Part shown: positions 1 through 64,000 of the stretch, in pieces | Position numbering within the stretch: the first letter of the stretch is position 1 | Layout of the letters: every line of letters begins with the position of its first letter | Source of the DNA: Candidatus Rhodobacter oscarellae | GTDB lineage: Bacteria > Pseudomonadota > Alphaproteobacteria > Rhodobacterales > Rhodobacteraceae | Assembly: GCF_001078595.1 (NCBI RefSeq) | Contig: NZ_LFTY01000002.1 | Span: forward strand, 2,723,773-2,787,772 | Length of the DNA: 64,000 nucleotides | Direction: 5' to 3' | The notes under the pieces: generated by a model | What the model saw: the letters and a program-made list of their open reading frames with translations, nothing else | Databases searched by the model: none | Told to the model about the DNA's origin: nothing | Translations under genes and position numbers: made by a program

Positions 1-424
1 CCGGCGCGATCAGCTCCAGCGTGGCATCCCAGGCGCCATGGGCCACGTTCCACGTCTCGGCCCCGCCCGCGCCCCAAAGGATCTGCTCCTTCTTGTTGGT
101 CATGATCCGCACCAAGGGGCAGTCCAGCGCATGCGCCATGTCGATCACGCGTTTCAGCGCGTCCATATGGCGGGTATGGGCCTCGTCGCCGGGCTTGTTC
201 GCCGTGGTAAGCCCGGCAAAGATATGGCGCGAGAGGCACGAGACCGGCTTGCCAAAGCCGGTCACCAGCGCCTTGATCCCGGCGATCTCATCGGCCGAGT
301 GATCGCCCACCTCCTTGTCCCAAACGAATTGCAGCTCGGCATGGTCGAGCCCGAATTCGTCCATCACATCAAGGGCATGCTTGAGGTCGCGACTAATGCC
401 GTCGCAGATCACGCCCAGCTTCAT
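1..424 (-). CDS. sugar phosphate isomerase/epimerase, TIM-barrel family (3' end cut by window edge)
   Basis: The first 141 codons of a minus-strand gene are visible and the rest lies outside the window. The N terminus (MKLGVICDGISRDL, then LQFVWDKEVGD) and the later segment VRIMTNKKEQILWGAGG fit the xylose-isomerase-like / AP-endonuclease-2 TIM-barrel family, which includes hydroxypyruvate isomerase and acid-sugar isomerases. The start codon overlaps the stop of the upstream dehydrogenase in an ATGA arrangement, so the two genes are translationally coupled and probably act in one pathway. The pairing with a threonate-dehydrogenase-like enzyme suggests catabolism of four-carbon or other acid sugars, but that is inference. 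The exact substrate cannot be told from this fragment. Confidence 0.75.
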   Translation of the reverse strand, partial: MKLGVICDGISRDLKHALDVMDEFGLDHAELQFVWDKEVGDHSADEIAGIKALVTGFGKPVSCLSRHIFAGLTTANKPGDEAHTRHMDALKRVIDMAHALDCPLVRIMTNKKEQILWGAGGAETWNVAHGAWDATLELIAP

Positions 425-1302
425 GGCGCCAGCTCCGCGCCGACGATCTCCTCGATGACCCGCGCGGCGGACTGGTTGTCACCCGCCGGGTACTTGGCGA
501 TCCCGGCCTGGAATATCTGCATCGCCGTGGCGGTGGTGTGCATCGGCACGCCCTCGCGCTTGGCCATCTCCAGCGAGATCGTCAGGTCCTTCCACATGGT
601 ACCAATGCCCGAGCCGGTGCCGTCGAACCGCCGATGCATGATGTTCTCAAGCGAGCCATCGGTGATGCCGTTGCCCGCCCCGGTCGAGGCGATCACCTCG
701 CGCAGCACCTGCCCCGAGATGCCCGCCTTGCCCGCCAGCACGCTCAGCTCGTAGGTGGCCGCGAAAAGCGAGCCGATCAGGGACTGCAAGCAGGCCTTCA
801 TCGCCTGGCCGTCGCCCACCTCCTGGCCGACATGATGGATGACCTTGGACACCGCCTCAAGCACGTCGCGCTGTGCGGCCATGGCCGCGTCCGTGCCCGA
901 GGCCATCAGCGCCAGGGTGCCGCCCATCGCGCCGGGCTGCCCGCCTGAGACGGGGCTGTCGATCATGTCGATGCCTGTGCCCTCCAGCGAGGCGGCGATC
1001 TCGCGCGCCTCATGGGCGTGGATCGTGGCGGTGAGGATCACCGCGGATCCCGCCGCCATCACCGTGGCCAGGTCCGCGATCACCTGCCGGGCCTGATCAC
1101 CATTCATCACCATGACGAAGACGGCCTTGGCGCCCTGCCCGACCTGCGCCGCCGCGCCGCAGCCGACCCCGCCCGCGCCGGTGAAAGCCGCCATCCGCTC
1201 CGATGACAGGTCAAACCCCGCCACCTCGAACCCCGCTACCATTAGGTTCTTCGCCAATCCCGAGCCCATATCGCCCAGGCCCACTACGCCCACTCGTGTC
1301 AT
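421..1302 (-). CDS. NAD(P)-dependent 3-hydroxyacid dehydrogenase (HIBADH family, L-threonate-dehydrogenase-like)
   Basis: This 293-aa cytoplasmic enzyme is predicted to oxidise a beta-hydroxy acid using NAD(P). It has the N-terminal Rossmann motif VGLGDMGSG (residues 7-15), the family substrate loop DSPVSGGQPGAMGG (115-128) and the catalytic lysine K169 in GDGQAMKACLQ. The residue four positions after the lysine is Gln173, not the Asn usual for 3-hydroxyisobutyrate dehydrogenase. From memory of the family, Gln at this place is typical of the LtnD (L-threonate dehydrogenase) branch, so I favour that subfamily with moderate confidence. It is cotranscribed with the coupled isomerase gene. The start is preceded by an AGGAGAT ribosome-binding site. 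Confidence 0.85.
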   Translation of the reverse strand: MTRVGVVGLGDMGSGLAKNLMVAGFEVAGFDLSSERMAAFTGAGGVGCGAAAQVGQGAKAVFVMVMNGDQARQVIADLATVMAAGSAVILTATIHAHEAREIAASLEGTGIDMIDSPVSGGQPGAMGGTLALMASGTDAAMAAQRDVLEAVSKVIHHVGQEVGDGQAMKACLQSLIGSLFAATYELSVLAGKAGISGQVLREVIASTGAGNGITDGSLENIMHRRFDGTGSGIGTMWKDLTISLEMAKREGVPMHTTATAMQIFQAGIAKYPAGDNQSAARVIEEIVGAELAP

Positions 1303-1454
1303 GTAAGATCTCCTCTATATTTGGCTTTCCGCCCCGCCATCTTGGCGGCGGGACCAGGCGCCATGCCCGAGGTTGACATCTCGCTCCGCTCCTCCCGAGC
1401 AGCGTGCTCAGGCTTGGCGAAATACGCTGGAAACGCAACGGGAAAGTTCACCAC

Positions 1455-1535
1455 GGGCCCTGGCCGCGGCGGCCCGGCGGGGGGCGGGGGTGGGTGGGTG
1501 GGCCGCCCCTCGACGGGCTGGCGCGGCCAGGGCCC
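1455..1535. other. 14-bp inverted repeat enclosing a G-quadruplex motif
   Basis: Positions 1455-1468 (GGGCCCTGGCCGCG) and 1522-1535 are exact reverse complements. The loop between them carries five G-tracts at 1479-1484, 1486-1490, 1492-1494, 1496-1498 and 1500-1502, separated by single C or T bases. That is a very favourable G-quadruplex pattern on the plus strand. The structure lies in the 423-bp gap between the divergent dehydrogenase and choline-sulfatase genes. No gene is apparent elsewhere in that gap. Confidence 0.7.
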
Positions 1536-1725
1536 ATCCGCGACAAGCATCTGTCGCCGGCAGATCAGAAGCCGTGTGAGGCCCCCGCTACGCTCATGCG
1601 GGCAAGAAAGGGGCATAGGTGATGCATGTTAAGGCCATGACTTATCAGCCGCCGCCCGTGTTGGTGCGAGGGCAATGCGCCATGCGATAGCCACTTACCG
1701 ACACAAAATAAGACGCGACACCAAC

Positions 1726-3240
1726 ATGCAAAAGCACCCCAATATCGTCCTGATCATGGCCGACCAACTGGCCCCGCAATTCACCGGCGCCTATGGCCAC
1801 CCCTTGGTCAAAACCCGGCATATGGAGGCGCTGGCCGCCCGCGGCACCCGCTTTGACGCCGCCTATTGCAATTCGCCGCTCTGCGCGCCGTCCAGGGCCA
1901 GCTTCATGGCGGGCCAGCAGGTCTCAAAGATCGCCGCCTATGACAATGCCGCCGAGTTCCCGGCCACGATCCCGACCTTCGCCCACTACCTGCGCGCGGC
2001 GGGGTACAGCACTGTTCTGTCCGGCAAGATGCACTTTGTCGGCCCCGATCAGCTGCACGGGTTCGAGGAGCGCCTGACCACCGATATCTACCCCGCCGAC
2101 ACCGCCTGGACGCCCAACTGGGAGGACCCAGACCGCCGCATCGCGCATTGGTACCACAATATGGATGCGGTGCGGCAGGCCGATCAGGCCATGACGACCT
2201 TTCAGTATGACTATGACGACGAGGCGGTGTTCCTGGCGCGGCGGCGGATCTTCGATCACGCGATGTCTGCCGATCAGCCCCTTGCGATGGTGGTCAGCCT
2301 GATCCACCCGCATGACCCTTACGTGGCGCGGCCTGAATATTGGGATCTCTACGATAATGCCCAGATCGACATGCCCGCATCCCCCTCTGCGACGGACGCG
2401 CATTCTGCCCGTTTGGCCCTGGGGATCGAGGCGCATCAGGGCGCGGTGACCGAGCAAGAGATCCGCAACGCCCGCCATGGCTACTACGCCAATACCAGCT
2501 ATTTCGACGCCAATGTCGGCAAGATCGTGAAGGCCTTGGAAGAGGCCGACATGCTCGACAACACCATCGTGGTGGTGACGGCAGATCACGGCGACATGCT
2601 GGGCGAGCGCGGGCTTTGGTACAAGATGTCCTGGCTGGAGCATTCCGCCCGCGTGCCGCTGATCGTGGCCGGGCCGGGCGTGCGCCAGCAAGAGGTCGCG
2701 GCGCCCTGCTCGCTGGTCGATATCCTGCCGACCTTCCGCGAGATCGCCCAGGATAACGGTGCGCTTGGCATGGCCGTCGATGGCGTCTCGCTTTGGCCCA
2801 CGCTGACCACGGGGACCGAGACGCAGACCGAGGCGATTGGCGAATACTGCGCCGAGATGACGCCCGGATACCCGGTGTGCATGATCCGGCGCGGGCGCTG
2901 GAAATACATCCACTGCGCGGCGGACGACCCGCAGCTCTTCGATCTCGAGGAGGACCCTGGCGAGCTGACCAACCTGGCCGCCGATGCCGGTCACGCCCAG
3001 ATCGCGGCGGAGTTTGCCAAGGAGGCAACCGAGCGCTGGGATGACGAAGCGATCCGCAGCGACGTCATAGCCTCGCAACGGATGCGGCGTGTGGTGCAGC
3101 CCGCTCTAGAGACCGGACGGATGACGCCTTGGGACTATCAACCCCCGCGGGACGCAACACAGGAATTTGTGCGCAATACTGTTAGCTGGGACGACGTGCT
3201 GCATCGGATGCAATACCCGGCGCCGCGCGATCACAAATAG
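1726..3240 (+). CDS. betC: choline-sulfatase
   Basis: This 504-aa sulfatase is predicted to hydrolyse choline-O-sulfate to choline and sulfate, supplying a glycine-betaine precursor and sulfur. The formylglycine-site motif CAPSR has its cysteine at residue 53. The N-terminal metal-binding segment is NIVLIMADQ (residues 6-14) and the second metal site is ADHGDMLGERG. The C terminus (TPWDYQPPRDATQEFVRN) matches the tail specific to BetC rather than generic sulfatases. An in-frame ATG lies 51 bases upstream, but the ATG at 1726 starts right at the conserved N terminus (MQKHPNIVLI). There is no signal peptide, as usual for cytoplasmic BetC. No betAB or betI genes are adjacent. Confidence 0.9.
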   Translation: MQKHPNIVLIMADQLAPQFTGAYGHPLVKTRHMEALAARGTRFDAAYCNSPLCAPSRASFMAGQQVSKIAAYDNAAEFPATIPTFAHYLRAAGYSTVLSGKMHFVGPDQLHGFEERLTTDIYPADTAWTPNWEDPDRRIAHWYHNMDAVRQADQAMTTFQYDYDDEAVFLARRRIFDHAMSADQPLAMVVSLIHPHDPYVARPEYWDLYDNAQIDMPASPSATDAHSARLALGIEAHQGAVTEQEIRNARHGYYANTSYFDANVGKIVKALEEADMLDNTIVVVTADHGDMLGERGLWYKMSWLEHSARVPLIVAGPGVRQQEVAAPCSLVDILPTFREIAQDNGALGMAVDGVSLWPTLTTGTETQTEAIGEYCAEMTPGYPVCMIRRGRWKYIHCAADDPQLFDLEEDPGELTNLAADAGHAQIAAEFAKEATERWDDEAIRSDVIASQRMRRVVQPALETGRMTPWDYQPPRDATQEFVRNTVSWDDVLHRMQYPAPRDHK

Positions 3241-3536
3241 GGTCCGGCCGAAGGATCATTTTGGCCAATCCGGGCCGTGAGGGCATAAAGACCGTTTGGG
3301 CGCCGGTCGGTGGGATCGGCGCTTGGACGGACGCGCTCGGGACGTGAATCGGTACGCAATCGCACACCGTAAAGATGCGCAAACGTATACAATTGCATAT
3401 GTTTGTTTTGCGTTAAGTACGTTTATTTTCAATGGCTTAACGTCCAGACTGGTGCGTCACTTTGACCACCCAAAGTGGCTTATGGGAACCCCCTCAATGT
3501 GCCAGCCTAACAGTCACAAAATTTCGAGAGGCTATC
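3241..3536. promoter_or_regulatory. AT-rich intergenic promoter region
   Basis: The 296 bases between choline-sulfatase and the next gene contain no credible ORF. The segment around 3380-3430 is clearly AT-richer than its surroundings. It includes GTATAC and CATATG palindromes a few bases apart, resembling the operators used by some GntR-family regulators. I cannot assign a regulator from sequence alone. Confidence 0.35.
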
Positions 3537-4589
3537 ATGTCACGCAACATCCTTATCCTCGGCGCGTCCTACGGGTCGCTTCTGGCCACCAAGCTGGCAA
3601 TGGCCGGGCACAATGTCACGATGACCTGCCGCGAGGCGACCGCCGCGCGCATCAACGCCGCGGGCACCATCGTGCGGATAAAGCTGCGCGGCGAAGACAC
3701 TCACCGGGCGCTGCCGTCCGGCGCATTGCCGGGCTCGGTCCGGGCGATCACGCCCACCAATGTGGACCCAACGCGCTTCGACTTGGTCTGCCTGGCGATG
3801 CAGGAACCGCAATACCGCGCGCCAGAGATTGCTTGGCTGATGCGCCAGATCGCCCTCTCGGGCAAGCCATGCCTCTCGATCATGAACATGCCGCCCCTGC
3901 CCTATCTGATGCGCCTGCCGGGGCTGCAGACCTCCATGCTGCGCGCGGCGTATTCCTGCCCCGAGGTCTGGGACGGGTTCCAGCCGGGCCTCGTCTCACT
4001 GTGCTCGCCCGACCCGCAGGCCTTCCGCCCGCCAGAAGAGGCCGCCAATGTGCTGCATGTGGGTCTGCCCACAAACTTTAAGGCCGTGCCCTTTGAGGAC
4101 CCGCAGCACACCGCCTTACTGCAGGAGCTTGCGGACGACATCGAGGCCGTGCGCATCGACGGCAAGGAGGTTCCGGTGAAGCTGCGGGTGCATGACTCGC
4201 TCTTCGTGCCCCTTGCGAAATGGTCGATGCTCTTGACCGGGAACTACCGCTGCGTCACCGCAGACGAACCCAGATCCATCCGCGACGCCGTACATGGCGA
4301 CCTGGCGCTCAGCGCAGACGTCTACGCCTGGGTCGGTCACCTTGCGCGCAGGCTCGGCGCGGATCCAAGCGATCAGGTACCCTTTGAGAAATACGCGAAG
4401 GCCGCAGAGGCCTTGATGAAGCCTTCCTCCGCCGCGCGCGCCATCGAGGCAGGCGCCGCGCAGATCGAGCGGGTGGACAGGCTGGTGCGGACCATCGGCG
4501 CTTCGATGGGGACCTGGCATCAAGAGGTTGATCGTGTCGTGGACCAGGTCGACGCGCGGCTTCACCTCACGGCGCGCTCGATCGCATAG
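3537..4589 (+). CDS. ketopantoate reductase-like NAD(P)-dependent oxidoreductase (ApbA/PanE N-terminal domain)
   Basis: This 350-aa protein starts with a Rossmann-type dinucleotide motif (ILILGASYGSLLATKLA, residues 5-21). The following layout (short beta-strand, TCREATAARINAAG, then a conserved RAITPTNVDPTRFDLVCLAMQ region) resembles the ApbA/PanE family. It is longer than typical PanE (about 300 aa) and lacks an obvious panthothenate-pathway neighbour. A specialised dehydrogenase acting on another 2-keto or 3-hydroxy acid is therefore as likely as ketopantoate reduction. The chosen ATG follows a GAGAGG ribosome-binding site. An in-frame ATG 75 bases upstream would add an unconserved leader. 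Confidence 0.65.
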   Translation: MSRNILILGASYGSLLATKLAMAGHNVTMTCREATAARINAAGTIVRIKLRGEDTHRALPSGALPGSVRAITPTNVDPTRFDLVCLAMQEPQYRAPEIAWLMRQIALSGKPCLSIMNMPPLPYLMRLPGLQTSMLRAAYSCPEVWDGFQPGLVSLCSPDPQAFRPPEEAANVLHVGLPTNFKAVPFEDPQHTALLQELADDIEAVRIDGKEVPVKLRVHDSLFVPLAKWSMLLTGNYRCVTADEPRSIRDAVHGDLALSADVYAWVGHLARRLGADPSDQVPFEKYAKAAEALMKPSSAARAIEAGAAQIERVDRLVRTIGASMGTWHQEVDRVVDQVDARLHLTARSIA

Positions 4590-5484
4590 CGCATTGGCAG
4601 CCATAGCGCTGCCGTAAGCCCGCGGCGGACAAACGGTCTTGGTGTCGGGCTAACTGCGGCGCAGAAAGCCAGCATCGCGGGCGGATTGGAATGTGCCGCG
4701 GAGAGCAAGGTTACGACCCGCGCCGCTCAGTCGCGGGTTGTATTGCCTGACCCTCGGTCGCCACGCGCTGCCTTTGGGCCTTTCGCATGTCGGCAAGATT
4801 CCACCGCATTCTCGGTGGATCTGCGCCGAAATCGGCGAATACCGACCGGGTGATTCTCTGATTCTCTGCGAGTTTGTTTCGCAAGCGCGAGGTAATAATC
4901 AGATAACGACCCGTTTGTTGAATGTTTGTGCGCAGAAGCGCTTCGCAAATAAATCAACCTTAGGATGAAAATTGAAATGTGGCTTTAGACGCAATCTGGA
5001 AACAGCCAATCGCGGCAAATTTAGCCATTCCCGATGTTTTTGGAAACAATACTCCGGAATTGGCCGTGTTTGGGTCCATCGTCTTACAATTATGCTAAAC
5101 AATGCAATGTATTCTTTGTGACATACCGCATTAACCTTTGAGCAGGCAAAGCTACCATCGGTGGAGTCAAAAACCGTTTTGCGCCCGAATTCGAACAAAA
5201 TTCTTTTCGAGTCGGCAGGAGTCCAAGCATATTCTGGAGGTACCGATGGGGTGTCGCAACGACAGCGGCATGGTTCGGGTATGACGGTCGGGCGGGGGCC
5301 CCGCCGTTTTCTGTAGGCGCGGGTTTCCGTGTCAGAGAGCTGCCAAGGGTGAACGGGCACGTGGGGGGTCCGCAACAATTGGAACGAACCATGCGCGCTT
5401 TGCGAAGCGCCGCATTTGGGTCGGGTGACTTTTGCCCGGCCCATTCAAATGGTGCCTCCGATGGTCGGGGGATGGGAGTTAAAG
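4590..5484. promoter_or_regulatory. long leader/intergenic region upstream of the RTX gene, with two hairpins
   Basis: About 900 bases separate the oxidoreductase from the RTX block with no convincing gene. Two consecutive hairpins lie at 4800-4819 (TCCACCG/CGGTGGA) and 4824-4837 (CGCCGA/TCGGCG). A tandem 8-bp repeat (TGATTCTC twice) follows at 4851-4866. The stretch 4870-5230 is markedly AT-rich for this genome, which fits a promoter or silencer-bound region upstream of a large surface-protein gene. Promoter positions could not be fixed by eye. Confidence 0.45.
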
Positions 5485-5655
5485 ATGAAGCGAAGCGCAT
5501 TCGCGCGGCAACACACGAGGGGGATCGGCGAAACACCGATGCCGTTGTTGTTTGCCGCGCCCAACGAAGGCGTATCGCCGAACCGCATCTCCGTACCGAT
5601 CCAACTCCAAAAGCGCGCCGACGGAGGCGCATTAGCCCAAGCTGTAGGGAAGTAA
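5485..5655 (+). CDS. possible 56-aa leader protein upstream of the RTX gene
   Basis: An ATG at 5485 is preceded by a good ribosome-binding site (GGGAG, six bases upstream). It opens a 56-codon frame (MKRSAFARQHTRGIGETP...) whose TAA ends only four bases before the start of the RTX gene. The RTX ribosome-binding site therefore lies inside this frame, which would permit translational coupling. I recognise no family and the composition is unremarkable. It could be a regulatory leader peptide or a chance frame. Confidence 0.3.
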   Translation: MKRSAFARQHTRGIGETPMPLLFAAPNEGVSPNRISVPIQLQKRADGGALAQAVGK

Positions 5656-5659
5656 GAAC

Positions 5660-8600
5660 ATGTCGAATTTTGATCCAAATTCTGTGACAGGTCTTGTTGG
5701 CCTATGGGACTTCATCAATGGCAATGCCAATGCGGATACCGGCCTCGCTGACGGGATCGCCCAGAACGGCGCGTTCGAAGGCAATGCCGGGGCTTCGGGT
5801 GACCGCGCTCATTTCGACGGGCACGGAGACCGTTTTGACGTCATAGCCGACGACGATGACGATGATGTGTTCGACAACTTGGACAAGGGCACCATCGAGG
5901 TGCAATTCACCCAAGACAGCCATATCGGCAGCAGCCCCGACACTTTGGTCAGCCGCGGCGAGTACGAGGATGCGGGCGACGATGGCTACTTTAGCATTTC
6001 CGTCCTGGCGAACGGCGCCGTCCAAGTCATCCACTGCAACGACAATGGCGACGAAGAGATCCTGACGACCTCGGCCGGTCTTGTGGATCCGGGCGACCTG
6101 ATCAACGTCAAGTACAGCTGGGACATCAACAGCGGCGTTACGCTGGAAGTTGAGAACCTTGATGATGGTTCGACTGCCAGCGTCAACAGCTCGCAGACCG
6201 GCCTGTCGATGGATATCGGTGACGACGACGCAAGCTTTACCTTCGGCGCGCGCGAAAATGATGACGACGATTACGACCGGTTCTTTGACGGCTCGATCGA
6301 CTATGTCGCCATCTACGAAAGCGGAGAGCCGCCGGTGGTTGATCCCAATGGCGTCGTCGACGGCGAGGCCGACGGCGAAGTCATGGAGCTAGGCTACGAC
6401 GACAGCAACGCGCCCACCGACCAGGGCGGCGACCTGATCACCGAAGACGCCGACGTAATCTTTGGCAACGGCGGTGACGACACCATTTCTGGCGCAGGTG
6501 GCAATGACACGATCTATGGCGACAGCGGCACCGACGGGGCGCCCGCGCGCGAGATCTTTGAATGGTCCGAGGCCGCCGGCTTTGGCAACAATGTCCAGAC
6601 CACCGGCTTCTCGCAGGACACCGGCTCGACCACGATCACCTTCGATGTTGAATCGCAGTCCTCCGGCGTCGACACGCAGTTCGAGACTGAATTGCAGAAC
6701 ACCCAAGATCTGGACGCAGGTGTGGGCGCCCAGTCGTCGCTGGAATCCATCCTGAACGGCAACGCGAACAGCGCGCTCTACAGCTGGACGTCCGAGGAGC
6801 CGATCCAGAATGTCGAGTTCCGCATCAACGACATCGACGGCGACGGTCGGGTTGTGGTGCGCGCCTATGACGAGTTTGGCAACGAGATCCCGGTGACGCT
6901 GTCCGACGCGGGTTCGGGGCTTACGCTGTCCGGCAACACCGCATCCAGCAATGACGACGACTACACCCAGGACTCCGCGTTTGAGCATTCGGTCCTGGTC
7001 ACTATTGCGGGCCCCGTCGCCTCTTGGACGGTCGAGCACCAGCAGGACGGCGGCAACAATACCGGCATCAACGTCACCGACATCGCATTTGACGTGAACG
7101 CCACGTTCGGCGAGCCCGGCGATGACGTGATCACCGGCGGCGACGGCGCCGACGAGATGTATGGCGAGGATGGCGACGACACGTTCATCGTGGCCAGCGG
7201 TGCCGAGGGCGACGGCGACGTGATCACCGGCGGCAACGGCCCCGACGACAGCGCCGACAACGACACGCTGGACCTGCGCGGCGCGGGCCAGGTGACCATC
7301 AACGCCTCTGCTGACGGCAGCGACGACGGCGCCCAGTCGGGCACGGTCACTTTCTCGGACGGCTCCATGCTGACCTTCAGCCAGATCGAGACGATCCTGA
7401 CCGATCCGCAGAACGAGGCCCCGACCGCCAACGACGACACCGTCAATGTGGACGAGGACCAAAGCGTCACCTTCAACCCGACCGCCAATGACACCGATCC
7501 GGATGGCGACCCGCTGGAGGTGACTTCCATCAGCGATCCGGCCAACGGCACCTTGACCGACAATGGCGACGGGACCTACACCTACGAGCCCGATCCGAAC
7601 TACAACGGCCCGGACTCGGTCACCTATACGATCCAGGATCCGTCGGGTGAGACGTCGACCGCCACGGTCACCTTCAACGTGGCCCCGGTGAATGACGATC
7701 CGGTCGCCAACGACGACAGCGGCAGCACGCTTCAGGGCACGCCTGTTGAGGTCAACCTGCTGGGCAACGACACCGATGTGGACGGCGACACGCTGGAGAT
7801 CGCCTCGGTCAGTGTGCCCGCCAGTCAGGGAGCGGTTGTCGACAATGGCAACGGCACGGTGACCTTCACCCCGGCTGTGGCCTTCGTGGGCGACGCCGAG
7901 ATCACCTATACCGTCTCGGACGGCAATGGCGGCAGCGACACCGGGACGGCAACCGTGACCGTGACGGACGTGATCGGACCGGTAGACGGGCTGAACAGCG
8001 GCGAGGTCATGGCTCCTGGCTACACCGATGTCGAAGGCGACATGATCGACGGCACCGATGGCGACAATGACACGATCTTTGGCAATGGCGGCGACGACAC
8101 CATCGACAGCGGCGTCGGCGACGACACCGTATATGGCGGCGCGGGCGACGACGTCTTTGTGCTGGCCGACGACGCTGAGAACATCGACAACGATGTGATC
8201 ATTGGCGGCGAGACCGACGAGGATGACGGCGGCGACCTTCTGGACGCCTCGGACTTCGAGGACGATCTGACCGTCGACATCACCGCACCCGAGACTGGCA
8301 CGATCACTGATGGGGTGGACACAACCACCTTTGAAGAGATCGAGATGATCGAGACCGGCTCGGGCGACGACACCGTGATGGGGTCGACTGGCGATGACTA
8401 TGTCCAGACCAACGGCGGCGACGACAGCGTCGTGGGCGGGGACGGCAACGACACGCTGCTCTCCGGCGACGGCGAGGACACTTTGGAAGGCGGCGACGGC
8501 GATGACAGCCTGGTGGGCGGCGACGAGGCCGATACCATTATGGGTGGCGACGGCGCGGACACCATCGACGGCGGGCGCGGCGGGGACGAGCTCGACGGCG

Positions 8601-10132
8601 GTGCGGGCGACGACTCGATCCTCGGCGGCAACGACGACGACACGATCACCGGCGGAGACGGCGCGGACACGGTTGACGGCGGCGACGGCGACAACCTGAT
8701 CGACACCTCGGGCAGCGCGCCACTGCTGGACGACAAGAATGGCGACGGGTTCGGCTTTGGGCCTTACGGTCCGCTGCCGGGTCTCATCGCAGACAGCAAC
8801 GAGAACGACGACCGCGACTTGGTCACCGCGGGCTCGGGCGATGACACGATCATCACCGGCGACGATGATGACACGATCATCGCGGGCTCCGGCGACAACG
8901 TGATCGACGCTGGCATCGACGATGACAGCATCACCTCGACCTTCGGCGATGACTTCATCGTTGGCGGCGAGGGCTCGGACACGATCTCGGCGGGTGCGGG
9001 CGACGACACCATCTATGGCGGGCTGGACCCGGCGGTGGTTCCGTTCGATGGCGCGGATATCCCGGATGACGGCAGCTTCCCCAATGGCGGCGACCCGGAC
9101 CCCGAGAACGGCCGCGACTACATCGAGGGCGGCGCCGGCAACGACCTGATCTACGGCCAGGACGATGACGACACCATCCTGGGTGGCGGCGGCGCCGACA
9201 CGATCTTTGGCGGCGTGGACGACGACAGCATCCTGGGCGGCAACTCGAAGGACGACATCTATGGCGGCCAGGGCGCCGACACGATGCGGGGCGAGAACGA
9301 CCGGGACGAGTTCTTCATCGACGAGCGCGAGCATGCCTTTGGCGACGTGGTCGACGGTGGCACCGGCGGCAACGACGTGGACACGCTGGACCTGCGCGGT
9401 CTGGGGCGCCTGCAGGTGGTCGGCGAGACAGTCGACGCGGATGGCGACTCGACATCGGGCACGGTGAACTTCCTGGCTGCCGACGGCAGCGTGGAGGGCT
9501 CGCTGGAGTTCACCGAGATCGAGCGCCTGATCATCTGCTTCACGCCTGGGGCGCGCATCGCGACCCCGCGCGGCGAGATCAGCGTCGAGGACCTGCATGT
9601 GGGCGACCGCGTGATCACCCGCGACGACGGCGTGCAGGCGATCAACTGGATCGGCTCCAAGAAGGTGACCGGGAAGGACCTGCTGGCGGATCCCAAGCTG
9701 CGGCCGGTGCTGATCAAGAAGGGCGCGCTGGGCAACAACCTGCCGGAGCGCGACATGATGGTCAGCCCGAACCACCGGATGCTGGTGGCTAACAGCCAGA
9801 CCCAGGTGCTCTTCGACGAGCGCGAGGTCCTGGTGGCGGCCAAGCACTTGGTCGGCCAGCCGGGCGTGCACCAGATCGACACGCTGGGGACGGAGTACAT
9901 CCACGTGATGTTCGACCGCCACCAGGTGATCCTGGGCGACGGCGCCTGGACGGAGAGCTTCCAGCCGGGCGACCACAGCCTGTCGGGCATCGACGCCGAC
10001 CAGCGCGACGAGATCTTCACGCTGTTCCCCGAGCTGCAGAGCCGCCAGGGCCGCCGCGCCTATGGCTCGGCGCGCCAGTCGCTGAAGGCGCATGAGGCCC
10101 GGATGCTGCGCCAGACGATGGCTGCGGAATAA
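5660..10132 (+). CDS. RTX-type calcium-binding surface/secreted protein with C-terminal Hint domain
   Basis: This 1490-aa acidic, Asp/Gly-rich protein has a modular layout. Residues 1 to about 215 form a LamG-like lectin/glucanase fold. Residues about 590-775 hold two tandem cadherin-like/VCBS Ig domains (each with the NDD...DVDGDTLE pattern). GGxGxD nonapeptide calcium-binding repeats occur near 270-285, 490-510 and as long arrays over about 790-1225. From Cys1293 (CFTPGARIATPRGE) to about 1440 it carries the Hint_2 domain, with the downstream SPNHRMLV motif. RTX proteins leave the cell through type I secretion and fold on binding calcium. No type I secretion genes are in the window. The Hint domain may self-process or anchor the protein, which is inference. 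Confidence 0.9.
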   Translation: MSNFDPNSVTGLVGLWDFINGNANADTGLADGIAQNGAFEGNAGASGDRAHFDGHGDRFDVIADDDDDDVFDNLDKGTIEVQFTQDSHIGSSPDTLVSRGEYEDAGDDGYFSISVLANGAVQVIHCNDNGDEEILTTSAGLVDPGDLINVKYSWDINSGVTLEVENLDDGSTASVNSSQTGLSMDIGDDDASFTFGARENDDDDYDRFFDGSIDYVAIYESGEPPVVDPNGVVDGEADGEVMELGYDDSNAPTDQGGDLITEDADVIFGNGGDDTISGAGGNDTIYGDSGTDGAPAREIFEWSEAAGFGNNVQTTGFSQDTGSTTITFDVESQSSGVDTQFETELQNTQDLDAGVGAQSSLESILNGNANSALYSWTSEEPIQNVEFRINDIDGDGRVVVRAYDEFGNEIPVTLSDAGSGLTLSGNTASSNDDDYTQDSAFEHSVLVTIAGPVASWTVEHQQDGGNNTGINVTDIAFDVNATFGEPGDDVITGGDGADEMYGEDGDDTFIVASGAEGDGDVITGGNGPDDSADNDTLDLRGAGQVTINASADGSDDGAQSGTVTFSDGSMLTFSQIETILTDPQNEAPTANDDTVNVDEDQSVTFNPTANDTDPDGDPLEVTSISDPANGTLTDNGDGTYTYEPDPNYNGPDSVTYTIQDPSGETSTATVTFNVAPVNDDPVANDDSGSTLQGTPVEVNLLGNDTDVDGDTLEIASVSVPASQGAVVDNGNGTVTFTPAVAFVGDAEITYTVSDGNGGSDTGTATVTVTDVIGPVDGLNSGEVMAPGYTDVEGDMIDGTDGDNDTIFGNGGDDTIDSGVGDDTVYGGAGDDVFVLADDAENIDNDVIIGGETDEDDGGDLLDASDFEDDLTVDITAPETGTITDGVDTTTFEEIEMIETGSGDDTVMGSTGDDYVQTNGGDDSVVGGDGNDTLLSGDGEDTLEGGDGDDSLVGGDEADTIMGGDGADTIDGGRGGDELDGGAGDDSILGGNDDDTITGGDGADTVDGGDGDNLIDTSGSAPLLDDKNGDGFGFGPYGPLPGLIADSNENDDRDLVTAGSGDDTIITGDDDDTIIAGSGDNVIDAGIDDDSITSTFGDDFIVGGEGSDTISAGAGDDTIYGGLDPAVVPFDGADIPDDGSFPNGGDPDPENGRDYIEGGAGNDLIYGQDDDDTILGGGGADTIFGGVDDDSILGGNSKDDIYGGQGADTMRGENDRDEFFIDEREHAFGDVVDGGTGGNDVDTLDLRGLGRLQVVGETVDADGDSTSGTVNFLAADGSVEGSLEFTEIERLIICFTPGARIATPRGEISVEDLHVGDRVITRDDGVQAINWIGSKKVTGKDLLADPKLRPVLIKKGALGNNLPERDMMVSPNHRMLVANSQTQVLFDEREVLVAAKHLVGQPGVHQIDTLGTEYIHVMFDRHQVILGDGAWTESFQPGDHSLSGIDADQRDEIFTLFPELQSRQGRRAYGSARQSLKAHEARMLRQTMAAE

Positions 10133-10163
10133 ACCTCCACATCCATTGATAAGAGTTCGCTAC

Positions 10164-10202
10164 AAGGCTCGTCCCCTTCGGGGGGCGGGCCTTAATTTTT
10201 TT
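10164..10202 (+). terminator. rho-independent terminator of the RTX gene
   Basis: A GC-rich stem (AAGGC.CG.CCCC paired with GGGG.CG.GCCTT around a TTCG loop) at 10164-10193 is followed by a T-tract at 10196-10202. It lies 31 bases after the RTX stop codon, in the correct orientation. Confidence 0.9.
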
Positions 10203-10312
10203 CCAATGTAAGCATTTGCGCGCACGGGTTCTGTAAACGCTTTGGCGCCAACCAGAATCCGCGAACCTAAAGCGCTTCTTGGAGTCAACTGACCAGTGCA
10301 ACTTAGCGGTTG

Positions 10313-10471
10313 ATGACAGTATCAATGGCGCTTGCGAGCTTCGCGCAGATGGTCGCGACGAACGCCATCAGCCAGGTCGGCGGGGACGTGGTGATCGACA
10401 CCGGCGCCGGCACGATCACGCTTGCGGGCGTGAATAACAGCGACCTGGATCAGGCCGACTTTATTTTCTAG
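10313..10471 (+). pseudogene. C-terminal remnant of a second RTX calcium-binding protein gene
   Basis: This 52-codon frame runs to a TAG at 10469-10471. Its end (GGDVVIDTGAGTITLAGVNN followed by SDLDQADFIF) is the classic closing segment of RTX calcium-binding proteins, where a final beta-roll is followed by LxxxDFxF. Upstream of about 10313 no further RTX repeats are visible, so this is a stump left by deletion or recombination, not a complete gene. Its position directly after the intact RTX gene suggests that a duplicated or exchanged 3' end once existed here. Confidence 0.7.
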
Positions 10472-10486
10472 GGACGATTACCGCTG

Positions 10487-10502
10487 TAGGCGCGCGCGCC
10501 TA
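10487..10502. other. 16-bp perfect palindrome
   Basis: TAGGCGCGCGCGCCTA is its own reverse complement. It lies 16 bases after the RTX remnant and about 80 bases before the amidase start. It has no T-tract, so it is either a weak terminator or an operator for the amidase gene. Confidence 0.5.
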
Positions 10503-10584
10503 ACCCCATGGCGCACGGTCCCAAATTCCCTATACTTCGCCCAAGCGGCCATGCGGCCACGCGGTCAATTGCAACGGGGTCGAC

Positions 10585-12057
10585 ATGGCGGATATCACCT
10601 TTCTTTCAGCTCAAGAGATGGCCCGGCAGGTGGCCCAGGGGCAGGTTTCCGCCGTAGACTTGCTCACCGCGCATTTCGACCAGGTTGACCGGGTGAACCC
10701 GCAGGTGAACGCCGTGATCTGGCAGGATCGCGGGCGCGCGATGGAGGAGGCCCGCGCCTGCGACGCCGAGCAGTCCCGGGGGAGCCTGCGCGGCCCCCTG
10801 CATGGCGTGCCGGTGACGGTGAAGGAGAGCTTTGACCTCACGGGCAGCCCGGCGACCTGGGGCGACCCCGCCTGGAAGGACGTCATCGCGACAACGGATG
10901 CCGATCTGGTTGCGCGCTACCGCGCCGCGGGTGCGGTGGTCTATGGCAAGACCAACGTGCCGCTGAACCTTGTGGAATGGCAGAGCTTTAACGACGTCTA
11001 TGGCTCCACGTCGAACCCCTGGGACCTGGCGCGCACGCCCGGCGGGTCCTCGGGCGGCTCTGGCGCGGCGCTGGCCGCGGGAATGAGCGCGCTGGAGCTG
11101 GGCAGCGATATCGGATCGTCGATCCGAAACCCGGCGCATTTCTGCGGGGTGTTCGGGCTGAAGCCGACCTGGGGGGCGCTGTCGATGCAGGGGCACAAGC
11201 GCCCCGGCTGGTACGGCGACACCGACATCGGCGCGGGCGGCCCCTTGGCACGCAGCGCGGGGGACTTGGCGCTGGCCTTTGACGTGCTGCTTGGGCCCTC
11301 TCGGTTTGAGGCTTCGCAGTTCCTGCCCGCGCATCCCGAGGACCCGCGCACGCGGCTCTCAGAGTTCCGCGTGGCCGTGAAACTGGGCGACCCCGCCAGC
11401 CCGGTGGACCAGCCCTATTTGGACGCGCTCGACGATTTCGCGCGCAAGATCGAGGCCGCGGGCGGCCCCGTGATCCGCGACCGCCTGCCAGAGATCGACA
11501 GCGAGGCGCATTTCACCACCTATCTGCGGCTGCTCGGCGCCGCGCTGTCGATGTCCGCCACCGATGAGGGCATCGCCGAGATGCGCGCGCGCATCGACGC
11601 CGAGGGCGACATCGAAAAGCGCGTCTTCGGACACCGCATCGAGGGCCAGGCCATCAGCCACCGCGAGTGGCTTGCCCTGGACAACGAGCGGCGCAAGGCG
11701 CGGCTGGCCTTTGACGCGTTCTTTGAGGACGTGGACATTCTGCTCGCGCCCGTGGCGGCCTCGGCGGCACCCCTCAAGGACGAGGTGGTGCCGCGCTACA
11801 AGCGCCGGATCGAGGTGAACGGCAGGCCGCAGCTGGAACCGCTAGAGCTGTTCTGGTCGGGCTATTCCGGCGTGGTCGGCCTGCCGAGCCTGGTCGGGCC
11901 AATGGGCCGCGTCGGGCACTTGCCCGTCGGCTACCAGGCCATAGCGGGCCACGGGCGGGATCGCACCGCCCTGGCCTTCGCCGCCGCGGCGGAGCGAGAG
12001 ATCGCGGACTTTAGCCCGCCGCCAATGGCATTCGCCGCTCCACCATCCGCGCCATGA
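10585..12057 (+). CDS. amidase, amidase-signature family
   Basis: This 490-aa hydrolase is predicted to cleave a carboxamide or acyl-amide bond in the cytoplasm. The Lys-cisSer-Ser triad is complete: K80 in VTVKESF, S155 in TPGGSSGGSG, and nucleophile S179 in SDIGSSIR. The spacing of 24 residues between the two serines is that of the family. GatA-type roles are unlikely because no gatB or gatC is near. It converges with the M20 amidohydrolase gene and their 3' ends overlap by 47 bases. Together with the second amidase at 18.4 kb it brackets a peptide-type ABC importer operon, suggesting use of imported amides or acylated amino acids. Confidence 0.88.
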   Translation: MADITFLSAQEMARQVAQGQVSAVDLLTAHFDQVDRVNPQVNAVIWQDRGRAMEEARACDAEQSRGSLRGPLHGVPVTVKESFDLTGSPATWGDPAWKDVIATTDADLVARYRAAGAVVYGKTNVPLNLVEWQSFNDVYGSTSNPWDLARTPGGSSGGSGAALAAGMSALELGSDIGSSIRNPAHFCGVFGLKPTWGALSMQGHKRPGWYGDTDIGAGGPLARSAGDLALAFDVLLGPSRFEASQFLPAHPEDPRTRLSEFRVAVKLGDPASPVDQPYLDALDDFARKIEAAGGPVIRDRLPEIDSEAHFTTYLRLLGAALSMSATDEGIAEMRARIDAEGDIEKRVFGHRIEGQAISHREWLALDNERRKARLAFDAFFEDVDILLAPVAASAAPLKDEVVPRYKRRIEVNGRPQLEPLELFWSGYSGVVGLPSLVGPMGRVGHLPVGYQAIAGHGRDRTALAFAAAAEREIADFSPPPMAFAAPPSAP

Positions 12058-13183
12058 TCGACGCGCCAACGGGCAGGATCTCGGGGTCCAGCACGAAGCC
12101 CGGATTGTGCAGCGGCACCGTGCCCGCATGCCCCACCGTGCAATAGGCCCCCGGCACCACCTGCAGCATGTCGGCGAAATCCTCGGACCCGGTGGCGGGC
12201 TCGCGCTGGTCGGTGACTTGCTCTGCGCCGACGACATCTGCGGCGGCCTCCAGATAGGCGTCCGACAGCCCTGGGTCGTTCTCTAGGACGTTGAAGACGT
12301 TGCGAAACTGGACGTTGACCTCTACGCCATGCGCCTTGGCCATGCCGTCGCAGATCTCCTGCATCCTGGTCTCGGTCAGCGCGTAGACCTCGTCCTTGAA
12401 GTAGCGGATCGTGCCGTTCAGCGAGGCGGTCTCGGGCACCACGTTATAGGCCGCGCCCGCATGGATCTGGGTCACCGAGATCACGCAGGCCTCCAGGGGT
12501 GCTACGTTGCGCGACAGGATCGTCTGGATCTGCCCCACAAGCGCCGAGGCCACCACAATGGGGTCGCGGGACTGGTGCGGCATCGCCGCGTGGCTTCCGC
12601 GGCCGGTGATCTCGATATCAAAGAATGCGGCCCCCGCCATCGCGGTGCCCTTGCAGATGCCGACCTTGCCGGGCTCGCCGCTGGGGAAGTTATGCATCCC
12701 GTAGACCTCGTCACAGGGGAAGCGCTCAAAGAGCCCGTCCGCCAGCATGCCGCGCGCGCCGCCCAGGCCCTCCTCTGCGGGCTGAAAGATCAGCACCGCG
12801 GTGCCGTCGAAGTCGCGGGTCTCGGCCAGGTGCTTGGCCGCGCCCAGAAGCATCGTGGTATGCGCGTCATGCCCGCAGGCGTGCATCACGCCCTCGTTCT
12901 GGGAGGCGTAGGGCAGGTTCGTCTGCTCGTCGATGGGCAGCGCGTCCATATCGGCGCGCAGGCCAACACGGCGGTTCCCGCCGCCTTTGCCCTTGATCAG
13001 CGCCACCACGCCGGTCTTGCCGATGCCTTCATGGATCTCATCCACGCCATAGCCGCGCAGCTTCTCGGCCACGACGCCCGCGGTGCGCGTCTCGGTGAAC
13101 CCGATCTCGGGATGGGCGTGTAGGTCCTTGAAGATCGCGGTCAGTTCTTCGCTCGAGTCCGCGATGATCGGTAGTGTGGGCAT
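12011..13183 (-). CDS. M20-family amidohydrolase (hippurate hydrolase / N-acyl amino acid hydrolase type)
   Basis: This 390-aa metallo-amidohydrolase is predicted to release an amino acid from an N-acyl or N-aroyl derivative. It has the metal-binding motif HACGHDAHTTMLLGAAKHL and the catalytic glutamate pair in FQPAEEGLGGARGM, as in HipO and IAA-amino-acid hydrolases. The ATG at 13183 follows a TAAGGAG ribosome-binding site. It is the last gene of the ABC importer operon (11-bp gap after the ATPase), so the imported substrate is probably an N-acyl amino acid or small peptide. Its 3' end overlaps the convergent amidase gene. Confidence 0.9.
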   Translation of the reverse strand: MPTLPIIADSSEELTAIFKDLHAHPEIGFTETRTAGVVAEKLRGYGVDEIHEGIGKTGVVALIKGKGGGNRRVGLRADMDALPIDEQTNLPYASQNEGVMHACGHDAHTTMLLGAAKHLAETRDFDGTAVLIFQPAEEGLGGARGMLADGLFERFPCDEVYGMHNFPSGEPGKVGICKGTAMAGAAFFDIEITGRGSHAAMPHQSRDPIVVASALVGQIQTILSRNVAPLEACVISVTQIHAGAAYNVVPETASLNGTIRYFKDEVYALTETRMQEICDGMAKAHGVEVNVQFRNVFNVLENDPGLSDAYLEAAADVVGAEQVTDQREPATGSEDFADMLQVVPGAYCTVGHAGTVPLHNPGFVLDPEILPVGASIMARMVERRMPLAAG

Positions 13184-13193
13184 TCGTTTCTCC

Positions 13194-14807
13194 TTAGGCT
13201 GCGCCGCCAAATTCAACGCCGGCCCCGGGCGCGGCATCGAGCAACAGGCGCGTGTAGTTGTGCTGCGGGGCGGAATAGACATCCCGTGTGGGGCCTTCCT
13301 CGACCACCACGCCGCTTTGCATCACCAGCAGGCGGTCGCAGATCTGCGCCGCGACCCGCAGGTCATGAGTGATAAAGAGCATCGCCAGGTCAAAGCGCTG
13401 GCGGATGTCATCGAGCAGTTCCAGGACCTGCGCCTGCACGGACACGTCCAGCGCCGAGACCGCCTCGTCCGCGATCAGCACGTCCGGTTCCACCGCCAAA
13501 GCGCGGGCGATGCAGATCCGCTGCCGCTGTCCGCCCGAGAATTGGTGCGGATAGCGGTCCAGCGCGTCGCCCGAGAGCCCCACCAGCTCCATCAGGTCGC
13601 GCGCCTTCGCCAGCGCGGCGTCCTTGGCCATGCCGAAATTCAGCGGCGCCTCGATCAGCGACAGCCCAATCGTGCGCCGCGGGTTCAGCGAGCGGTAGGG
13701 ATCCTGGAACACGATCTGCACCTTGCGGCGGTGGGGGCGCAGGCGCCCCTCGGGCAAGGTGGCAATCTCGGTGCCGTGCAGGCTTATCGAGCCCGCAGTG
13801 GGCGCAATCAGCCGCGCGATGCAACGGGCCACGGTGGACTTGCCGGAACCGCTCTCGCCCACGATCCCCAGCGTCTCGCCCTTGCGCACATGCAGGTTCA
13901 CATCCGAGGCCGCCAGCACCTCGCGCCCGCCGCCGAACCAGCCCTTGGAGCCGTAGCGCTTAACCAGGTTTGAGACGTCAATCGCGCGCTCGCCAGACAC
14001 CTCCGCCCGCGCGGGCGGGGTCATCGAGGGCACCGAGGCCATCAGCATCTGCGTGTAGGCCTCGCGCGGGGACAGCAGCACCTCGTCGCGGGTGCCCTGT
14101 TCCACCACGCGCCCGTTCTGCATCACCACGATGCGGTCGGCGATCTCGGCCACCACGCCGAAATCATGCGTAATGAACAGTACACCGGTCCCGCGCCGCT
14201 CCTGCATCTCCTTGATCAGCTTGAGGATCTGCGCCTGGGTGGTCACGTCAAGCGCGGTGGTGGGCTCATCCGCGATCAGCAGCGCCGGGTCCAGCACCAG
14301 GGCAATCGCGATCATGATCCGCTGCCGCTGCCCGCCAGAGAGCTGATGCGGGAAGGCGTCCACCATCTTCTCGGGGTCCGGCAGCTGCACCATGTCCATG
14401 ATCTCGATGGCCCGCGCGCGCCGCTCGGCGGCGCTGAGCCCGGTGTGGATCTCGAGCATCTCGGCGATCTGATCGCCGACGCGCGTCACAGGGTTCAGCG
14501 CGGTCATCGGCTCTTGAAAGATCATCGCCATCTTGGTGCCGCGCAGGTCGCGCAAGCGCGACTTGGTGGCCGTCAGGGTGTTCTCGCCCGCCAGTAGGGT
14601 CTCGCCACCGGTGGGCCGTAGCGCGGGCGGCAGAAGCCCCATTACCGCCTGGGCGGTCACCGATTTGCCCGAGCCCGACTCACCGACAACGCAGACGATC
14701 TCGCCCGGCGCCACCGACAGCGTGATCCCCTCAATTGCGTTCGGACGGTCGCCATCCTTGGGCAGCGCCACCGTCAGGTCGTTCACCTCAAGCACGTTCT
14801 CGGTCAT
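13194..14807 (-). CDS. ABC transporter ATP-binding protein, fused DppD-DppF type
   Basis: This 537-aa protein contains two complete ABC ATPase modules of the peptide/nickel transporter type. The N-terminal half has Walker A GESGSGKSV and signature LSGGQRQR. The C-terminal half repeats GESGSGKST, FSGGQRQR and the Walker B LIADEAVSALD. Each half ends with the oligopeptide-transporter C-terminal extension. It energises import through the two permeases encoded directly upstream. The ATG at 14807 overlaps the preceding permease stop by one base, and a GTG three bases earlier is an alternative start. Fused ATPases of this kind are found in glutathione (GsiA) and many rhizobial/roseobacter peptide importers. 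Confidence 0.93.
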   Translation of the reverse strand: MTENVLEVNDLTVALPKDGDRPNAIEGITLSVAPGEIVCVVGESGSGKSVTAQAVMGLLPPALRPTGGETLLAGENTLTATKSRLRDLRGTKMAMIFQEPMTALNPVTRVGDQIAEMLEIHTGLSAAERRARAIEIMDMVQLPDPEKMVDAFPHQLSGGQRQRIMIAIALVLDPALLIADEPTTALDVTTQAQILKLIKEMQERRGTGVLFITHDFGVVAEIADRIVVMQNGRVVEQGTRDEVLLSPREAYTQMLMASVPSMTPPARAEVSGERAIDVSNLVKRYGSKGWFGGGREVLAASDVNLHVRKGETLGIVGESGSGKSTVARCIARLIAPTAGSISLHGTEIATLPEGRLRPHRRKVQIVFQDPYRSLNPRRTIGLSLIEAPLNFGMAKDAALAKARDLMELVGLSGDALDRYPHQFSGGQRQRICIARALAVEPDVLIADEAVSALDVSVQAQVLELLDDIRQRFDLAMLFITHDLRVAAQICDRLLVMQSGVVVEEGPTRDVYSAPQHNYTRLLLDAAPGAGVEFGGAA

Positions 14808-15715
14808 CACGCGCCCCGCTTGGCAAAGCGCGGGTCCAGCGTGTCGCGCAGCCCGTCGCCCAGCATGTTCACCGCCAAGACCGTGACCGCCAGGATCACG
14901 CCGGGGAAGAACACCTGATAAGGGTGCAGCTGGAAGTTCTCGCGCGCGATGCCCATGATGTTGCCCCAGGTGGGCACCTCGTCCGGCGGCACGCCAAGCC
15001 CGAGGAAAGACAGGATCGCCTCGATGATGATCGCCGAGGCGACGATGAACGTGCCCTGCACGATCAGGGGCGCCACGGTGTTGGGCAGCACATGCCGCAC
15101 CAGAAGCGTTGGCACGCGGGTGCCCGCGGTGATCGCGGCCTCGACATAGGGCTCCTCGCGGATCGACAGCACAATCGAGCGCACAAGCCGCACCACGCGC
15201 GGCACCTCCGGCACCACAATCGCGATGATCACCGACAGCATCCCCGCGTTGAACACCGAGACCACCGCGATGGCCAATAGGATCGCCGGGATCGCCATCA
15301 GCCCGTCCATGATCCGCATGATCACGCTATCGAGCAGGCGGAAATACCCCGCGATAAGGCCAATGAACATTCCCAGCGAGATCGAGATCGCCGCCACGGC
15401 GATCCCCACCACCAGCGAGATCCGCGCGCCATAGACCACCCGGCTATAGACGTCCCGGCCCAGATTGTCCGAGCCCATCCGATAGGTCACCGGGATCTTC
15501 ACCCGCCCCTCGTCGGTATAGACCTTCATCTCGCCCTCGAACCCCGGCGGCTTCAGCCGGGTGGAGGTCGAGTTCAGGTTCGGGTCAATCGTGCCCAGAA
15601 TCGGCGCGAAGACCGCCATCAGGCAGATCAGCCCCACCAACGTGCCTCCGATCACCACTGACGGGTGGCCCATGAGGCTGCGCAGCGTCCGCGCGAAGGG
15701 CGATTGCGCGCGCAT
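14807..15715 (-). CDS. ABC transporter permease, DppC type
   Basis: This 302-aa inner-membrane protein has the N-terminal OppC-type segment with one membrane helix (VVIGGTLVGLICLMAVFAP) and a periplasmic loop. The BPD_transp_1 domain follows, with the EAA-type motif EAAITAGTRVPTLLVRHVLP that contacts the ATPase. It pairs with the DppB-type permease, whose stop overlaps its start by one base (TGATG). It imports peptides or acyl-amide compounds delivered by the binding protein. Confidence 0.93.
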   Translation of the reverse strand: MRAQSPFARTLRSLMGHPSVVIGGTLVGLICLMAVFAPILGTIDPNLNSTSTRLKPPGFEGEMKVYTDEGRVKIPVTYRMGSDNLGRDVYSRVVYGARISLVVGIAVAAISISLGMFIGLIAGYFRLLDSVIMRIMDGLMAIPAILLAIAVVSVFNAGMLSVIIAIVVPEVPRVVRLVRSIVLSIREEPYVEAAITAGTRVPTLLVRHVLPNTVAPLIVQGTFIVASAIIIEAILSFLGLGVPPDEVPTWGNIMGIARENFQLHPYQVFFPGVILAVTVLAVNMLGDGLRDTLDPRFAKRGA

Positions 15716-16656
15716 CAGTAGCGGATCCTTGGATCAAGCACGGTGTAACTGAGGTCGATCACCAGGTTGATCAGCACGTAGATGAACGAGAACAGCAGCA
15801 CCACCGCCTGGATCGTGGGGAAGTCGCGGTTCAGCACCGCGTCCACCGTCAGAAGGCCCAAGCCGGGGATGTTGAACACGCTCTCTGTGACGACCACGCC
15901 GCCAATCAGGATCGCGAAGGCAAAGCCGATCACCGTCACAATCGGCACCGCGGCGTTCTTCAGCGCGTGGCGGATCAGCACGCGGGTCTCGGTCTGGCCC
16001 TTGGCGCGGGCGGTGCGGATGTAATCCTCGGACAGGACCTCCAGCACCGAGGTGCGGGTCATGCGCGCGATGAAGGCCACGAAGATGATCGAGAGCGCCA
16101 GCGCGGGCAGGATCAGATGGCTCAGCCAGCCGCCTACCCCATCGCCCAGCCGCTTGTAGCCCTGCACCGGGAACCAGCCCAATTCCAGCGAGAACACCCA
16201 GATCAGCCCGAACCCGATCACGAAGACCGGGATCGAGAAGCCCAGCACCGAGAACCCCATGACGATCCGGTCCAGCCAAGAGCCCTGCTTGTAGGCCGCG
16301 ATCACGCCCAGGGGCACGGCCACGGCGACGGTGAAGAGGATGGTGATAATGGACAGCGACAGCGTCGGCTCGATCCGCGCGGCGATCAGCTCGGCGACCT
16401 GCTTTTTGAAGAAAAAGCTCTCGCCCAGATCGCCCTGCGCGATATTGCCGATCCAGATGAAGAACTGCTTCAGCAGGGGCTCGTCCAGCCCCAGACCGAT
16501 GCGGATCTCGTCGATCTGCTCTTTGGTGGCGTAGTCGCCCGCGATCATCGCCGCTGGGTCACCGGGGGTGAGCCTGAGCAGCAGAAAGATGAACACGGCC
16601 ACGACAAGCATGACCGGGATGGTCGCAAGCAGCCGTTTCAAGAGATAGGAAAGCAT
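15715..16656 (-). CDS. ABC transporter permease, DppB type
   Basis: This 313-aa permease starts with the typical MLSYLLKRLLATIPVMLVVA helix and has the conserved LTPGDPAAMIAGD loop. The EAA-like cytoplasmic loop is SEDYIRTARAKGQTETRVLI. It forms the transmembrane channel with the DppC-type partner. A 93-bp gap with two hairpins separates it from the binding-protein gene upstream in the operon. Confidence 0.93.
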   Translation of the reverse strand: MLSYLLKRLLATIPVMLVVAVFIFLLLRLTPGDPAAMIAGDYATKEQIDEIRIGLGLDEPLLKQFFIWIGNIAQGDLGESFFFKKQVAELIAARIEPTLSLSIITILFTVAVAVPLGVIAAYKQGSWLDRIVMGFSVLGFSIPVFVIGFGLIWVFSLELGWFPVQGYKRLGDGVGGWLSHLILPALALSIIFVAFIARMTRTSVLEVLSEDYIRTARAKGQTETRVLIRHALKNAAVPIVTVIGFAFAILIGGVVVTESVFNIPGLGLLTVDAVLNRDFPTIQAVVLLFSFIYVLINLVIDLSYTVLDPRIRY

Positions 16657-16676
16657 CCACCTGCCCCGCTGGATGT

Positions 16677-16740
16677 GATGCGCGGCGCCCCCAGGGCCGC
16701 CCCGCTAAATTGGATGCGCGGCGACCCGAGGGCCGCCGCG
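16677..16740 (-). repeat. two direct copies of a 28-nt GC hairpin between binding-protein and permease genes
   Basis: Copies at 16677-16704 and 16713-16740 share the pattern GATGCGCGGCG.CCC.AGGGCCGCC.CG. In the minus-strand transcript each folds into a GC-rich hairpin just after the binding-protein stop codon. Intercistronic hairpins at this place often protect the binding-protein mRNA or attenuate read-through to the permeases. That role here is inferred from position. Confidence 0.65.
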
Positions 16741-16749
16741 ACGCTTGTC

Positions 16750-18339
16750 TTAGTTCTTCGAGATGTTCCAGAAGACCGGCACGCCGCCCTGCAGGTAGCC
16801 TTCCACATTGTTGCGGATGGCGGCGGGGGTGTACCACTGGCCCAGGTGGATATGGGTCGGGTACTCGACCCAACGCGCCTGGATGTCCTCGACAATCGCC
16901 TTCTGCTGGTCAAAGGACGTCGCCCGCGCGAAGTCATCGCGCAGCTTCTCGATCTCGTCGTCACAGGGCCAGCCGAACAGGGCCTGGTCACAGGAGGAGT
17001 TCAAGAACGCCATGGCCAGCGGGTTGAAGAGGTCGCCCGCGTCCCAGGCGGTGGCAAAGGCGTTCCAGCCCCCATCGGCCGGCAAGTCCTGCTTGGAACG
17101 GCGCGCCACAAGGGTCGACCAGTCCATCGACTGCATGTCCACGTTCATGCCGATGGCCTCCATCAGGTCCTTGGCGACCGGGGCCAGGTTCGTCAGCACC
17201 GGCACGTTGGTGGAGTGCATCAGCACCACCGGCGTGCCATCGTAACCGGCCTCTGCCAGCAGCTCCTTTGCCTTGGCAAAGTTGCTTTCCAACAGGCCAT
17301 CCATATGCGCGTCGGTCTCGAACGGCAGGCCGCAGACGAACATCGCCTTGCAGGTCTCGAAGTAGTCCGAGTTGCCGATGGTGGCCTCTAGGAAGTCCTC
17401 TTGGTTGAACGCGTAAAGCAGCGCCTGGCGGACCTTGGGGTTGTCAAACGGCGGGTGCAGCACGTTGAACCGGAAGGTGTATTGCAGGCCCGAGGGGCTG
17501 TGGCGCGCGGTATAGGCCTCGCCCGCCTCCTCGACCAGCGGCAGCACATCGGGCGGCACGCTTTCGATCAGGTCCACCTCGCCGGCGTTCAGCGCGTTGA
17601 TCGCCTGTTGGATGTCGCGGTTCGGGGTCCAGATCACCCGGTCCACCTTGGCAAGCTTCGCCCCGGCCAGGCCGTCGGTGGGCTCGTCGCGCGGCACGTA
17701 GTCGTCGAACTTCTCATAGACGACCTTCACGCCGGGCTCCCACTCGTCCAGGTTCATCATGAACGGGCCGGAGCCGATATATTCCTCGATCTGCTCGCTG
17801 CCGGGCGTGGCCGCGATGCGCGCGGGCATCATGAAGGGCACGTTCGAGGACGGCTTGGCCAGCGCCAGCTCAACGAGGCCGGTCGGCGTGTTCAGCTTGA
17901 ACATCATGGTCTTGGCGTCGGTGGCCTCAAGGCTGTCGACGAAGGTCATCATCTTCTGACCCATCGCATCCTTGGAGGCCCAGCGGTTGATCGAGGCCAC
18001 GGTGTCCTCGGCGGTCACATCCGCCCCGTCATGCCATTTCAGCCCGTCGCGCAGCGTGATCGTCAGGGTCAGCCCGTCCGCCGAGCGCTCGACGCTGTCC
18101 ACCATCTGCGGCTGCACCTCGCCCGCGGTGTCCAGCGCGAACAGCGTGTCATAGACCATATAGCCGTGGTTGCGGCTGATATAGGCGGTGGTCCAGATCG
18201 GATCGAGGATCTTCAGGCCTGAATGCGGGACAACCCTAAGTTCGGTCTCGGCCTGGGCCTGCGGCGTGGCGAGCCCAAGGCTCAGCGCCACTGCCGCTGC
18301 CGCACCCACCAGGATGCCGCGACGTGCGAATGAAAACAT
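16750..18339 (-). CDS. ABC transporter substrate-binding protein, family 5 (peptide/nickel type)
   Basis: This 529-aa periplasmic protein has a signal peptide (basic FARRGILVG, hydrophobic AAAAVALSLGLA, cleavage near AQAETELR). Family 5 features follow: the KILDPIWTTAYISRNHGYMVYDTLF region and the domain with TITLRDGLKWHDGADVTAEDV-like sequence (WHDGADVTAEDTVASINRW). The ATG at 18339 follows a GGGGAGAT ribosome-binding site. The open frame extends far upstream, but the signal peptide fixes the start. It is the first gene of the importer operon and is divergent from an amidase. The ligand is probably a peptide, N-acyl amino acid or amide. Confidence 0.92.
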   Translation of the reverse strand: MFSFARRGILVGAAAAVALSLGLATPQAQAETELRVVPHSGLKILDPIWTTAYISRNHGYMVYDTLFALDTAGEVQPQMVDSVERSADGLTLTITLRDGLKWHDGADVTAEDTVASINRWASKDAMGQKMMTFVDSLEATDAKTMMFKLNTPTGLVELALAKPSSNVPFMMPARIAATPGSEQIEEYIGSGPFMMNLDEWEPGVKVVYEKFDDYVPRDEPTDGLAGAKLAKVDRVIWTPNRDIQQAINALNAGEVDLIESVPPDVLPLVEEAGEAYTARHSPSGLQYTFRFNVLHPPFDNPKVRQALLYAFNQEDFLEATIGNSDYFETCKAMFVCGLPFETDAHMDGLLESNFAKAKELLAEAGYDGTPVVLMHSTNVPVLTNLAPVAKDLMEAIGMNVDMQSMDWSTLVARRSKQDLPADGGWNAFATAWDAGDLFNPLAMAFLNSSCDQALFGWPCDDEIEKLRDDFARATSFDQQKAIVEDIQARWVEYPTHIHLGQWYTPAAIRNNVEGYLQGGVPVFWNISKN

Positions 18340-18447
18340 AACAATCTCCCCATTGGTGGTTTTTCTTACTTCACTATTGAATGGCGCCGGATTTGAGTCA
18401 ACGATCATTGGAATACGGTATACATGCGCGCGGCGCGGGGGAACAAA
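18340..18447. promoter_or_regulatory. divergent promoter region between the importer operon and the amidase
   Basis: The 108 bases between the two divergent starts must contain both promoters. A GGTATACATG segment with the palindrome GTATAC lies at about 18416-18425. The same GTATAC core occurs upstream of the 3.5-kb oxidoreductase gene. I cannot name the regulator. Confidence 0.35.
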
Positions 18448-19863
18448 ATGAGCAAGACGGAACTTTGGCAGGAGAACGCCTGCACAATGGCTAAGCAGAT
18501 TGCGAACAAAGAGATCTCTTCGGTCGAGGCCGTGGGCGCCGCCGTCGCGCGGATGCACAGCGTCAACCCCAAGCTGAACGCCGTGGTGGATGACCTCAGC
18601 GAGACCGCGATGGCGCAGGCCGCGGACCGTGACAAGGCCATGGCGGAGGGCGGCCCGGTCGGCCCGCTGCACGGCGTGCCGATCACCATCAAGGAGAATA
18701 TCGACCAGGTGGGACACGCGACCCCGAACGGGGTCCCCGCCTATAAGGACGTGATCGCGCCGGCGGATTCGCCCTTTGTAAAGAACATGTTGCAGGCCGG
18801 CGCCGTGGTCATCGGGCGCACCAACACACCAGAGTTCTCGTTCCGCGGCACCACCGACAACCCGCTGCACGGGCGCACGTATAACCCCTGGAATGACTGG
18901 GCGTCGTCGGGCGGCTCGTCGGGCGGGGCCTCGACCGCGGTGATGGCCGGGATGGGCGCCCTGGGTCACGGCAACGATATCGGCGGCAGCCTGCGCTTTC
19001 CCGCCGCCGCGACCGGCTCTGCCACAGTGAAGCCGGGGCTGGGTCGCACCCCCGCCTATAACCCGTCGCAGAAGGAAGAGCGCGGGCTGATGGCGCAACT
19101 GATGTCCGTGCAGGGCCTGATCGCCCGCGAGGTGGCGGATGTGCGCCTGGGGATGCAGGCAGCGGTGGCCTATGACCCGCATGACCCCTGGCAGGTGCCG
19201 ATGCCCTTCGAGGGGCCCGCGATGGAGGGGCCGATCAAGGTCGCCATGACCAAGAATAGCTATGAGTTCGATCTGGACCCGGCGGTGGACGCCGCACTGG
19301 AGAACGCGCGCGCCGCCCTGGTGGACGCCGGGTATCAGGTGGTCGAGGTCGAGCCGCCCAACTGCCGCGAGATCGGGCTGGACGGGATGCGCACGCTCTT
19401 TGGCGAGGTCAAATCCCTGCTGCTGCCCGCCATGCGCGAGCATGGCAGCCCAGGGTTCAACGACTATTTCGAGCTCTGCTTTGAGCTGAACCCACCGCAT
19501 GAGGGCGACGAGCTCTTGCGCGCCTTCGCCCGGCGGTCGAGCTATATCCGCGATTGGCTCTTGTTCATGCAGGACTACCCGCTTGTGCTGACGCCGTTTC
19601 TCCCCTCGCCGACCTACGCGTGGGACCGCGACTATCAGGGCCGCGAGGGCGCCGCGGAGATCATGTTCAAGGGCTTCTACAGCTTCGCGATGAACTTCAT
19701 GGGGCTGCCCGCGGGCAACGTGCCGGCAAACTACAATGACGGGCTGCCGGTGGGCGTGCAGATTGTCGGGCGCCGGTTCCGCGAGGACATGATCCTGGAT
19801 GCCTGCGAGGCGGTGGAGTCGCGCGTCGGCGTCATGGCCCAGCGGCTGTTTGAGCGGGGCTAG
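18448..19863 (+). CDS. amidase, amidase-signature family
   Basis: This 471-aa amidase has a complete Lys-cisSer-Ser triad: K82 in ITIKENID, S157 in SSGGSSGGAST, and nucleophile S181 in NDIGGSLRFPA. It shares the family fold with the amidase at 10.6 kb but differs clearly in sequence, for example a longer C-terminal segment (YPLVLTPFLPSPTYAWDRD). The ATG at 18448 follows a GGGGGAAC ribosome-binding site, and an in-frame ATG at 18424 has none. Divergence from the binding-protein gene suggests co-regulation with the importer operon. Confidence 0.88.
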   Translation: MSKTELWQENACTMAKQIANKEISSVEAVGAAVARMHSVNPKLNAVVDDLSETAMAQAADRDKAMAEGGPVGPLHGVPITIKENIDQVGHATPNGVPAYKDVIAPADSPFVKNMLQAGAVVIGRTNTPEFSFRGTTDNPLHGRTYNPWNDWASSGGSSGGASTAVMAGMGALGHGNDIGGSLRFPAAATGSATVKPGLGRTPAYNPSQKEERGLMAQLMSVQGLIAREVADVRLGMQAAVAYDPHDPWQVPMPFEGPAMEGPIKVAMTKNSYEFDLDPAVDAALENARAALVDAGYQVVEVEPPNCREIGLDGMRTLFGEVKSLLLPAMREHGSPGFNDYFELCFELNPPHEGDELLRAFARRSSYIRDWLLFMQDYPLVLTPFLPSPTYAWDRDYQGREGAAEIMFKGFYSFAMNFMGLPAGNVPANYNDGLPVGVQIVGRRFREDMILDACEAVESRVGVMAQRLFERG

Positions 19864-19921
19864 CGCATGGCGGACGTTAACAAGGTCTTATCGGCGCGAG
19901 TCTGATCGCGCCGCGAATCGG

Positions 19922-20042
19922 GGGTTAATCCCTTATTTGGCTGGGATTTCCGCTGTCGGCAAAACGTCGGCAAAACGTCGGCTTTGCGTCGGCCACATGG
20001 TCGGGAAGTGCCATGGTTAACACTGCGCACGGTGGGTCGACG
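19922..20042 (+). repeat. intergenic repeat with 11-bp phased GTCGGC units, copy 1
   Basis: Four GTCGGC hexamers start at 19955, 19966, 19977 and 19988, exactly 11 bases apart (GTCGGCAAAAC, GTCGGCAAAAC, GTCGGCTTTGC, GTCGGCCACAT). They are flanked by GGTTAA motifs near 19923 and 20015. A second copy with the same order of motifs lies near 50 kb. The region is non-coding and lies 3' of the amidase gene. Confidence 0.75.
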
Positions 20043-20104
20043 GGGCCAAACCCTGTTCGACCGACCGAGTGGGATCTGGGGTCCGGCACGCTCTTTGGGC
20101 GCGC

Positions 20105-20247
20105 CAAATCTCTTGCAAGAGATTTGCACTTTCCTTCCAAGGAAAGTTGGTCCCGCAAGCGGATAGGCGGTGGCGCATAGCGGATCAATGCGGGGCGCGC
20201 CGAAGAAACTCTTTCAAGAGTTTCGCAATTTTCTTGCAAGAAAATTG
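20105..20247. repeat. bipartite four-palindrome element, copy 1
   Basis: Module A holds a perfect 22-bp palindrome at 20105-20126 (core CTTGCAAG) followed one base later by a 20-nt hairpin at 20128-20147 (9-bp stem, CC loop). Module B holds a 20-nt hairpin at 20205-20224 (9-bp stem, TC loop) followed one base later by a perfect 22-bp palindrome at 20226-20247. Flanks are GGGCGCGC before and GCCGCGCCAAG after. It lies 37 bases beyond the stop codon of the M81 gene, between convergent genes, and may terminate both transcripts. Confidence 0.85.
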
Positions 20248-20284
20248 TGCCGCGCCAAGATCCACCCCAGGGCCCAAACAGGCC

Positions 20285-21733
20285 TCACCCGAAAGGGTTC
20301 TCCACCAGCGGCCAGAAGTTCCGCTCGCGCTTGGTATAGGGGATCGCCGCGTAGTCCGGCGTGATCGCGCCCGGGCCGGAGATGTAGAGCACCTCTGACG
20401 CGATGGGCCCGAAGCCCGCATGGAAGTGCTGCGAGGACTTCACCACCACCACCTGCATCGCCGACAGGTCGATCCCCAGATCGGTAAAGCAGATCGGGTG
20501 AAACGCCTGGGTGCGCTTGTCATTGACCACGATATGCACCCCGTCGGCTTCAAGCCAGACGCCGGTGCCCATCTCCATCCGGGTCTCGCCCATAAGTTGA
20601 TGCATGCCGGTGCGCACGCCGCGCACCACCACGTCCAGATCAACCGGGTCGCCGGACATCTCGCCGATCTTGCCGCCCAGCCGCACCCGCATCCGAGCAC
20701 CGGCACCCGCGTCCTGGCACATGCGCACCACCACCGGGTCAAAGACGATGCCCAGCGCCACATCGCGCAGCCCCTGCGACAGGACCTCGCGCAGGACAAA
20801 GGTCGAATCCGCCGGCGCGCCACCGCCCGCATTGTCGGCGAAATCCGCCACCACCACCGGGCCCTCAGGCGCGGCGGAGGCCTGGCGCAGCGCGTCCTCG
20901 ATCCCTGGCCAGTCTGGGCGGATCTGCTCGCGCAGGTCCCAAAGCCGGCGGCCGAACTCCTCGGCCACCGAGGCCGCCAGCGCCGCGTCCCCATCCGCGA
21001 TGCCCAGCATCTTGGTGCCCACATCGGCGCAATCGCCCCAGGGGAAGCCGTGGCTGAGTGACAGCGACAGCACGCCGCCCGTGCCCTCCCGCGCCTGCAT
21101 ATCGTCGACAAACCCGCGCATTGGCGCGCGCGTGGTGTGATACATCGCGATCATGCGGCAGTCATAGGCGGCCATCACCGGTCGGATCTTGCCCGCCGCG
21201 GTGTCGGCGGCCAAGGCGAAGAGCTCGCGCGCGCGGTCGGGGCTGTCCGTATGCGGGTATTCCTTGTAGGCGACGATCAGGTCGGCGCTGGCCAGCATCG
21301 CCTCGGTGAGGTGGTTATGCGGGTCGATCTCGAGCCCGATCACCACGTCCTTGCCCACGATCTCGCGGGCCCGCGCCAGGAGGTCCCCCTCGCAGTCGTC
21401 ATAGCCATCCGCGATCATCGCGCCATGCATCGATAGCAGCACCACATCGGGGGCCGCCGCCCGCAGGTCGTCCAGGATCTCGTCGCGGAAGCGCTCGTAA
21501 GTTGCGCGGATCGTAGTACCCGCGGGCTGGGCGAAGGCGGCGAGGCTCTCGCGCACCTCCCAGGATCGCGCCTCGGCGAGGCGCCGCCACTCGTGCAGCG
21601 GGGCGGAGAAGAGATTGGCGGGTTCAGCGGTCGCCCGCCGGCTGACAAAGCTGTCCTGAAAGGCCAGATCCCCGGTGGGGATCGGCGAGAAGGAGTTCGT
21701 CTCGGTCGCAAGCCCCGCAATGAAGAGCTTCAT
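20285..21733 (-). CDS. M81-family metallopeptidase-like protein (MlrC homologue)
   Basis: This 482-aa protein matches the MlrC/M81 family. The N terminus is KLFIAGLATETNSFSPIPT (residues 2-20), followed by LLSMHGAMIADGYDDCEGD and GLEIDPHNHL, which carry the predicted metal ligands. VADFADNAGGGAPADSTFVL follows in the C-terminal half. MlrC was named for a step in microcystin breakdown, but most homologues sit in amide or hydantoin catabolic loci and have unknown substrates. That also fits the neighbourhood here. The ATG at 21733 follows GGAGGCGG. A frame extension to 21790 has no support. Confidence 0.85.
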   Translation of the reverse strand: MKLFIAGLATETNSFSPIPTGDLAFQDSFVSRRATAEPANLFSAPLHEWRRLAEARSWEVRESLAAFAQPAGTTIRATYERFRDEILDDLRAAAPDVVLLSMHGAMIADGYDDCEGDLLARAREIVGKDVVIGLEIDPHNHLTEAMLASADLIVAYKEYPHTDSPDRARELFALAADTAAGKIRPVMAAYDCRMIAMYHTTRAPMRGFVDDMQAREGTGGVLSLSLSHGFPWGDCADVGTKMLGIADGDAALAASVAEEFGRRLWDLREQIRPDWPGIEDALRQASAAPEGPVVVADFADNAGGGAPADSTFVLREVLSQGLRDVALGIVFDPVVVRMCQDAGAGARMRVRLGGKIGEMSGDPVDLDVVVRGVRTGMHQLMGETRMEMGTGVWLEADGVHIVVNDKRTQAFHPICFTDLGIDLSAMQVVVVKSSQHFHAGFGPIASEVLYISGPGAITPDYAAIPYTKRERNFWPLVENPFG

Positions 21734-21755
21734 TTCCGCCTCCCCTGTCCTGCTT

Positions 21756-22784
21756 CTATCCTCGGACCGCCTCCAGCAGCTGGTCCACATGGGCCGGGTC
21801 CGCGTCCGGCGTGATCCCGTGTCCGAGGTTGAAGATATGCGGCCCGCCCGACAGCGCCTCTTTGATGCGCCGGGCCTCGCGGCGCAGCGGGTCGCCGCCC
21901 AGCACCATCAGCATCGGGTCGAGATTGCCCTGCACGCAGGTCAGCGGTTGCAGCTCCTGCGCGGCGATCTGCGGCTGCACGCTGGTGTCGATGGCCAGGC
22001 CCTGGATGTCGACCGCCTGGGCGTAGCTCTTATAGCCCACCCCCGCCCCGCGCGGGAAGCCGATCACCGGCGTATCGGGGTGCCTGGCGCGGATCGCGGC
22101 GATGATGCGCTGCGCGGGCTGGATCACCACGCGCTCGAACATCGGGCCGGGCAAGGCCCCCGCCCAGCTGTCAAAGAGCTTCACCACCTCGGCGCCCGCA
22201 TCGATCTGCGCGATCAGGTACTCCGCCGTGGCCTCGGTTATCAGATCGAGCAGCCTCAGGAAGGTCTCCCAGTCGCCATAGGCGAGCCTGCGCGCCGGGC
22301 CCTGATCCGGCGTGCCGCGCCCCGCGATCATATAGGTCGCCACGGTCCAGGGCGCCCCCGCGAACCCGATCAGCGTGGTCTCGCGCGGCAGCTCCTTGGA
22401 GAGAATCCGCACGGTCTCGTATATCGGCGAGAGCGTGTCATGGATGCCGTCCACCCCGCGCAGCCTGGCGAAGTCCTCGGCCGATTGCACCGTCGACAGG
22501 CGCGGCCCCTCGCCCGCCTCAAACGCCAGGTCCGCGCCCAGCGCCTGCGGCACCAGAAGGATGTCAGCGAAGAGGATCGCCGCGTCGAACCCGTAGCGCC
22601 GGATCGGCTGCAGCGTGACCTCGGCGGCCAGCTCGGGCGTGTAGCAAAGGTCCAGGAACCCGCCCGCCTTCTCGCGCGTGGCGCGGTACTCCGGCAGGTA
22701 GCGCCCGGCCTGGCGCATGAGCCAGACCGGCGGGGTCGGCAGGGTCTCGCCCGCCAGGGCGCGGAGGATTGTCTTGTCGGTCAT
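21756..22784 (-). CDS. hemE: uroporphyrinogen decarboxylase
   Basis: This 342-aa cytoplasmic enzyme converts uroporphyrinogen III to coproporphyrinogen III in haem and (bacterio)chlorophyll synthesis. Diagnostic segments are [20 protein letters not shown] (substrate-binding Arg residues), [17 protein letters not shown] and [14 protein letters not shown]. Its length equals the family norm. The open frame extends upstream to 23000, but conserved sequence begins at [13 protein letters not shown], so I place the start at 22784. It is a housekeeping gene with no haem-pathway neighbours in view. Confidence 0.97.
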
Positions 22785-23019
22785 GGGGCGTTTTCGGATC
22801 GCTTCATCGTTTCGGTGCTGGGCGGGCCTCAAACCTGCGCGCCCCTTTCGGGAAGGTCTAGCAGAAGCCGGCCGGGATTGGACAGGGACAAACGTGCCGG
22901 TTGCTTGGAACGCACTCGGCGTGAGGTGAGGGAAGGTCTTTTTTTGGCGTGGTGTTGACGTTGAAGACCTTCCGCCCCGGGCTTGATCCTGGGCCGCCAC
23001 CTTGAGCCAAGCGCAACGC

Positions 23020-23147
23020 GGGCAGCGGCCGACCTGGAGGTCGCCTGCGCATCAGCTCAATTGATCACATCATCTCCGGAAATCAAAACGTTTCAACTAG
23101 ATGCGCGGTTGCAAAAGCGGCCTCCTGGGGGAGGTCGGCCGCTGCCC
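23020..23147. repeat. element with 16-bp perfect terminal inverted repeats, copy 1
   Basis: GGGCAGCGGCCGACCT at 23020-23035 is the exact reverse complement of 23132-23147. They enclose 96 bp. Most of the interior (GGAGGTCGCCTGCGCATCAG..., TGCGCGGTTGCAA, GCGGCCTCCTGGGGGA) recurs at 29.5 kb. The rest of the 484-bp gap between hemE and the next gene (22785-23268) shows no gene. The size and terminal repeats are MITE-like, but target duplications were not found by eye. Confidence 0.65.
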
Positions 23148-23268
23148 GAGGCAAGCTCGGGCGCTTGCTTTGCTTGGGTTCCGGTGCGTCTGGTGTCGGC
23201 AGATATCGCTGAGCGTTGCGCGTGTTGGGAACGTCGGCTCTATGCCAGATAGAAGACAACGCGGCGAC

Positions 23269-24108
23269 TTACTCAACGCTCTTGGTGTCGTCGATCACAT
23301 CCATCACCGCCAGGCCGCTATTGCCCAGCGCGATGGCGGCAAATGGTCCGCCATGGCGCGTTTGGGCGAGGTCTCCCGGGTCCGCAGGCTCCGCGGCGGC
23401 CAGGATATCAGTCGCGAACATCTCAGCATTGTCCTTGGGCCGAAAGCCCAGGAACTGCGCGCCGCTATTGTCTACCGGCACGCGGTCATTATCGGACACG
23501 CCATAGATCACGCTGCATTCCGTCACCGGCGCCTCGATGGCGCGGGTCACAAGCTGCACCAGGTCCTCGTAGCTGAGCCAGGTCCCAAGCGCCCGCGTGC
23601 TGGTCACCTGCGCGCAGGACAGGATGCGCAGATGCACCGATTCCAGCCCGCGCTTGTCCCAGTAGAGCCGCCCCAGATCCTCGGCAAAGCACTTGGCCAG
23701 CCCATAGAACGTGTCCGGGCGGTGCGGGGCGTCTATGCCGATGCGCTCGGTCTTGGGGTGCATCCCCACCGCGTGGATCGAGCTGGCATAGACCACCCGG
23801 CGCAGGCCATGCCGATGCGCGGCCTCCCAGATGTTATAGGCGCCGACGATGTTGGGCCCGAGGATCTGCTCGAACGGCGCCTCATCCCCAATCGCGCCGA
23901 AATGCACCACCATGTCGGCGCCCTCCAAAAGCGCCTCAATCGCGGCGAACTCCGCCAGGTCGGCGCGCTGATAGCGCTCGCCGGGGTAAAGCTTGCCGAT
24001 GTCCTCCACGATGTCGGAGGAGACCAGCTCTTCCGTCAGTTTGCTCAGCGGCTCGCGCAGGTAAGAGCCAAGGCGCCCCGCGGCGCCGGTGAGAACGAGT
24101 TTCTTCAT
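23269..24108 (-). CDS. NAD-dependent epimerase/dehydratase family protein, uronate-dehydrogenase-like
   Basis: This 279-aa short-chain dehydrogenase has the nucleotide motif LTGAAGRLGSYL (residues 5-16) and the catalytic YxxxK in FYGLAKCFAEDLGRLY, with Ser in VYASSIHAVG. The order of segments (VVHFGAIGDEAPFEQIL, NIVGAYNIWEAAH, FLGFRPKDNAEMFA) closely follows bacterial uronate dehydrogenases, which oxidise galacturonate/glucuronate to the lactone. The family call is firm and the substrate is an inference. The next gene upstream (FAD oxidoreductase) ends 31 bases away on the same strand, so it probably belongs to that operon. Confidence 0.8.
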   Translation of the reverse strand: MKKLVLTGAAGRLGSYLREPLSKLTEELVSSDIVEDIGKLYPGERYQRADLAEFAAIEALLEGADMVVHFGAIGDEAPFEQILGPNIVGAYNIWEAAHRHGLRRVVYASSIHAVGMHPKTERIGIDAPHRPDTFYGLAKCFAEDLGRLYWDKRGLESVHLRILSCAQVTSTRALGTWLSYEDLVQLVTRAIEAPVTECSVIYGVSDNDRVPVDNSGAQFLGFRPKDNAEMFATDILAAAEPADPGDLAQTRHGGPFAAIALGNSGLAVMDVIDDTKSVE

Positions 24109-24139
24109 GGGATGTGGTTTCCTTGCAGGGGGGCGGCGC

Positions 24140-25363
24140 CTAGATCACGGCCTTTTCCACGAAAGGCCGCCCCTGGGCAATGCGATCATAGCGGAAGGGG
24201 GTCAGATCAAGCGCCCGGAATGCGCCATAGGTCAGCCATTCCGCCGTGCCGCGCCCCATTGCAGGCGATTGCTGCAGCCCGTGGCCAGAGAAGCCGTTGA
24301 GGAACAAAAAGTTCTCGACCTCCATATGCGGGCCCACGACCGCGTTCTGGTCGAACGTGTTGAAGGCGTAATGCCCGGCCCATTCCGTCACCACCTTGAT
24401 CGCCTCGAATTGCGGGATGCGGGTGGCGATGATCGGCCAGACGTGGTCCTGCCAGCGGTTATGGTCCATGGCGAAGTCATCGAAGGCGACCGCAGGGTCC
24501 GGGTCGGCCGCGCAGCCCGCCAAATAGGTCCGCGGCCCGTCCTGGCGCATATGCACGCCCGAGGGGTCGATGGTCAGCGGCAGCTCTTGCTCTAGCGGCT
24601 GCTCGGCGGAGAAGATCCAGGTGAAGCGCTTGCGCGGCTCCACCGGCAGTTCGAGCCCAGCCATCGCCGCCGTTCGCGCGCCGCGCGGTCCCGAGGCGTT
24701 CACCACCTGCCCGCAGGCCACGACCTCGCCCGAGGCCAGCGTGACGCTCTCGACGCGGTTGCCGGCGGCGTTTTTGGTGATCGCCACCACCTCGTTGTCG
24801 ATATACTCCACCCCGCGCTCGCGCGCCGAGCGGCGGAACCAGTCGAACACCGTGCCGCCGTCCCAATAGCCCTCGTCCTTGGTGTTGATCGAGCCCAACA
24901 CGATGTCGTCGACATTGTAGAACGGGTATTTGGCGGCGATCTCCTCGGCGCGCATCAGCTGCGTCTCGGCCCCGCAGTCCAGCTGCACCTTCTGGTTGGC
25001 GCGCAGCACATCGGCAAAGCCCTCGTTATCGGCGAGATACATGTAGCCATAGCTTTGGATGCCCAGCTCGGGCACGCGTTCGTCGCCGCCCATATGCGCC
25101 CGCAGGTTCTTGACGAAATCCGCGGTGAACTGCGAGATGCGCACGTTCAGCTCCTCGCTGAACTGCTGGCGCACGCAGGAATTGGTATGCGCGGTGGAGC
25201 AGGCCTCAAAGGAGGGATCGCGCTCCACCACCAGCACCGAGCCGTCAAAGTCCCGGTTGTCAGTGAGGAACCAGGCCGTGGAAGAGCCCATGATCGCCCC
25301 GCCAATGATGATCACATCGTAAGAGGCCTGACCGGGGGATTTCGCGAATGCGCCGCTTGCCAT
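24140..25363 (-). CDS. FAD-dependent oxidoreductase, DAO (sarcosine/glycine oxidase-like) family
   Basis: This 407-aa flavoprotein has the FAD-binding motif DVIIIGGAIMGSSTAWFL near residue 16 and the DAO-type C-terminal segment FLFLNGFSGHGLQQSPAMGR. The family oxidises secondary or primary amino acids such as sarcosine, glycine and dimethylglycine. The start overlaps the hydantoinase B stop by one base (TGATG), so it is coupled to hyuAB. In creatinine/N-methylhydantoin breakdown, an ATP-dependent hydantoinase feeds a sarcosine-oxidising enzyme. This order is compatible with that pathway, although the carbamoylsarcosine amidase is not in view. Confidence 0.85.
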   Translation of the reverse strand: MASGAFAKSPGQASYDVIIIGGAIMGSSTAWFLTDNRDFDGSVLVVERDPSFEACSTAHTNSCVRQQFSEELNVRISQFTADFVKNLRAHMGGDERVPELGIQSYGYMYLADNEGFADVLRANQKVQLDCGAETQLMRAEEIAAKYPFYNVDDIVLGSINTKDEGYWDGGTVFDWFRRSARERGVEYIDNEVVAITKNAAGNRVESVTLASGEVVACGQVVNASGPRGARTAAMAGLELPVEPRKRFTWIFSAEQPLEQELPLTIDPSGVHMRQDGPRTYLAGCAADPDPAVAFDDFAMDHNRWQDHVWPIIATRIPQFEAIKVVTEWAGHYAFNTFDQNAVVGPHMEVENFLFLNGFSGHGLQQSPAMGRGTAEWLTYGAFRALDLTPFRYDRIAQGRPFVEKAVI

Positions 25364-27063
25364 CAGAAATCCTCTCCTTGGCTGGCCGCGCGTTGCACGG
25401 CGTCGATCTCGGCCTGGGTGAGGCCATAGGTGTTTTGGGCGGTCTCGGCGGAGATGTAGCCCAGCGCGAGGTCGCGCTTGACGGCAATAGGATCGCGACA
25501 AGCGGGGTCGCCGTACCCCGCCCCGCCGGGAAAGGCCATGTCCACGCGCCCGCCATGGGGCACCGATTGGCGCCCCTTGCCGCGCATCGCCGAGCCATCC
25601 TCGCGGGCCAGCCGTGTCGGCGCGCCGGGTTCGCCGCCGCGCCGCCCGCGCGCCGGGTGGTCCACCCGGTCAAACATCGCCGAGATGTCGAACTCGTGGC
25701 CCTCTCGGGCGCCGACGGACATGTACTGCCCCAGCCCGCCGCGATGCGCCCCCGCGCCACCGCTGTCGGGGCGCAGCTCCTTGCGCCAGATGATCACCGG
25801 GCCGACCTGCTCGGTGGCCTCCACCGGCATGGTCATCACCCCCGAGGGGAAGGCGGTGGCGCTCATCCCGTCCAGGGAGGGCCGCGCGCCGGAACCGCCG
25901 GAGTTAAAGGTCAGCACCTCGGCCCGGCGCGCCCCGGGGCCCGCCCCCGGCGCCGGCCGCAGCGAGAGCTGGAAGTTGCACAAGCACCCCGCGCCCTCGG
26001 CGGGCACCACCCCCGGCAAGAGCTTGTCCAGCGCGTCATAGACCGTGTCCGGCACCATATGCCCGATGATATGGCGCAGCGCGACCGGCGCGGGATGCAG
26101 CGCGTTGACGATGGAGTTCTCTGGCGCGGTGATCTCGAACGGCGCAAGCGAGGCCGCGTTATTAGGGATCTCCGGCGCGATGGCGCATTTCAGCGCGTAG
26201 CAGGCATAGGCCTTGGTGTAGACCAGCGGCACGTTGATGCCCTTCTTGTCCAGCCCGCTGGTGCCCGCCCAGTCGCTGAGGATGCGGTCGCGCTCGATGC
26301 TCAGCCGGACCCGCAGGTCGATGGGCCGGTCGTTGCCGTCGATGCGCATATGCCCCTCGGCGGTGCCGGGCTCTAGCGCGTTGATGCGCTCTAGCGTGGC
26401 GCGGCGCGAGTTCGACAGGATGAACTCCGAGACCCCCGCCAGGTCGGCCAGGTCGAACTCCACCATCATATCGACAAGCCGCCGGTGCCCGATCTCGTTG
26501 CAGGTGGCCAGGGCGTAGATGTCGCCCACCAGCTGGTCCGGCTCGCGCACGTTGCCGCGGATCATCGCCATCAGGGTGGCATCCACCGCGCCGCGGTCGG
26601 CGAAGCGCATGATGGGGATGTAGAGCCCCTCCTCGTAGACCGAGTTCGCGTCCGCGCCAAAGCCGCGCCCGCCGATATCGGTGACATGGGCGGTGCAGGC
26701 GAAGAAGCCGATCAGCTGATCGTTCAGAAACGAGGGCGTGACGATGGTGATGTCATGCAGGTGCCCGGTGCCCTCCCAGGGGTCGTTGGTGATGTAGACG
26801 TCGCCCTCGGCCATGTTCTGGCGGCCGATGCGGCGGATGAAATGCCCCACCGCGTCCGCCATGGCGTTCACATGACCAGGCGTGCCGGTGACCGCCTGGG
26901 CCAGCATCTCGCCGCCGGCGTTGTAGACCCCCGCCGAGAGATCCCCGGCCTCGCGCACGCTCGTAGAGAAGGCGGTGCGGATCAGCGCCTGCGCCTGCTC
27001 CTCGACGACCGAGATCAGGCGGTTCCACATGACCTGGTAGGCGACCTGGCTTGGGCTAGGCAT
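25363..27063 (-). CDS. hyuB: hydantoinase B / oxoprolinase family protein
   Basis: This 566-aa subunit pairs with HyuA to open hydantoin-type or 5-oxoproline rings. Family markers are VMWNRLISVVEEQAQALIRTAFS at the N terminus, VYITNDPWEGTGHLHDIT, and the C-terminal GGAGYGDPACRD. The ATG at 27063 follows AAGGAGAC and overlaps the end of hyuA by eight bases. Some members need ATP (5-oxoprolinase, N-methylhydantoinase) and others do not. The sequence alone does not settle the substrate. Confidence 0.92.
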   Translation of the reverse strand: MPSPSQVAYQVMWNRLISVVEEQAQALIRTAFSTSVREAGDLSAGVYNAGGEMLAQAVTGTPGHVNAMADAVGHFIRRIGRQNMAEGDVYITNDPWEGTGHLHDITIVTPSFLNDQLIGFFACTAHVTDIGGRGFGADANSVYEEGLYIPIMRFADRGAVDATLMAMIRGNVREPDQLVGDIYALATCNEIGHRRLVDMMVEFDLADLAGVSEFILSNSRRATLERINALEPGTAEGHMRIDGNDRPIDLRVRLSIERDRILSDWAGTSGLDKKGINVPLVYTKAYACYALKCAIAPEIPNNAASLAPFEITAPENSIVNALHPAPVALRHIIGHMVPDTVYDALDKLLPGVVPAEGAGCLCNFQLSLRPAPGAGPGARRAEVLTFNSGGSGARPSLDGMSATAFPSGVMTMPVEATEQVGPVIIWRKELRPDSGGAGAHRGGLGQYMSVGAREGHEFDISAMFDRVDHPARGRRGGEPGAPTRLAREDGSAMRGKGRQSVPHGGRVDMAFPGGAGYGDPACRDPIAVKRDLALGYISAETAQNTYGLTQAEIDAVQRAASQGEDF

Positions 27064-29179
27064 TGGCGTCTCCTTCCTGGGGCGCGCGGGTGGCGTGAAC
27101 GTCCAGCGTGCCGTCCGATTGCACCCGCATGGCGCGGCCCGATGGCACGACCACGGTGGTCTCATCCTCGGTGATCAGGGCCGGGCCCTGGACCCAGTCG
27201 CCCTGAGCGAATGTGTCGCGCGCGTGAACCTGCGCCTGGGCTTGCGCGCCCAGCGCCGGGTCAAAGAGCGCGCGCTGGCCCAGAGGTCCCGGCGCAAGCC
27301 CGGGACGGTCGGGTGTTGCGCCGCCCACGTCCCGGACCTGATCCGGGACCTCCTGCTGCGTGTAGGCGTTCACCGACCAAACGGTGATCTCGACCTCCAT
27401 GCCGTCCACGGCGCGGCCAAAGAGCACCGCGTAGTCGCGCTCGAAAAGCTCAAGGAGGGTCTGCGCGTCAGGCTTGGCCGCTTGCCCTGCGGTCAGGCTG
27501 ATCGGGATCTCCCAGCCCTGCCCCGAATAGCGCATGTAGACGCGGTGGTCGGCGGCGATCTCGGCCTGCGCGTCGCAGGAGCGCACGAAGCGCGTGGCCT
27601 CCTCCTCCATCTCCGCGAAGAGCTGAATGACCTGGGCCGGATCGAAGGCCGACAGCCACATGAAGACAGAGCGGTTGGCCTCGAAGCTGAACGGGGCCTT
27701 GAGGAATCCGATCGCCGAGCCCACGCCCGCGCCCTGTGGCACCAGGCAGCGCGCCACGCCCAGCTTCTCGCAGAGCCGCGCCGCGTGCAGCGGCGCCGCC
27801 CCGCCGAAAGCGATCATGGTGTACCCGCTGAGGTCCTCGCCATTCTCCACCGCATGCACCCGCGCGGCATTGGCCATGTTCTCGTCCACGACCTCTGCCA
27901 GCCCCCAGGCGGCCTCGGTGGCGTCCATGCCCAGGGGCGCGCCGAGGACGCCCGCAAGGGCGGAAGAGGCGCGCCCGGGATCAAGCGGGATCGTCCCCCC
28001 GGCGAAATTATCGGGGTCCAGCTTGCCCAGCACCAGATCGGCATCGGTCACGGCGGGCCTTTCGCCGCCCCGGCCATAGCAGGCGGGCCCCGGCTCGGAA
28101 CCCGCGCTCTCTGGCCCGACGCGGATCTGGTTCATCGCGTCCACATGGGCCAGCGACCCGCCACCCGCCCCGATCTCGACCATGTCGATCACCGGGATCG
28201 AGATCGGCATGCCCGAGCCCTTCTTAAACCGGTAGCTGCGCGCCACCTCAAAGACCCGCGCGGTCTTCGGCGTTTGGTTCTTGATCAGGCAGATCTTGGC
28301 CGTGGTGCCGCCCATGTCAAAGCTCAGCACCTTGTCCAGCCCGTGCCGCGCGGCGATGTCGGCGGCAAAGATCGCGCCGCCCGCGGGGCCGCTCTCCACC
28401 AGGCGCACGGGGAACTCCGCGGCGCTTTCAAGCGACATGATCCCGCCGCCGGAATGCATCAGGAATATCGGGCAATCCGCACCCTCAGCGGCCAGCCGCC
28501 CCGCCAGCCGGTCCAGGTAGGACTTCATCAGCGGCTTGATATAGGCGTTGGCGATGGTGGTATTGAAGCGCTCGTATTCCCGCATCTGCGGCGAGACCTC
28601 GGAGGATAGCGAGACCATGGCGCCCGGCAGGACCTCTGCCAGGACCTCGGCGATCATCCGTTCATGGGCATCGTTGGCGTATGCGTGCAGCAGCCCCACC
28701 GCGATGCTCTCGTAATCGGCAGCCTTGAGTTCCTGCGCGAGCGCCTCGATCTCCGCCCGCTCCAGCGGGATCAGCACGTTGCCATCCGCGTCCATCCGCT
28801 CGCGCAGCACATAGCGCCGGTTGCGCGGCAGGAGCGGCTCCGGCAGCTTGAGGTTCAGGTCGTATTGCTCGAACCGGCTCTCGGTGCGCATCTCGATCAC
28901 GTCCCGAAAGCCCTGCGTTGTGATCAGCGCGGTCTTGGCGCCGCGCCGCTCGATCAGCGCGTTCGTGGCCAAGGTGGTGCCGTGGATGATCTGCCCGATC
29001 TCCTCCGGGGCGGTGCCGGATTTCGCGCAGACCTTTGCCATCCCCGCGATGATCGCGTCCTCCGGCGCGGCATAGGTCGTGAGAACCTTGGTAGAGAACA
29101 GCGCCTCACCGCGCTCCAGGACCACGTCGGTGAAAGTGCCGCCGATATCGACACCAAGTCTTGCTGGTTTTAGAGACAT
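27056..29179 (-). CDS. hyuA: hydantoinase A / oxoprolinase family protein
   Basis: This 707-aa protein has the actin-like ATPase N terminus GVDIGGTFTDVVL (residues 9-21), the GTTLATNALIERRGAKTALIT loop and FDMGGTTAKICLI, all standard for HyuA. It is the first gene of a four-gene minus-strand operon: hyuA, hyuB, FAD oxidoreductase, epimerase-like dehydrogenase. The start at 29179 follows GGCAGGAT. A slightly longer frame begins at 29209 without better support. About 607 non-coding bases, rich in repeats, lie upstream. Confidence 0.92.
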   Translation of the reverse strand: MSLKPARLGVDIGGTFTDVVLERGEALFSTKVLTTYAAPEDAIIAGMAKVCAKSGTAPEEIGQIIHGTTLATNALIERRGAKTALITTQGFRDVIEMRTESRFEQYDLNLKLPEPLLPRNRRYVLRERMDADGNVLIPLERAEIEALAQELKAADYESIAVGLLHAYANDAHERMIAEVLAEVLPGAMVSLSSEVSPQMREYERFNTTIANAYIKPLMKSYLDRLAGRLAAEGADCPIFLMHSGGGIMSLESAAEFPVRLVESGPAGGAIFAADIAARHGLDKVLSFDMGGTTAKICLIKNQTPKTARVFEVARSYRFKKGSGMPISIPVIDMVEIGAGGGSLAHVDAMNQIRVGPESAGSEPGPACYGRGGERPAVTDADLVLGKLDPDNFAGGTIPLDPGRASSALAGVLGAPLGMDATEAAWGLAEVVDENMANAARVHAVENGEDLSGYTMIAFGGAAPLHAARLCEKLGVARCLVPQGAGVGSAIGFLKAPFSFEANRSVFMWLSAFDPAQVIQLFAEMEEEATRFVRSCDAQAEIAADHRVYMRYSGQGWEIPISLTAGQAAKPDAQTLLELFERDYAVLFGRAVDGMEVEITVWSVNAYTQQEVPDQVRDVGGATPDRPGLAPGPLGQRALFDPALGAQAQAQVHARDTFAQGDWVQGPALITEDETTVVVPSGRAMRVQSDGTLDVHATRAPQEGDANA

Positions 29180-29297
29180 CCTGCCCGCCCGCTTCGCATT
29201 CGGCTGCACGTTAGAATGCGCGACGGGGCGTGTCTAACGCATTGTTCTTGGCGCGCCGGAGCTGGTTGCTTTTGGGCTGGAGCGGGCTTCTGGGCGC

Positions 29298-29439
29298 CAA
29301 ATCTCTTGCAAGAGATTTGCACTTTCCTTCCAAGGAAAGTGGGCCCGCGCGCCGGTAAGAGAGTGGGATAGAGTGATCATTTCGGGGGGCGCTGAAGAAA
29401 CTCTTGGAAGAGTTTCACAATTTTCTTGCAAGAAAATTG
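29298..29439. repeat. bipartite four-palindrome element, copy 2
   Basis: Palindromes lie at 29298-29319 (22 bp, identical to copy 1) and 29321-29340 (identical to copy 1). Those at 29397-29416 (loop GG instead of TC) and 29418-29439 complete it. Order, spacing and the GGGCGC and GCGCACC flanks match copy 1. It lies about 120 bases upstream of hyuA. Confidence 0.85.
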
Positions 29440-29501
29440 CAGCGCACCAATGCCCGCTTCGGGCCAAAGGCGGCTATGCAACTAAAGGCATCACCCGGGC
29501 T

Positions 29502-29616
29502 GCGGCCGACCTGGAGGTCGCCTGCGCATCAGATCAACCGACAACGACATCTCTGGAAATCGCAACGTTGCAAATGTATGCGCGGTTGCAATTGCGGCCT
29601 CCTGGGGGAATGAGGT
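29502..29616. repeat. second copy of the 23-kb intergenic element
   Basis: From GCGGCCGACCTGGAGGTCGC at 29502 to GAGGTC at about 29616 the sequence follows the 23.02-23.15 kb element. Conserved blocks include CCTGCGCATCAG, TGCGCGGTTGCAA and GCGGCCTCCTGGGGGA, with many substitutions between them. The right terminal repeat has decayed. Weaker similarity (ATCTGGTGTCGGCA) continues to about 29740, so the repeated unit may be nearer 250 bp. Confidence 0.65.
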
Positions 29617-29786
29617 CATTCAGCGCCACCGGTTCGAGCGAATGACCGAATGGCCGCAGCCCAGGCAAGCTGGGCGGTCGCTCCAAATGAGTCCCGTTGT
29701 ATCTGGTGTCGGCAAGCGTTGTCAGAGCGGTGCGCGTCTTGCTCAAATTCCACGTCAAACCCAAGCCCGCCATCCAACCAAAGGCA

Positions 29787-32093
29787 TCACCCGCGCGGCA
29801 CGATCTCGGGCGGCTGATGCGCCCGCCTTTCGGGCAGCCGGCCCTCAAAGGCCTCCACCCGGACCAGACAGCTATGCGCCGCGGGGCCCTGCGCCAATTT
29901 CGAGGTCCCCTGGTCGGGGGTTAAGGCGTTGGGGTTGCCGTGTCGGCACAGGTCCCCATCCGGGTCCGGGTCCCACCAAGCGCCTGTCGCCACCTGCACC
30001 ACGCCGGGGCGGATCGCTTCCGACAGGCGCAGCGTCGCCAGGCACGCCCCGCGCGCGTTGTGGAGCCGGATAGGCTGCCCCTCGGACAGATCGCGCGTCC
30101 GCGCGTCGCGGGGGTTCATCAGCGCCGGCTCGAGCCCGTCTGGCCGGTCCGCCTGGCTGACCCGACCGTGGTCCATCTGCCCGTGCAGCTTGTTGTGCGG
30201 CTGGTTCGACATCAGGTGCAGCTCGTCCGGTGCCGCCGCCCCCAACCATTCCGCAGGCGCCATCCAGGCCGGATGCCCCGGGCAGTCGTCATAGCCGAAC
30301 CCAGCGATGGTCTCCGAGAATATCTCGATCCTGCCGCTGGGCGTGGCCAAGGGGTGCGCGTCTGGATCGGCGATGAACGCCTCCATCATCACTGTGAGCT
30401 TGGGCGGCGCGGGCACCTCCATCCAGCCGTCGCGCTGGAACTGGTCCCAATCGGGCATCTCCACGCCCTCGGCCGCGGCCCGCTGCCGCGAGACGGTGTA
30501 GATCCAGCGCAGCCATTCCTCGGGCGAGCGGCCTTCGGTGAAGGCCTCCTCCGCGCCCAGACGCGCGGCGATCCCCCGAAAGATCTCGTGGTCGTCGCGC
30601 GCCTGCCCGACCGGCTCCATCGCCTTGTCCATCACCACCTGGTGGCGGTCCTTGGGCGTCAGCGCCAGGTCGGCGCGCTCCAGCGTCGTGGTGCAGGGCA
30701 GCACGATGTCGGCATGCTTGGTCAGGCTGTTCCAGCACCAGTCGTTGGCGATGACCGTGTCCGGCTTGGCCCAGGCGCGGCGGAAGCGGTTCAGATCCTG
30801 GTGGTGATGGAACGGATTGCCCCCGGCCCACCAGACCACCCTTATGTCGGGATAGGTGTAGCGCGTGCCGTCGAAGTCGAACGCGTCTCCCGGGCGCTCC
30901 AGCATCTCGGTCACCCGCGCCACGGGGATGAACTCTGCCACCGGGTTCTTGCCCTGCGGCAGCGAGGCGTAGTTGACCTGCTGCCGGTTGAGCCCGGTGT
31001 TGTTCATCGCCGAGTAGCCGAACGCAAAACCCGTTCCGGGCCGCCCGATCTGCCCCAGCATCGAGGCCAGCGCGATCACGGCCCAGAAGGGCTGCTCGCC
31101 ATGCTGCTGGCGGGTGAGCGCCCAGGCGACAGAGACCATGGTGCGGCTCTGCGCCATGCGGCGGGCCAGCTCAAGGATGGTCTCGGCGGGGATTTCGGTG
31201 ATGGCGGCGGCCCATTGCGGGGTCTTCTCCACCCCGTCAGAGCACCCAAGCAGGTAGGCAGAGAATTGTTCCATGCCAACGGTGTAGCGCGCCAGAAATT
31301 CGTCGTCGCAGAGGTCTTCGACCAGCAGCGTGTGGCAAAGCGCCAGGATCAACGCCACGTCCGTGCAGGGGCGCGGGGCCAGCCACTCGGCCCCAATGGC
31401 CGCGTCGATATCCGAGCGCAGCGGCGAGATGTTCACGAACTCCACGCCCGCCGCCTTGGCGCGCAACACGCCGTCGCGCTGGATATGCGCGCCGAGCCCG
31501 CCCTGGCTGATCTGCCCGTTCTTCAGCGGGATGCCCCCGAAGGCGACCAGCAGGTCGCAATCGGTGGCGATGCTCTCCCAGCTCGTCTGATTGTTAAGAA
31601 ACCCGCGAAACGTGCCAAGGATGCGCGGCACAATCGTCTCGGCGGCGGCGAAGGAATAGGTGAACCTGCTGGAGGTGTAGCCGCCGATGCAATTCAGAAA
31701 GCGCTTAAGTTGGGACTGGGCGTGGTGGAAGCGCCCGGCGCTGGCCCAGCCGTAGGAGCCGGCATATATCGCCTGGTTGCCATGCTCGCGGCGCACCCGC
31801 TGCAGCTCGTCGGCGACCAGCCTGTTCGCCTCCTCCCAGGTGACCTGCACAAAGGCCTCTTGCCCGCGCATGTGCCCCGCGGTGCCTGGCCCGCCCTCCA
31901 GCCAGCTTTTGCGCACCATCGGGGCCTTGATGCGCATGGGATCGTCCAAGAGATCCACCAATGCGGGCCCGATAGGCGAGGGATCAGGATCACGCTCGAA
32001 CGGGCGCATTCCGGTGACGCGCCCGTCTTGGACCTCCACGCGGTAGGTGCCCCAATGGCTTGAGGTTAGAAGGTCCCGGTCTGGTTTGATCAT
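29787..32093 (-). CDS. molybdopterin oxidoreductase, BisC/TorA/DMSO-reductase family, cytoplasmic type
   Basis: This 768-aa enzyme is predicted to reduce an S- or N-oxide at a bis-MGD molybdenum centre. Tyr114 and Trp116 in AGSYGWASAGR and Ser147 in RFTYSFAAAE match the active-site residues and Mo-ligand serine of DMSO/TMAO reductases. There is no twin-arginine signal peptide and no N-terminal cysteine cluster, which points to the biotin-sulfoxide-reductase (BisC) branch in the cytoplasm, possibly repairing methionine sulfoxide or biotin sulfoxide. I chose ATG 32093 because the longer frame to 32138 runs through the palindromic repeat. The ribosome-binding site is weak. Confidence 0.88.
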   Translation of the reverse strand: MIKPDRDLLTSSHWGTYRVEVQDGRVTGMRPFERDPDPSPIGPALVDLLDDPMRIKAPMVRKSWLEGGPGTAGHMRGQEAFVQVTWEEANRLVADELQRVRREHGNQAIYAGSYGWASAGRFHHAQSQLKRFLNCIGGYTSSRFTYSFAAAETIVPRILGTFRGFLNNQTSWESIATDCDLLVAFGGIPLKNGQISQGGLGAHIQRDGVLRAKAAGVEFVNISPLRSDIDAAIGAEWLAPRPCTDVALILALCHTLLVEDLCDDEFLARYTVGMEQFSAYLLGCSDGVEKTPQWAAAITEIPAETILELARRMAQSRTMVSVAWALTRQQHGEQPFWAVIALASMLGQIGRPGTGFAFGYSAMNNTGLNRQQVNYASLPQGKNPVAEFIPVARVTEMLERPGDAFDFDGTRYTYPDIRVVWWAGGNPFHHHQDLNRFRRAWAKPDTVIANDWCWNSLTKHADIVLPCTTTLERADLALTPKDRHQVVMDKAMEPVGQARDDHEIFRGIAARLGAEEAFTEGRSPEEWLRWIYTVSRQRAAAEGVEMPDWDQFQRDGWMEVPAPPKLTVMMEAFIADPDAHPLATPSGRIEIFSETIAGFGYDDCPGHPAWMAPAEWLGAAAPDELHLMSNQPHNKLHGQMDHGRVSQADRPDGLEPALMNPRDARTRDLSEGQPIRLHNARGACLATLRLSEAIRPGVVQVATGAWWDPDPDGDLCRHGNPNALTPDQGTSKLAQGPAAHSCLVRVEAFEGRLPERRAHQPPEIVPRG

Positions 32094-32113
32094 GACAGTG
32101 CGGCTTTCGGTGG

Positions 32114-32289
32114 CAAATCCTTGCAAGGATTTGGACAAAACTTTTCAAAAAAGTTTTGGTCCCGCAAGGCGTCAAGCGTTGATCTCGGTGGCCTCAACAC
32201 AATGTGACCGCCCTCAACGCACGGTCCCTCATCGGCGAGCGCCGCCAAATCCTTGCAAGGATTTGGTCAAAATTCTTCCAAGAATTTTG
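32114..32289. repeat. bipartite four-palindrome element, copy 3 (diverged)
   Basis: Palindromes lie at 32114-32133 (CAAATCCTTGCAAGGATTTG) and 32136-32158 (10-bp stem, CAA loop). Module B has 32246-32265 (same 20-mer) and 32268-32289 (10-bp stem, CC loop). Stem sequences differ from copies 1 and 2, yet pairing is kept through matched changes on both arms. It fills the gap between the molybdoenzyme start (21 bases away) and the stop of the upstream metallo-hydrolase gene (13 bases away). Confidence 0.85.
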
Positions 32290-32301
32290 CGCCGCGCCAA
32301 G

Positions 32302-33186
32302 TCACAATCCGTTCACTGGAACTTTCAGCACCGGATTGCCGGTCTCGTCCGTTGGGATCTCGCCCGCGCGCATATTCACCTGCAGCGAGGGGATGATCAG
32401 CTTGGGCATGGCAAGCTGCGCATCGCGCTCGGTGCGGAACTTGATGAACTCCTCGCGGGTCTTGCCGCCGCCAACATGGATGTTGGCCTCGCGCTGCGCG
32501 CCAATGTTGGTCTCCCACGCGATCGCGCGCCCGCCGGGGCCGTAGTCGTGGCAGATAAAGAGCCGCATCGCCTCGGGCAGCGCCAGCACCTTTTGGATGC
32601 TGTCGTAAAGCTCGCCCGCGTCCCCGCCCGGGAAATCCGCGCGCGCCGAGCCGCCATCGGGCATGAACAACGTGTCCCCCGCAAAGGCGGCATCCCCGAT
32701 CACATGCACCATGCAGGCCGGCGTGTGCCCGGGCGTTGATATGGCAAAGGCGCTCATGCCACCGATCTCGTAGCGGTCGCCATCCTCAAACAGCGCGTCG
32801 AACTGCGAGCCATCCCGCTGGAACTCTGTGCCCTCGTTGAAGATCTTGCCGAAGGTCTCCTGCACCTCCATGATCCGCGCCCCGGTGCCGATCTTGCCGC
32901 CCAGCTTGTCCTGGATATAGGGCGCCGCCGAGAGGTGATCGGCATGCACATGGGTCTCGATGATCCATTCCAGGGACAACCCGCGCGACGTGACCGCATC
33001 AATCAGCGCATCCGCGCTGTCATAGGTGATCCGCCCCGCCGCATAGTCGATGTCCAGCACGCTATCGATGATCGCGCAGGCATCGCTGCCTGGGTCCTTC
33101 ACGATATAGCTGATCGTGTTGCTGGCCGGATCAAAGAAGCCCTCGACCTCGGGCCGCATCTCCATATCCACCGGATAGTCTGGCAT
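32302..33186 (-). CDS. MBL-fold metallo-hydrolase, persulfide dioxygenase (ETHE1/Blh)-like
   Basis: This 294-aa protein has the metal motif ETHVHADHLSAAPY (H79, H81, D83, H84). STPGHTPACMVH, FAGDTLFMPDGGSARADFPGG and the terminal ICHDYGP also fit. The GGSARADFPGGDA block is typical of persulfide dioxygenases and related Blh proteins, which oxidise glutathione persulfide to sulfite. It follows the rhodanese gene by 33 bases on the same strand, and both fit detoxification of sulfide released by the nearby methanethiol oxidase. A glyoxalase II role is less likely because of that motif. Confidence 0.85.
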   Translation of the reverse strand: MPDYPVDMEMRPEVEGFFDPASNTISYIVKDPGSDACAIIDSVLDIDYAAGRITYDSADALIDAVTSRGLSLEWIIETHVHADHLSAAPYIQDKLGGKIGTGARIMEVQETFGKIFNEGTEFQRDGSQFDALFEDGDRYEIGGMSAFAISTPGHTPACMVHVIGDAAFAGDTLFMPDGGSARADFPGGDAGELYDSIQKVLALPEAMRLFICHDYGPGGRAIAWETNIGAQREANIHVGGGKTREEFIKFRTERDAQLAMPKLIIPSLQVNMRAGEIPTDETGNPVLKVPVNGL

Positions 33187-33219
33187 CGCACTCCTCCTTA
33201 AGTCGCGCCGCGCCTGGCG

Positions 33220-33609
33220 CTACTCTAGCGGCCCGTCCGCTTTTTTCCAGGCTCCAATCCCGCCAGTCAGATTGACCACCGGGTTCAGCCCCATCTCCAT
33301 CGCCACTTTGGCGGCCAGCGCCGAGCGCCCGCCGCTGGCGCAGTAGAAGACATAGGTCTTGTCCTGGTTGAACTGAGGCTTGTGGGCCGGGCTCTCTGGG
33401 TCGAGATGAAACTCCATCATCCCGCGCGAGCTGGCCACCGCGCCGGGGATGCGCCCGGTCTTTTCCTGCTCATCGGGGTTGCGCAGGTCCACGAAGACAT
33501 GGCTGTCCGCGCCGACAAGCCCCAGCGCGTCCTCGGTCGAGATGCTGGGCACCGCGCTTAGGGCTTCTTTGACGATTGCCTTGGCGGATTTGGTGATGTT
33601 CTGTGGCAT
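33220..33609 (-). CDS. single-domain rhodanese-like sulfurtransferase
   Basis: This 129-aa protein has the rhodanese fold. VFVDLRNPDEQEKTGRIPGA lies in the first half and the active-site loop YCASGGRSA has its persulfide-forming Cys90. A helical N-terminal stretch of about 25 residues precedes the domain. It is predicted to move sulfane sulfur between thiols in the cytoplasm. Pairing with the adjacent persulfide-dioxygenase-like gene is a common sulfide-oxidation arrangement. The start at 33609 follows AAAGAAG, and a longer frame to 33687 is not conserved in character. Confidence 0.9.
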   Translation of the reverse strand: MPQNITKSAKAIVKEALSAVPSISTEDALGLVGADSHVFVDLRNPDEQEKTGRIPGAVASSRGMMEFHLDPESPAHKPQFNQDKTYVFYCASGGRSALAAKVAMEMGLNPVVNLTGGIGAWKKADGPLE

Positions 33610-33724
33610 CTTCTTTGGGCCCTTTCCTATTGGTTTCGGTCTCGCAAGCGGCGCGCCGAGCGGCCAGCCGCGCCGCCGCTGCCGCAACCTTAGGCCGACG
33701 CAGCAGAGAATGGCAGCGCCCGTA

Positions 33725-34189
33725 TCAGATCGCCAGGTCCAATCGCGGCTTCCAGAACGGCCGGAAGAGCTCGATCTTCGGGCAGCGGTCCATCACCACC
33801 TGCAAGCCCGCCTCCTCGGCCATCCTCGCCGCGGCGTCATCATAGACCCCGATCTGCCCCCAAAGCACCTTGGCGCCCACGGCGACGGCCTCCTCGGCCA
33901 CGCCGTAGAAATCCTCGCGCCGCCGGAAGACCTGCACCATGTCGATGGGCCGGTCGACCTCGGCCAGCGAATTGAACACCTTCAGACCGCGGATCTCGGT
34001 CACGTCCGGGCGCGGGTTGATCGGCACCATATCATAGCCCGTCTCGTGCAGCACCCGCAGCACGCCGTAACTGAACTTGGTCTTGTCGGGGCTGGCGCCG
34101 ACCATGGCGATGGTTTTGACCGAATTAAGTATCCCCGATAGATACTCCGGCGCGTAGTCATATCGGTGGTCGATGTCTGCGTCTGGCAT
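33725..34189 (-). CDS. CoA-binding domain protein (YccU type)
   Basis: This 154-aa single-domain Rossmann protein resembles the CoA-binding domain of succinyl-CoA synthetase. IAMVGASPDKTKFSYGVLRVL, the VPINPR segment and the late VMDRCPKIE are hallmarks of the small YccU family. The family's biological role is unknown. The gene starts 10 bases after the end of the frameshifted membrane-protein gene, suggesting one transcript with ferredoxin and methanethiol oxidase. Confidence 0.88.
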   Translation of the reverse strand: MPDADIDHRYDYAPEYLSGILNSVKTIAMVGASPDKTKFSYGVLRVLHETGYDMVPINPRPDVTEIRGLKVFNSLAEVDRPIDMVQVFRRREDFYGVAEEAVAVGAKVLWGQIGVYDDAAARMAEEAGLQVVMDRCPKIELFRPFWKPRLDLAI

Positions 34190-34199
34190 GCTTGGGTCC

Positions 34200-35353
34200 C
34201 TAGGTGTTGGCGCCGCCTGCGCCGAGCATAAGCGCGGCACGGCGAAGCGTTTTTCGGAGTAGCTTTTCGCCTTTTTCGGCGTCTTTAAGATCACCATAGA
34301 CAAGATGGTTCAGCGCGGTGTCAGTCGCCAGTCCAAGGCGCTGGATGACGGCGTCAATGTCGCCGGCGTTTTGGGACAGAAATACTGTTTTACCCAGCGC
34401 CCCACTCGTATGGACCGTTCCTAGTTTCCAGGCCATGTTGTCCGTAAGCTCGGTGATATCAAAAAAATTATGTCCACGGATTGGATCGACCGCGCTATGA
34501 CTTGTTGCCATTCAGCGGTAAGGACCCGCAGGATGCGCATACCCGACAAGTACTCCGACTGCGCTCCGGCAAGGGCCTTGCGCCGCTCCCGTTCAAGATA
34601 GTCAAAGATCCGCTGCCCCTTAAGTTTCACCCGTCCTGCCCCGACCACACGGATGCGTAGAACGTTGCGGACCAGTTCGAAGATACCGATGATCGTGTAA
34701 ACTGCCAGGATCCCTCCAAGGATGTATAGCAGCGTCATCGACGTGAACCAGTCGGGGATAGACTCATTTCGGGCGAAAAGTTCAGAGTTGTTGATTGCGA
34801 CGTTGAACCAAATCAGAAAAATCACGATCGACATCAGTGCCGGGAAAAGGAAGTACATCACCACCTCAAGCAAAAGCTTATAGATGGATTGGCGTTTCGA
34901 CAGGGTCGAGGTTTCAACGCGGCTATCGGCCAGGGTCATCATTCGGACATCGCTGATTGATAGGCGTTCAAACATGCGCGATAGGCGAAAATCGCTGTCC
35001 GGCTCGACATGAAACTTGCGTAGCCAGAGCCCGGTCATGCGCGGGGTCATGCAAGAGAAATAAGCGCGTGTCGCGACGATCAGACAGAACAATGCCGCAA
35101 GTATGATCCCGCCCACGCCGCCCGCGATAAAGCCAAAGGCCATGACGATAAGTTCAAAGATAAACCACAGCGCCACAAGGACCGCGGCTGCCCAGAATAC
35201 CCCAGCGATCCGCAACGCGCGTGTTTGCTCTACAAAGGACAGGTTTAGGGCGCCAAGGATAATCCGCTTGGTCACCCAAATCGCGGGCGCCAAAATGATA
35301 AGGGCCAGAAATCCAATCGGAGTGAACAAGAATTGATCGCTGACATCTACCAT
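34200..35353 (-). CDS. multi-pass membrane protein with C-terminal TIR-like/Rossmann-type domain, split by a -1 frameshift at T7
   Basis: The first frame (ATG 35353, stop at 34421) gives about 310 residues. Its N-terminal half has two or three membrane helices (about residues 8-25, 48-80 and 80-96). Another pair lies in the middle (VVMYFLFPALMSIVIFLIWF and TLLYILGGILAVYTIIGIFELV). Just before its stop it reads VDIIFLISPS at a run of seven A (plus strand 34461-34467). The -1 frame continues instead as FFDITELTDNMAWKLGTV...LGAGGANT to 34200. The join restores a hydrophobic strand, acidic residue and WxL pattern like TIR or deoxyribosyltransferase-type domains. The slip site reads T TTT TTG. The gene is visibly AT-richer than its neighbours. 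The function is unknown, and programmed shifting, mutation or sequencing error are all possible. Confidence 0.6.
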
Positions 35354-35721
35354 CAATTACCTCGGCGTGGTGCGGCGATGTCCGCCTTGAGTTCATGCGG
35401 CTCCAGCGGGTCCAGCCAGGGGTTGCGGTAGAGCTTGTCGTGGCTCTCCACGCCAATCTCGAAGGTGCAGTCGGTCACCGGCCGGGCCACGCAGAGGATC
35501 ACATAGCCGTTGCCCAGCTGGCGGTTGTTCAGCGCGACCTGACGGCGCTGGTCCACCTCGCCCTCGGTCAGCTTGGCCGCGCAGGTGATGCAGCCGCCGT
35601 ATTTGCAGCCATAGGGCAGGTCCACGCCCTGCTCGCGCAGGGTGTCCAGCAGCGGGCGGCGCGCCTCGACCTTGTATTGGGCGTAGTCGCGGTTCGCGAG
35701 CGTTATGGTGACCGTGCTCAT
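35353..35721 (-). CDS. 2Fe-2S ferredoxin, plant type
   Basis: This 122-aa ferredoxin has the cluster motif GCKYGGCITC (C39, C44, C47) with the fourth ligand C77 in VILCVARP. It is predicted to shuttle electrons to an oxygenase or other redox partner in the cytoplasm. It follows the methanethiol oxidase gene by 61 bases on the same strand and its stop overlaps the start of the membrane-protein gene (TGATG). Its natural partner is not obvious. A role with the Rieske oxygenases 3 kb away is possible but unproven. Confidence 0.93.
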   Translation of the reverse strand: MSTVTITLANRDYAQYKVEARRPLLDTLREQGVDLPYGCKYGGCITCAAKLTEGEVDQRRQVALNNRQLGNGYVILCVARPVTDCTFEIGVESHDKLYRNPWLDPLEPHELKADIAAPRRGN

Positions 35722-35782
35722 CGCGGATCCCCCGTCATGTTGGGCGTAGGATGGGGTTCTACCCCATCTTCCCCGCGGCGCC

Positions 35783-37129
35783 TCACAGCCAGATATCCGA
35801 CGTGCAATCCCCGCCCGGATAGCGCGTCTCGTGGCAGCGGCTGGGCCCGTTCGGCTCCTTGCCGAAATCCACCACGAAATCCTCGTTGATCTTCATGCCT
35901 CCATTCTCGGTGTCGCAATCCACCATCAGCATCACGCCGCCATTGGTGCGGATCTCGGGGTAGAACTGGTTGTCCCAGGTCGAGAACAGCGAGGTCGTCA
36001 CATAGAGCCGCTTGCCGTCCAGGCTCATCTGGATCATCTGCGGCCCGCCGGTGACCTTGCAGCCGTTGACCTCGGGGGCGCGGCCCAAGAGCCCGCCCAT
36101 CCAGACCTGCCCCGTCAGCACCGGGTTATGCGGGTCGCTGATGTCATACTGCCTTATGTCGCCATGCAGCCAGTTGCAGAAGTAAAGGAACCGGTCGTCC
36201 ATCGACAGCAGGATCACCGAGATCACGCCGGGCACGGGGATCGGCCACTCGGGATGCGGCTCGTTCTCCACATCGATGATCTTCTCCCACTGCCATTCCC
36301 CCGCACCGTCCTTCCACCAATGGATGATGTTGGCGCTCAGCGCGGCGCCGACGAAGCCGTGGCTGGAGGCCGGTTCGTGGTGAAAGCGCACCTCTAGCGG
36401 CACCAGCCCGTCCTCGCCGAGATAGAAGGTCTGCTTGGGCTCCTTCTTCTCGAAGTCCCAGAAATGGATCTCGCGCCCGTATTTCAGGTGCCCGACCTCC
36501 TCTAGGTCGAAGCCCGGCATGAAGGTGTTCGGCGCGGCCCATTCGGACGAGACCATCACGTTGTGGCGCGGCTGGTACCAGAAGTCATAGCCGAACTTGA
36601 TGTCGCCCATGGAGCTCTCCCAGCGGCCGACGATCTCGAAATCCTTGTTCAGATGCAGGTAGCCGCCCGGCGCCTCGCCCTTGGCGTCGCCGAGCATCGA
36701 GATGATGATCTCGGAGCCCAGGCAGTGCACGGTGTGCGGTGCGGAGAGGTTGGTCTTGGCCTTGATCTCGGTCCCCTCGATCACCTTGTGCAGCACCGGG
36801 TTGCGCGGGTCGATCGTGTCGACGACATGGATGTTCGAGCTGCGCACGCCGGGCACCAGAAGGTAGCGCCGGGACATGCTGGAATCGTCATGGCAGGACG
36901 AGCAGGCGTTCCAGCCCATATGGTGCAGCTCGTCGCCGATGCCCGGCATCTCCAGCCGCGAGATCACTTGGGAATAGGTCGGGCTGTCGGGGTCGGCGTC
37001 GATGGTCACCAGATAGTCGGGCTTCTGGATGCCGGTGCCGGTATAGATGGCGATGGTGTAAAGCAGCTTCTCGCGCGGGGCCTGCATCGCCTCCGCCGGG
37101 CTGGCATAGCCGGGGCCGCAGCATTCCAT
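35783..37129 (-). CDS. mtoX: methanethiol oxidase (selenium-binding protein SBP56 family)
   Basis: This 448-aa protein belongs to the SBP56 family. Markers include GWNACSSCHDDSSMSRRYLLVPG near residue 75, APHTVHCLGSEIIISMLGD, HHEPASSHGFVGAALS and the C-terminal RCHETRYPGGDC. Bacterial members (MtoX) oxidise methanethiol to formaldehyde, sulfide and hydrogen peroxide, a step in DMSP breakdown by marine bacteria. The known bacterial enzyme is periplasmic, but no clear signal peptide is visible here. The start MECCGPGYASP at 37129 follows GGGAGGAC. Sulfur-handling genes (rhodanese, persulfide dioxygenase) lie downstream on the same strand, and a divergent IclR regulator lies upstream. Confidence 0.9.
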   Translation of the reverse strand: MECCGPGYASPAEAMQAPREKLLYTIAIYTGTGIQKPDYLVTIDADPDSPTYSQVISRLEMPGIGDELHHMGWNACSSCHDDSSMSRRYLLVPGVRSSNIHVVDTIDPRNPVLHKVIEGTEIKAKTNLSAPHTVHCLGSEIIISMLGDAKGEAPGGYLHLNKDFEIVGRWESSMGDIKFGYDFWYQPRHNVMVSSEWAAPNTFMPGFDLEEVGHLKYGREIHFWDFEKKEPKQTFYLGEDGLVPLEVRFHHEPASSHGFVGAALSANIIHWWKDGAGEWQWEKIIDVENEPHPEWPIPVPGVISVILLSMDDRFLYFCNWLHGDIRQYDISDPHNPVLTGQVWMGGLLGRAPEVNGCKVTGGPQMIQMSLDGKRLYVTTSLFSTWDNQFYPEIRTNGGVMLMVDCDTENGGMKINEDFVVDFGKEPNGPSRCHETRYPGGDCTSDIWL

Positions 37130-37209
37130 TCCGTGTCCTCCCGCGATTCGTCCTGCGGCGATCCTAGTGCGTCTTGCCTTTCGAAACAACTGTCCGTATT
37201 TTGAGACAT

Positions 37210-37959
37210 ATGCACCTGGACCGCCTCGCCCACATCCTCGAAACCGTCGCCTCCGCGGGGCGCCCCGTTGCCGCGGCCGCGATCTATAAGGCCACCGGCC
37301 TGCCCCGCCCCACGGCGTATCGGCTGCTGCAAAGCCTGACCGAGCACCGGCTGCTGGACGCGGTGGAGGGCGGCTACCTGGTTGGCGCGCGGCTGACGCG
37401 CATCGCGCTGATGGGGCAGTCGGATCAGGACGTGTCCCGCTTGGCAGAGCCCGCGATGCGGCAGGCGGCGCGGGACCTCGGCGAGGCGGTGTTCTTGGCG
37501 CGCTTCCGCGAGGCCGGGGTGGAGATCATCCGGGTGGAGCTGCCCGCGGACCCGGCGCGCTCCTACATGCATCCCGGGCTGGGCGTTCGGCCCATGCATG
37601 CCTGCAGCTGCTCCAAGGCCATCGCGGCCTTCGCGGACGAGGCGTTCCGGCAGAGCATCGTGGACGGGCCGATGCGCGACTATACCGAGCACACCAAGAC
37701 GGACCCCGCCGCGATCGCCCGGGAGTTCCTGGCGATCCAGAGCTGCGGCTACGCCGAATGCGTACAAGAGATCGAGCTGGGCGTGTCCTCCGTCGCGGCG
37801 CCCATCCGCGTGGGCCCGGTGGGCGCGCCCTTCAGCGTAGGCGCCACGGGGCCGGTGCGCCGATTCACCGAGCCGCGCCGCGCCGAAATCGGGCGCCAGC
37901 TGATCGATGTGGGGCAGAAAATCGCCGCCGCGCTGCAGCTGGACCGCGAGGCCGCCTAG
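37210..37959 (+). CDS. IclR-family transcriptional regulator
   Basis: This 249-aa protein has an N-terminal winged helix (LDRLAHILETVASAG, ATGLPRPTAYRLLQSLTEHRLL, residues 3-57) and the C-terminal IclR effector-binding domain (HPGLGVRPMHACSCSKAIAAF). It diverges from mtoX with only 80 bases between the starts, so it probably controls the methanethiol-oxidase operon and itself. The ligand is unknown. An in-frame ATG lies 36 bases upstream, but the domain begins at the ATG at 37210. Confidence 0.9.
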   Translation: MHLDRLAHILETVASAGRPVAAAAIYKATGLPRPTAYRLLQSLTEHRLLDAVEGGYLVGARLTRIALMGQSDQDVSRLAEPAMRQAARDLGEAVFLARFREAGVEIIRVELPADPARSYMHPGLGVRPMHACSCSKAIAAFADEAFRQSIVDGPMRDYTEHTKTDPAAIAREFLAIQSCGYAECVQEIELGVSSVAAPIRVGPVGAPFSVGATGPVRRFTEPRRAEIGRQLIDVGQKIAAALQLDREAA

Positions 37960-38045
37960 GGCGCGTTGCGATAAGAAGCCAAAGACCACCAACCGCACGC
38001 ATTTTCCCATTGTACCCGCGCCCTCTTGGCCCTAGAACCGCCGGT

Positions 38046-38135
38046 GGAGACGTGGCCGAGTGGTCGAAGGCGCTCCCCTGCTAAGGGAGTAGGCGAGGAA
38101 TCGTCTCGAGGGTTCGAATCCCTTCGTCTCCGCCA
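38046..38135 (+). tRNA. tRNA-Ser (anticodon GCU)
   Basis: The acceptor stem GGAGACG (38046-38052) pairs with CGTCTCC (38125-38131). The anticodon stem CTCCC/GGGAG encloses loop CTGCTAA with anticodon GCT at 38080-38082. A long variable arm, the T-arm GGTTCGAATCC and an encoded CCA are present. The long variable arm is typical of serine tRNAs. The AGC/AGU reading follows from the anticodon. Confidence 0.97.
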
Positions 38136-38193
38136 CTTGCTCAACATAGTCGTCGAGATCGCCTAAGACCTTGAAGGGTAAGGTGGTTTTTGC

Positions 38194-38217
38194 GGTTCGA
38201 AACCCTTTGTTTCGGGC
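38194..38217 (+). repeat. degenerate copy of the tRNA-Ser 3' end (att-like remnant?)
   Basis: This 24-base stretch matches the tRNA segment 38111-38134 at 19 of 24 positions, beginning with an identical GGTTCGAA. It lies 60 bases after the tRNA, at the edge of the apparently acquired segment. Such partial copies are left by integration of elements at tRNA 3' ends. No integrase gene and no second copy near 48-50 kb were found. The rest of the gap (38136-38395) shows no gene. Confidence 0.35.
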
Positions 38218-38395
38218 GTATGGGATTGGCGCGTCAGACAGCAGCAGGGTGCTGCGCCATCGAGCGCGCCGAAAATCTTGCTTGGGTCTCTTGTCACTGA
38301 TGAGTATGTGGTCTCTTCTTAATGGAAACAGGCGCGGCTATGGCGCAGATGTTTCGGCCAGAGATGCCTGACGGATCGACGAGGACTTATACCGG

Positions 38396-39451
38396 ATGTT
38401 TCTGCCAGTTGATCATGCGCAACACGACAACGATCTGCCGAAAAATTGCACTTTTGCCCCGAATGACTGGCGCATCCTGTCTGGCTTTTGGCATCCGGTC
38501 GCCTTTGCCCATGACATCACGGACGCCCCCGTTGCAGCGCGGCTTTTGGATGTCGACTTGGTCATTTGGCGAACAAAGGACGGCGTCTCTGCCGCGCGGG
38601 ATCTATGCCCCCATCGCGGGACGCGCCTAAGCGCTGGACGGGTTGATGATGGTATACTGATTTGTCCCATGCACGGGCTGCATTTTGATGGCTCTGGACA
38701 ATGCACCAAAATCCCGTCGAATCCTGACCAAAACGCGCGCGTATCACCGCGCCTTCGCCTGCAATCATTGCGGGTCGAAGAGCGCTATGGAATTGTCTGG
38801 ACCTGTCTTGCCGCGACGCCGACCTGGCCGCTGCCAGAGTGGCCTGGGGTTGGGGATGACAGCCTTAAAAAGATCTTCATGCCCCCAGACACATGGGCAG
38901 CCGCCGCCAGCCGCCATGTCGAAAACTTCAACGATGTTGCGCATTTTCCCTGGGTGCATGTGAACACGTTCGGCGGCGACGAAAACGACCGCATCCCGCC
39001 CTATGATGTTCATGAGACCGGCCACGGGCTGACGTTTGACCTTGGCTACGACGAAGGGTTCAACCGCTTTCCCGACGACGTCCCCGGCGACACCCGCCAT
39101 GTGGTCTATACCTATGAGCTCACTTTTCCGTTCTCGACGATCCTGATCATCCGCCCCAATGACAGCTGGTATGTCCAGTATTTCGCAGACACCGTTTGCC
39201 CTGTATCCGCCCATGAGACGAAGATCTTTCAGGTGGCCACGGATACGACTGGCGCCCCGGACGAGGCGTTCTTGATCAAAGAAAGCATGATGATCAACAA
39301 TGAGGACAAGCCATTGGTGGAAAACCAGCACCCCGAAGACCTCCCGTTGGGGATCATGGACGAGGTGCATATTCCAGCAGACCGGATGTCAGTGGCGTAT
39401 CGGCGGGCTTTGGTGGACAAATTCGGCCTCGGCGCGCCTCTGAGCAGTTAG
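38396..39451 (+). CDS. Rieske non-haem iron oxygenase, N-demethylase-like (NdmA/NdmB type)
   Basis: This 351-aa oxygenase has an N-terminal Rieske cluster (C71 and H73 in CPHRG; C90 and H93 in CPMHG) and the mononuclear iron site NFNDVAHFPWVH (D180, H183, H188). The length and short C-terminal domain (MINNEDKPLVENQHP, then MSVAYRRALVDKFG) fit the VanA/NdmA/NdmB group of demethylases, not large ring-hydroxylating dioxygenases. It is predicted to remove a methyl group as formaldehyde, using electrons from a separate reductase. It opens a gene set with purine transport and guanine deaminase. A methylated purine is therefore the favoured substrate, by inference. No strong ribosome-binding site precedes the ATG. 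Confidence 0.8.
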   Translation: MFLPVDHAQHDNDLPKNCTFAPNDWRILSGFWHPVAFAHDITDAPVAARLLDVDLVIWRTKDGVSAARDLCPHRGTRLSAGRVDDGILICPMHGLHFDGSGQCTKIPSNPDQNARVSPRLRLQSLRVEERYGIVWTCLAATPTWPLPEWPGVGDDSLKKIFMPPDTWAAAASRHVENFNDVAHFPWVHVNTFGGDENDRIPPYDVHETGHGLTFDLGYDEGFNRFPDDVPGDTRHVVYTYELTFPFSTILIIRPNDSWYVQYFADTVCPVSAHETKIFQVATDTTGAPDEAFLIKESMMINNEDKPLVENQHPEDLPLGIMDEVHIPADRMSVAYRRALVDKFGLGAPLSS

Positions 39452-39460
39452 GGGAATTCT

Positions 39461-39793
39461 GTGAATCAGGCGGATGACCTAAGACACCTGCGCCGTTCGA
39501 ATGCGCTCGCGGATGCGGCTGTGACCGCGGTGCAAATCTGGTTGGGCGGCGTGTTTGCACCGGAGAGCTTTGTCGGCTGGATATGCCACCGCGCTCGGCT
39601 GTTGGATCTGGCTGGATCGGTGAAGGCGCAAGGCAATACGGATATGTACATCCATGTGCAGGGCCCGCAGCCCATGATTGATGCCATGGAAATGGCCTGC
39701 AGCCTTGGCCCGATGGACGCAAATGTCGAAAGAATCGAGGTGCGCTCTATGGCGCCCAACCCGCGGCTGACGGGCTTCGAAGTGCTTGGGTAG
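39461..39793 (+). CDS. acylphosphatase-like protein lacking the catalytic Arg and Asn
   Basis: This 110-aa protein begins at a GTG with a clear AGGGGAA ribosome-binding site, nine bases after the oxygenase stop. Its core (AVQIWLGGVFAPESFVGWI, HRARLLDLAGSVKAQG, MYIHVQGPQPMIDAMEMA, SLGPMDANVERIEV) follows the acylphosphatase fold. The canonical catalytic arginine of the GVGFR loop and the asparagine of GWVRN are replaced here (by WI and by SVKAQ). It is thus probably not an acylphosphatase enzyme and may be a ligand-binding or assembly factor for the oxygenase cluster. The fold assignment rests on pattern reading only. Confidence 0.6.
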   Translation: MNQADDLRHLRRSNALADAAVTAVQIWLGGVFAPESFVGWICHRARLLDLAGSVKAQGNTDMYIHVQGPQPMIDAMEMACSLGPMDANVERIEVRSMAPNPRLTGFEVLG

Positions 39794-39930
39794 CGCCTGC
39801 GTTTTGCTCATTTGTTGACCGATCGCATGGATTTTGAGCAGATGCCTTGGGGCGGGTCTGTTTCTCGCATCGCGTCTCTTTTCTTCGCCTCAAAAATAGT
39901 AAGCATGAGAAGGAAGTGGACGGGACGACA

Positions 39931-40575
39931 ATGCTAACGGCACCGGTGGGTTTAATACGTGACCTGGACCCGAAACGGGTGATGCGGGCACAGGTAAATG
40001 GTCAAGACCTTGTGGTCTGGCGCGCCAGCAATGGCGATATCTCGGCGTGGGACAACCGCTGTCCACATCGCGGCATGGCGCTCAGTCACGGGTTCGTGCG
40101 GGGCAACGATCTGGCCTGTCTTTATCATGGCTGGCACTACGGCGGCACTGGCGTGTGCCGGTATATCCCCGCCCATCCTGAACTAGATCCCCCCAAAACG
40201 ATCAAGGCAACGGTGTTTTCTGTGGCCATAGCGGACGGGGTCATTTGGGTGAATACGCAAGGCGCGGCAGAGCCTGCGCCGGTTCCGATGGCCAGCCAGC
40301 CTTTGCGCAGCTTCCATGTTGTATCCCATTCCGAAAGCCTGGCCCGTGCATGCCGGACGGTGGCCTTTGAGGGGGCTTTCCCTGAGCAACTTGAACAGGG
40401 GCTTTACCAATTGGGCGCGCGGCAAGTCTTCTTATTGGAGAACCCGTTGGACCAGGGACGTCTTCAGATCACAGCGCTCGCTGACGCGGATGCGACGCCG
40501 GAAGGCTGCGCCGCCCTGTCGCGTTGGTGCGAGGCTGTGCGACGGTCGGCCCAGGAAGAGAAGGTGGCCGCATGA
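39931..40575 (+). CDS. stand-alone Rieske [2Fe-2S] protein (NdmD N-terminal-domain-like)
   Basis: This 214-aa protein carries one Rieske cluster (C44 and H46 in CPHRGMALSHG; C63 and H66 in CLYHGWHY) in its first 110 residues. No iron-oxygenase site follows. The remaining 100 residues are unassigned. Segments such as MRAQVNGQDLVVWR and CRYIPAHPELDPPKT resemble the extra Rieske domain at the N terminus of NdmD, the reductase of caffeine-degrading pseudomonads. Its stop overlaps the start of a Rieske-less oxygenase by four bases, so it is very likely that oxygenase's electron-transfer partner. ATG 39931 is chosen, and GTG 39916 is also possible. Confidence 0.75.
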   Translation: MLTAPVGLIRDLDPKRVMRAQVNGQDLVVWRASNGDISAWDNRCPHRGMALSHGFVRGNDLACLYHGWHYGGTGVCRYIPAHPELDPPKTIKATVFSVAIADGVIWVNTQGAAEPAPVPMASQPLRSFHVVSHSESLARACRTVAFEGAFPEQLEQGLYQLGARQVFLLENPLDQGRLQITALADADATPEGCAALSRWCEAVRRSAQEEKVAA

Positions 40576-41414
40576 GCCGCGCCTATGCCCTGAACGATTG
40601 GTACGCGGTAGCCGATGCACAAGTTTTGGCCCGCGGACCGCGCCGCACGATGCTGCTCGACCAAGAGGTGACTGTGTCGGGCACAACGGATGACCTACGG
40701 GTGATTGATGCCGAAGGGTCCGCCTATCCCGCGCAATTCAGATACGGTCATGTCTGGACATCTCTGGGCGACGCTCCGCGCCCTTTGTTTGATATTCCCG
40801 AAGCGGACGAGCCCGGCAGGCGGCTGGTGCCTTGCGGCGTTGTCCGCGTGAAATGCTCGCCTTTGCGGGCGGTGGAGAACTTTCTCGATATCGCGCATTT
40901 TCCGTTTGTGCATACCGGCATTTTGGGCAGCGAGCCGCATACGGAAGTGGCCCCCTATAAGGCCGAAATCCGCGATGACGTGGATGAGGTTTGGGCGACC
41001 AAGATCAGCTTTTACCAACCCCAAGCCGCCAAGAGCGCCGAAGCCGGAGGCGATACGCAATACTTGTACCGCGTGGCCGCGCCCACCACCGCCGTGCTGT
41101 ACAAGACCTGCCCGCCCAAGCCCGAAGCGATGGATGTCATCGCGATTTTCGTCCAGCCTCGGACGGAGACGGAATGCGACGTCTGGCCTTGGATGGCGCT
41201 CTATGATGACGTGTCGGCTTTTGCCGGGTTGGTTCAGTTCCAGCAGGAAATCTTCTTGCAAGACCGCTCTATCTTGGAAAACCAGCGCCCCGTGAAACTG
41301 CCACTTGATCCGAAAATGGAGATACCGACGCGGGCGGATTTGACCTCAATCGCGTACCGTCGGTGGCTGAAATCCAAAGGCGCGTTCTACGGCGCGTTGA
41401 CCGAGGACGCATGA
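40572..41414 (+). CDS. Rieske-less non-haem iron oxygenase (NdmC-like N-demethylase)
   Basis: This 280-aa protein has the mononuclear iron motif NFLDIAHFPFVHTG (D106, H109, H114) and the C-terminal pattern ILENQRPVKLP...SIAYRRWLKSKG shared with the oxygenase at 38.4 kb. It has no CxH...CxxH Rieske cluster anywhere. NdmC, the N7-demethylase component in Pseudomonas putida CBB5, is exactly of this type and borrows a Rieske domain from NdmD while bound to NdmE. Here the preceding gene supplies a Rieske domain and the next gene a GST-like protein. Start and stop overlap both neighbours by four bases. The substrate is inferred, not shown. Confidence 0.75.
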   Translation: MSRAYALNDWYAVADAQVLARGPRRTMLLDQEVTVSGTTDDLRVIDAEGSAYPAQFRYGHVWTSLGDAPRPLFDIPEADEPGRRLVPCGVVRVKCSPLRAVENFLDIAHFPFVHTGILGSEPHTEVAPYKAEIRDDVDEVWATKISFYQPQAAKSAEAGGDTQYLYRVAAPTTAVLYKTCPPKPEAMDVIAIFVQPRTETECDVWPWMALYDDVSAFAGLVQFQQEIFLQDRSILENQRPVKLPLDPKMEIPTRADLTSIAYRRWLKSKGAFYGALTEDA

Positions 41415-42073
41415 GCCAGTTTACCCTGTATGACTACGTGCTTTCGGGCAATTGCTACAAGATCCGCCTGATGGCGGGTTTGCTGAACGTCGCCTATGAC
41501 ACGGTGCCCGTGGATTTTTATCCGGGGCTTGAGCATCGCGGAGAGGCGATGCGCGCGCTGAACCCTTCGGGGACATTACCCGTGCTTGTGGCGGGAGAAC
41601 TGATTCTGTCCGAGACGCAATCGATGCTGGGATGGCTTGCGGCAAGCTTCGATCGCAGCGGCATGTGGTATCCGGTCTCGGATGCGGGCCTGCATGCGCA
41701 AGTTCTGCAATGGCTGGGGTTTTCGGCGCGCCTTACAGCGAGTGTCGGCGCCGCCCGTTTGAACGCCATGCTTGATTGGCCCACGGATATCGAGACCGTG
41801 CGTGGCGCGGCGCGCAAAGACCTTGATGAACTGGAGGTGCTTTTGACGGACCGCGTGTTTGCCGGGCAAACTTGGCTTGTTGGCGACGGGCCGACCATCG
41901 CGGATATCGCCTGTTTTCCGTATGTGGCGCTCAGCCCCGATGCGGGGTTCGAACATGACGGATATCCCGCAATTCGCAATTGGCTTTATGCCGTGCGCAG
42001 CCTGCCTGGTTTCGTGACCATGCCCGGCATTCATCCGCTGCACGAATTGCGCGAGGCCGAGAGCGATGGTTGA
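41411..42073 (+). CDS. glutathione S-transferase-like protein (NdmE-like structural partner)
   Basis: This 220-aa protein has a thioredoxin-like N-terminal domain (TLYDYVLSGNCYKIRLM, NPSGTLPVLV, LSETQSMLGWLA) and an alpha-helical C-terminal GST domain with WLVGDGPTIADIACFPYV. It fits either a true glutathione transferase or NdmE, the GST-like subunit that holds NdmC and NdmD together. The position directly after the Rieske-less oxygenase, with ATGA coupling, favours the structural role. Its stop overlaps the ABC ATPase start by eight bases. Confidence 0.82.
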   Translation: MSQFTLYDYVLSGNCYKIRLMAGLLNVAYDTVPVDFYPGLEHRGEAMRALNPSGTLPVLVAGELILSETQSMLGWLAASFDRSGMWYPVSDAGLHAQVLQWLGFSARLTASVGAARLNAMLDWPTDIETVRGAARKDLDELEVLLTDRVFAGQTWLVGDGPTIADIACFPYVALSPDAGFEHDGYPAIRNWLYAVRSLPGFVTMPGIHPLHELREAESDG

Positions 42074-43601
42074 GACGCCCCTCTTGCGCCTGCGCGGCGT
42101 GACCAAGGCCTACCCGGCTGTATTGGCCAATGATGCCGTCGACCTCGATGTGATGCCCGGCGAGATCCATGCGGTTCTGGGCGAAAACGGTGCCGGAAAA
42201 TCGACCCTGATGAAGATCATCTATGGCTCGGTGCGCCCTGATGCCGGGACTGTGGAATGGCGTGGCGAACAGGTGGACATCCAGTCGCCGCTGAAGGCGC
42301 GCGACCTTGGCATTGGCATGGTCTTCCAGCATTTTTCCTTGTTTGAAACCCTGACCGCCGCCGAGAACATATCCCTTGCCGTGCCCGGCACGATCGCCGA
42401 CTTGTCAACGCGCATTCGCGCGGCGTCTGCGCAGTTCGGGCTGGATGTGGAGCCTGACAGCCGCGTGCAGGCCATGACCGTGGGCGAGCGCCAACGGATC
42501 GAAATCCTGCGCTGCATTTTGCAGGAACCCAAGCTTATCATCATGGATGAGCCGACCTCGGTTCTCCCGCCCCAAGGCATCGCCAAATTGTTCGAAACCC
42601 TGCGCCGCCTGGCCAGCGAGGGGATCGGGATCATCTTCATTTCCCACAAGCTTGATGAGATCAAGGCTCTGTGTGACACGGCGACCGTTATGCGCGGCGG
42701 GCGCGTTGTCGGCGTGGTGGATGCCAAGGTTGAAGACGCCCGGAGCCTGACGCGGCTTATGATCGGGCGAGAAATCGCGGCCCCAAGCCACAGTGCCGAG
42801 CGCGGTGACGGGCACGCCGTCCTCGAAGTCGCCGGGTTAAACCATACGCCGCTAGACCCGTTTGCACCGGCGCTGAAAGATATCTCGCTAACTCTGCGCA
42901 GCGGACAGATCACCGGGATCGCAGGTGTGTCAGGCAATGGGCAGGACGCGCTGACCCGTGCGCTGGCGGGCGAGATCGTTCAAGGATCGCAAGACGCCGG
43001 AACGATTGTGCTGGAGGGCGCAGAACTGGGCGCTGATACGCCGGACCAGCGCCGGACCAAGGGGCTGCATTTTGTGCCCGAAGAGCGGCTTGGGCGCGGT
43101 GCGGTGCCCATTCATACCCTGTCTGAGAACACTGGTTTGACCACCCATCACGCCGGGCTTGTGAACTGGGGCATGGTCAAACTGGGCAAGCGGCGCGCCT
43201 TGGCGCAGGGCACCATTGAGGCGATGGACGTGCGCTGCGGCGGGCCGGATGCCACGGCCCAGAGCCTGTCGGGCGGGAACCTGCAAAAATTCATCGTCGG
43301 ACGCGAGCTGGCGTTGCGTCCCAAGGTGCTCATCGCGTCGCAGCCCACATGGGGCGTTGATGTCGGCGCGGCCGCCGCCATCCGCCAAAAACTGATCGAT
43401 CTGCGCGACGAAGGGGCCGCGATCTTGATCGTGTCCGAGGAGATCGAAGAGATCTTTGAGATCTGCGACACCATTCAAGTGATGTTCCGGGGCCAATTGT
43501 CGCCGCCTGTTCAGGCGCAAACGGCCTCGATTGATGATGTGGGCCTGGCGATGGCCGGCGATTTCGACGCCTTGGTTTTGAGGGAAGCCGCGCATGTCTA
43601 G
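42066..43601 (+). CDS. ABC transporter ATP-binding protein for a BMP-type (nucleoside/purine) importer
   Basis: This 511-aa protein has two ABC modules. The first is complete (Walker A GENGAGKSTL, Walker B LIIMDEPTSVL). The second has a degenerate Walker A (GVSGNGQDALTRAL), LSGGNLQKFIVGREL and the switch QPTWGVDVGAA. This asymmetric pattern is typical of the ATPases paired with BMP-family binding proteins, which import nucleosides or purines. The start overlaps the GST-like gene and the stop overlaps the permease, giving a tightly coupled operon. It would drive uptake of the substrate for the oxygenases upstream. Confidence 0.92.
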   Translation: MVETPLLRLRGVTKAYPAVLANDAVDLDVMPGEIHAVLGENGAGKSTLMKIIYGSVRPDAGTVEWRGEQVDIQSPLKARDLGIGMVFQHFSLFETLTAAENISLAVPGTIADLSTRIRAASAQFGLDVEPDSRVQAMTVGERQRIEILRCILQEPKLIIMDEPTSVLPPQGIAKLFETLRRLASEGIGIIFISHKLDEIKALCDTATVMRGGRVVGVVDAKVEDARSLTRLMIGREIAAPSHSAERGDGHAVLEVAGLNHTPLDPFAPALKDISLTLRSGQITGIAGVSGNGQDALTRALAGEIVQGSQDAGTIVLEGAELGADTPDQRRTKGLHFVPEERLGRGAVPIHTLSENTGLTTHHAGLVNWGMVKLGKRRALAQGTIEAMDVRCGGPDATAQSLSGGNLQKFIVGRELALRPKVLIASQPTWGVDVGAAAAIRQKLIDLRDEGAAILIVSEEIEEIFEICDTIQVMFRGQLSPPVQAQTASIDDVGLAMAGDFDALVLREAAHV

Positions 43602-44688
43602 GCTGGTGATCGAATCCCGTCCCGAAAGAACCGTCTGGGCCCCGATCCAGGTCAGTCTTTTGGCAGTCCTTCTCACCTGTCTGGGCGGATCGGTGCTGTT
43701 TATGATCTACGGGGTCCCGCCGCTTAAGGGCCTTGATGCGATATTCATTGACCCGCTGCGAACCAGCTATGGGGTTGGGGAAATCCTGCTTAAAATGGCG
43801 CCGCTGCTGTTGATCGCGCAGGGGCTGGCCATCGGGTTTCGCGCGCAGATCTGGAATATCGGGGCGGAGGGGCAGTTGATCGTGGGCGCGATTGCCGCCA
43901 CGGCGCTTGCGATCCAGTTCCAAGGGACCACGTCGCCGCTCTTGCTGCCCGCTATGATCATCGCCGGGATGATGGGCGGGATGGTCTGGGCCGGGATTGC
44001 GGCGTTACTGCGCGCGCAGTTCAATGCTAACGAGATCCTTGTCACCTTCATGCTGACCAGCGTGGCGCTGCAGCTGCTGTACTACCTTGTCGCGGGGCCC
44101 ATGCGTGACCCGTCGGGGTTCAATTTCCCGCAGTCGATCCGGTTCGACGCGGCGGCGAAATTCCCAATCTTGATTGAGGGCACCCGCGTGAATGCCTCGC
44201 TCTTCATCGGGCTGGTGGCCTCGCTGATCGCGGTGATCTTCGTGCAGCGATCCCTTGTCAGCTACAAAATGTCTGTGGGCGGCATTGCCCCCGCGGCGGC
44301 CACCTATGCTGGCTATTCCTCAAAGAAGGCCATCTGGTTGGCCTTGCTGATCTCTGGTGGGGCGGCAGGCATGGCGGGCGTGGGGGAGGTCTCGGGGCCG
44401 TTGGGCATGTTGCAGCGCAATATCTCACCCGGTTACGGCTATGCGGGCATCATTGTTGCGGTGCTGGGCGGGCTGCATCCAATAGGGATCATCTTTGCAT
44501 CCGCCTTGATGGCGTTGGTCTATGTCGGCGGCGATTTCGCGCTGTTGTCATTGGGAGTGCCCAATGCCGTCACCGGCATCTTCCAAGGTATGCTCCTGAC
44601 CTTCTATCTGGCGTGTTCCTTCCTGCTGACGTCGCGCATCCGTTGGATCAAACCGGATGCTCTGAAACAGGAGGCTCCGGCTGACTGA
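43594..44688 (+). CDS. BMP-type ABC importer permease 1
   Basis: This 364-aa polytopic protein belongs to the BPD_transp_2 family. It has GEILLKMAPLLLIAQGLAIGFRAQIWNIGAEGQ in the early helices and the late GYGYAGIIVAVLGGLHPIGIIFAS region, matching the larger permease of nucleoside importers. The N terminus has an extra membrane helix near residues 13-35. The start overlaps the ATPase stop by eight bases, and the stop overlaps the next permease by one. Confidence 0.92.
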   Translation: MSRLVIESRPERTVWAPIQVSLLAVLLTCLGGSVLFMIYGVPPLKGLDAIFIDPLRTSYGVGEILLKMAPLLLIAQGLAIGFRAQIWNIGAEGQLIVGAIAATALAIQFQGTTSPLLLPAMIIAGMMGGMVWAGIAALLRAQFNANEILVTFMLTSVALQLLYYLVAGPMRDPSGFNFPQSIRFDAAAKFPILIEGTRVNASLFIGLVASLIAVIFVQRSLVSYKMSVGGIAPAAATYAGYSSKKAIWLALLISGGAAGMAGVGEVSGPLGMLQRNISPGYGYAGIIVAVLGGLHPIGIIFASALMALVYVGGDFALLSLGVPNAVTGIFQGMLLTFYLACSFLLTSRIRWIKPDALKQEAPAD

Positions 44689-45605
44689 TGGATGTTTTGG
44701 TCTTCATAGTGAGTGGCACCTTGGCCGCGGCAACGGCATTGATCTTTGCCGCAATGGGCGAGCTTGTCGCTGAGAAATCTGGTGTGCTGAACCTTGGCAT
44801 CGAAGGGATGATGGCGACGGGGGCCGCGATGGGCTTTGTCGCCGTGTCGCTGTCGGGGTCCTACACGGTCGGCTTCGTGGCCGCGGCGGTCTTGGGCTGC
44901 CTGCTGTCGCTGGTCCATGCGGTTCTGACGCTGGTGTTTCGCGCCGATCAAACCGCGTCGGGGCTGGCAATTGGCATCCTTGGCCTTGGCCTGTCGTCGG
45001 CGATTGGCAAGAGCTACGAGGGTCGCACCGTCGCGGGGCTTCCCGAGCTTAATCTAGGACCCCTGTCGGATATCCCCGTCATCGGCGAGATGTTTTTTCA
45101 GCAAGACATCATGGTCTATCTGTCGATCGCTCTGATCTTTGCCACCTGGTATGTGCTGACAAGAACCAAGCTTGGGCTGGTGATCCGTGCCATCGGCGAA
45201 AGCCCCGAGAACGCCCATGCGCTTGGGCTGAAGGTCCGCCTGATCCGCGCGGGCTGCGTCGGCTTTGGTGGCGCGATGGCAGGCATTGGCGGCGCCTATA
45301 TGTCCACCGCCTATACGCCGCTTTGGGCCGAAGGGATGATCGCCGGTCGCGGTTGGATCGTTGTGGCGCTGACGGTGTTTGGCACATGGATTGTGCCGCG
45401 TGTGGCCTTTGGAGCGTATCTCTTTGGGTCGATGTCGCTGCTAGAGCTGTCGATCCAAGCCTTTGGTTGGAACATCCCAAGCCAAGCGATGTCCGTCCTG
45501 CCCTATGTCGTAACGATCATCATGCTTGCGGTGATTTCCCGAAATCTCGCTTTCATTCGCCTAAACAGCCCTGCCAGTCTCGGTGCGGTGCTAAAAATCT
45601 CCTAA
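44688..45605 (+). CDS. BMP-type ABC importer permease 2
   Basis: This 305-aa permease has the conserved ATALIFAAMGELVAEKSGVLN and NLGIEGMMATGAAMGF start typical of the second nucleoside-importer permease. A GLVIRAIGESPENAHALGL cytoplasmic loop would contact the ATPase. It forms a heterodimeric channel with permease 1. The binding-protein gene follows after 27 bases. Confidence 0.92.
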   Translation: MDVLVFIVSGTLAAATALIFAAMGELVAEKSGVLNLGIEGMMATGAAMGFVAVSLSGSYTVGFVAAAVLGCLLSLVHAVLTLVFRADQTASGLAIGILGLGLSSAIGKSYEGRTVAGLPELNLGPLSDIPVIGEMFFQQDIMVYLSIALIFATWYVLTRTKLGLVIRAIGESPENAHALGLKVRLIRAGCVGFGGAMAGIGGAYMSTAYTPLWAEGMIAGRGWIVVALTVFGTWIVPRVAFGAYLFGSMSLLELSIQAFGWNIPSQAMSVLPYVVTIIMLAVISRNLAFIRLNSPASLGAVLKIS

Positions 45606-45632
45606 ATACAACAGCCTTAAATGAGGACCCAA

Positions 45633-46706
45633 ATGCAAAGAAGAAAGATACTCCTAAGCTTGGCGGCGGCTGCGACGCTCGCTTTGCCTGCGGCGGCCGA
45701 CGACCCGATGAAGATCGGTTTCGTCTACCCGTCACCGATCGCGGATGTCGGTTGGTCGGCTGAGCTGAATGCCGGCCGCCTGGCCATCGAAGAGGCCTTT
45801 GGCGATAAGGTTGAGACCTTCTTTGTCGAGAACGTCCCCGAAGGCCCGGATGCGGCGCGCATCATCAACCAGATGGCCGCGCAAGGGGCCGACATGATCA
45901 TGCTGGGCTCGTTTGGCTATATGAACGACGGCATTTCCTTGGCCGAAAGACGCCCTGATCTGACGTTTATCCATGCCTCGGGTTACCAGCTGGCCGACAA
46001 TTTCAGCAACTTCCAAAGCCGCAACTACGAGACCTCTTACCTAGTGGGAATGGCGGCTGCGGATGTGACGGAATCCAACACCGTTGGTATCGTCGCCGCC
46101 TTTGCGATCCCGGAGGTCGTGGGCATGATCAACGGCTTCACGCTTGGCCTGCAGGCTGTGAAGCCTGATGTGACCGTCAAGGTCGTCTGGCTGAACTCTT
46201 GGTTCGATCCGCCCAAGGCTCAGGAGAGTGCGCGTGCGCTGATCGCACAGGACGCGGACGTGGTCTATTCGCTGTACCAAGACACGCCGTCCGTTGTGAC
46301 CGTGGCCGAGGAAGAAGGCGTTTGGGTCATCAACACCTCCTCGGACATGAAGGAATACGCGCCCAATTGGCTGCTGGCCTCGCAGATTGCGGATTGGTCA
46401 AACTATTTCGTCGCAAGCGCGCAGGCGACCATGGATGGCACGTTCCAAGGCGAAGCGTTCTGGGGCGGTTATGTCGATGACACCGTCGATGTCAAAAGCT
46501 GGTCTTCGTCGATCTCTGCCGAGACCATGACGATGATCGAGAGTGCTGAGGCCGCGATGCGTGCTGGTGAGTTCCATCCGCTGACGGGTCCGATCATGGA
46601 TCAAGACGGCACGGAGCGCCTCGCGGCGGGAGAGGTCATCGACGATGCGTCAATGTCCGGCATCAACTGGCTGGTGGCGGGCGTGGAAACCCGCATTCCA
46701 CAATAG
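45633..46706 (+). CDS. BMP-family periplasmic binding protein (purine/nucleoside type)
   Basis: This 357-aa protein has a signal peptide (MQRRKILLSLAAAATLALPA, cleavage after AAA). The BMP/PnrA fold shows KIGFVYPSPIADVGWSAELN, the ADMIMLGSFGYMND segment and FAIPEVVGMINGFTLGLQAV. BMP-type proteins bind nucleosides or purine bases. GAGGACC supports the ATG at 45633 over the in-frame ATG at 45621. Unusually, the binding-protein gene is last among the transporter genes. A guanine deaminase follows at once, supporting a purine ligand. Confidence 0.9.
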   Translation: MQRRKILLSLAAAATLALPAAADDPMKIGFVYPSPIADVGWSAELNAGRLAIEEAFGDKVETFFVENVPEGPDAARIINQMAAQGADMIMLGSFGYMNDGISLAERRPDLTFIHASGYQLADNFSNFQSRNYETSYLVGMAAADVTESNTVGIVAAFAIPEVVGMINGFTLGLQAVKPDVTVKVVWLNSWFDPPKAQESARALIAQDADVVYSLYQDTPSVVTVAEEEGVWVINTSSDMKEYAPNWLLASQIADWSNYFVASAQATMDGTFQGEAFWGGYVDDTVDVKSWSSSISAETMTMIESAEAAMRAGEFHPLTGPIMDQDGTERLAAGEVIDDASMSGINWLVAGVETRIPQ

Positions 46707-46708
46707 CT

Positions 46709-48025
46709 TTGCCTGACATCGTGTCCCAGTATCGGGCCGACCTTTTGCACAGCCCCGAAAGGGGCCAGATCGAGCGCATCCCCGATGCGCTCGTTTCTGT
46801 CGATGGCGACGGGATGATTACCTCTGTCGCGCAATACAGCGCGGCCAAAACGACCCCTGATACGATCGACCTGCGCGGGCAAGGGGTCTTGATCCCTGGG
46901 CTGGTGGATCTTCACATCCACGCGCCGCAGTTCCCGCAACTTGGCATGGCGCTTGATGTGCCGCTGGAAGACTGGCTCTTGCGGTACACCTTTCCGCTGG
47001 AGGCACGTTACGCGGACCTAGATTTTGCGACGGAAGTCTATGGTGCGATGGTCCGCCGCCTGCTGGCGGGCGGGACGACGACCGCGGTTTACTTCGCGAC
47101 CATCCACGCCGCCTCCAGCCTGCGGCTGGCAGAGATCTGTGTTGAACTAGGACAGCGCGCCTTGGTCGGGCGGGTCGCGATGGATGACCCTGAAAGCTGC
47201 CCCGAATACTACCGCGATGCCGATGCAAAAACGGCCATCAAAGACACCGCCGATTTTATCACCGCTGTTCGGGCGATCCCCAACAACACTCTGGTCGAGG
47301 CCACGGTCACGCCGCGTTTTATTCCCGCCTGCAGTGACGAAGCGCTGGCAGGTTTGGGGCAATTGGCCGCCGAAATGAATGCGCCGATCCAGACCCATTG
47401 CTCTGAAAGTGATTGGGAGCACCACTTTGTCCATGCTCGGTGCGGGATGTCGGATACCTTTGCTCTCGACAGCTTTGGCCTGCTGACCCGGCGCACGGTC
47501 TTGGCCCATGCGGGCTTTATCGATGACGACGACATGGATTTGATCCGCGCGCGGGGGGCGGGGATCGCCCATTGCCCCCTGTCGAACACCTATTTTGCCA
47601 ATGCGGCGTTCCCGCTGCGGCATGCCTTGGAGAAGTCGGTGCGGGTCGGGCTTGGCACTGACATCTCCGGCGGGCCGAGCGCGTTCCTGCTCGACAACGC
47701 CCGGGCGGCCGTTGCCACGTCGCGCATGCTGGAGACCGGAACCGATCCGTCCAAAGAACAGCACAGTCGCGGCGTCCCGGAAAGCCGCATCGATTTCCGC
47801 GGCGCGTTTTGGCTTGCGACCATGGGCGGCGCCGATGTTTTGGACCTGCCAGTTGGGCTATTTGCGGCAGGCCGTCACTTCGATGCGGTGCTGGTCGATC
47901 TACCGGACACGGATCTTGTGCCGCTCTCGGACGAAGACCTTCTGCAAGCCATAGTCATGCGCGCAACACCGGCTGACCTCAAGGCGACATGGGTCGCGGG
48001 CCGCCGCGTCTGTGACGATCAATAG
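46709..48025 (+). CDS. guaD: guanine deaminase (amidohydrolase family)
   Basis: This 438-aa zinc amidohydrolase has PGLVDLHIHAPQFPQLG (metal HxH), ATVTPRFIPACSDEAL, QTHCSESDWEH, VLAHAGF, the HCPLSNTYF motif and GTDISGGPS. The PQFPQ and TPRF motifs distinguish guanine deaminase from related chlorohydrolases and 8-oxoguanine deaminases. It would convert guanine, or a demethylated guanine, to xanthine and ammonia. It starts two bases after the binding-protein stop at a TTG (46709), with GTG 46721 as an alternative. Neither start has a clear ribosome-binding site, so translation may be coupled. Confidence 0.85.
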   Translation: MPDIVSQYRADLLHSPERGQIERIPDALVSVDGDGMITSVAQYSAAKTTPDTIDLRGQGVLIPGLVDLHIHAPQFPQLGMALDVPLEDWLLRYTFPLEARYADLDFATEVYGAMVRRLLAGGTTTAVYFATIHAASSLRLAEICVELGQRALVGRVAMDDPESCPEYYRDADAKTAIKDTADFITAVRAIPNNTLVEATVTPRFIPACSDEALAGLGQLAAEMNAPIQTHCSESDWEHHFVHARCGMSDTFALDSFGLLTRRTVLAHAGFIDDDDMDLIRARGAGIAHCPLSNTYFANAAFPLRHALEKSVRVGLGTDISGGPSAFLLDNARAAVATSRMLETGTDPSKEQHSRGVPESRIDFRGAFWLATMGGADVLDLPVGLFAAGRHFDAVLVDLPDTDLVPLSDEDLLQAIVMRATPADLKATWVAGRRVCDDQ

Positions 48026-48375
48026 CGATCTGATCAAGGCTTCTCCATTTTGGAGACCGGCCATGACCAGCGGCTGCCACAAGGCGAATGAAAGCGGACA
48101 TCCGTGCCGTTGCTGCAAAGGTCCACGTCTCTAATCGGGCGTTTGGGTCAAATTCATTTCATGGTTTCGTTCCCGTGTTGTTGGGGTCTTCGTCTCTCAT
48201 CCGGGTCACGCCTCTCTTCGCAGTCACTGTGGACCCGGTTCGGTTGAAAACCCATCCTGGAATAGCCCCCTGAAAGTGGTCCACCCACTGGGATAGAAGT
48301 ATCCCGATTTCAGGAGGACCAGAGAATGGCTGGAAAACGAGAGAGTTCGAGGCGTTCCGCCACTGGTTCGAGGAA

Positions 48376-48642
48376 TGCCGAAGAACGGAAGATATCGTAA
48401 CGAAGCTGCGTCAGATTGAGGTGTTGCAGGGGCAAGGCATGTCGATTGCAGATGCCGTTCGTCAGGTCGGGACGACGCAGCAGACCTATTATCGATGGCG
48501 CAAATTGTACGGTGGGATGGGCCGGGCGCAATTGAAACGTCTCAAGGAACTGGAAAAAGAAAACCAGCATCTTAGGCGGGCAGTGTCTGACTTGACCCTC
48601 GACAAGCTGATCCTGACTGAGGCCGCACGGGGAAACTACTAA
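48376..48642 (+). pseudogene. IS3-family transposase orfA (start lost or frameshifted)
   Basis: The frame reads RRTEDIVTKLRQIEVLQGQG, then the helix-turn-helix (ADAVRQVGTTQQTYYRWRKLYGG) and the leucine-zipper region (KRLKELEKENQHLRRAVSDL), ending LTEAARGNY. The likely original start, ATG CCG AAG at 48375, is one base out of frame with the rest. That indicates an indel near 48385. The first in-frame alternative starts are GTG 48421 and ATG 48439. Confidence 0.75.
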
Positions 48643-49491
48643 GCCCTTCACGTCGCCGCCGGTGCATTGATCATGTGCGGCAGACGCTTGGCGTATCCGA
48701 GCGCCGCGCCTGCCGCACATTGGGACAGCACCGCTCGACCCAACGCAAGGTTCCAACTGGCCGGTCCGATGAGGAGCTGTTGACCGAGGATATCATCGAG
48801 CTTGCCCGAAAGTTTGGGCGGTACGGGTATCGCATGGTCACTGGCTTGCTCAACAACTCGGGCTGGTATGTGAACCACAAACGGGTTGAACGGATATGGC
48901 GACGTGAGGGGCTGAAGGTCCCGCAAAAACAGACAAGGAAGGGGCGGCTCTGGCTGAACGACGGTTCCTGTGTGCGGCTTCGGCCAGAACGACCGAACCA
49001 CGTCTGGTCCTATGACTTCGTTCAGGACCGGACCCATGACGGGCGTGCGTATCGCACACTCAACATCATCGACGAGTTCACCAAGGAGGCTCTCATGATC
49101 CGTGTCGATCGCAAGCTCAATTCCATTGATGTCGTGGATGCCCTGACAGACCTGTTCATCTTGCGCGGACCGCCCGAGTTTATCAGGTCGGACAACGGAC
49201 CCGAATTCATCGCCCTGAAGGTCAGGGAATGGATCGGAGCGGTCGGTGCGAAGACGGCCTATATTGAGCCTGGATCACCCTGGGAGAACGGCTACTGCGA
49301 AAGCTTCAATGCCAGGTTCCGCGATGAGCTGCTCAATGGCGAAATCTTCTACTCGCTCAGAGAAGCTCAGATCCTGATCGAACCAATGGCGCATCCACTA
49401 CAACACCATCAGGCCACACCGCGCCCTGGGATACCGACCGCCCGCGCCAGAAAGCCTCGTCCCGATAGACCAGAGGCCCATCATGCACTAA
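48642..49491 (+). pseudogene. IS3-family transposase orfB, frameshifted
   Basis: The DDE integrase core is recognisable: first Asp in WSYDFVQDRTHDG, second in IRSDNGPEF, and Glu in SPWENGYCESFNARFRDE. At about 49383 an extra C in GAACCAATGG shifts the frame. The expected C-terminal QWRIHYNTIRPHRALGYRPP continues in the +1 frame to a TAA at 49489-49491. Without the indel the protein would have the normal IS3 orfB length. Read without correction, the frame would run to 49694. Confidence 0.85.
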
Positions 49492-49515
49492 CAATTGACC
49501 CGGACCACCCGATGG

Positions 49516-50302
49516 CGGCTCTCCAAATTCGACCTCCGATGTATGCCGCGGCCTGCATGGATGGCTGGGTTTTTTTGCTGCGCGGCGGTACCTTGATCTC
49601 CCTCATGCTGAATTTTTCGTTCTGTGAGCGCGCGCAGCGAGGGACCAAGACTTCTGCTGTGGGCTCAGAACAGCCATTGCGACGGGTCCCTTAAAGACCA
49701 AATCGGAAGCGAAAGAGGCCGCCCGCACAAACGGGGTCTTTGGCTTTCGAAACGATATCCGCCGAGCCGTCTGCCTTGGGCGCCTCGATCGGGCTCGGCC
49801 CTGGACCCCAAAGACCGAAAAGCGTCCTTATCGACGACACTCAGGAACCTTTTTGCGGGGGACATAACATCTGGCCGGTCCAGCGGCGCGGCGGGCATTT
49901 CCGAGGGGTTAACCCTGCGCGCGGTGGTTCCGGGGGTGGGGCCGCTCATCGGTGGGTTAACGCCTTATTTTGTTGAGGAATCGCCGGTCGGCAAAGCGTC
50001 GGCAAAACGTCGGCCTTGCGTATGGCACCTTGTCGGGCAAACCGGTGGATTAACGCAGCGCGCGGTGGGTTTGGGGTTTGTTTGGGATCTGAGGGGGGAG
50101 GCGTGGGTTCGCGCAGCTTACGTTTGCTGGAGGATGTTTGGGTACGGCTATTAAGGGTGGTGGGCACATTGCCCACCCTACGCTTGCTTAGATGGCCGCT
50201 CTGCGGACGAAGCGGACTTTGGCAAAGGTGAATGGAATCTCTGGCTTGGGGCATCGTTCGGCTTAAATTGCCTTTTGTCTACTCGCCTTGAGCTGTCCTA
50301 CA
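49516..50302. other. gene-poor region beyond the IS element
   Basis: No frame here has the look of a real gene. The segment holds several GGTTAAC or GGGTTAA motifs, a copy of the 11-bp phased repeat (annotated separately), and GC-rich sequence. It forms the junction between the island-like purine segment and the following genes. Confidence 0.5.
49950..50070 (+). repeat. intergenic repeat with 11-bp phased GTCGGC units, copy 2
   Basis: GTCGGC starts at 49987, 49998 and 50009, again 11 bases apart. It is preceded by GGGTTAACGCCTTATTT and followed by GTCGGGCAAACC, GGATTAACGCAGCGC and GCGGTGGGT. The same order is seen at 19.92-20.04 kb. The region is non-coding. Confidence 0.7.
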
Positions 50303-50659
50303 CTACTGCAGTTTCTCCAAGAGCTCTAACGGATCGACTTCCAAACCTGCCAGATCAGCATTCCAGTTGGGCCCGGTAAGTCCATTTTGCTCCGACAGAA
50401 AGGGGATAGTTCTCTCTAGAAAGTTCTTCAGCGATACTTCCTCAACGTCAGTATTAAACGCAAACTTGGGCTGCGCTCTTACGGCATATGCGCGATCAGA
50501 CCAGACGGGTACAACGAATGTATCCATATCGTCATTTGATGCGCACGTGACGGGCAAGTCTCTATCCGTTTCAACAACAAGCCAAACTGACTTACTCTCT
50601 AACACCCTTTGAACAAAACGGTGGTATGCCGCGATACTATCTGCGCTGTTGATAATCAT
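50303..50659 (-). CDS. DUF2750 domain-containing protein
   Basis: This 118-aa protein has the layout of DUF2750: a helical N terminus (SADSIAAYHRFVQRVLESKSVWLVV), a VVPVWSDRAYAVRAQP strand-loop, and VSLKNFLERTIPFLSE. The C terminus LEVDPLELLEKL closes the domain. The function is unknown. The longer frame to 50731 adds residues outside the domain, so I prefer ATG 50659, although no strong ribosome-binding site is seen at either. The gene is notably AT-richer than its neighbours, suggesting acquisition. Confidence 0.65.
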   Translation of the reverse strand: MIINSADSIAAYHRFVQRVLESKSVWLVVETDRDLPVTCASNDDMDTFVVPVWSDRAYAVRAQPKFAFNTDVEEVSLKNFLERTIPFLSEQNGLTGPNWNADLAGLEVDPLELLEKLQ

Positions 50660-51556
50660 TTTTGACCATAAGGTACTTCTGAAGTCGGTTCTGAAAACGA
50701 CATTGGTGAAGTCGCAGCAAAAGGTCAACATGGGCTCTTCGCGGCCATGCGGTCGAGCAGCACATGGATTGCCGTAACATTAGAAGCCGCTGTTGACGGC
50801 CCAAACCAGCCGCTCACCGAGGCACTCGGACGCTGCGGGCGCAGCCCGCATTGCCGCCGTTCGCTGCGGACGCGAAATCAAGACGACGGCGAACTGGTAG
50901 TCTGCGGACTTTTCCGACCTTGAATTTTCGCCCTTCGTCAATGCAGCATCTGTTCGCGGATGCAGCGGGCTGGTTTCTGCGGTGCGTGACGTTTCCCGTT
51001 TGCAGTCATTCATACGGGTTCAAATTGGATAAATCCAAACCAACATTTCGCTGCGGTCACGATGGACTGACAAGACGCGGACAAGGGCGACATTGGCGTT
51101 TCGTCCGCTTTGGAACTCGAAAACAACCAAGGGCTGATTGAGGCCACAATTGGTGCTTGTTGGGCTGAACAGATCCCTAGAATTGTTAAAACTCAGGCGG
51201 TCAGCCTTCCATGGCCGTCGTCAATCCCAAGCCGATCCTTGATCGCCAGCGCAACAAGCCGCTGTGACGCTATCCTTGGGTGCGGCATCTCTGGAATGAG
51301 CCCTTCTGCACCGTAGCGATCAAGATACTCTTGGTGATTGAGGACGTGGACGAGGTGACCGCCGCATGGGATAAAGCGCTTTCCGACGCCGGCTAACCCG
51401 TACGGCGGTTCCCTCAACTTGCTCAGGTAAGCCAATCAATGCGCATACCGGCGCCGAGGTTTCGCCACATTTCGAACCAAAATCAAACGGGACCGGGGCC
51501 CGCCGATGGGCGCCCCTTGGAAACGAAGTTTTGCTCGGAATGTGGGTGCCTTAGGA
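50660..51556. other. gene-poor region upstream of the kinase cluster
   Basis: No well-supported gene is seen in about 900 bases. A 7-bp hairpin (TGCGGGC/GCCCGCA) lies at 50834-50850. A short plus-strand frame ending near 51393 (LVIEDVDEVTAAWDKALSDAG) resembles the end of a VOC/glyoxalase-type protein and may be a gene remnant. The promoter of the kinase cluster should lie in the last 150 bases. Confidence 0.4.
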
Positions 51557-52822
51557 ATGAACATCGTCGCACGCTCTCCACGGTTGGTTCAGGAAGACCT
51601 CGCAGAGGACGCCCTCCGCGCGGGCGATCTTCTGTTGCAGGGCCAGTACCGGATCGAGCAGTTCCTCGGCGCGGGCGGCTTTGGCATCACCTACCGGGCG
51701 CGCGACTGCCTGGATCGTGGGGTGGTGATCAAGGAGTGCTTCCCCAACTCGATCTGCAGACGCTCCGACAAACTTGTGCGCACGCGCTCGCGGAAGCTGC
51801 AGACGACCTTCGAGGCGATTGTGCGCGACTTTGGGATGGAGGCCCGCCGCATGGCGCGCCTGGTGCATCCCAACATCGTCGGCGTGCACCAGGTGTTCGA
51901 AGAGAACGGCACCGCCTATATGGCGCTGGACATGGTGCCAGGCCGCAACCTCTTGGACATCGTCGAGAGCGACCCCGAGGCGCTGTCGCCTGACGATATC
52001 CAGGCCGTCCTGCGGCAGCTCTTGGACGCGGTGGCCTATCTTCATGACCGCAACATCCTGCACCGGGACATCTCGCCCGATAACGTCCTGATCGACCCAA
52101 ACGGCACCGCGGTGCTGATCGATTTCGGCGCCGCGCACGAGCTCGCGGCCCGCGCCGACGCGCTGGGGACCGAGCTGCATATGGTGAAGGATGGCTACTC
52201 GCCGCAGGAGTTCTACGTGCAAAACGGCGCGCATAGCCCGTCCAGCGATCTCTACTCACTCGCGGCGACGTTCTATCATGTGATCACTGGCCAGGCGCCG
52301 CCCGACAGCCAAACTCGGCTGGCGGCGATCGCGGCCAACAAGCCCGACCCGCTGGAGCCGATCCCCGCGCGCTCCGGCCCCTACGACCGGTACTTCCTAC
52401 AGGCGATCCATCGCGCTCTGGAGGTCTTCGAAAGCGACAGGCTGGCGACCGCGCGGGACTGGCTGCAGCTGATCGAAGAATCGCTGCGGCAGGCCGCGCT
52501 GGTCGAGCAGGCGCGACAGGACACCCTGATCGACGAGACCATCGAGGCTTTGACCCGCGAGACAAACGCCGCCATCGCTAAAGCGATCGAGGCGCAGGCG
52601 CAAAAGCGGCAAGAGGAGGCACGCGCCGCCGAAGAGAAGGCAAAGGCCGAAAAGGCCCGCAAGCTTAAGCGCGACGCCATGACTGCAAAGCTTGAGGACC
52701 CTGGCGACGCTGCAGAAGAGCCGCATCCGTCTCGGCCCAAGCGGCGGCGCCCAGGGCGGCCCCCTCGACCCGAGAAGCCGGTCGACCTGGCAACCTGGAC
52801 CCCAGAAACCAAGCAACACTAA
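51557..52822 (+). CDS. eukaryotic-type Ser/Thr protein kinase
   Basis: This 421-aa kinase is complete. It has a glycine-rich loop LGAGGFGITY (residues 38-47), ATP-binding Lys59 in VVIKECFP, catalytic HRDISPDN (Asp171), LIDFG (Asp189), and the GYSPQEFY segment in place of APE. After about residue 325 comes a long charged coiled-coil (EARAAEEKAKAEKARKLKRD), then a basic Pro/Arg-rich tail. There is no membrane segment. It heads an eight-gene plus-strand cluster with an FHA protein and PP2C phosphatase. Together they form a phosphorylation switch, probably acting on the cluster's GTPases. Start 51557 is chosen at the first ATG of the kinase frame with conserved character; its ribosome-binding site is weak. 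Confidence 0.9.
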   Translation: MNIVARSPRLVQEDLAEDALRAGDLLLQGQYRIEQFLGAGGFGITYRARDCLDRGVVIKECFPNSICRRSDKLVRTRSRKLQTTFEAIVRDFGMEARRMARLVHPNIVGVHQVFEENGTAYMALDMVPGRNLLDIVESDPEALSPDDIQAVLRQLLDAVAYLHDRNILHRDISPDNVLIDPNGTAVLIDFGAAHELAARADALGTELHMVKDGYSPQEFYVQNGAHSPSSDLYSLAATFYHVITGQAPPDSQTRLAAIAANKPDPLEPIPARSGPYDRYFLQAIHRALEVFESDRLATARDWLQLIEESLRQAALVEQARQDTLIDETIEALTRETNAAIAKAIEAQAQKRQEEARAAEEKAKAEKARKLKRDAMTAKLEDPGDAAEEPHPSRPKRRRPGRPPRPEKPVDLATWTPETKQH

Positions 52823-52855
52823 CAGGCAACAAGAACGAGAGGCGGCAGGAGTTCA

Positions 52856-53713
52856 ATGCGATTACTGAGTGAGATGATTGCCCGGACGACATCTGGTAAA
52901 GAGGATATGCAGCGCGAGCACCCTGAGGGGGTCGAAACCGGGCCCGCGGCCGACATGCCCGCCGTTGAGATAGGTGAGCACGACCGCGCCGCGCCGGATC
53001 AGTTCCCCGTCTTTGACAGCCCAGACGACCCCGACGCGGCCTTTGAGGACGCGCGCGCAGACCCGCCCCCGCTGGTGCTGACCACTCCGGCTGAAGATCC
53101 GCCCCCGCTGGTGCTGACCACACCGGCCGAAGACCCGCCCCAGCCTCAATCCACGCAGGATGCTTTCGACGCGAAACGCATGATGGCGCAGGAAGCCCTG
53201 AAGATGCTCAAGGAGCGCGCCGTCTCGGACGTGCACGAGGTCGAGCAGGGGCGCCAAAAGACCCGACTCTTGGGGTTCGGCGCCGCGGCGCCGGGAGAGG
53301 GCGACATCTTCGGCAACGCGGCCCCAGAGCAGGCCACGCCGTCAAACGCGGGTGTGAAATTTCCCGTCGGCTGGCTGGTGGTGACAGGTGGCCCGGGCGC
53401 TGGCGCGTCCTTTTCTCTGCAGGAGGGGGCCGCGCAGATCGGCCGCGGGCATGACCAGGCCATATCGCTAGATTTCGGTGACACGGCGATCTCGCGCGAG
53501 AACCACGCCGCGGTCGCCTATGACAGAGAATTGAACGCCTTCTACCTGGGCCATGGCGGCAAGACCAACATCGTGCGGCTGAACAACAAACCGGTCCTGA
53601 GCACCGAGGAACTCGCCTCGGGTGATGAGATCCGAATTGGAGAGACAACGCTGCGCTTCGTTGCCCTATGCGGCGAGGGTTTCACCTGGGCACCCGGCCA
53701 AGACCACGAGTAG
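52856..53713 (+). CDS. FHA domain protein with a Pro-rich N-terminal region
   Basis: This 285-aa protein has a C-terminal FHA domain at about residues 172-275. Phosphothreonine-binding positions are visible in AAQIGRGHDQAI (Gly-Arg) and AISRENHAAV (Ser, Asn-His). The N-terminal half is disordered, acidic and Pro-rich, with two exact 12-residue copies (DPPPLVLTTPAE) near residues 69-92. These contain adjacent threonines that could be kinase targets. It lies 33 bases after the kinase, and the phosphatase gene follows. It probably acts as the adaptor that reads kinase marks on partners. Confidence 0.88.
   Translation: MRLLSEMIARTTSGKEDMQREHPEGVETGPAADMPAVEIGEHDRAAPDQFPVFDSPDDPDAAFEDARADPPPLVLTTPAEDPPPLVLTTPAEDPPQPQSTQDAFDAKRMMAQEALKMLKERAVSDVHEVEQGRQKTRLLGFGAAAPGEGDIFGNAAPEQATPSNAGVKFPVGWLVVTGGPGAGASFSLQEGAAQIGRGHDQAISLDFGDTAISRENHAAVAYDRELNAFYLGHGGKTNIVRLNNKPVLSTEELASGDEIRIGETTLRFVALCGEGFTWAPGQDHE
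53060..53131 (+). repeat. 36-bp tandem repeat within the FHA gene
   Basis: Two in-frame 36-base units (53060-53095 and 53096-53131) differ at only a few positions and encode two identical copies of DPPPLVLTTPAE. A partial third unit (DPPQ) follows. This is a recent in-frame duplication in the disordered segment. Confidence 0.85.
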
Positions 53714-53717
53714 CCCC

Positions 53718-54659
53718 TTGTTTGAGCGCGCCAGATTTCAGATCGATGCAGCCGTCGCAATCAACAAGGGCAAGCGAGAATTCCAAGAAGACGCCGTTCT
53801 GGCGGACTTCGCCATCGGAAGCCGCTTGGGCATTGTCGTACTTGCCGATGGGATGGGCGGCCACAACGCGGGCGACGTCGCAAGCACCCTGGTGACAACA
53901 GAGGTGTTTCGCGAACTCCGATACACGACACGTTTCATGCTCAGGGACCCCGCGAGCATTCCGGGGCGGCTCTTGTCGGCGGCGCAGAAGGTGAATGGCT
54001 ACCTCAAGCGGTACATCTCCGAGAACCCAAACTGCGAGGGCATGGGCTGCACGCTGGTGATCGCGGTCCAAACGGGGAAGGATCTCTTTTGGCTGTCGGT
54101 TGGCGACTCGCCGGTGTTCCTGCTGCGGGACGGCAAGATGACCCGGCTGAACGAAGAGCACTCCCTCGCGCCCCAGATCGACTACCTGGCGCAGCAGGGG
54201 GTCTTGACGCCCGAGCAGGCCAGGACCCACCCCGACCGCTCCGTTCTGACCTCCGCCATCAACGGCCAAGAGATTCGCTATGTGGACTGCTCGGACGCGC
54301 CCTTTTCGCTGAAGAACGGCGACGCCTTGATCGTCGCCAGCGACGGGCTTTGCTCGCTGAAGCCCTCGGAAATCGCGCGCGTGATCCGCGAGAACGCCGA
54401 CAGGACGTGCGCCAAGGCCTCCGAGAAGGTGCTTAGCGCGATTCGAATGGCGGACTGCCCGGACCAGGACAATGTGTGCTTTGCGCTTATGAAGGTCTCG
54501 GACGAACGGGCCGATGAACAGATGCGCATCAATGAAATTCGCGCCGCCAACGCACTGCCACTGATGGCTGACAATGGCGCCACAGAGGCACAACCGAAGA
54601 AGCCCATGCGACAACTCACACGCATCCTGCGCGCCGTCAGCCGGACCCCGAATCCATGA
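53718..54659 (+). CDS. PP2C-family Ser/Thr protein phosphatase
   Basis: This 313-aa phosphatase has all metal-site motifs: AINKGKREFQEDAVLADF, the LADGMGGHNAGDVAS loop, VGDSPVFLLRDG, IVASDGLCSL and DQDNVCFAL. It would reverse phosphorylation by the neighbouring kinase. No ATG is placed well. I use TTG 53718, four bases after the FHA stop, because the conserved domain starts within ten residues of it. A GTG at 53622 would overlap the FHA gene by 92 bases. The C terminus (PKKPMRQLTRILRAVSRTP) is basic. Confidence 0.88.
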   Translation: MFERARFQIDAAVAINKGKREFQEDAVLADFAIGSRLGIVVLADGMGGHNAGDVASTLVTTEVFRELRYTTRFMLRDPASIPGRLLSAAQKVNGYLKRYISENPNCEGMGCTLVIAVQTGKDLFWLSVGDSPVFLLRDGKMTRLNEEHSLAPQIDYLAQQGVLTPEQARTHPDRSVLTSAINGQEIRYVDCSDAPFSLKNGDALIVASDGLCSLKPSEIARVIRENADRTCAKASEKVLSAIRMADCPDQDNVCFALMKVSDERADEQMRINEIRAANALPLMADNGATEAQPKKPMRQLTRILRAVSRTPNP

Positions 54660-55687
54660 CCAGAGCCAGCGTTGAACAGATTGTAGACCAGCTTGCCGAG
54701 CTTTTGCAGTCAAAGGCTACGCCTGCGGGCGCGCGCCCCACGGCGGAGCGGTTGATCGAGCGCTTGACGTCTCCGGTTCGGGTTGCGCTTGCGGGCGATC
54801 CCGGCGTTGGCAAAACGCTGCTTTACCAGACCTTCTCGGCGATCCAAACCGCGACCGGGATCGCACCCAACATCGTCTTTGTGGACACCAAACCCGGGTC
54901 CAGTGCCGAGAGCTGGGCCGACGTGCTGACCCAAACTGACATGGTGATCTGGCTTGCCGCCAGCGGCTTGGCCTCGGCGCTCGACAGCTGGCAGGACCTC
55001 CCAGCAGAGCTCACGCGGCACGCGTTCCTGGTGATCAATCAAAGGCCCGGCGAAGACGCGCCAAGTCAGGAGGCGCTCGCGGCCTTCCAGCGCCTGGGGT
55101 TCAACGCGGCCTTCTCGTTGAATGTTTTGCGCGAGCACTCCCGGATTGGCGAACAAACGTCGGACCTCTTAGAGCCGAACGACTTTGAGAGGTTGCTCTC
55201 GGCCTTGCATTCCTACGTGGACGCGGGATGCCAGGCCGACATAGACGGCGCGCTTTTATTCCTGCAGCGCTACTTCAAGATGCGTCGCCGCCCCGTCGAT
55301 ATGACCCAGACCGCGCCTGCCGCAGCAAAGCACCAAGAGCCCGCCCGCCCCAAGACACAGACAACAGAGGCCCCGGTGAAGGCGCCACCGCCCGAGCAGG
55401 TTTGTACCGCCGCCATATCGAAAGCGCTCTCCGGTCGCGTGGCCTCCCTAAAATCGCTCGAACCTGACATTGACGGCCATCAGGATCGCGTCATTCAGCA
55501 CTATCTGGACACGCTGGAGGCGCTCGCAGAGGACCGGGCGCTGCCCGGCGATTTGGACGGCCACATCCAGCAGACCCAGGATCTGGTGATGCTGCTGCAA
55601 CTGGAAAACACCGAAAACGCCGCGATCGAGGCCACGCTCGCCATGATCCAGCTCAAACGCCACGTCGTGTCTTTAAAAGTCGCCTAA
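54656..55687 (+). CDS. P-loop protein, degenerate GTPase-like, part of the kinase/dynamin cluster
   Basis: This 343-aa protein has a Walker A motif GDPGVGKTLLY near residue 48 inside VRVALAGDPGVGKT. A candidate switch (VFVDTKPG) and a candidate base-recognition loop (LVINQRPGED) follow. The latter two deviate from DxxG and NKxD, so nucleotide specificity is uncertain. A Pro/Ala-rich linker at about residues 220-250 leads to a helical C-terminal domain. The start overlaps the phosphatase stop by four bases. I know no characterised homologue. Confidence 0.65.
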   Translation: MTRASVEQIVDQLAELLQSKATPAGARPTAERLIERLTSPVRVALAGDPGVGKTLLYQTFSAIQTATGIAPNIVFVDTKPGSSAESWADVLTQTDMVIWLAASGLASALDSWQDLPAELTRHAFLVINQRPGEDAPSQEALAAFQRLGFNAAFSLNVLREHSRIGEQTSDLLEPNDFERLLSALHSYVDAGCQADIDGALLFLQRYFKMRRRPVDMTQTAPAAAKHQEPARPKTQTTEAPVKAPPPEQVCTAAISKALSGRVASLKSLEPDIDGHQDRVIQHYLDTLEALAEDRALPGDLDGHIQQTQDLVMLLQLENTENAAIEATLAMIQLKRHVVSLKVA

Positions 55688-55868
55688 AACCCTGCGTTCA
55701 TTTGCGGGTTTCAGGCCCGCATTTGCCCCGCAGCGACGCAGAATTGCCCAATTGCCTGGCCATGTTTCGACAGCGGCAAGCGGAATGCTCCCCAGCATGC
55801 GCCCGCGCCGCCCAGCCGCCCCCGAGTGCCGCTTGGACCCTGCACGCGCACCGACTTGATAGGTCAAG

Positions 55869-57929
55869 ATGAACGCAAAAGCCAAATTCGAAAAGCCACA
55901 GCCTTCCGTATCCCGGGGGTATGAAAAGCTGGTGCATGACAATTTCGCGCCCCTCGACGCGCTTCGGGCGCAACGCGACGACCTGATGTCGGTCCTGCAG
56001 ACCTTACGGGCCACGGGCGGGGCGGCCATCGGCGCCAAGGCCAAAACGCTGCAGGGCAAGCTGACCGCAGCGGAACCCTCGATCACGATGATCGGCCAGG
56101 TAAAGGCGGGCAAGACGTCGCTGGTCAACGCGATGGTAGGCTGGCCGGGATTGCTGCCAGCGGATGTGAACCCATGGACCTCGGTTGTAACGTCCCTGCA
56201 CCTGACCCCTGATACGCTTATACGCGACACGCAGGCAGAGTTCCGCTTCTTTGAGAAGGCCGAGTGGGACCGGCTCGTCACCAATGGCGGGCGGGTCGGC
56301 GAGATCGCGGGCCGCGCGGGCTCGGAAAGCGAGGCCGAGAAGGTCCGCCAGCAGGTCGAGGCGATGCAGGAGAAGTCACGCCGCAGGCTGGGCCGCAAAT
56401 ACGAGCTGCTGCTGGGCCAAAGCCACGATTACGGGACTTTCGACAGTAGCTTGATCGAGCGCTACGTTTGCCTCGGCGACGCATTCGACTCGCAGACGGA
56501 TGCAACGCGCGCCAACGGACGTTTTGCCGACATCACCAAATCCGCCGATCTCTACCTAGAGCGGCCCGGCCTGCCGATGAACCTCGCCATCCGTGACACC
56601 CCCGGCGTAAACGACACCTTCATGGTGCGGGAGCAGATCACCATCCGCGCGATCCGCGACAGCCGCATCTGCGTGGTGGTCCTGTCGGCGCATCAGGCGT
56701 TGTCGACGGTGGATATGGCCCTAATCCGCTTGATTTCTAACGTGGACGCGCGCCAAGTCGTGATTTTCGTTAACCGCATCGACGAGCTGTCTGACCCCGG
56801 CAATCAAGTGCCCGAGATCAAGGCGAGCATCGAGCGCACCCTGCGGGATCTCAACGGCACGAAGGACTTTGAGATCGTTTTTGGCAGCGCGCATTGGGCG
56901 ACCGCCGCCCTGCAGACGGACGCCGTGCCGCTGACGCAGGACGCGATTGCGTCGCTCAAGAACTGGGGCACCGCGCATAGGGGCAAATTCCCAGGGCTTA
57001 CCGAGCACGACAAGATCCTTTGGAAGCTCTCGGGAGTGCCCGAGCTTTTCGAGGCCATCTCGCGGCGCATCGCCGCGGGTCCTGGCCAAGAGGCACTCGA
57101 TCAGGTTGCGCGGCGCGCACAGAACCTCGCCTACGAGCTAAAGTCCGCCATGCGCGCACCGACGCAATCCGCGCCGACAGAGGCCTCGATCTCGCCCGAC
57201 GAAGCCATGGCACAGCTTGAGAAGCTGCGGTCCGACGGAGGCGCTGTGTTGCAGGGCGTGTTGGATGAGCACCTGGCAGATTTCGAGACCCGAATGCAAA
57301 GCGTTCACAGGAACTTCCTGTCCCGCGCCACAGCGGCCCTGGTGACTCATCTCGACGCCCACGGCGAGGACGTGGTCTGGTCCTACGACCCGACCGGGCT
57401 GCGTGTACTCCTGCGCTCGGCCTATCAGCTCTTTGCAAAGCGCGCCGTCCAAAACGCCAAAGAGGCGTTCGCGCGCGCGGCTCAAGAGGCCACCGCGCTT
57501 TGCCGCAACAGCGGTGTCGCTCGGGACGCAGTCTTCAAGATCACCCCGCCGGAGCCAGAAAAACCCGCGCCGCCGGTGATCCTCGGGCAAACGATCGTGC
57601 TCGATCTCAAAAGCAACTGGTGGTCGAAATGGTGGCGGCGCAGACGCGGGCACAGCGCGTTTTCTGATGAGTTCTATGAGCTGGTGAAGGCAGAGTCGTT
57701 GCCCATCCTAGAAGGGCTCAGCCGTGAATACGCCGAGCCGCTGCGCGCTGCGCTGCTCACACAGTTCTCCGAGTTCCTACAGGAACAGCACGAGGCACTG
57801 CAGCGCATGGCGCGCGCCGACCCCGCTATGGATCCACAAAGAGACACCGGGCAAGCGCGCCAGGACCAGCCACGCAGCACCCAAGACATCGACAGGTCGC
57901 TCGAGATCTTGAGCACCATGGTCGCCTGA
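55869..57929 (+). CDS. dynamin-like large GTPase
   Basis: This 686-aa protein has a dynamin-family GTPase domain: P-loop GQVKAGKTSLVNAM (residues 76-89), DTPGVND near 242 and base-recognition NRID near 302. A long helical region from about 430 probably forms the stalk. Near residues 580-592 lies SNWWSKWWRRRRG, an aromatic and basic patch well suited to inserting into a membrane surface. Bacterial dynamin-like proteins remodel or protect membranes. The role here is unknown, but the kinase, phosphatase and FHA neighbours suggest phospho-control. A 181-bp gap separates it from the P-loop gene. Confidence 0.85.
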   Translation: MNAKAKFEKPQPSVSRGYEKLVHDNFAPLDALRAQRDDLMSVLQTLRATGGAAIGAKAKTLQGKLTAAEPSITMIGQVKAGKTSLVNAMVGWPGLLPADVNPWTSVVTSLHLTPDTLIRDTQAEFRFFEKAEWDRLVTNGGRVGEIAGRAGSESEAEKVRQQVEAMQEKSRRRLGRKYELLLGQSHDYGTFDSSLIERYVCLGDAFDSQTDATRANGRFADITKSADLYLERPGLPMNLAIRDTPGVNDTFMVREQITIRAIRDSRICVVVLSAHQALSTVDMALIRLISNVDARQVVIFVNRIDELSDPGNQVPEIKASIERTLRDLNGTKDFEIVFGSAHWATAALQTDAVPLTQDAIASLKNWGTAHRGKFPGLTEHDKILWKLSGVPELFEAISRRIAAGPGQEALDQVARRAQNLAYELKSAMRAPTQSAPTEASISPDEAMAQLEKLRSDGGAVLQGVLDEHLADFETRMQSVHRNFLSRATAALVTHLDAHGEDVVWSYDPTGLRVLLRSAYQLFAKRAVQNAKEAFARAAQEATALCRNSGVARDAVFKITPPEPEKPAPPVILGQTIVLDLKSNWWSKWWRRRRGHSAFSDEFYELVKAESLPILEGLSREYAEPLRAALLTQFSEFLQEQHEALQRMARADPAMDPQRDTGQARQDQPRSTQDIDRSLEILSTMVA

Positions 57930-57962
57930 CGCGCCGCCCCGCCCCCATTGGATGAGGTTTTC

Positions 57963-58871
57963 ATGCCCCCGCACCCCCAGTCATTCTTCCCCCCAGATCC
58001 CAGTAAGGCACGCGCGCCAGGTCGACCCCGCCTGGCGATCATGGGGGAGTTCAGCGCGGGCAAGAGTACGCTGACGAACATGCTCATCGGCCGCAACGCG
58101 CTGCCCACAAAGGTCACGGCCACGCAATTGCCGCCAGTGTGGATCTCGCACGGCGCGGACGCTCCCTATTTCCGCAGCACCGAAGGCGAGGATTGCCCCT
58201 TTGACACCAATGAGATCGACCAGATCTCGCCGCATGACACCGAATACATCCGCATCTTCCATAAGGCAGACACTCTGGAGCTCTTTGACATCATCGACAT
58301 GCCGGGGATCTCGGACCCCAACATCCCCGCCGAGGTCTGGGAGCGGGTCATGGAATTCGCCGACGCGGCGATCTGGTGCACCCACGCGACGCAGGCTTGG
58401 CGGCAGAGCGAGGCCGCCGTTTGGGAGGCCTATTCCGAGGCGCTGGCCGACAAGAGCCTGCTTCTGGTCACGCGCTTTGACAAGATCCTGAGCGACAGCG
58501 ACCGCCGCCGCGTGCTGCAACGCATGCAGACCGAGGCGGGGGATATGTTTCGCGCGATCCTGCCAATCTCGCTGACGCAGGCGCTTGACGCCGAGAACGA
58601 CTTTGCGCTTTGGGAGAAAAGCGGCGCCGCGGAGTTTGTATCCGCGCTGGTGGGCCTGTCTCGCGAGCTATCAGCGGAGGGGACTGACGCGGGCGGAACC
58701 GATCCGAGCACGACCGACGTGGAGAACCAGAGAGTGGCTGGGGCTGAGGCTGAGACCGTGACGCCGCTCAATCGGCGGCCCGCGCCACCGGTTTCCGAGG
58801 GCGCCGTGATGCCGCGCCGCGTGCAGTCCGGGCCACGCTACCGGGAGCGACCGGTGCGCCCCCCGGCCTAG
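57963..58871 (+). CDS. small dynamin-like GTPase
   Basis: This 302-aa GTPase has P-loop GEFSAGKSTLTNML (residues 28-41), switch DMPGISDP near 113 and TRFDK near 172. The sequence between them (NALPTKVTATQLPPVWI) matches the dynamin-family pattern of a threonine-containing switch I. It lacks a long stalk and ends in a Pro/Arg-rich disordered tail. Bacterial dynamins often come as adjacent large and small partners that hetero-oligomerise. ATG 57963 follows GATGAGG. A TTG at 57948 is less likely. Confidence 0.83.
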   Translation: MPPHPQSFFPPDPSKARAPGRPRLAIMGEFSAGKSTLTNMLIGRNALPTKVTATQLPPVWISHGADAPYFRSTEGEDCPFDTNEIDQISPHDTEYIRIFHKADTLELFDIIDMPGISDPNIPAEVWERVMEFADAAIWCTHATQAWRQSEAAVWEAYSEALADKSLLLVTRFDKILSDSDRRRVLQRMQTEAGDMFRAILPISLTQALDAENDFALWEKSGAAEFVSALVGLSRELSAEGTDAGGTDPSTTDVENQRVAGAEAETVTPLNRRPAPPVSEGAVMPRRVQSGPRYRERPVRPPA

Positions 58872-58989
58872 GAGGCGCCCCTGCTTCCGCCTTGCCCCAA
58901 CGCTTAAAAAGACCATGCTTAGGAGATCATAAAGCAAATGCGGTTAAACCGCCGCTGGCGGGGATGGTCCGCTTTAAAACGGGTGTGAC

Positions 58990-59361
58990 TTGAGAATTGG
59001 CGAACTCTTGGACGAGCTGCGGAGCGCTTTGCCCGGCTGCGACCTGTGCGCCTATATCGATCTGGACGTCGCCTTGGTGATGTCGCTCAGCGCCCCGCAA
59101 AAGCCCCCGCAAGAGCAGCTGGACGCCCTAGCAGAGATGGCCTGCGTTCTTCTTCGCTCTAACCCCTGCCCTGCTGAGGGGGACCATGCGTCTGAAACCG
59201 AATTCACGACGTTTCTCACGCAAGACAGGTCCTACTTTTTGATGCGCTCCACCGGTGATCCGGGCGAGGTTATCTGTTGCAGATGCGGCGCGGATGTTGA
59301 CCCCGACGCGGTCGAAGCTGGGGCGCGGCTGACGCTCAAATGGGTTGGGGAGGCCGCATGA
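58990..59361 (+). CDS. small hypothetical protein, possible roadblock/LC7-like fold
   Basis: This 123-aa protein starts at a TTG (58990) with no clear ribosome-binding site. Its first 60 residues (LLDELRSALPGCDLCAYIDLDVALVMSL, then QLDALAEMACVLL) follow the helix-strand-strand-helix order of roadblock/LC7 proteins, which regulate small GTPases. A CCRCGADVD segment near residue 95 has clustered cysteines. The family is not recognised with certainty. The stop overlaps the next gene by four bases, so the two are coupled. Confidence 0.55.
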   Translation: MRIGELLDELRSALPGCDLCAYIDLDVALVMSLSAPQKPPQEQLDALAEMACVLLRSNPCPAEGDHASETEFTTFLTQDRSYFLMRSTGDPGEVICCRCGADVDPDAVEAGARLTLKWVGEAA

Positions 59362-60137
59362 CCGAACGCGGCGAACTCGGCATTCTGATTGACGTGCTTA
59401 TCGGCGAGGATGAGACGTCCCGGGGGTGGCGCAAGCTGACCGCGCAAGATGGCGAGGACCTGACCCACGCGCTCTTGCGCGACATCTCGCTCGCGATGCT
59501 CCCGGCGCGGCTGGTATACCAAAACACAAAGGGCCTTTCCCTTTGCATATTGGCCGGCAACCGGCGGCTTTGCTCGGTTGCAGAGGCACCATCGGAGTTT
59601 TGTGCGGATGTCGACATGTCTGTGGGCGTGGCACTTTCCGACACGCCAGAGCATATCGCGAAGGTCACAGAGCTGCTGCATGGCTTCTGCGCAACCTCCA
59701 CAGAGCTCTTGACGCGATCGGCGCTGCTTGGCGACTTCGACCCAAGGGGGCAGCAGGGCATCTCCCCTCAAGCCATCCAGGACCGGCTGTCGAAACGCGC
59801 CATGCAGGCTTCGCGCGATCCCACCGAAAGCCTTGCGGCCTTCCTGGCCCCGGTGATGGACAATGCAAGGACCTGGGTGATGACAGAGAACGACGCCGTT
59901 GTCGGCCACTCCGCTTCGGCACCCGACCATGCGCTGGTCCAATCGATTGCAACGTTGCGGTCGCTCCTAAGCGTTCCCGCCCAAGGGACCGGGCCGCAGC
60001 TGCTGGTGCATGGTCGGGCTGGCGCGGCGCGTCACGCCGCGGTGTTCGCGTGGTCCGAAGACTGGGTCTTTGGCGCCACGGATGTTGGCGGCCTCGGCAA
60101 AGACTACATTCAGTCCTGGCGCGCCGCGGGGCTTTAA
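59358..60137 (+). CDS. hypothetical protein, last gene of the kinase/dynamin cluster
   Basis: This 259-aa soluble protein has no recognisable catalytic motif. The N-terminal half (HALLRDISLAMLPARLVYQNT, LSLCILAGNRRLCSV) and C-terminal half (FLAPVMDNARTWVMTENDAVVGHS...AARHAAVFAWSEDWVFGATD) each look like alpha/beta roadblock-type units. It could be a two-domain relative of the preceding protein. Coupled translation (ATGA overlap) supports a complex of the two, perhaps acting on the GTPases. This is structural guesswork from residue patterns. Confidence 0.6.
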   Translation: MTERGELGILIDVLIGEDETSRGWRKLTAQDGEDLTHALLRDISLAMLPARLVYQNTKGLSLCILAGNRRLCSVAEAPSEFCADVDMSVGVALSDTPEHIAKVTELLHGFCATSTELLTRSALLGDFDPRGQQGISPQAIQDRLSKRAMQASRDPTESLAAFLAPVMDNARTWVMTENDAVVGHSASAPDHALVQSIATLRSLLSVPAQGTGPQLLVHGRAGAARHAAVFAWSEDWVFGATDVGGLGKDYIQSWRAAGL

Positions 60138-60213
60138 CGCCGGGCACCAAGACTTGGCCGTTCTCAGCCGCGGACCTTCCCATCACAGACATATTTTAAG
60201 CCGAAACGCCGCA

Positions 60214-60642
60214 TTAACTGTGACCTGCTCCGCTTAGGGTCCGCCAATTTGGGTTAGCTCTGTTCAGGTTTTGGTCTTCTTCTGACCGGTTAGCATATTC
60301 CGCCGGTGTCATGCCAGCGAGGCTAAAATGGGGCCGGTGGTGGTTGAAGTCGGTGCGCCATGCTGCCACCAGATTTCGGGCCTGGCGCAGACTATCGAAC
60401 AGATGTTCATTCAAGCATTCATCCCTCATGCGTCCATTGAAAATTTCCACGAATCCGTTTTGCAGGGGCTTGCCGGGGGCGATGTAATGCCAATCGACCT
60501 TGCGATCTTCTTGCCATTTCAGGATCGCTTTTGAAGTCCGTTCAGTGCCATTATCGCTGACAACCAGACAGGGATAACCCCGCATCTCAGCGATCCGATC
60601 CAGTTCACGGGCCACACGCTCGCCTGAAGGGAAAAAGACCAA
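60214..60642 (-). pseudogene. IS3-family transposase orfB, 5'-truncated remnant
   Basis: Only the C-terminal part of an IS3-type transposase remains: [19 protein letters not shown], the second catalytic Asp in VVSDNGTE, Glu in [14 protein letters not shown] and the closing [17 protein letters not shown]. The terminal repeat TGACCTGCTCCGCTTAGGGT at 60221 marks the surviving IS end. Similarity stops upstream of SGERVAREL near 60632, where LacI-like sequence begins. This is a different IS3 subgroup from the element at 48-49 kb. Confidence 0.85.
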
Positions 60643-60854
60643 GAGTTAGCAAGACCCGCGATATGATGGTGCATAAGTCAGCCTCGAAGACCAGGACACC
60701 CAGCCGAATGTCCCGGGCGTCACAGCCCCTATTCCTGTAAGAGAGAGGTGGTCTTCGCCGAAATCTTCGGCGAGCTCCTCAGGGCCAGACTTAGCGCGCC
60801 GCGCGAAACGCCGGTGCGCGCTGCGATTTCGTCCATCGTTAGACTAGGCGTCAT
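60633..60854 (-). pseudogene. LacI-family repressor gene fragment, truncated by the IS remnant
   Basis: From ATG 60854 the frame encodes LTMDEIAARTGVSRGALSLA and LRSSPKISAKTTSLL, the DNA-binding head of a LacI-type repressor, and stops at 60729 after 41 residues. Beyond the stop another frame reads RDIRLGVLVFEAD, resembling the start of the LacI effector domain. Then the IS remnant takes over. The gene is therefore both frameshifted and cut. It diverges from the sugar ABC operon it presumably once repressed. Confidence 0.75.
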
Positions 60855-60905
60855 ACCGCCCGTCCTGTTGCTGCACGCATTCTTTGAGAGCTTGGCGAAC
60901 GGCGA

Positions 60906-60968
60906 TTGACACAGAAAGGTAAAGCGCTTTAACAATGGCTTTAACAAAATAAGTAAAGCGCTTTACTT
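60906..60968 (+). promoter_or_regulatory. promoter with two LacI-type operators for the sugar ABC operon
   Basis: A consensus-like -35 TTGACA at 60906-60911 is followed about 17 bases later by TTAACA/TTTAAC as a -10. The palindrome TAAAGCGCTTTA (60920-60931) lies between them. The 18-bp perfect palindrome AAGTAAAGCGCTTTACTT (60951-60968) lies just downstream. The central AAGCGCTT with CG at its axis is the classic LacI/GalR-family operator core. Confidence 0.8.
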
Positions 60969-61065
60969 TTGCTGGAAGCGGCGCTTTTCGCGGCAAACCT
61001 AGCCGAGAGGTCTTGGTGAACGCGGAACATTTCCAGCGCTACGGATCTTTGGAGGAGGACCAACC

Positions 61066-62016
61066 ATGTTTACACGATCTTCACGTATTGCCGGGCTTGT
61101 CGCAGTTGCGATGGGGCTGAGCACGCCAGTGATGGCTGAAGATGATCTGACCTTTATGATGGTCACGCACTCGCCGTCTTCTGACCCCTACTGGACCAGC
61201 GTTGTCAGCGGACTTGAGCAGGCTGGTGAGGACCTGGGCGTAAACGTCATTTATCGAGGGACTGACAAGAACCTAAACGATCCCAATCAGCAGCAGCGCA
61301 ACATCGAGGCTGCGATCGCCTCGTCGCCGGACGGGTTGATTATCAGCAATCCCAGCCCAGACTCGCTGAACGACTCGATCCTGAAGGCGACCGACGCGGG
61401 CATCCCCGTTATCCTTGTGAACCAGGGCGGCGATCAGGTGGAGGCGGTGAACGCTTTGACCTTCGTTGGCGACGACCCCACGATTCAGGGCCAGATCGGG
61501 GCCGCGCAGTACAACGCTATGGGCGCGAAGAAGGCCCTGGTGATCACCACACCAATCGGCGCCATCCCGTTCGTGGATGCCCGCACAAACGGGTTCAGCG
61601 ACACCTTCAACGGCGGGACCACGCTGGCCGAGATCCCGGTGAGCAATCTGAACGATGCGAACCGGATTAAGACCATCACGATGACCGAGCTGACCAAGGA
61701 CCCAGAGATCGATGCGGTGTTCTCCATCGGCTCGTGCTGCATCAGCGCGATGCTGGAGGCGCGCAACGACCTGGGCGACCGGGGAGAGGCGATGCAATGG
61801 GGCACCATCGACGTCACCGTTGGCGCGACGGACGCGCTGAAGGCCGGCGAGATGGATTTCGCATTGAACGCCCAGCAATACGCGCAGGGATACTATCCGG
61901 TGGTCCTGCTGGCGCTCTACCACCGCCAAGCCGTCCTTCCGGCGACCAGCCTGTTTATCACCGGGCCCGCGGTTATCACTCCTGAGAACGTCGACAGCCT
62001 GTTGGCCGTTCAGTAA
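61066..62016 (+). CDS. sugar ABC transporter substrate-binding protein (ribose/fructose type)
   Basis: This 316-aa periplasmic protein has a signal peptide (MFTRSSRIAGLVAVAMGLST, cleavage after VMA). The Peripla_BP_4 fold shows FMMVTHSPSSDPYWTSVVSG, QQQRNIEAAIASSPDGLIIS and VNQGGDQ. It delivers a monosaccharide or related polyol to the permease. The order binding protein, permease, ATPase resembles frcBCA of rhizobia. GGAGGAGG precedes the ATG, predicting strong expression. Confidence 0.9.
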   Translation: MFTRSSRIAGLVAVAMGLSTPVMAEDDLTFMMVTHSPSSDPYWTSVVSGLEQAGEDLGVNVIYRGTDKNLNDPNQQQRNIEAAIASSPDGLIISNPSPDSLNDSILKATDAGIPVILVNQGGDQVEAVNALTFVGDDPTIQGQIGAAQYNAMGAKKALVITTPIGAIPFVDARTNGFSDTFNGGTTLAEIPVSNLNDANRIKTITMTELTKDPEIDAVFSIGSCCISAMLEARNDLGDRGEAMQWGTIDVTVGATDALKAGEMDFALNAQQYAQGYYPVVLLALYHRQAVLPATSLFITGPAVITPENVDSLLAVQ

Positions 62017-62045
62017 CCGTACCTGCCTTCACTAAGGAGAATACC

Positions 62046-63089
62046 ATGCCAGCAGCGGACGCCAGTGCTCGGCGCGCTCGGGGGAACGGGTTTGCCTTGC
62101 GTGCACTTTTCACGCGGCCCGAGTTCACCGCAATCGTCGGAACCGTTGTCGTTTTCGCGTTCTTCGCGATATTCACAGGCGACGCTGGTTTCCTCTCCTT
62201 GGTGATGACAAGAAACTATCTGGAGGTGGCGGCGACTATTGGCATCATCGCCGCCCCCATCACGCTTTTGCTCGTGGCTGGTGAATTCGATCTGTCGGTT
62301 GGATCTGTCGTCGCCGCCTGCGAGATCACACTGAGTTACCTAATTGTCTACGCGGGGTGGGCGGTGCTGCCGGCCTTCCTTTTCAGCGTCGCGGTCGCCA
62401 CACTGATCGGGCTGACCAACGGATACCTCGTCGTCAAAACAAAGCTCCCGTCGTTCATCATAACACTTGCGACGCTGTTTATAATTCGCGGGGCGACACA
62501 GGGCATCCTGCGGATGCTGACCGGCAATAGCATCATCGACCGGGTGCGCTCGGTATCCGACGAAGATCCGGTGTCGCTGTTGTTCAATTCCTCAGTTGGA
62601 CCGTTCTCGATATCGCTGATCTGGTGGATTGGCGTCTCGCTTCTCTGCGCATGGGTCTTGCAGAGGTCGATCTTCGGGAACTGGATCTACGCGACCGGCG
62701 GAAACCGCGCCGCCGCTGTGCGCACCGGTATTAAGGTGGACCGGGTCAAGATAATCCTTTACGTGGCCACCGCCGTTTCGGCAGCGCTTGTCGCCGCCAT
62801 CAATGTCTATGCTATCAACCAGGGCAACGCCAACGCCGCTCTGGGGCGCGAATTCGAGGTCGTGACGGCCGCCGTGATTGGCGGCGCGCTGCTGACCGGC
62901 GGCTATGGCTCGCCCATCGGGGCGTTCTTCGGCGCCCTGTTGTTCGGGATGGTCGGCCAGGGCTTCTTCTTCACGCCGCTGCCTGACGTGTGGTTCATGA
63001 CCTTCCTCGGCGGGATGCTTCTGATCGCAGTGGTCATCAATAATTATACGCGCACCCTGGCGCTAAAGCCGAAGGGAGGCCGTTCATGA
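62046..63089 (+). CDS. sugar ABC transporter permease (RbsC/FrcC type)
   Basis: This 347-aa permease has around ten hydrophobic segments and the family motifs ITLLLVAGEFDLSVGSVVA, TKLPSFIITLATLFIIRG and NRAAAVRTGIKVDRVK, typical of ribose-type permeases. It probably works as a homodimer because only one permease gene is present. AAGGAGA precedes the ATG. The stop overlaps the ATPase start by four bases. Confidence 0.92.
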   Translation: MPAADASARRARGNGFALRALFTRPEFTAIVGTVVVFAFFAIFTGDAGFLSLVMTRNYLEVAATIGIIAAPITLLLVAGEFDLSVGSVVAACEITLSYLIVYAGWAVLPAFLFSVAVATLIGLTNGYLVVKTKLPSFIITLATLFIIRGATQGILRMLTGNSIIDRVRSVSDEDPVSLLFNSSVGPFSISLIWWIGVSLLCAWVLQRSIFGNWIYATGGNRAAAVRTGIKVDRVKIILYVATAVSAALVAAINVYAINQGNANAALGREFEVVTAAVIGGALLTGGYGSPIGAFFGALLFGMVGQGFFFTPLPDVWFMTFLGGMLLIAVVINNYTRTLALKPKGGRS

Positions 63090-63865
63090 GCGCCGCACCT
63101 TACCTCGAAGCCGTCGGCGTCTCTAAGTTCTATGACAGTTTCTCCGCCCTCAAGGATGTGACCATCAGTGTCGCCCCGGGGGAGGTCGTTTGCCTGCTGG
63201 GGGACAACGGGGCCGGAAAGTCCACCCTTATTCAGACCCTGAATGGCGTGATCAAGCCAGACGAGGGCACCATTCGGGTCAATGGCGAGGACATTGTCTT
63301 TGATGGGCCGGACGACGCGCTCGATCTCGGCATCGCCACCGTGTTCCAGGACCTCGCGGTGGTGCCGATGATGCCGGTCTACCGCAACTTCTTCCTTGGT
63401 CGGGAGCCCGCCAAGGGGCGATGGCCCTTCCGCCGGTTCGACACCGAGCATGCCATCGCGGCCACCAAAGAGGCGATGCGCGGCATGGGCGCGGAGGCCG
63501 CCGATGTCATGCGGCCGATTGCAACCCTGTCCGGCGGCCAAAGGCAGAGCGTCGCGGTCGCGCGCGCGGTCCACTTCGGGGCGAAGGTCCTGATTCTTGA
63601 CGAGCCGACCTCGGCACTCGGGGTGCGTCAGGCCGAGATGGTCCTGAACTACGTCCGCGAGGCGCGCGACAACGGGGTCGGCGTGATCCTGATCACACAC
63701 AACGTGCAGCATGCGTATCCGGTCGGCGACACCTTTGTGGTCTTGTTCCTGGGCCGCTCTTTGGGAACCTTCAAGAAGTCGGAACTGACCGAGCAGCAAC
63801 TGATGCGGCTGATGGCGGGTAAGACCGAGACCCTGAAGGAACTTGGGGCCGATCCCGCAGTCTAA
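63086..63865 (+). CDS. sugar ABC transporter ATP-binding protein, single-domain (FrcA type)
   Basis: This 259-aa ATPase has one ABC module: Walker A GDNGAGKSTL (around residue 38), signature LSGGQRQSVA, Walker B VLILDEPTSAL and H-loop ITHNVQHAYPV. RbsA-type ATPases carry two modules in about 500 aa, so this shorter form belongs to the FrcA group. It powers the upstream permease. Confidence 0.93.
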   Translation: MSAAPYLEAVGVSKFYDSFSALKDVTISVAPGEVVCLLGDNGAGKSTLIQTLNGVIKPDEGTIRVNGEDIVFDGPDDALDLGIATVFQDLAVVPMMPVYRNFFLGREPAKGRWPFRRFDTEHAIAATKEAMRGMGAEAADVMRPIATLSGGQRQSVAVARAVHFGAKVLILDEPTSALGVRQAEMVLNYVREARDNGVGVILITHNVQHAYPVGDTFVVLFLGRSLGTFKKSELTEQQLMRLMAGKTETLKELGADPAV

Positions 63866-64000
63866 TCGTAACGCTGGCGGGCCAGCTGGTTGCTGCCGGT
63901 GCTGCCCGGCCTCGCAGGAGGTTTCCTTGTGGCACGTTACGCCTAGGCATTGCCTCTGACGTTGGTGAAGCGCTTTACTATCGACAGCAAACTCCCCCAA
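63866..64000 (+). promoter_or_regulatory. region after the ABC operon with a further LacI-type half-operator
   Basis: TGAAGCGCTTTACTA at about 63966-63980 contains the same AAGCGCTT core as the two operators upstream of the sugar operon and keeps its right arm (GCGCTTTACT). It probably belongs to the promoter of the next gene, beyond the window edge, as a third member of the same regulon. The rest of the segment holds no gene. Confidence 0.5.

Follow-up and report, generated by a model that had tools for sequence, protein, structure and literature searches.

The window, that is, the whole stretch of 64,000 nucleotides that was analysed, carries eight plus-strand genes at positions 51557-60137, and all eight that a preliminary description of this DNA had listed as adjacent are present. 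Their order is Ser/Thr kinase, FHA, PP2C, degenerate P-loop protein, DYN1, DYN2, RB1 and RB2. The features, together with two transposase genes nearby, are the following.

48675..49694, plus strand: IS3-type transposase (rve and HTH_21 domains), upstream of the module; context, not a system member.
51557..52822, plus strand: soluble Ser/Thr protein kinase (Pfam Pkinase, E 2.9e-33; longest ORF from 51506).
52856..53713, plus strand: FHA-domain protein (Pfam FHA, E 1.3e-7, residues 195-262).
53258..53278, plus strand: KTRLLGF motif (Thr136) in the linker of the FHA protein, a candidate phosphothreonine site from its conservation.
53718..54659, plus strand: PP2C-type Ser/Thr phosphatase (Pfam PP2C_2, E 2.1e-12; longest ORF from GTG 53622).
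54656..55687, plus strand: degenerate P-loop protein, 343 aa, putative pseudo-GTPase paralogue of DYN2 from a profile-profile match.
55869..57929, plus strand: DYN1, dynamin-like GTPase with helical region, 686 aa (Dynamin_N, E 1.7e-12).
57615..57647, plus strand: NWWSKWWRRRR, Trp/Arg segment of DYN1, candidate membrane-inserting tip.
57963..58871, plus strand: DYN2, short dynamin-type GTPase without stalk (Dynamin_N, E 9.8e-12; longest ORF from TTG 57948).
58990..59361, plus strand: RB1, predicted roadblock/LC7-fold protein (AlphaFold model, pLDDT 91.7, and Foldseek).
59358..60137, plus strand: RB2, two-domain protein (AlphaFold model, pLDDT 88; C-terminal half with roadblock-like element order).
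60214..60642, minus strand: IS3-type transposase fragment (rve_3 domain), downstream of the module; context.

The PP2C gene probably starts at TTG 53718, and the starts of DYN2 and RB2 were refined to what are probably ATG 57963 and ATG 59358. Several four-base overlaps had been reported between the genes; two are clear in the sequence, one between the PP2C and P-loop genes (54656-54659) and one between RB1 and RB2 (ATGA at 59358-59361).

In a gene-neighbourhood comparison, 54 further loci had these eight genes in exactly this order, which together with the window makes 55 loci in all, in 53 genomes of 23 genera when the window's own genome is counted. The shared arrangement is far beyond chance and the eight genes are one unit, so that the question of whether they are conserved together in relatives is answered in the affirmative. 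Of 293 Rhodobacteraceae genomes, 98 have a close relative of DYN1, as compared with none of about 380 genomes of other alphaproteobacteria. The distribution is patchy, plasmid-borne copies exist, and the flanking genes vary from genus to genus: a heme oxygenase and an HWE kinase adjoin the Leisingera loci, and motB-flgE-flgK adjoin loci in four genera, with differing orientation. The IS elements on either side of the module look like mere neighbours, because long flanking repeats were not found, and a composite transposon is thereby ruled out. Public annotation labels the eight genes individually, three of them merely as hypothetical, and no paper with this gene combination was found in the open-licence literature, in agreement with the earlier statement that no system of this composition is known to be described.

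The first three genes encode a putative phospho-switch. The HRD and DFG motifs of the kinase are intact in 55/55 orthologues. A hydropathy scan gave no transmembrane segment for the window's kinase and at least one for 83 of 145 relatives. The PP2C protein keeps its DG[ML]G motif in all 55 orthologues and matches the NCBIfam Stp1 model at E 1.8e-39, which is below that model's cut-off. In the FHA protein, the domain lies at the C-terminus and is preceded by a disordered, Pro/Ala-rich linker; the nearest curated families are OdhI and FhaB. To our knowledge, neither the KTRLLGF motif nor a long disordered linker is among the features of these families. The pattern [KR]T[RK][LIVM][LIVM]GF is found in 52 of the 55 canonical FHA orthologues, with near-variants in the remaining three, and TR.LG occurs in 36 FHA proteins as compared to a mean of 0.18 for shuffled versions of the linkers. 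This conservation makes the threonine a candidate phosphothreonine switch, and the motif could instead be a plain binding motif. The tandem TT motif in the linker of the window's FHA protein was also considered as a general phosphosite and was rejected, since it is not enriched over shuffles.

The same kinase-FHA-PP2C trio is found in the threonine phosphorylation pathway of type VI secretion (T6SS), PpkA-Fha-PppA (PMC3953482), and the module could in principle be a stray cassette of this kind. However, this genome has neither TssK nor VipB, which extends genome-wide the earlier statement that the module is without tss structural genes. In other genomes TssK never lies within 40 kb of DYN1, such that the possibility of adjacent T6SS loci in relatives did not materialise, and the two occur together in 33 genomes versus 26 expected (p 0.07). 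The FHA protein reaches E 0.008 and 16 bits against the TagH/Fha1-family model TIGR03354, the cut-off being 120 bits. A T6SS link is ruled out by the absences in this genome and near the module elsewhere, and a stray cassette is almost certainly not the explanation.

We now turn our attention to the GTPases. DYN1 has its G1, G3 and G4 motifs in 55/55 orthologues, and its nearest solved structure is chain A of the Campylobacter pair 5owv (E 5.9e-11), followed by Nostoc BDLP; the alignment to 5owv_A extends past the G domain. The WW..WW pattern of the Trp/Arg segment is kept in 80/80 DYN1 proteins of kinase-type loci with a single DYN1. For DYN2, the nearest solved structure is 5owv chain C (E 7e-19), which is the partner of chain A in the Campylobacter pair, and the G1, G3 and G4 motifs are present in 55, 50 and 52 of the 55 orthologues, respectively. 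This protein (302-307 aa) ends shortly past the G domain in a low-complexity tail, in which a PRRV motif is conserved in 53/55 orthologues. The two GTPase genes thus lie side by side, and each product has a dynamin-type G domain whose G motifs are intact. A helical neck and trunk were not found in both partners, as DYN2 has no stalk, and DYN2 should therefore be called a dynamin-type G protein and not a full dynamin. Two dynamin-like GTPases had been proposed, and this holds in that both match Dynamin_N, but not with regard to the stalk of the second. Judged from the sequence comparisons, DYN1 and DYN2 are a heterotypic dynamin pair of the Campylobacter type, with loss of the stalk in the second partner. 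Because of this loss, the geometry of the pairing may differ from that in Campylobacter. The P-loop protein gave only sub-threshold P-loop matches in Pfam; its profile matches the DYN2 family with a probability of 99.8 and E 1.6e-30, and G3 is retained in 2/55 and G1 in 44/55 orthologues, which identifies it as a degenerate paralogue of DYN2.

Since bacterial dynamins can act on membranes in several ways, two further readings have to be weighed here. The first is protection against phage or membrane stress, where the pair would reinforce the inner membrane or delay lysis once damage has occurred, with the kinase as damage sensor. For Bacillus DynA, a delay of lysis by phage and a protection of membranes are reported (PMC8844932). 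DYN1 is matched by the PADLOC models LeoA (E 1.3e-10) and LeoBC (E 2.3e-6), with partial coverage, and the kinase resembles the defence-linked kinases mad6 and PD-T4-6, on which generic Ser/Thr kinases score too. The patchy distribution, changing flanks, plasmid copies and flanking IS elements would also fit. However, no defence family is among the 25 most frequent of the 131 flank families, which speaks against a defence island; relatives of the module occur in neither phage records nor viral contigs, which speaks against carriage by phage or prophage; and a defence system would not usually be a long operon strictly kept in a single family. The phage or stress role suggested in the preliminary description thus finds no echo in the commonest neighbours or in viral sequences, and we consider protection unlikely. 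The second reading, to which we give equally little weight, is the regulated release of membrane vesicles, with the pair promoting budding as in LeoABC. Deletion of leoAB in E. coli cuts vesicle cargo about two-fold (PMC4159319), and DYN1 matches the LeoA model, but the similarity to LeoABC goes no further than the dynamin superfamily and a kinase or roadblock protein goes unmentioned for the Leo system (PMC4159319).

The last two genes have no Pfam match, and their sequence profiles gave nothing significant against PDB chains; the Pfam roadblock model matches 0/26 members of the RB1 family. The assignment of RB1 comes from its predicted structure, in which the element order is alpha-beta-beta-alpha-beta-beta-beta-alpha, that of a roadblock fold. 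The best Foldseek match is the Streptomyces roadblock protein 3kye (E 3.8e-8, TM 0.78-0.80), and further matches include MglB and Ragulator, so that the fold of RB1 is confirmed at the level of the model. For RB2, the structural matches are weak ones to roadblock and longin proteins (best E 1.4e-3, probability up to 1.0), with a TM of about 0.2 for the whole chain, and its model is at most suggestive of a roadblock-like protein. Two roadblock-like proteins had been expected; RB1 lives up to this and RB2 does so only tentatively.

MglA/MglB and the conservon set a pole or site, and the module might likewise be a switch for polarity or envelope position, possibly for a polar flagellum. RB1 resembles MglB and the Streptomyces protein, loci in four genera adjoin motB-flgE-flgK, and a kinase with a roadblock protein and a GTPase is the logic of the conservon (PMC4316618). 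On the other hand, no Ras-like GTPase of the MglA type was found in the module, whose GTPases match the Campylobacter pair as well as models of the dynamin and Era types; most loci are away from flagellar genes, and polarity factors did not turn up among the module's genes. Such a role appears rather improbable. Roadblock proteins regulate GTPases, and the conservon encodes one beside a kinase and a GTPase (PMC4316618); which GTPase is the partner of RB1 is a guess.

Related loci carry other input, namely a LOV photoreceptor, secreted binding proteins, an ABC-type ATPase or transmembrane kinases. These subtypes retain DYN1-DYN2, and the kinase, FHA and PP2C genes are not in every subtype. Sensors are thus swapped on the same twin-GTPase core, which is probably one membrane-acting output with varied inputs. 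A sequence-level comparison of RB1 with the LC7-like protein of the LOV loci gave a probability of 14.

The recurrence of LOV, phytochrome-linked and phototrophic genomes raises the option that the module manages light responses or the photosynthetic membrane. A LOV subtype exists, the Leisingera loci lie beside heme oxygenase and HWE kinase genes, and the kinase-type subtype is over-represented among genomes that have reaction-centre genes (48/71 versus 71/222, p 2e-7). However, the last association is gone at the genus level (21 shared genera versus 18.7 expected, p 0.43) and probably reflects shared ancestry, so that phototrophy was set aside as a functional clue. Reaction-centre genes are also absent from this genome and from all 19 genomes with the Ruegeria-type subtype. 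We regard this option as very improbable.

The module is most likely a signal-gated machine for membrane tethering or remodelling. In the mechanism we propose, the kinase would phosphorylate the threonine of KTRLLGF in the FHA protein, or a partner, and the FHA domain would then bind this or another phosphothreonine. The binding would alter the state of a complex of FHA protein, pseudo-GTPase and RB proteins that holds DYN2, on which the roadblock proteins may act as MglB-type regulators (GAP or scaffold). Once released or loaded with GTP, DYN2 would pair with DYN1, which would bind the membrane via its Trp/Arg segment and tether or reshape it, and the PP2C phosphatase would reset the system. 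The roles in membrane binding, GTP hydrolysis and phosphorylation are assigned here from sequence, and we infer the phosphorylation control of the GTPases. For the model as a whole, a dynamin pair that is gated by a signal and encoded by the eight genes, we see an even chance.

The wider proposal is an undescribed modular class of signalling systems, where a common core of twin dynamins and roadblock protein is controlled by sensors that can be exchanged for one another, be it a Ser/Thr kinase together with FHA and PP2C, a transmembrane kinase combined with secreted binding proteins, a LOV photoreceptor or an ABC-type ATPase, and where KTRLLGF is a new FHA phosphothreonine switch. We hold this to be slightly short of an even chance; if true, the class would be the bacterial equivalent of dynamin action under regulation. 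Bacterial dynamins are known, and how and when cells switch them on is largely open. The operon sets writer, reader and eraser of phosphorylation and a predicted roadblock-fold protein beside a dynamin pair in at least 23 genera, and it opens the control of a bacterial dynamin to direct tests, with Thr136 of the FHA protein as an exact residue to mutate. The LOV-linked relatives may permit control of the pair by light.

Finally, the module can be compared with known systems. It shares with PpkA-Fha-PppA the joint encoding of kinase, FHA reader and PP2C eraser, and differs in its output genes and in having no T6SS structural genes. With the conservon CvnABCD and MglA/MglB (PMC4316618) it has in common a kinase, a roadblock protein and a GTPase in one transferable unit, as well as the fold match of RB1 to roadblock structures; in the conservon the kinase is a histidine kinase and the GTPase is Ras-like, while in the module the kinase is of the Ser/Thr type and the GTPases are dynamin-type. 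OdhI and FhaB, the best curated FHA families for the module's protein, are phospho-controlled FHA proteins, OdhI being switched by an N-terminal phosphothreonine (available part of PMC2784874), whereas the module's phosphosite is a candidate. LeoABC of E. coli is likewise a multi-gene dynamin locus, with weak LeoA and LeoBC model matches, and a kinase and roadblock protein are the module's alone, going by PMC4159319. Bacillus subtilis DynA is a bacterial dynamin as well, to which a protective role at the membrane is ascribed, but it is a single fused protein with two GTPases, and the available part of PMC8844932 mentions no phospho-switch or roadblock protein. The likeness to Cj-DLP1/Cj-DLP2 of Campylobacter jejuni lies in two neighbouring genes whose products are dynamin-type GTPases that differ from each other, with chains A and C matched by the DYN1 and DYN2 profiles, respectively. 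According to the accessible text of PMC6104087, the Campylobacter pair is active only with both partners and tethers liposomes, and that text has no mention of the kinase, FHA, PP2C, pseudo-GTPase and roadblock genes that belong to the window's operon, in which DYN2 consists of a G domain and a short tail only.

The eight adjacent plus-strand genes reported at 51.5–60.1 kb of the window were confirmed as real open reading frames. Pfam assigns a Ser/Thr kinase (KIN), an FHA protein (FHA), a PP2C phosphatase (PP2C) and a pair of proteins, DYN1 (686 aa) and DYN2 (307 aa), that each contain a dynamin-type G domain. The 343-aa protein PLOOP has only weak P-loop matches, and the last two genes, RB1 and RB2, have no Pfam match. 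The four-base overlaps, previously given as several, hold for two gene pairs, PP2C/PLOOP and RB1/RB2. The following probable starts were assigned:

53718 (+): TTG, PP2C
57963 (+): ATG, short GTPase DYN2
59358 (+): ATG, last gene RB2

The gene immediately upstream encodes a DUF2750 protein (50303-50731, minus strand) and does not belong to the conserved cassette.

Among 293 genomes sampled from the order, 98, in 41 of 114 genera, encode a DYN1 relative (E < 1e-10), and among the matches listed all of these genomes belong to one family; about 380 genomes from other families of Alphaproteobacteria contain no match to the DYN1 profile (E < 1e-30). From the DYN1-bearing genomes 100 loci were retrieved and their genes labelled by profiles. 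The exact order KIN-FHA-PP2C-PLOOP-DYN1-DYN2-RB1-RB2, called canonical here, is found in 55 loci from 53 genomes (window counted), corresponding to 23 genera by the genus labels of the DYN1 survey. A further 20 loci contain most of it, some of their gaps being gene-calling misses. The neighbourhood search suggested in the preliminary description thus finds kinase and dynamin kept together. The flanking genes (212, in 120 clusters) are shared mainly between members of the same genus, which makes the cassette itself the unit of conservation, and the eight-gene arrangement cannot be due to chance. Plasmid copies exist in Leisingera, Ruegeria and Rhodobacter, publicly annotated as kinase, FHA, PP2C, hypothetical, dynamin, dynamin, hypothetical, hypothetical.

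Some individual loci have additional features. One otherwise canonical locus has a 1.6-kb stretch between DYN2 and RB1 (L032:13047-14650) with its best ORFs on the opposite strand. In the Leisingera plasmid copies (L214:7909-8472, L215:6088-6651), the kinase gene is adjoined by divergently oriented genes for an HWE histidine kinase and a heme oxygenase that produces biliverdin. The motB-flgE-flgK genes of the flagellar cluster adjoin six loci from four genera (L046, L048, L190, L192, L198, L199) in differing orientation, a hint of either a pointer to the flagellar region or a mere insertion site.

The HRD and DFG motifs of the kinase, the DG[ML]G motif of PP2C, G1, G3 and G4 of DYN1 and G1 of DYN2 are intact in all 55 canonical loci. 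By a simple hydropathy scan of all 145 labelled kinases, 83 have at least one predicted transmembrane segment. In PLOOP, G1 is kept in 44 of the 55 loci and a G3-like motif in 2, and its profile matches that of DYN2 (probability 99.8, E 1.6e-30, 212 columns). PLOOP is accordingly a degenerate DYN2 paralogue, in agreement with its earlier description as a degenerate P-loop protein.

Among solved structures, the DYN1 profile matches 5owv chain A best (E 5.9e-11), with a Nostoc dynamin next, and the DYN2 profile matches 5owv chain C best (E 7e-19). We assume that 5owv is the complex of Cj-DLP1 and Cj-DLP2 from Campylobacter (PMC6104087), and since the two chains differ in length (732 vs 614) they are two different partners. 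Of the two dynamins initially proposed, DYN1 is indeed dynamin-like, but DYN2 ends shortly past the G domain and is therefore better called a stalk-less dynamin-type GTPase. A WW..WW segment, usually followed by basic residues, is present in all 80 DYN1 proteins of kinase-type loci with a single DYN1, and we infer that it is a candidate membrane tip.

The N-terminal linker of the FHA protein is of low complexity and variable outside the motif [KR]T[RK][LIVM][LIVM]GF, which is found in 52 of 55 canonical orthologues, the other three having QTRLLGF, QTRVLGF or RTRLLGH. The core TR.LG occurs in 36 linkers, whereas shuffled linkers contain on average 0.18 occurrences. Four inspected Ruegeria-type FHA proteins have KTTFLGF or KTTFLGL in its place. 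The window's motif threonine is located at:

53261-53263: FHA residue 136

Among curated FHA families, OdhI and FhaB come closest, and an N-terminal threonine of OdhI is phosphorylated (PMC2784874). The linker threonine is a candidate phospho-acceptor that would be read by an FHA domain. The FHA gene also contains a tandem 36-base repeat (53059-53130) encoding two copies of the DPPPLVLTTPAE unit, whose TT motif is without enrichment in relatives.

For RB1, the predicted model (pLDDT 91.7) has the element order helix-2 strands-helix-3 strands-helix, and the top Foldseek match is 3kye, a Streptomyces roadblock protein (E 3.8e-8, TM about 0.8), followed by Ragulator subunits and MglB. The roadblock guess was thus correct, although it could not have been obtained from Pfam, because the Pfam roadblock model does not detect RB1. 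For RB2 a roadblock identity is suggestive: in its confidently predicted model (pLDDT 88) the C-terminal half repeats the element order of RB1, but structure comparison gives low-scoring matches (best E 1.4e-3).

The DYN1-DYN2 core is also found with other input genes (positions within each locus):

L111:17911-20000 (also L181, L127, L209): secreted proteins, weak SBP_bac_3 match, LysM-like N-terminus
L122:12884-13429, L124:13739-14338, L171:7024-7566, L174:12902-13444: PAS/LOV-type proteins, G.NCRF[LM]QG
L120:9086-10303, L126:10906-12153, L045:4217-5449: ABC-type ATPase fused to a region weakly matching a DSP/PTP phosphatase domain
L099:16011-17669 (also L045, L101, L104, L120, L126): 2Fe-2S ferredoxin–FAD/NAD reductase–bacterial globin fusion with a CxxC region at the C-terminus

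In loci of the Ruegeria type, DYN1 is present twice and the kinase is a transmembrane protein; genes for secreted proteins with a weak SBP_bac_3 match come next. The secreted proteins listed are encoded with transmembrane-kinase versions, suggesting an external ligand. In four loci the trio is replaced by the PAS/LOV protein, encoded directly behind DYN1-DYN2 and a small LC7-like gene, possibly a light-controlled dynamin pair. Other loci combine RB1-RB2 with the ABC-type ATPase, with a dual-specificity phosphatase or the ferredoxin-reductase-globin fusion nearby. The fused ATPase lies behind RB2 in all three loci listed, ahead of DYN1 in L120 and L126, and intact phosphatase genes are nearby. 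The globin fusion is seen repeatedly close to the dynamin genes of a different subtype and could provide an oxygen or NO input. Further loci have two DYN1-DYN2 pairs. The DYN1 tree groups sequences by subtype and splits the canonical type in two: one clade in which most kinases are soluble (52 sequences, window included) and one in which most are transmembrane (28).

Other contexts were considered and rejected. TssK and VipB are absent from the window's genome, consistent with the earlier statement that no tss structural genes are here; TssK/DYN1 co-occurrence elsewhere is near chance (33 vs 26 expected, p 0.07), and the survey coordinates show no TssK closer to DYN1 than 40 kb. T6SS membership, including the adjacency in relatives that had been named as an objection, is therefore dismissed. 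A phototrophy link is suggested by enrichment at genome level, but this is gone at genus level (21 vs 18.7 expected, p 0.43), and the window's genome has no reaction-centre genes. Phage cargo was discarded because the searched phage records and viral contigs contain no copies, and a defence island is disfavoured because the 25 commonest flank families consist largely of ordinary genes for metabolism and transport.

The most likely mechanism is a relay from the kinase through the FHA complex and DYN2 to membrane action by DYN1, reset by PP2C. On a signal, the kinase would phosphorylate the FHA protein or a partner, and FHA-phosphothreonine binding would alter a complex with the pseudo-GTPase and the roadblock proteins. 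This would alter the availability of DYN2 or the state of its bound nucleotide, and DYN2 would then pair with DYN1 to act on the membrane, until PP2C resets the system. The output could be membrane protection, as described for DynA (PMC8844932), vesicle release, as for LeoABC (PMC4159319), or site selection.

Precedents exist for several steps of this relay. Phosphothreonine is bound by FHA in T6SS control (PMC3953482), MglA is under roadblock control and the conservon has a kinase-roadblock-GTPase layout (PMC4316618), and the GTPase pairing has a counterpart in Cj-DLP1 and Cj-DLP2, whose partnership is obligate (PMC6104087). In the open-licence papers searched, no counterpart was found for this gene composition, for the third, degenerate G-protein, for the FHA motif or for the exchangeable inputs, in line with the earlier remark that no described system of this composition is known. 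Each part falls into a known superfamily, and GTPase pairs of this kind have precedents; there is a fair chance that the cassette is a new class.
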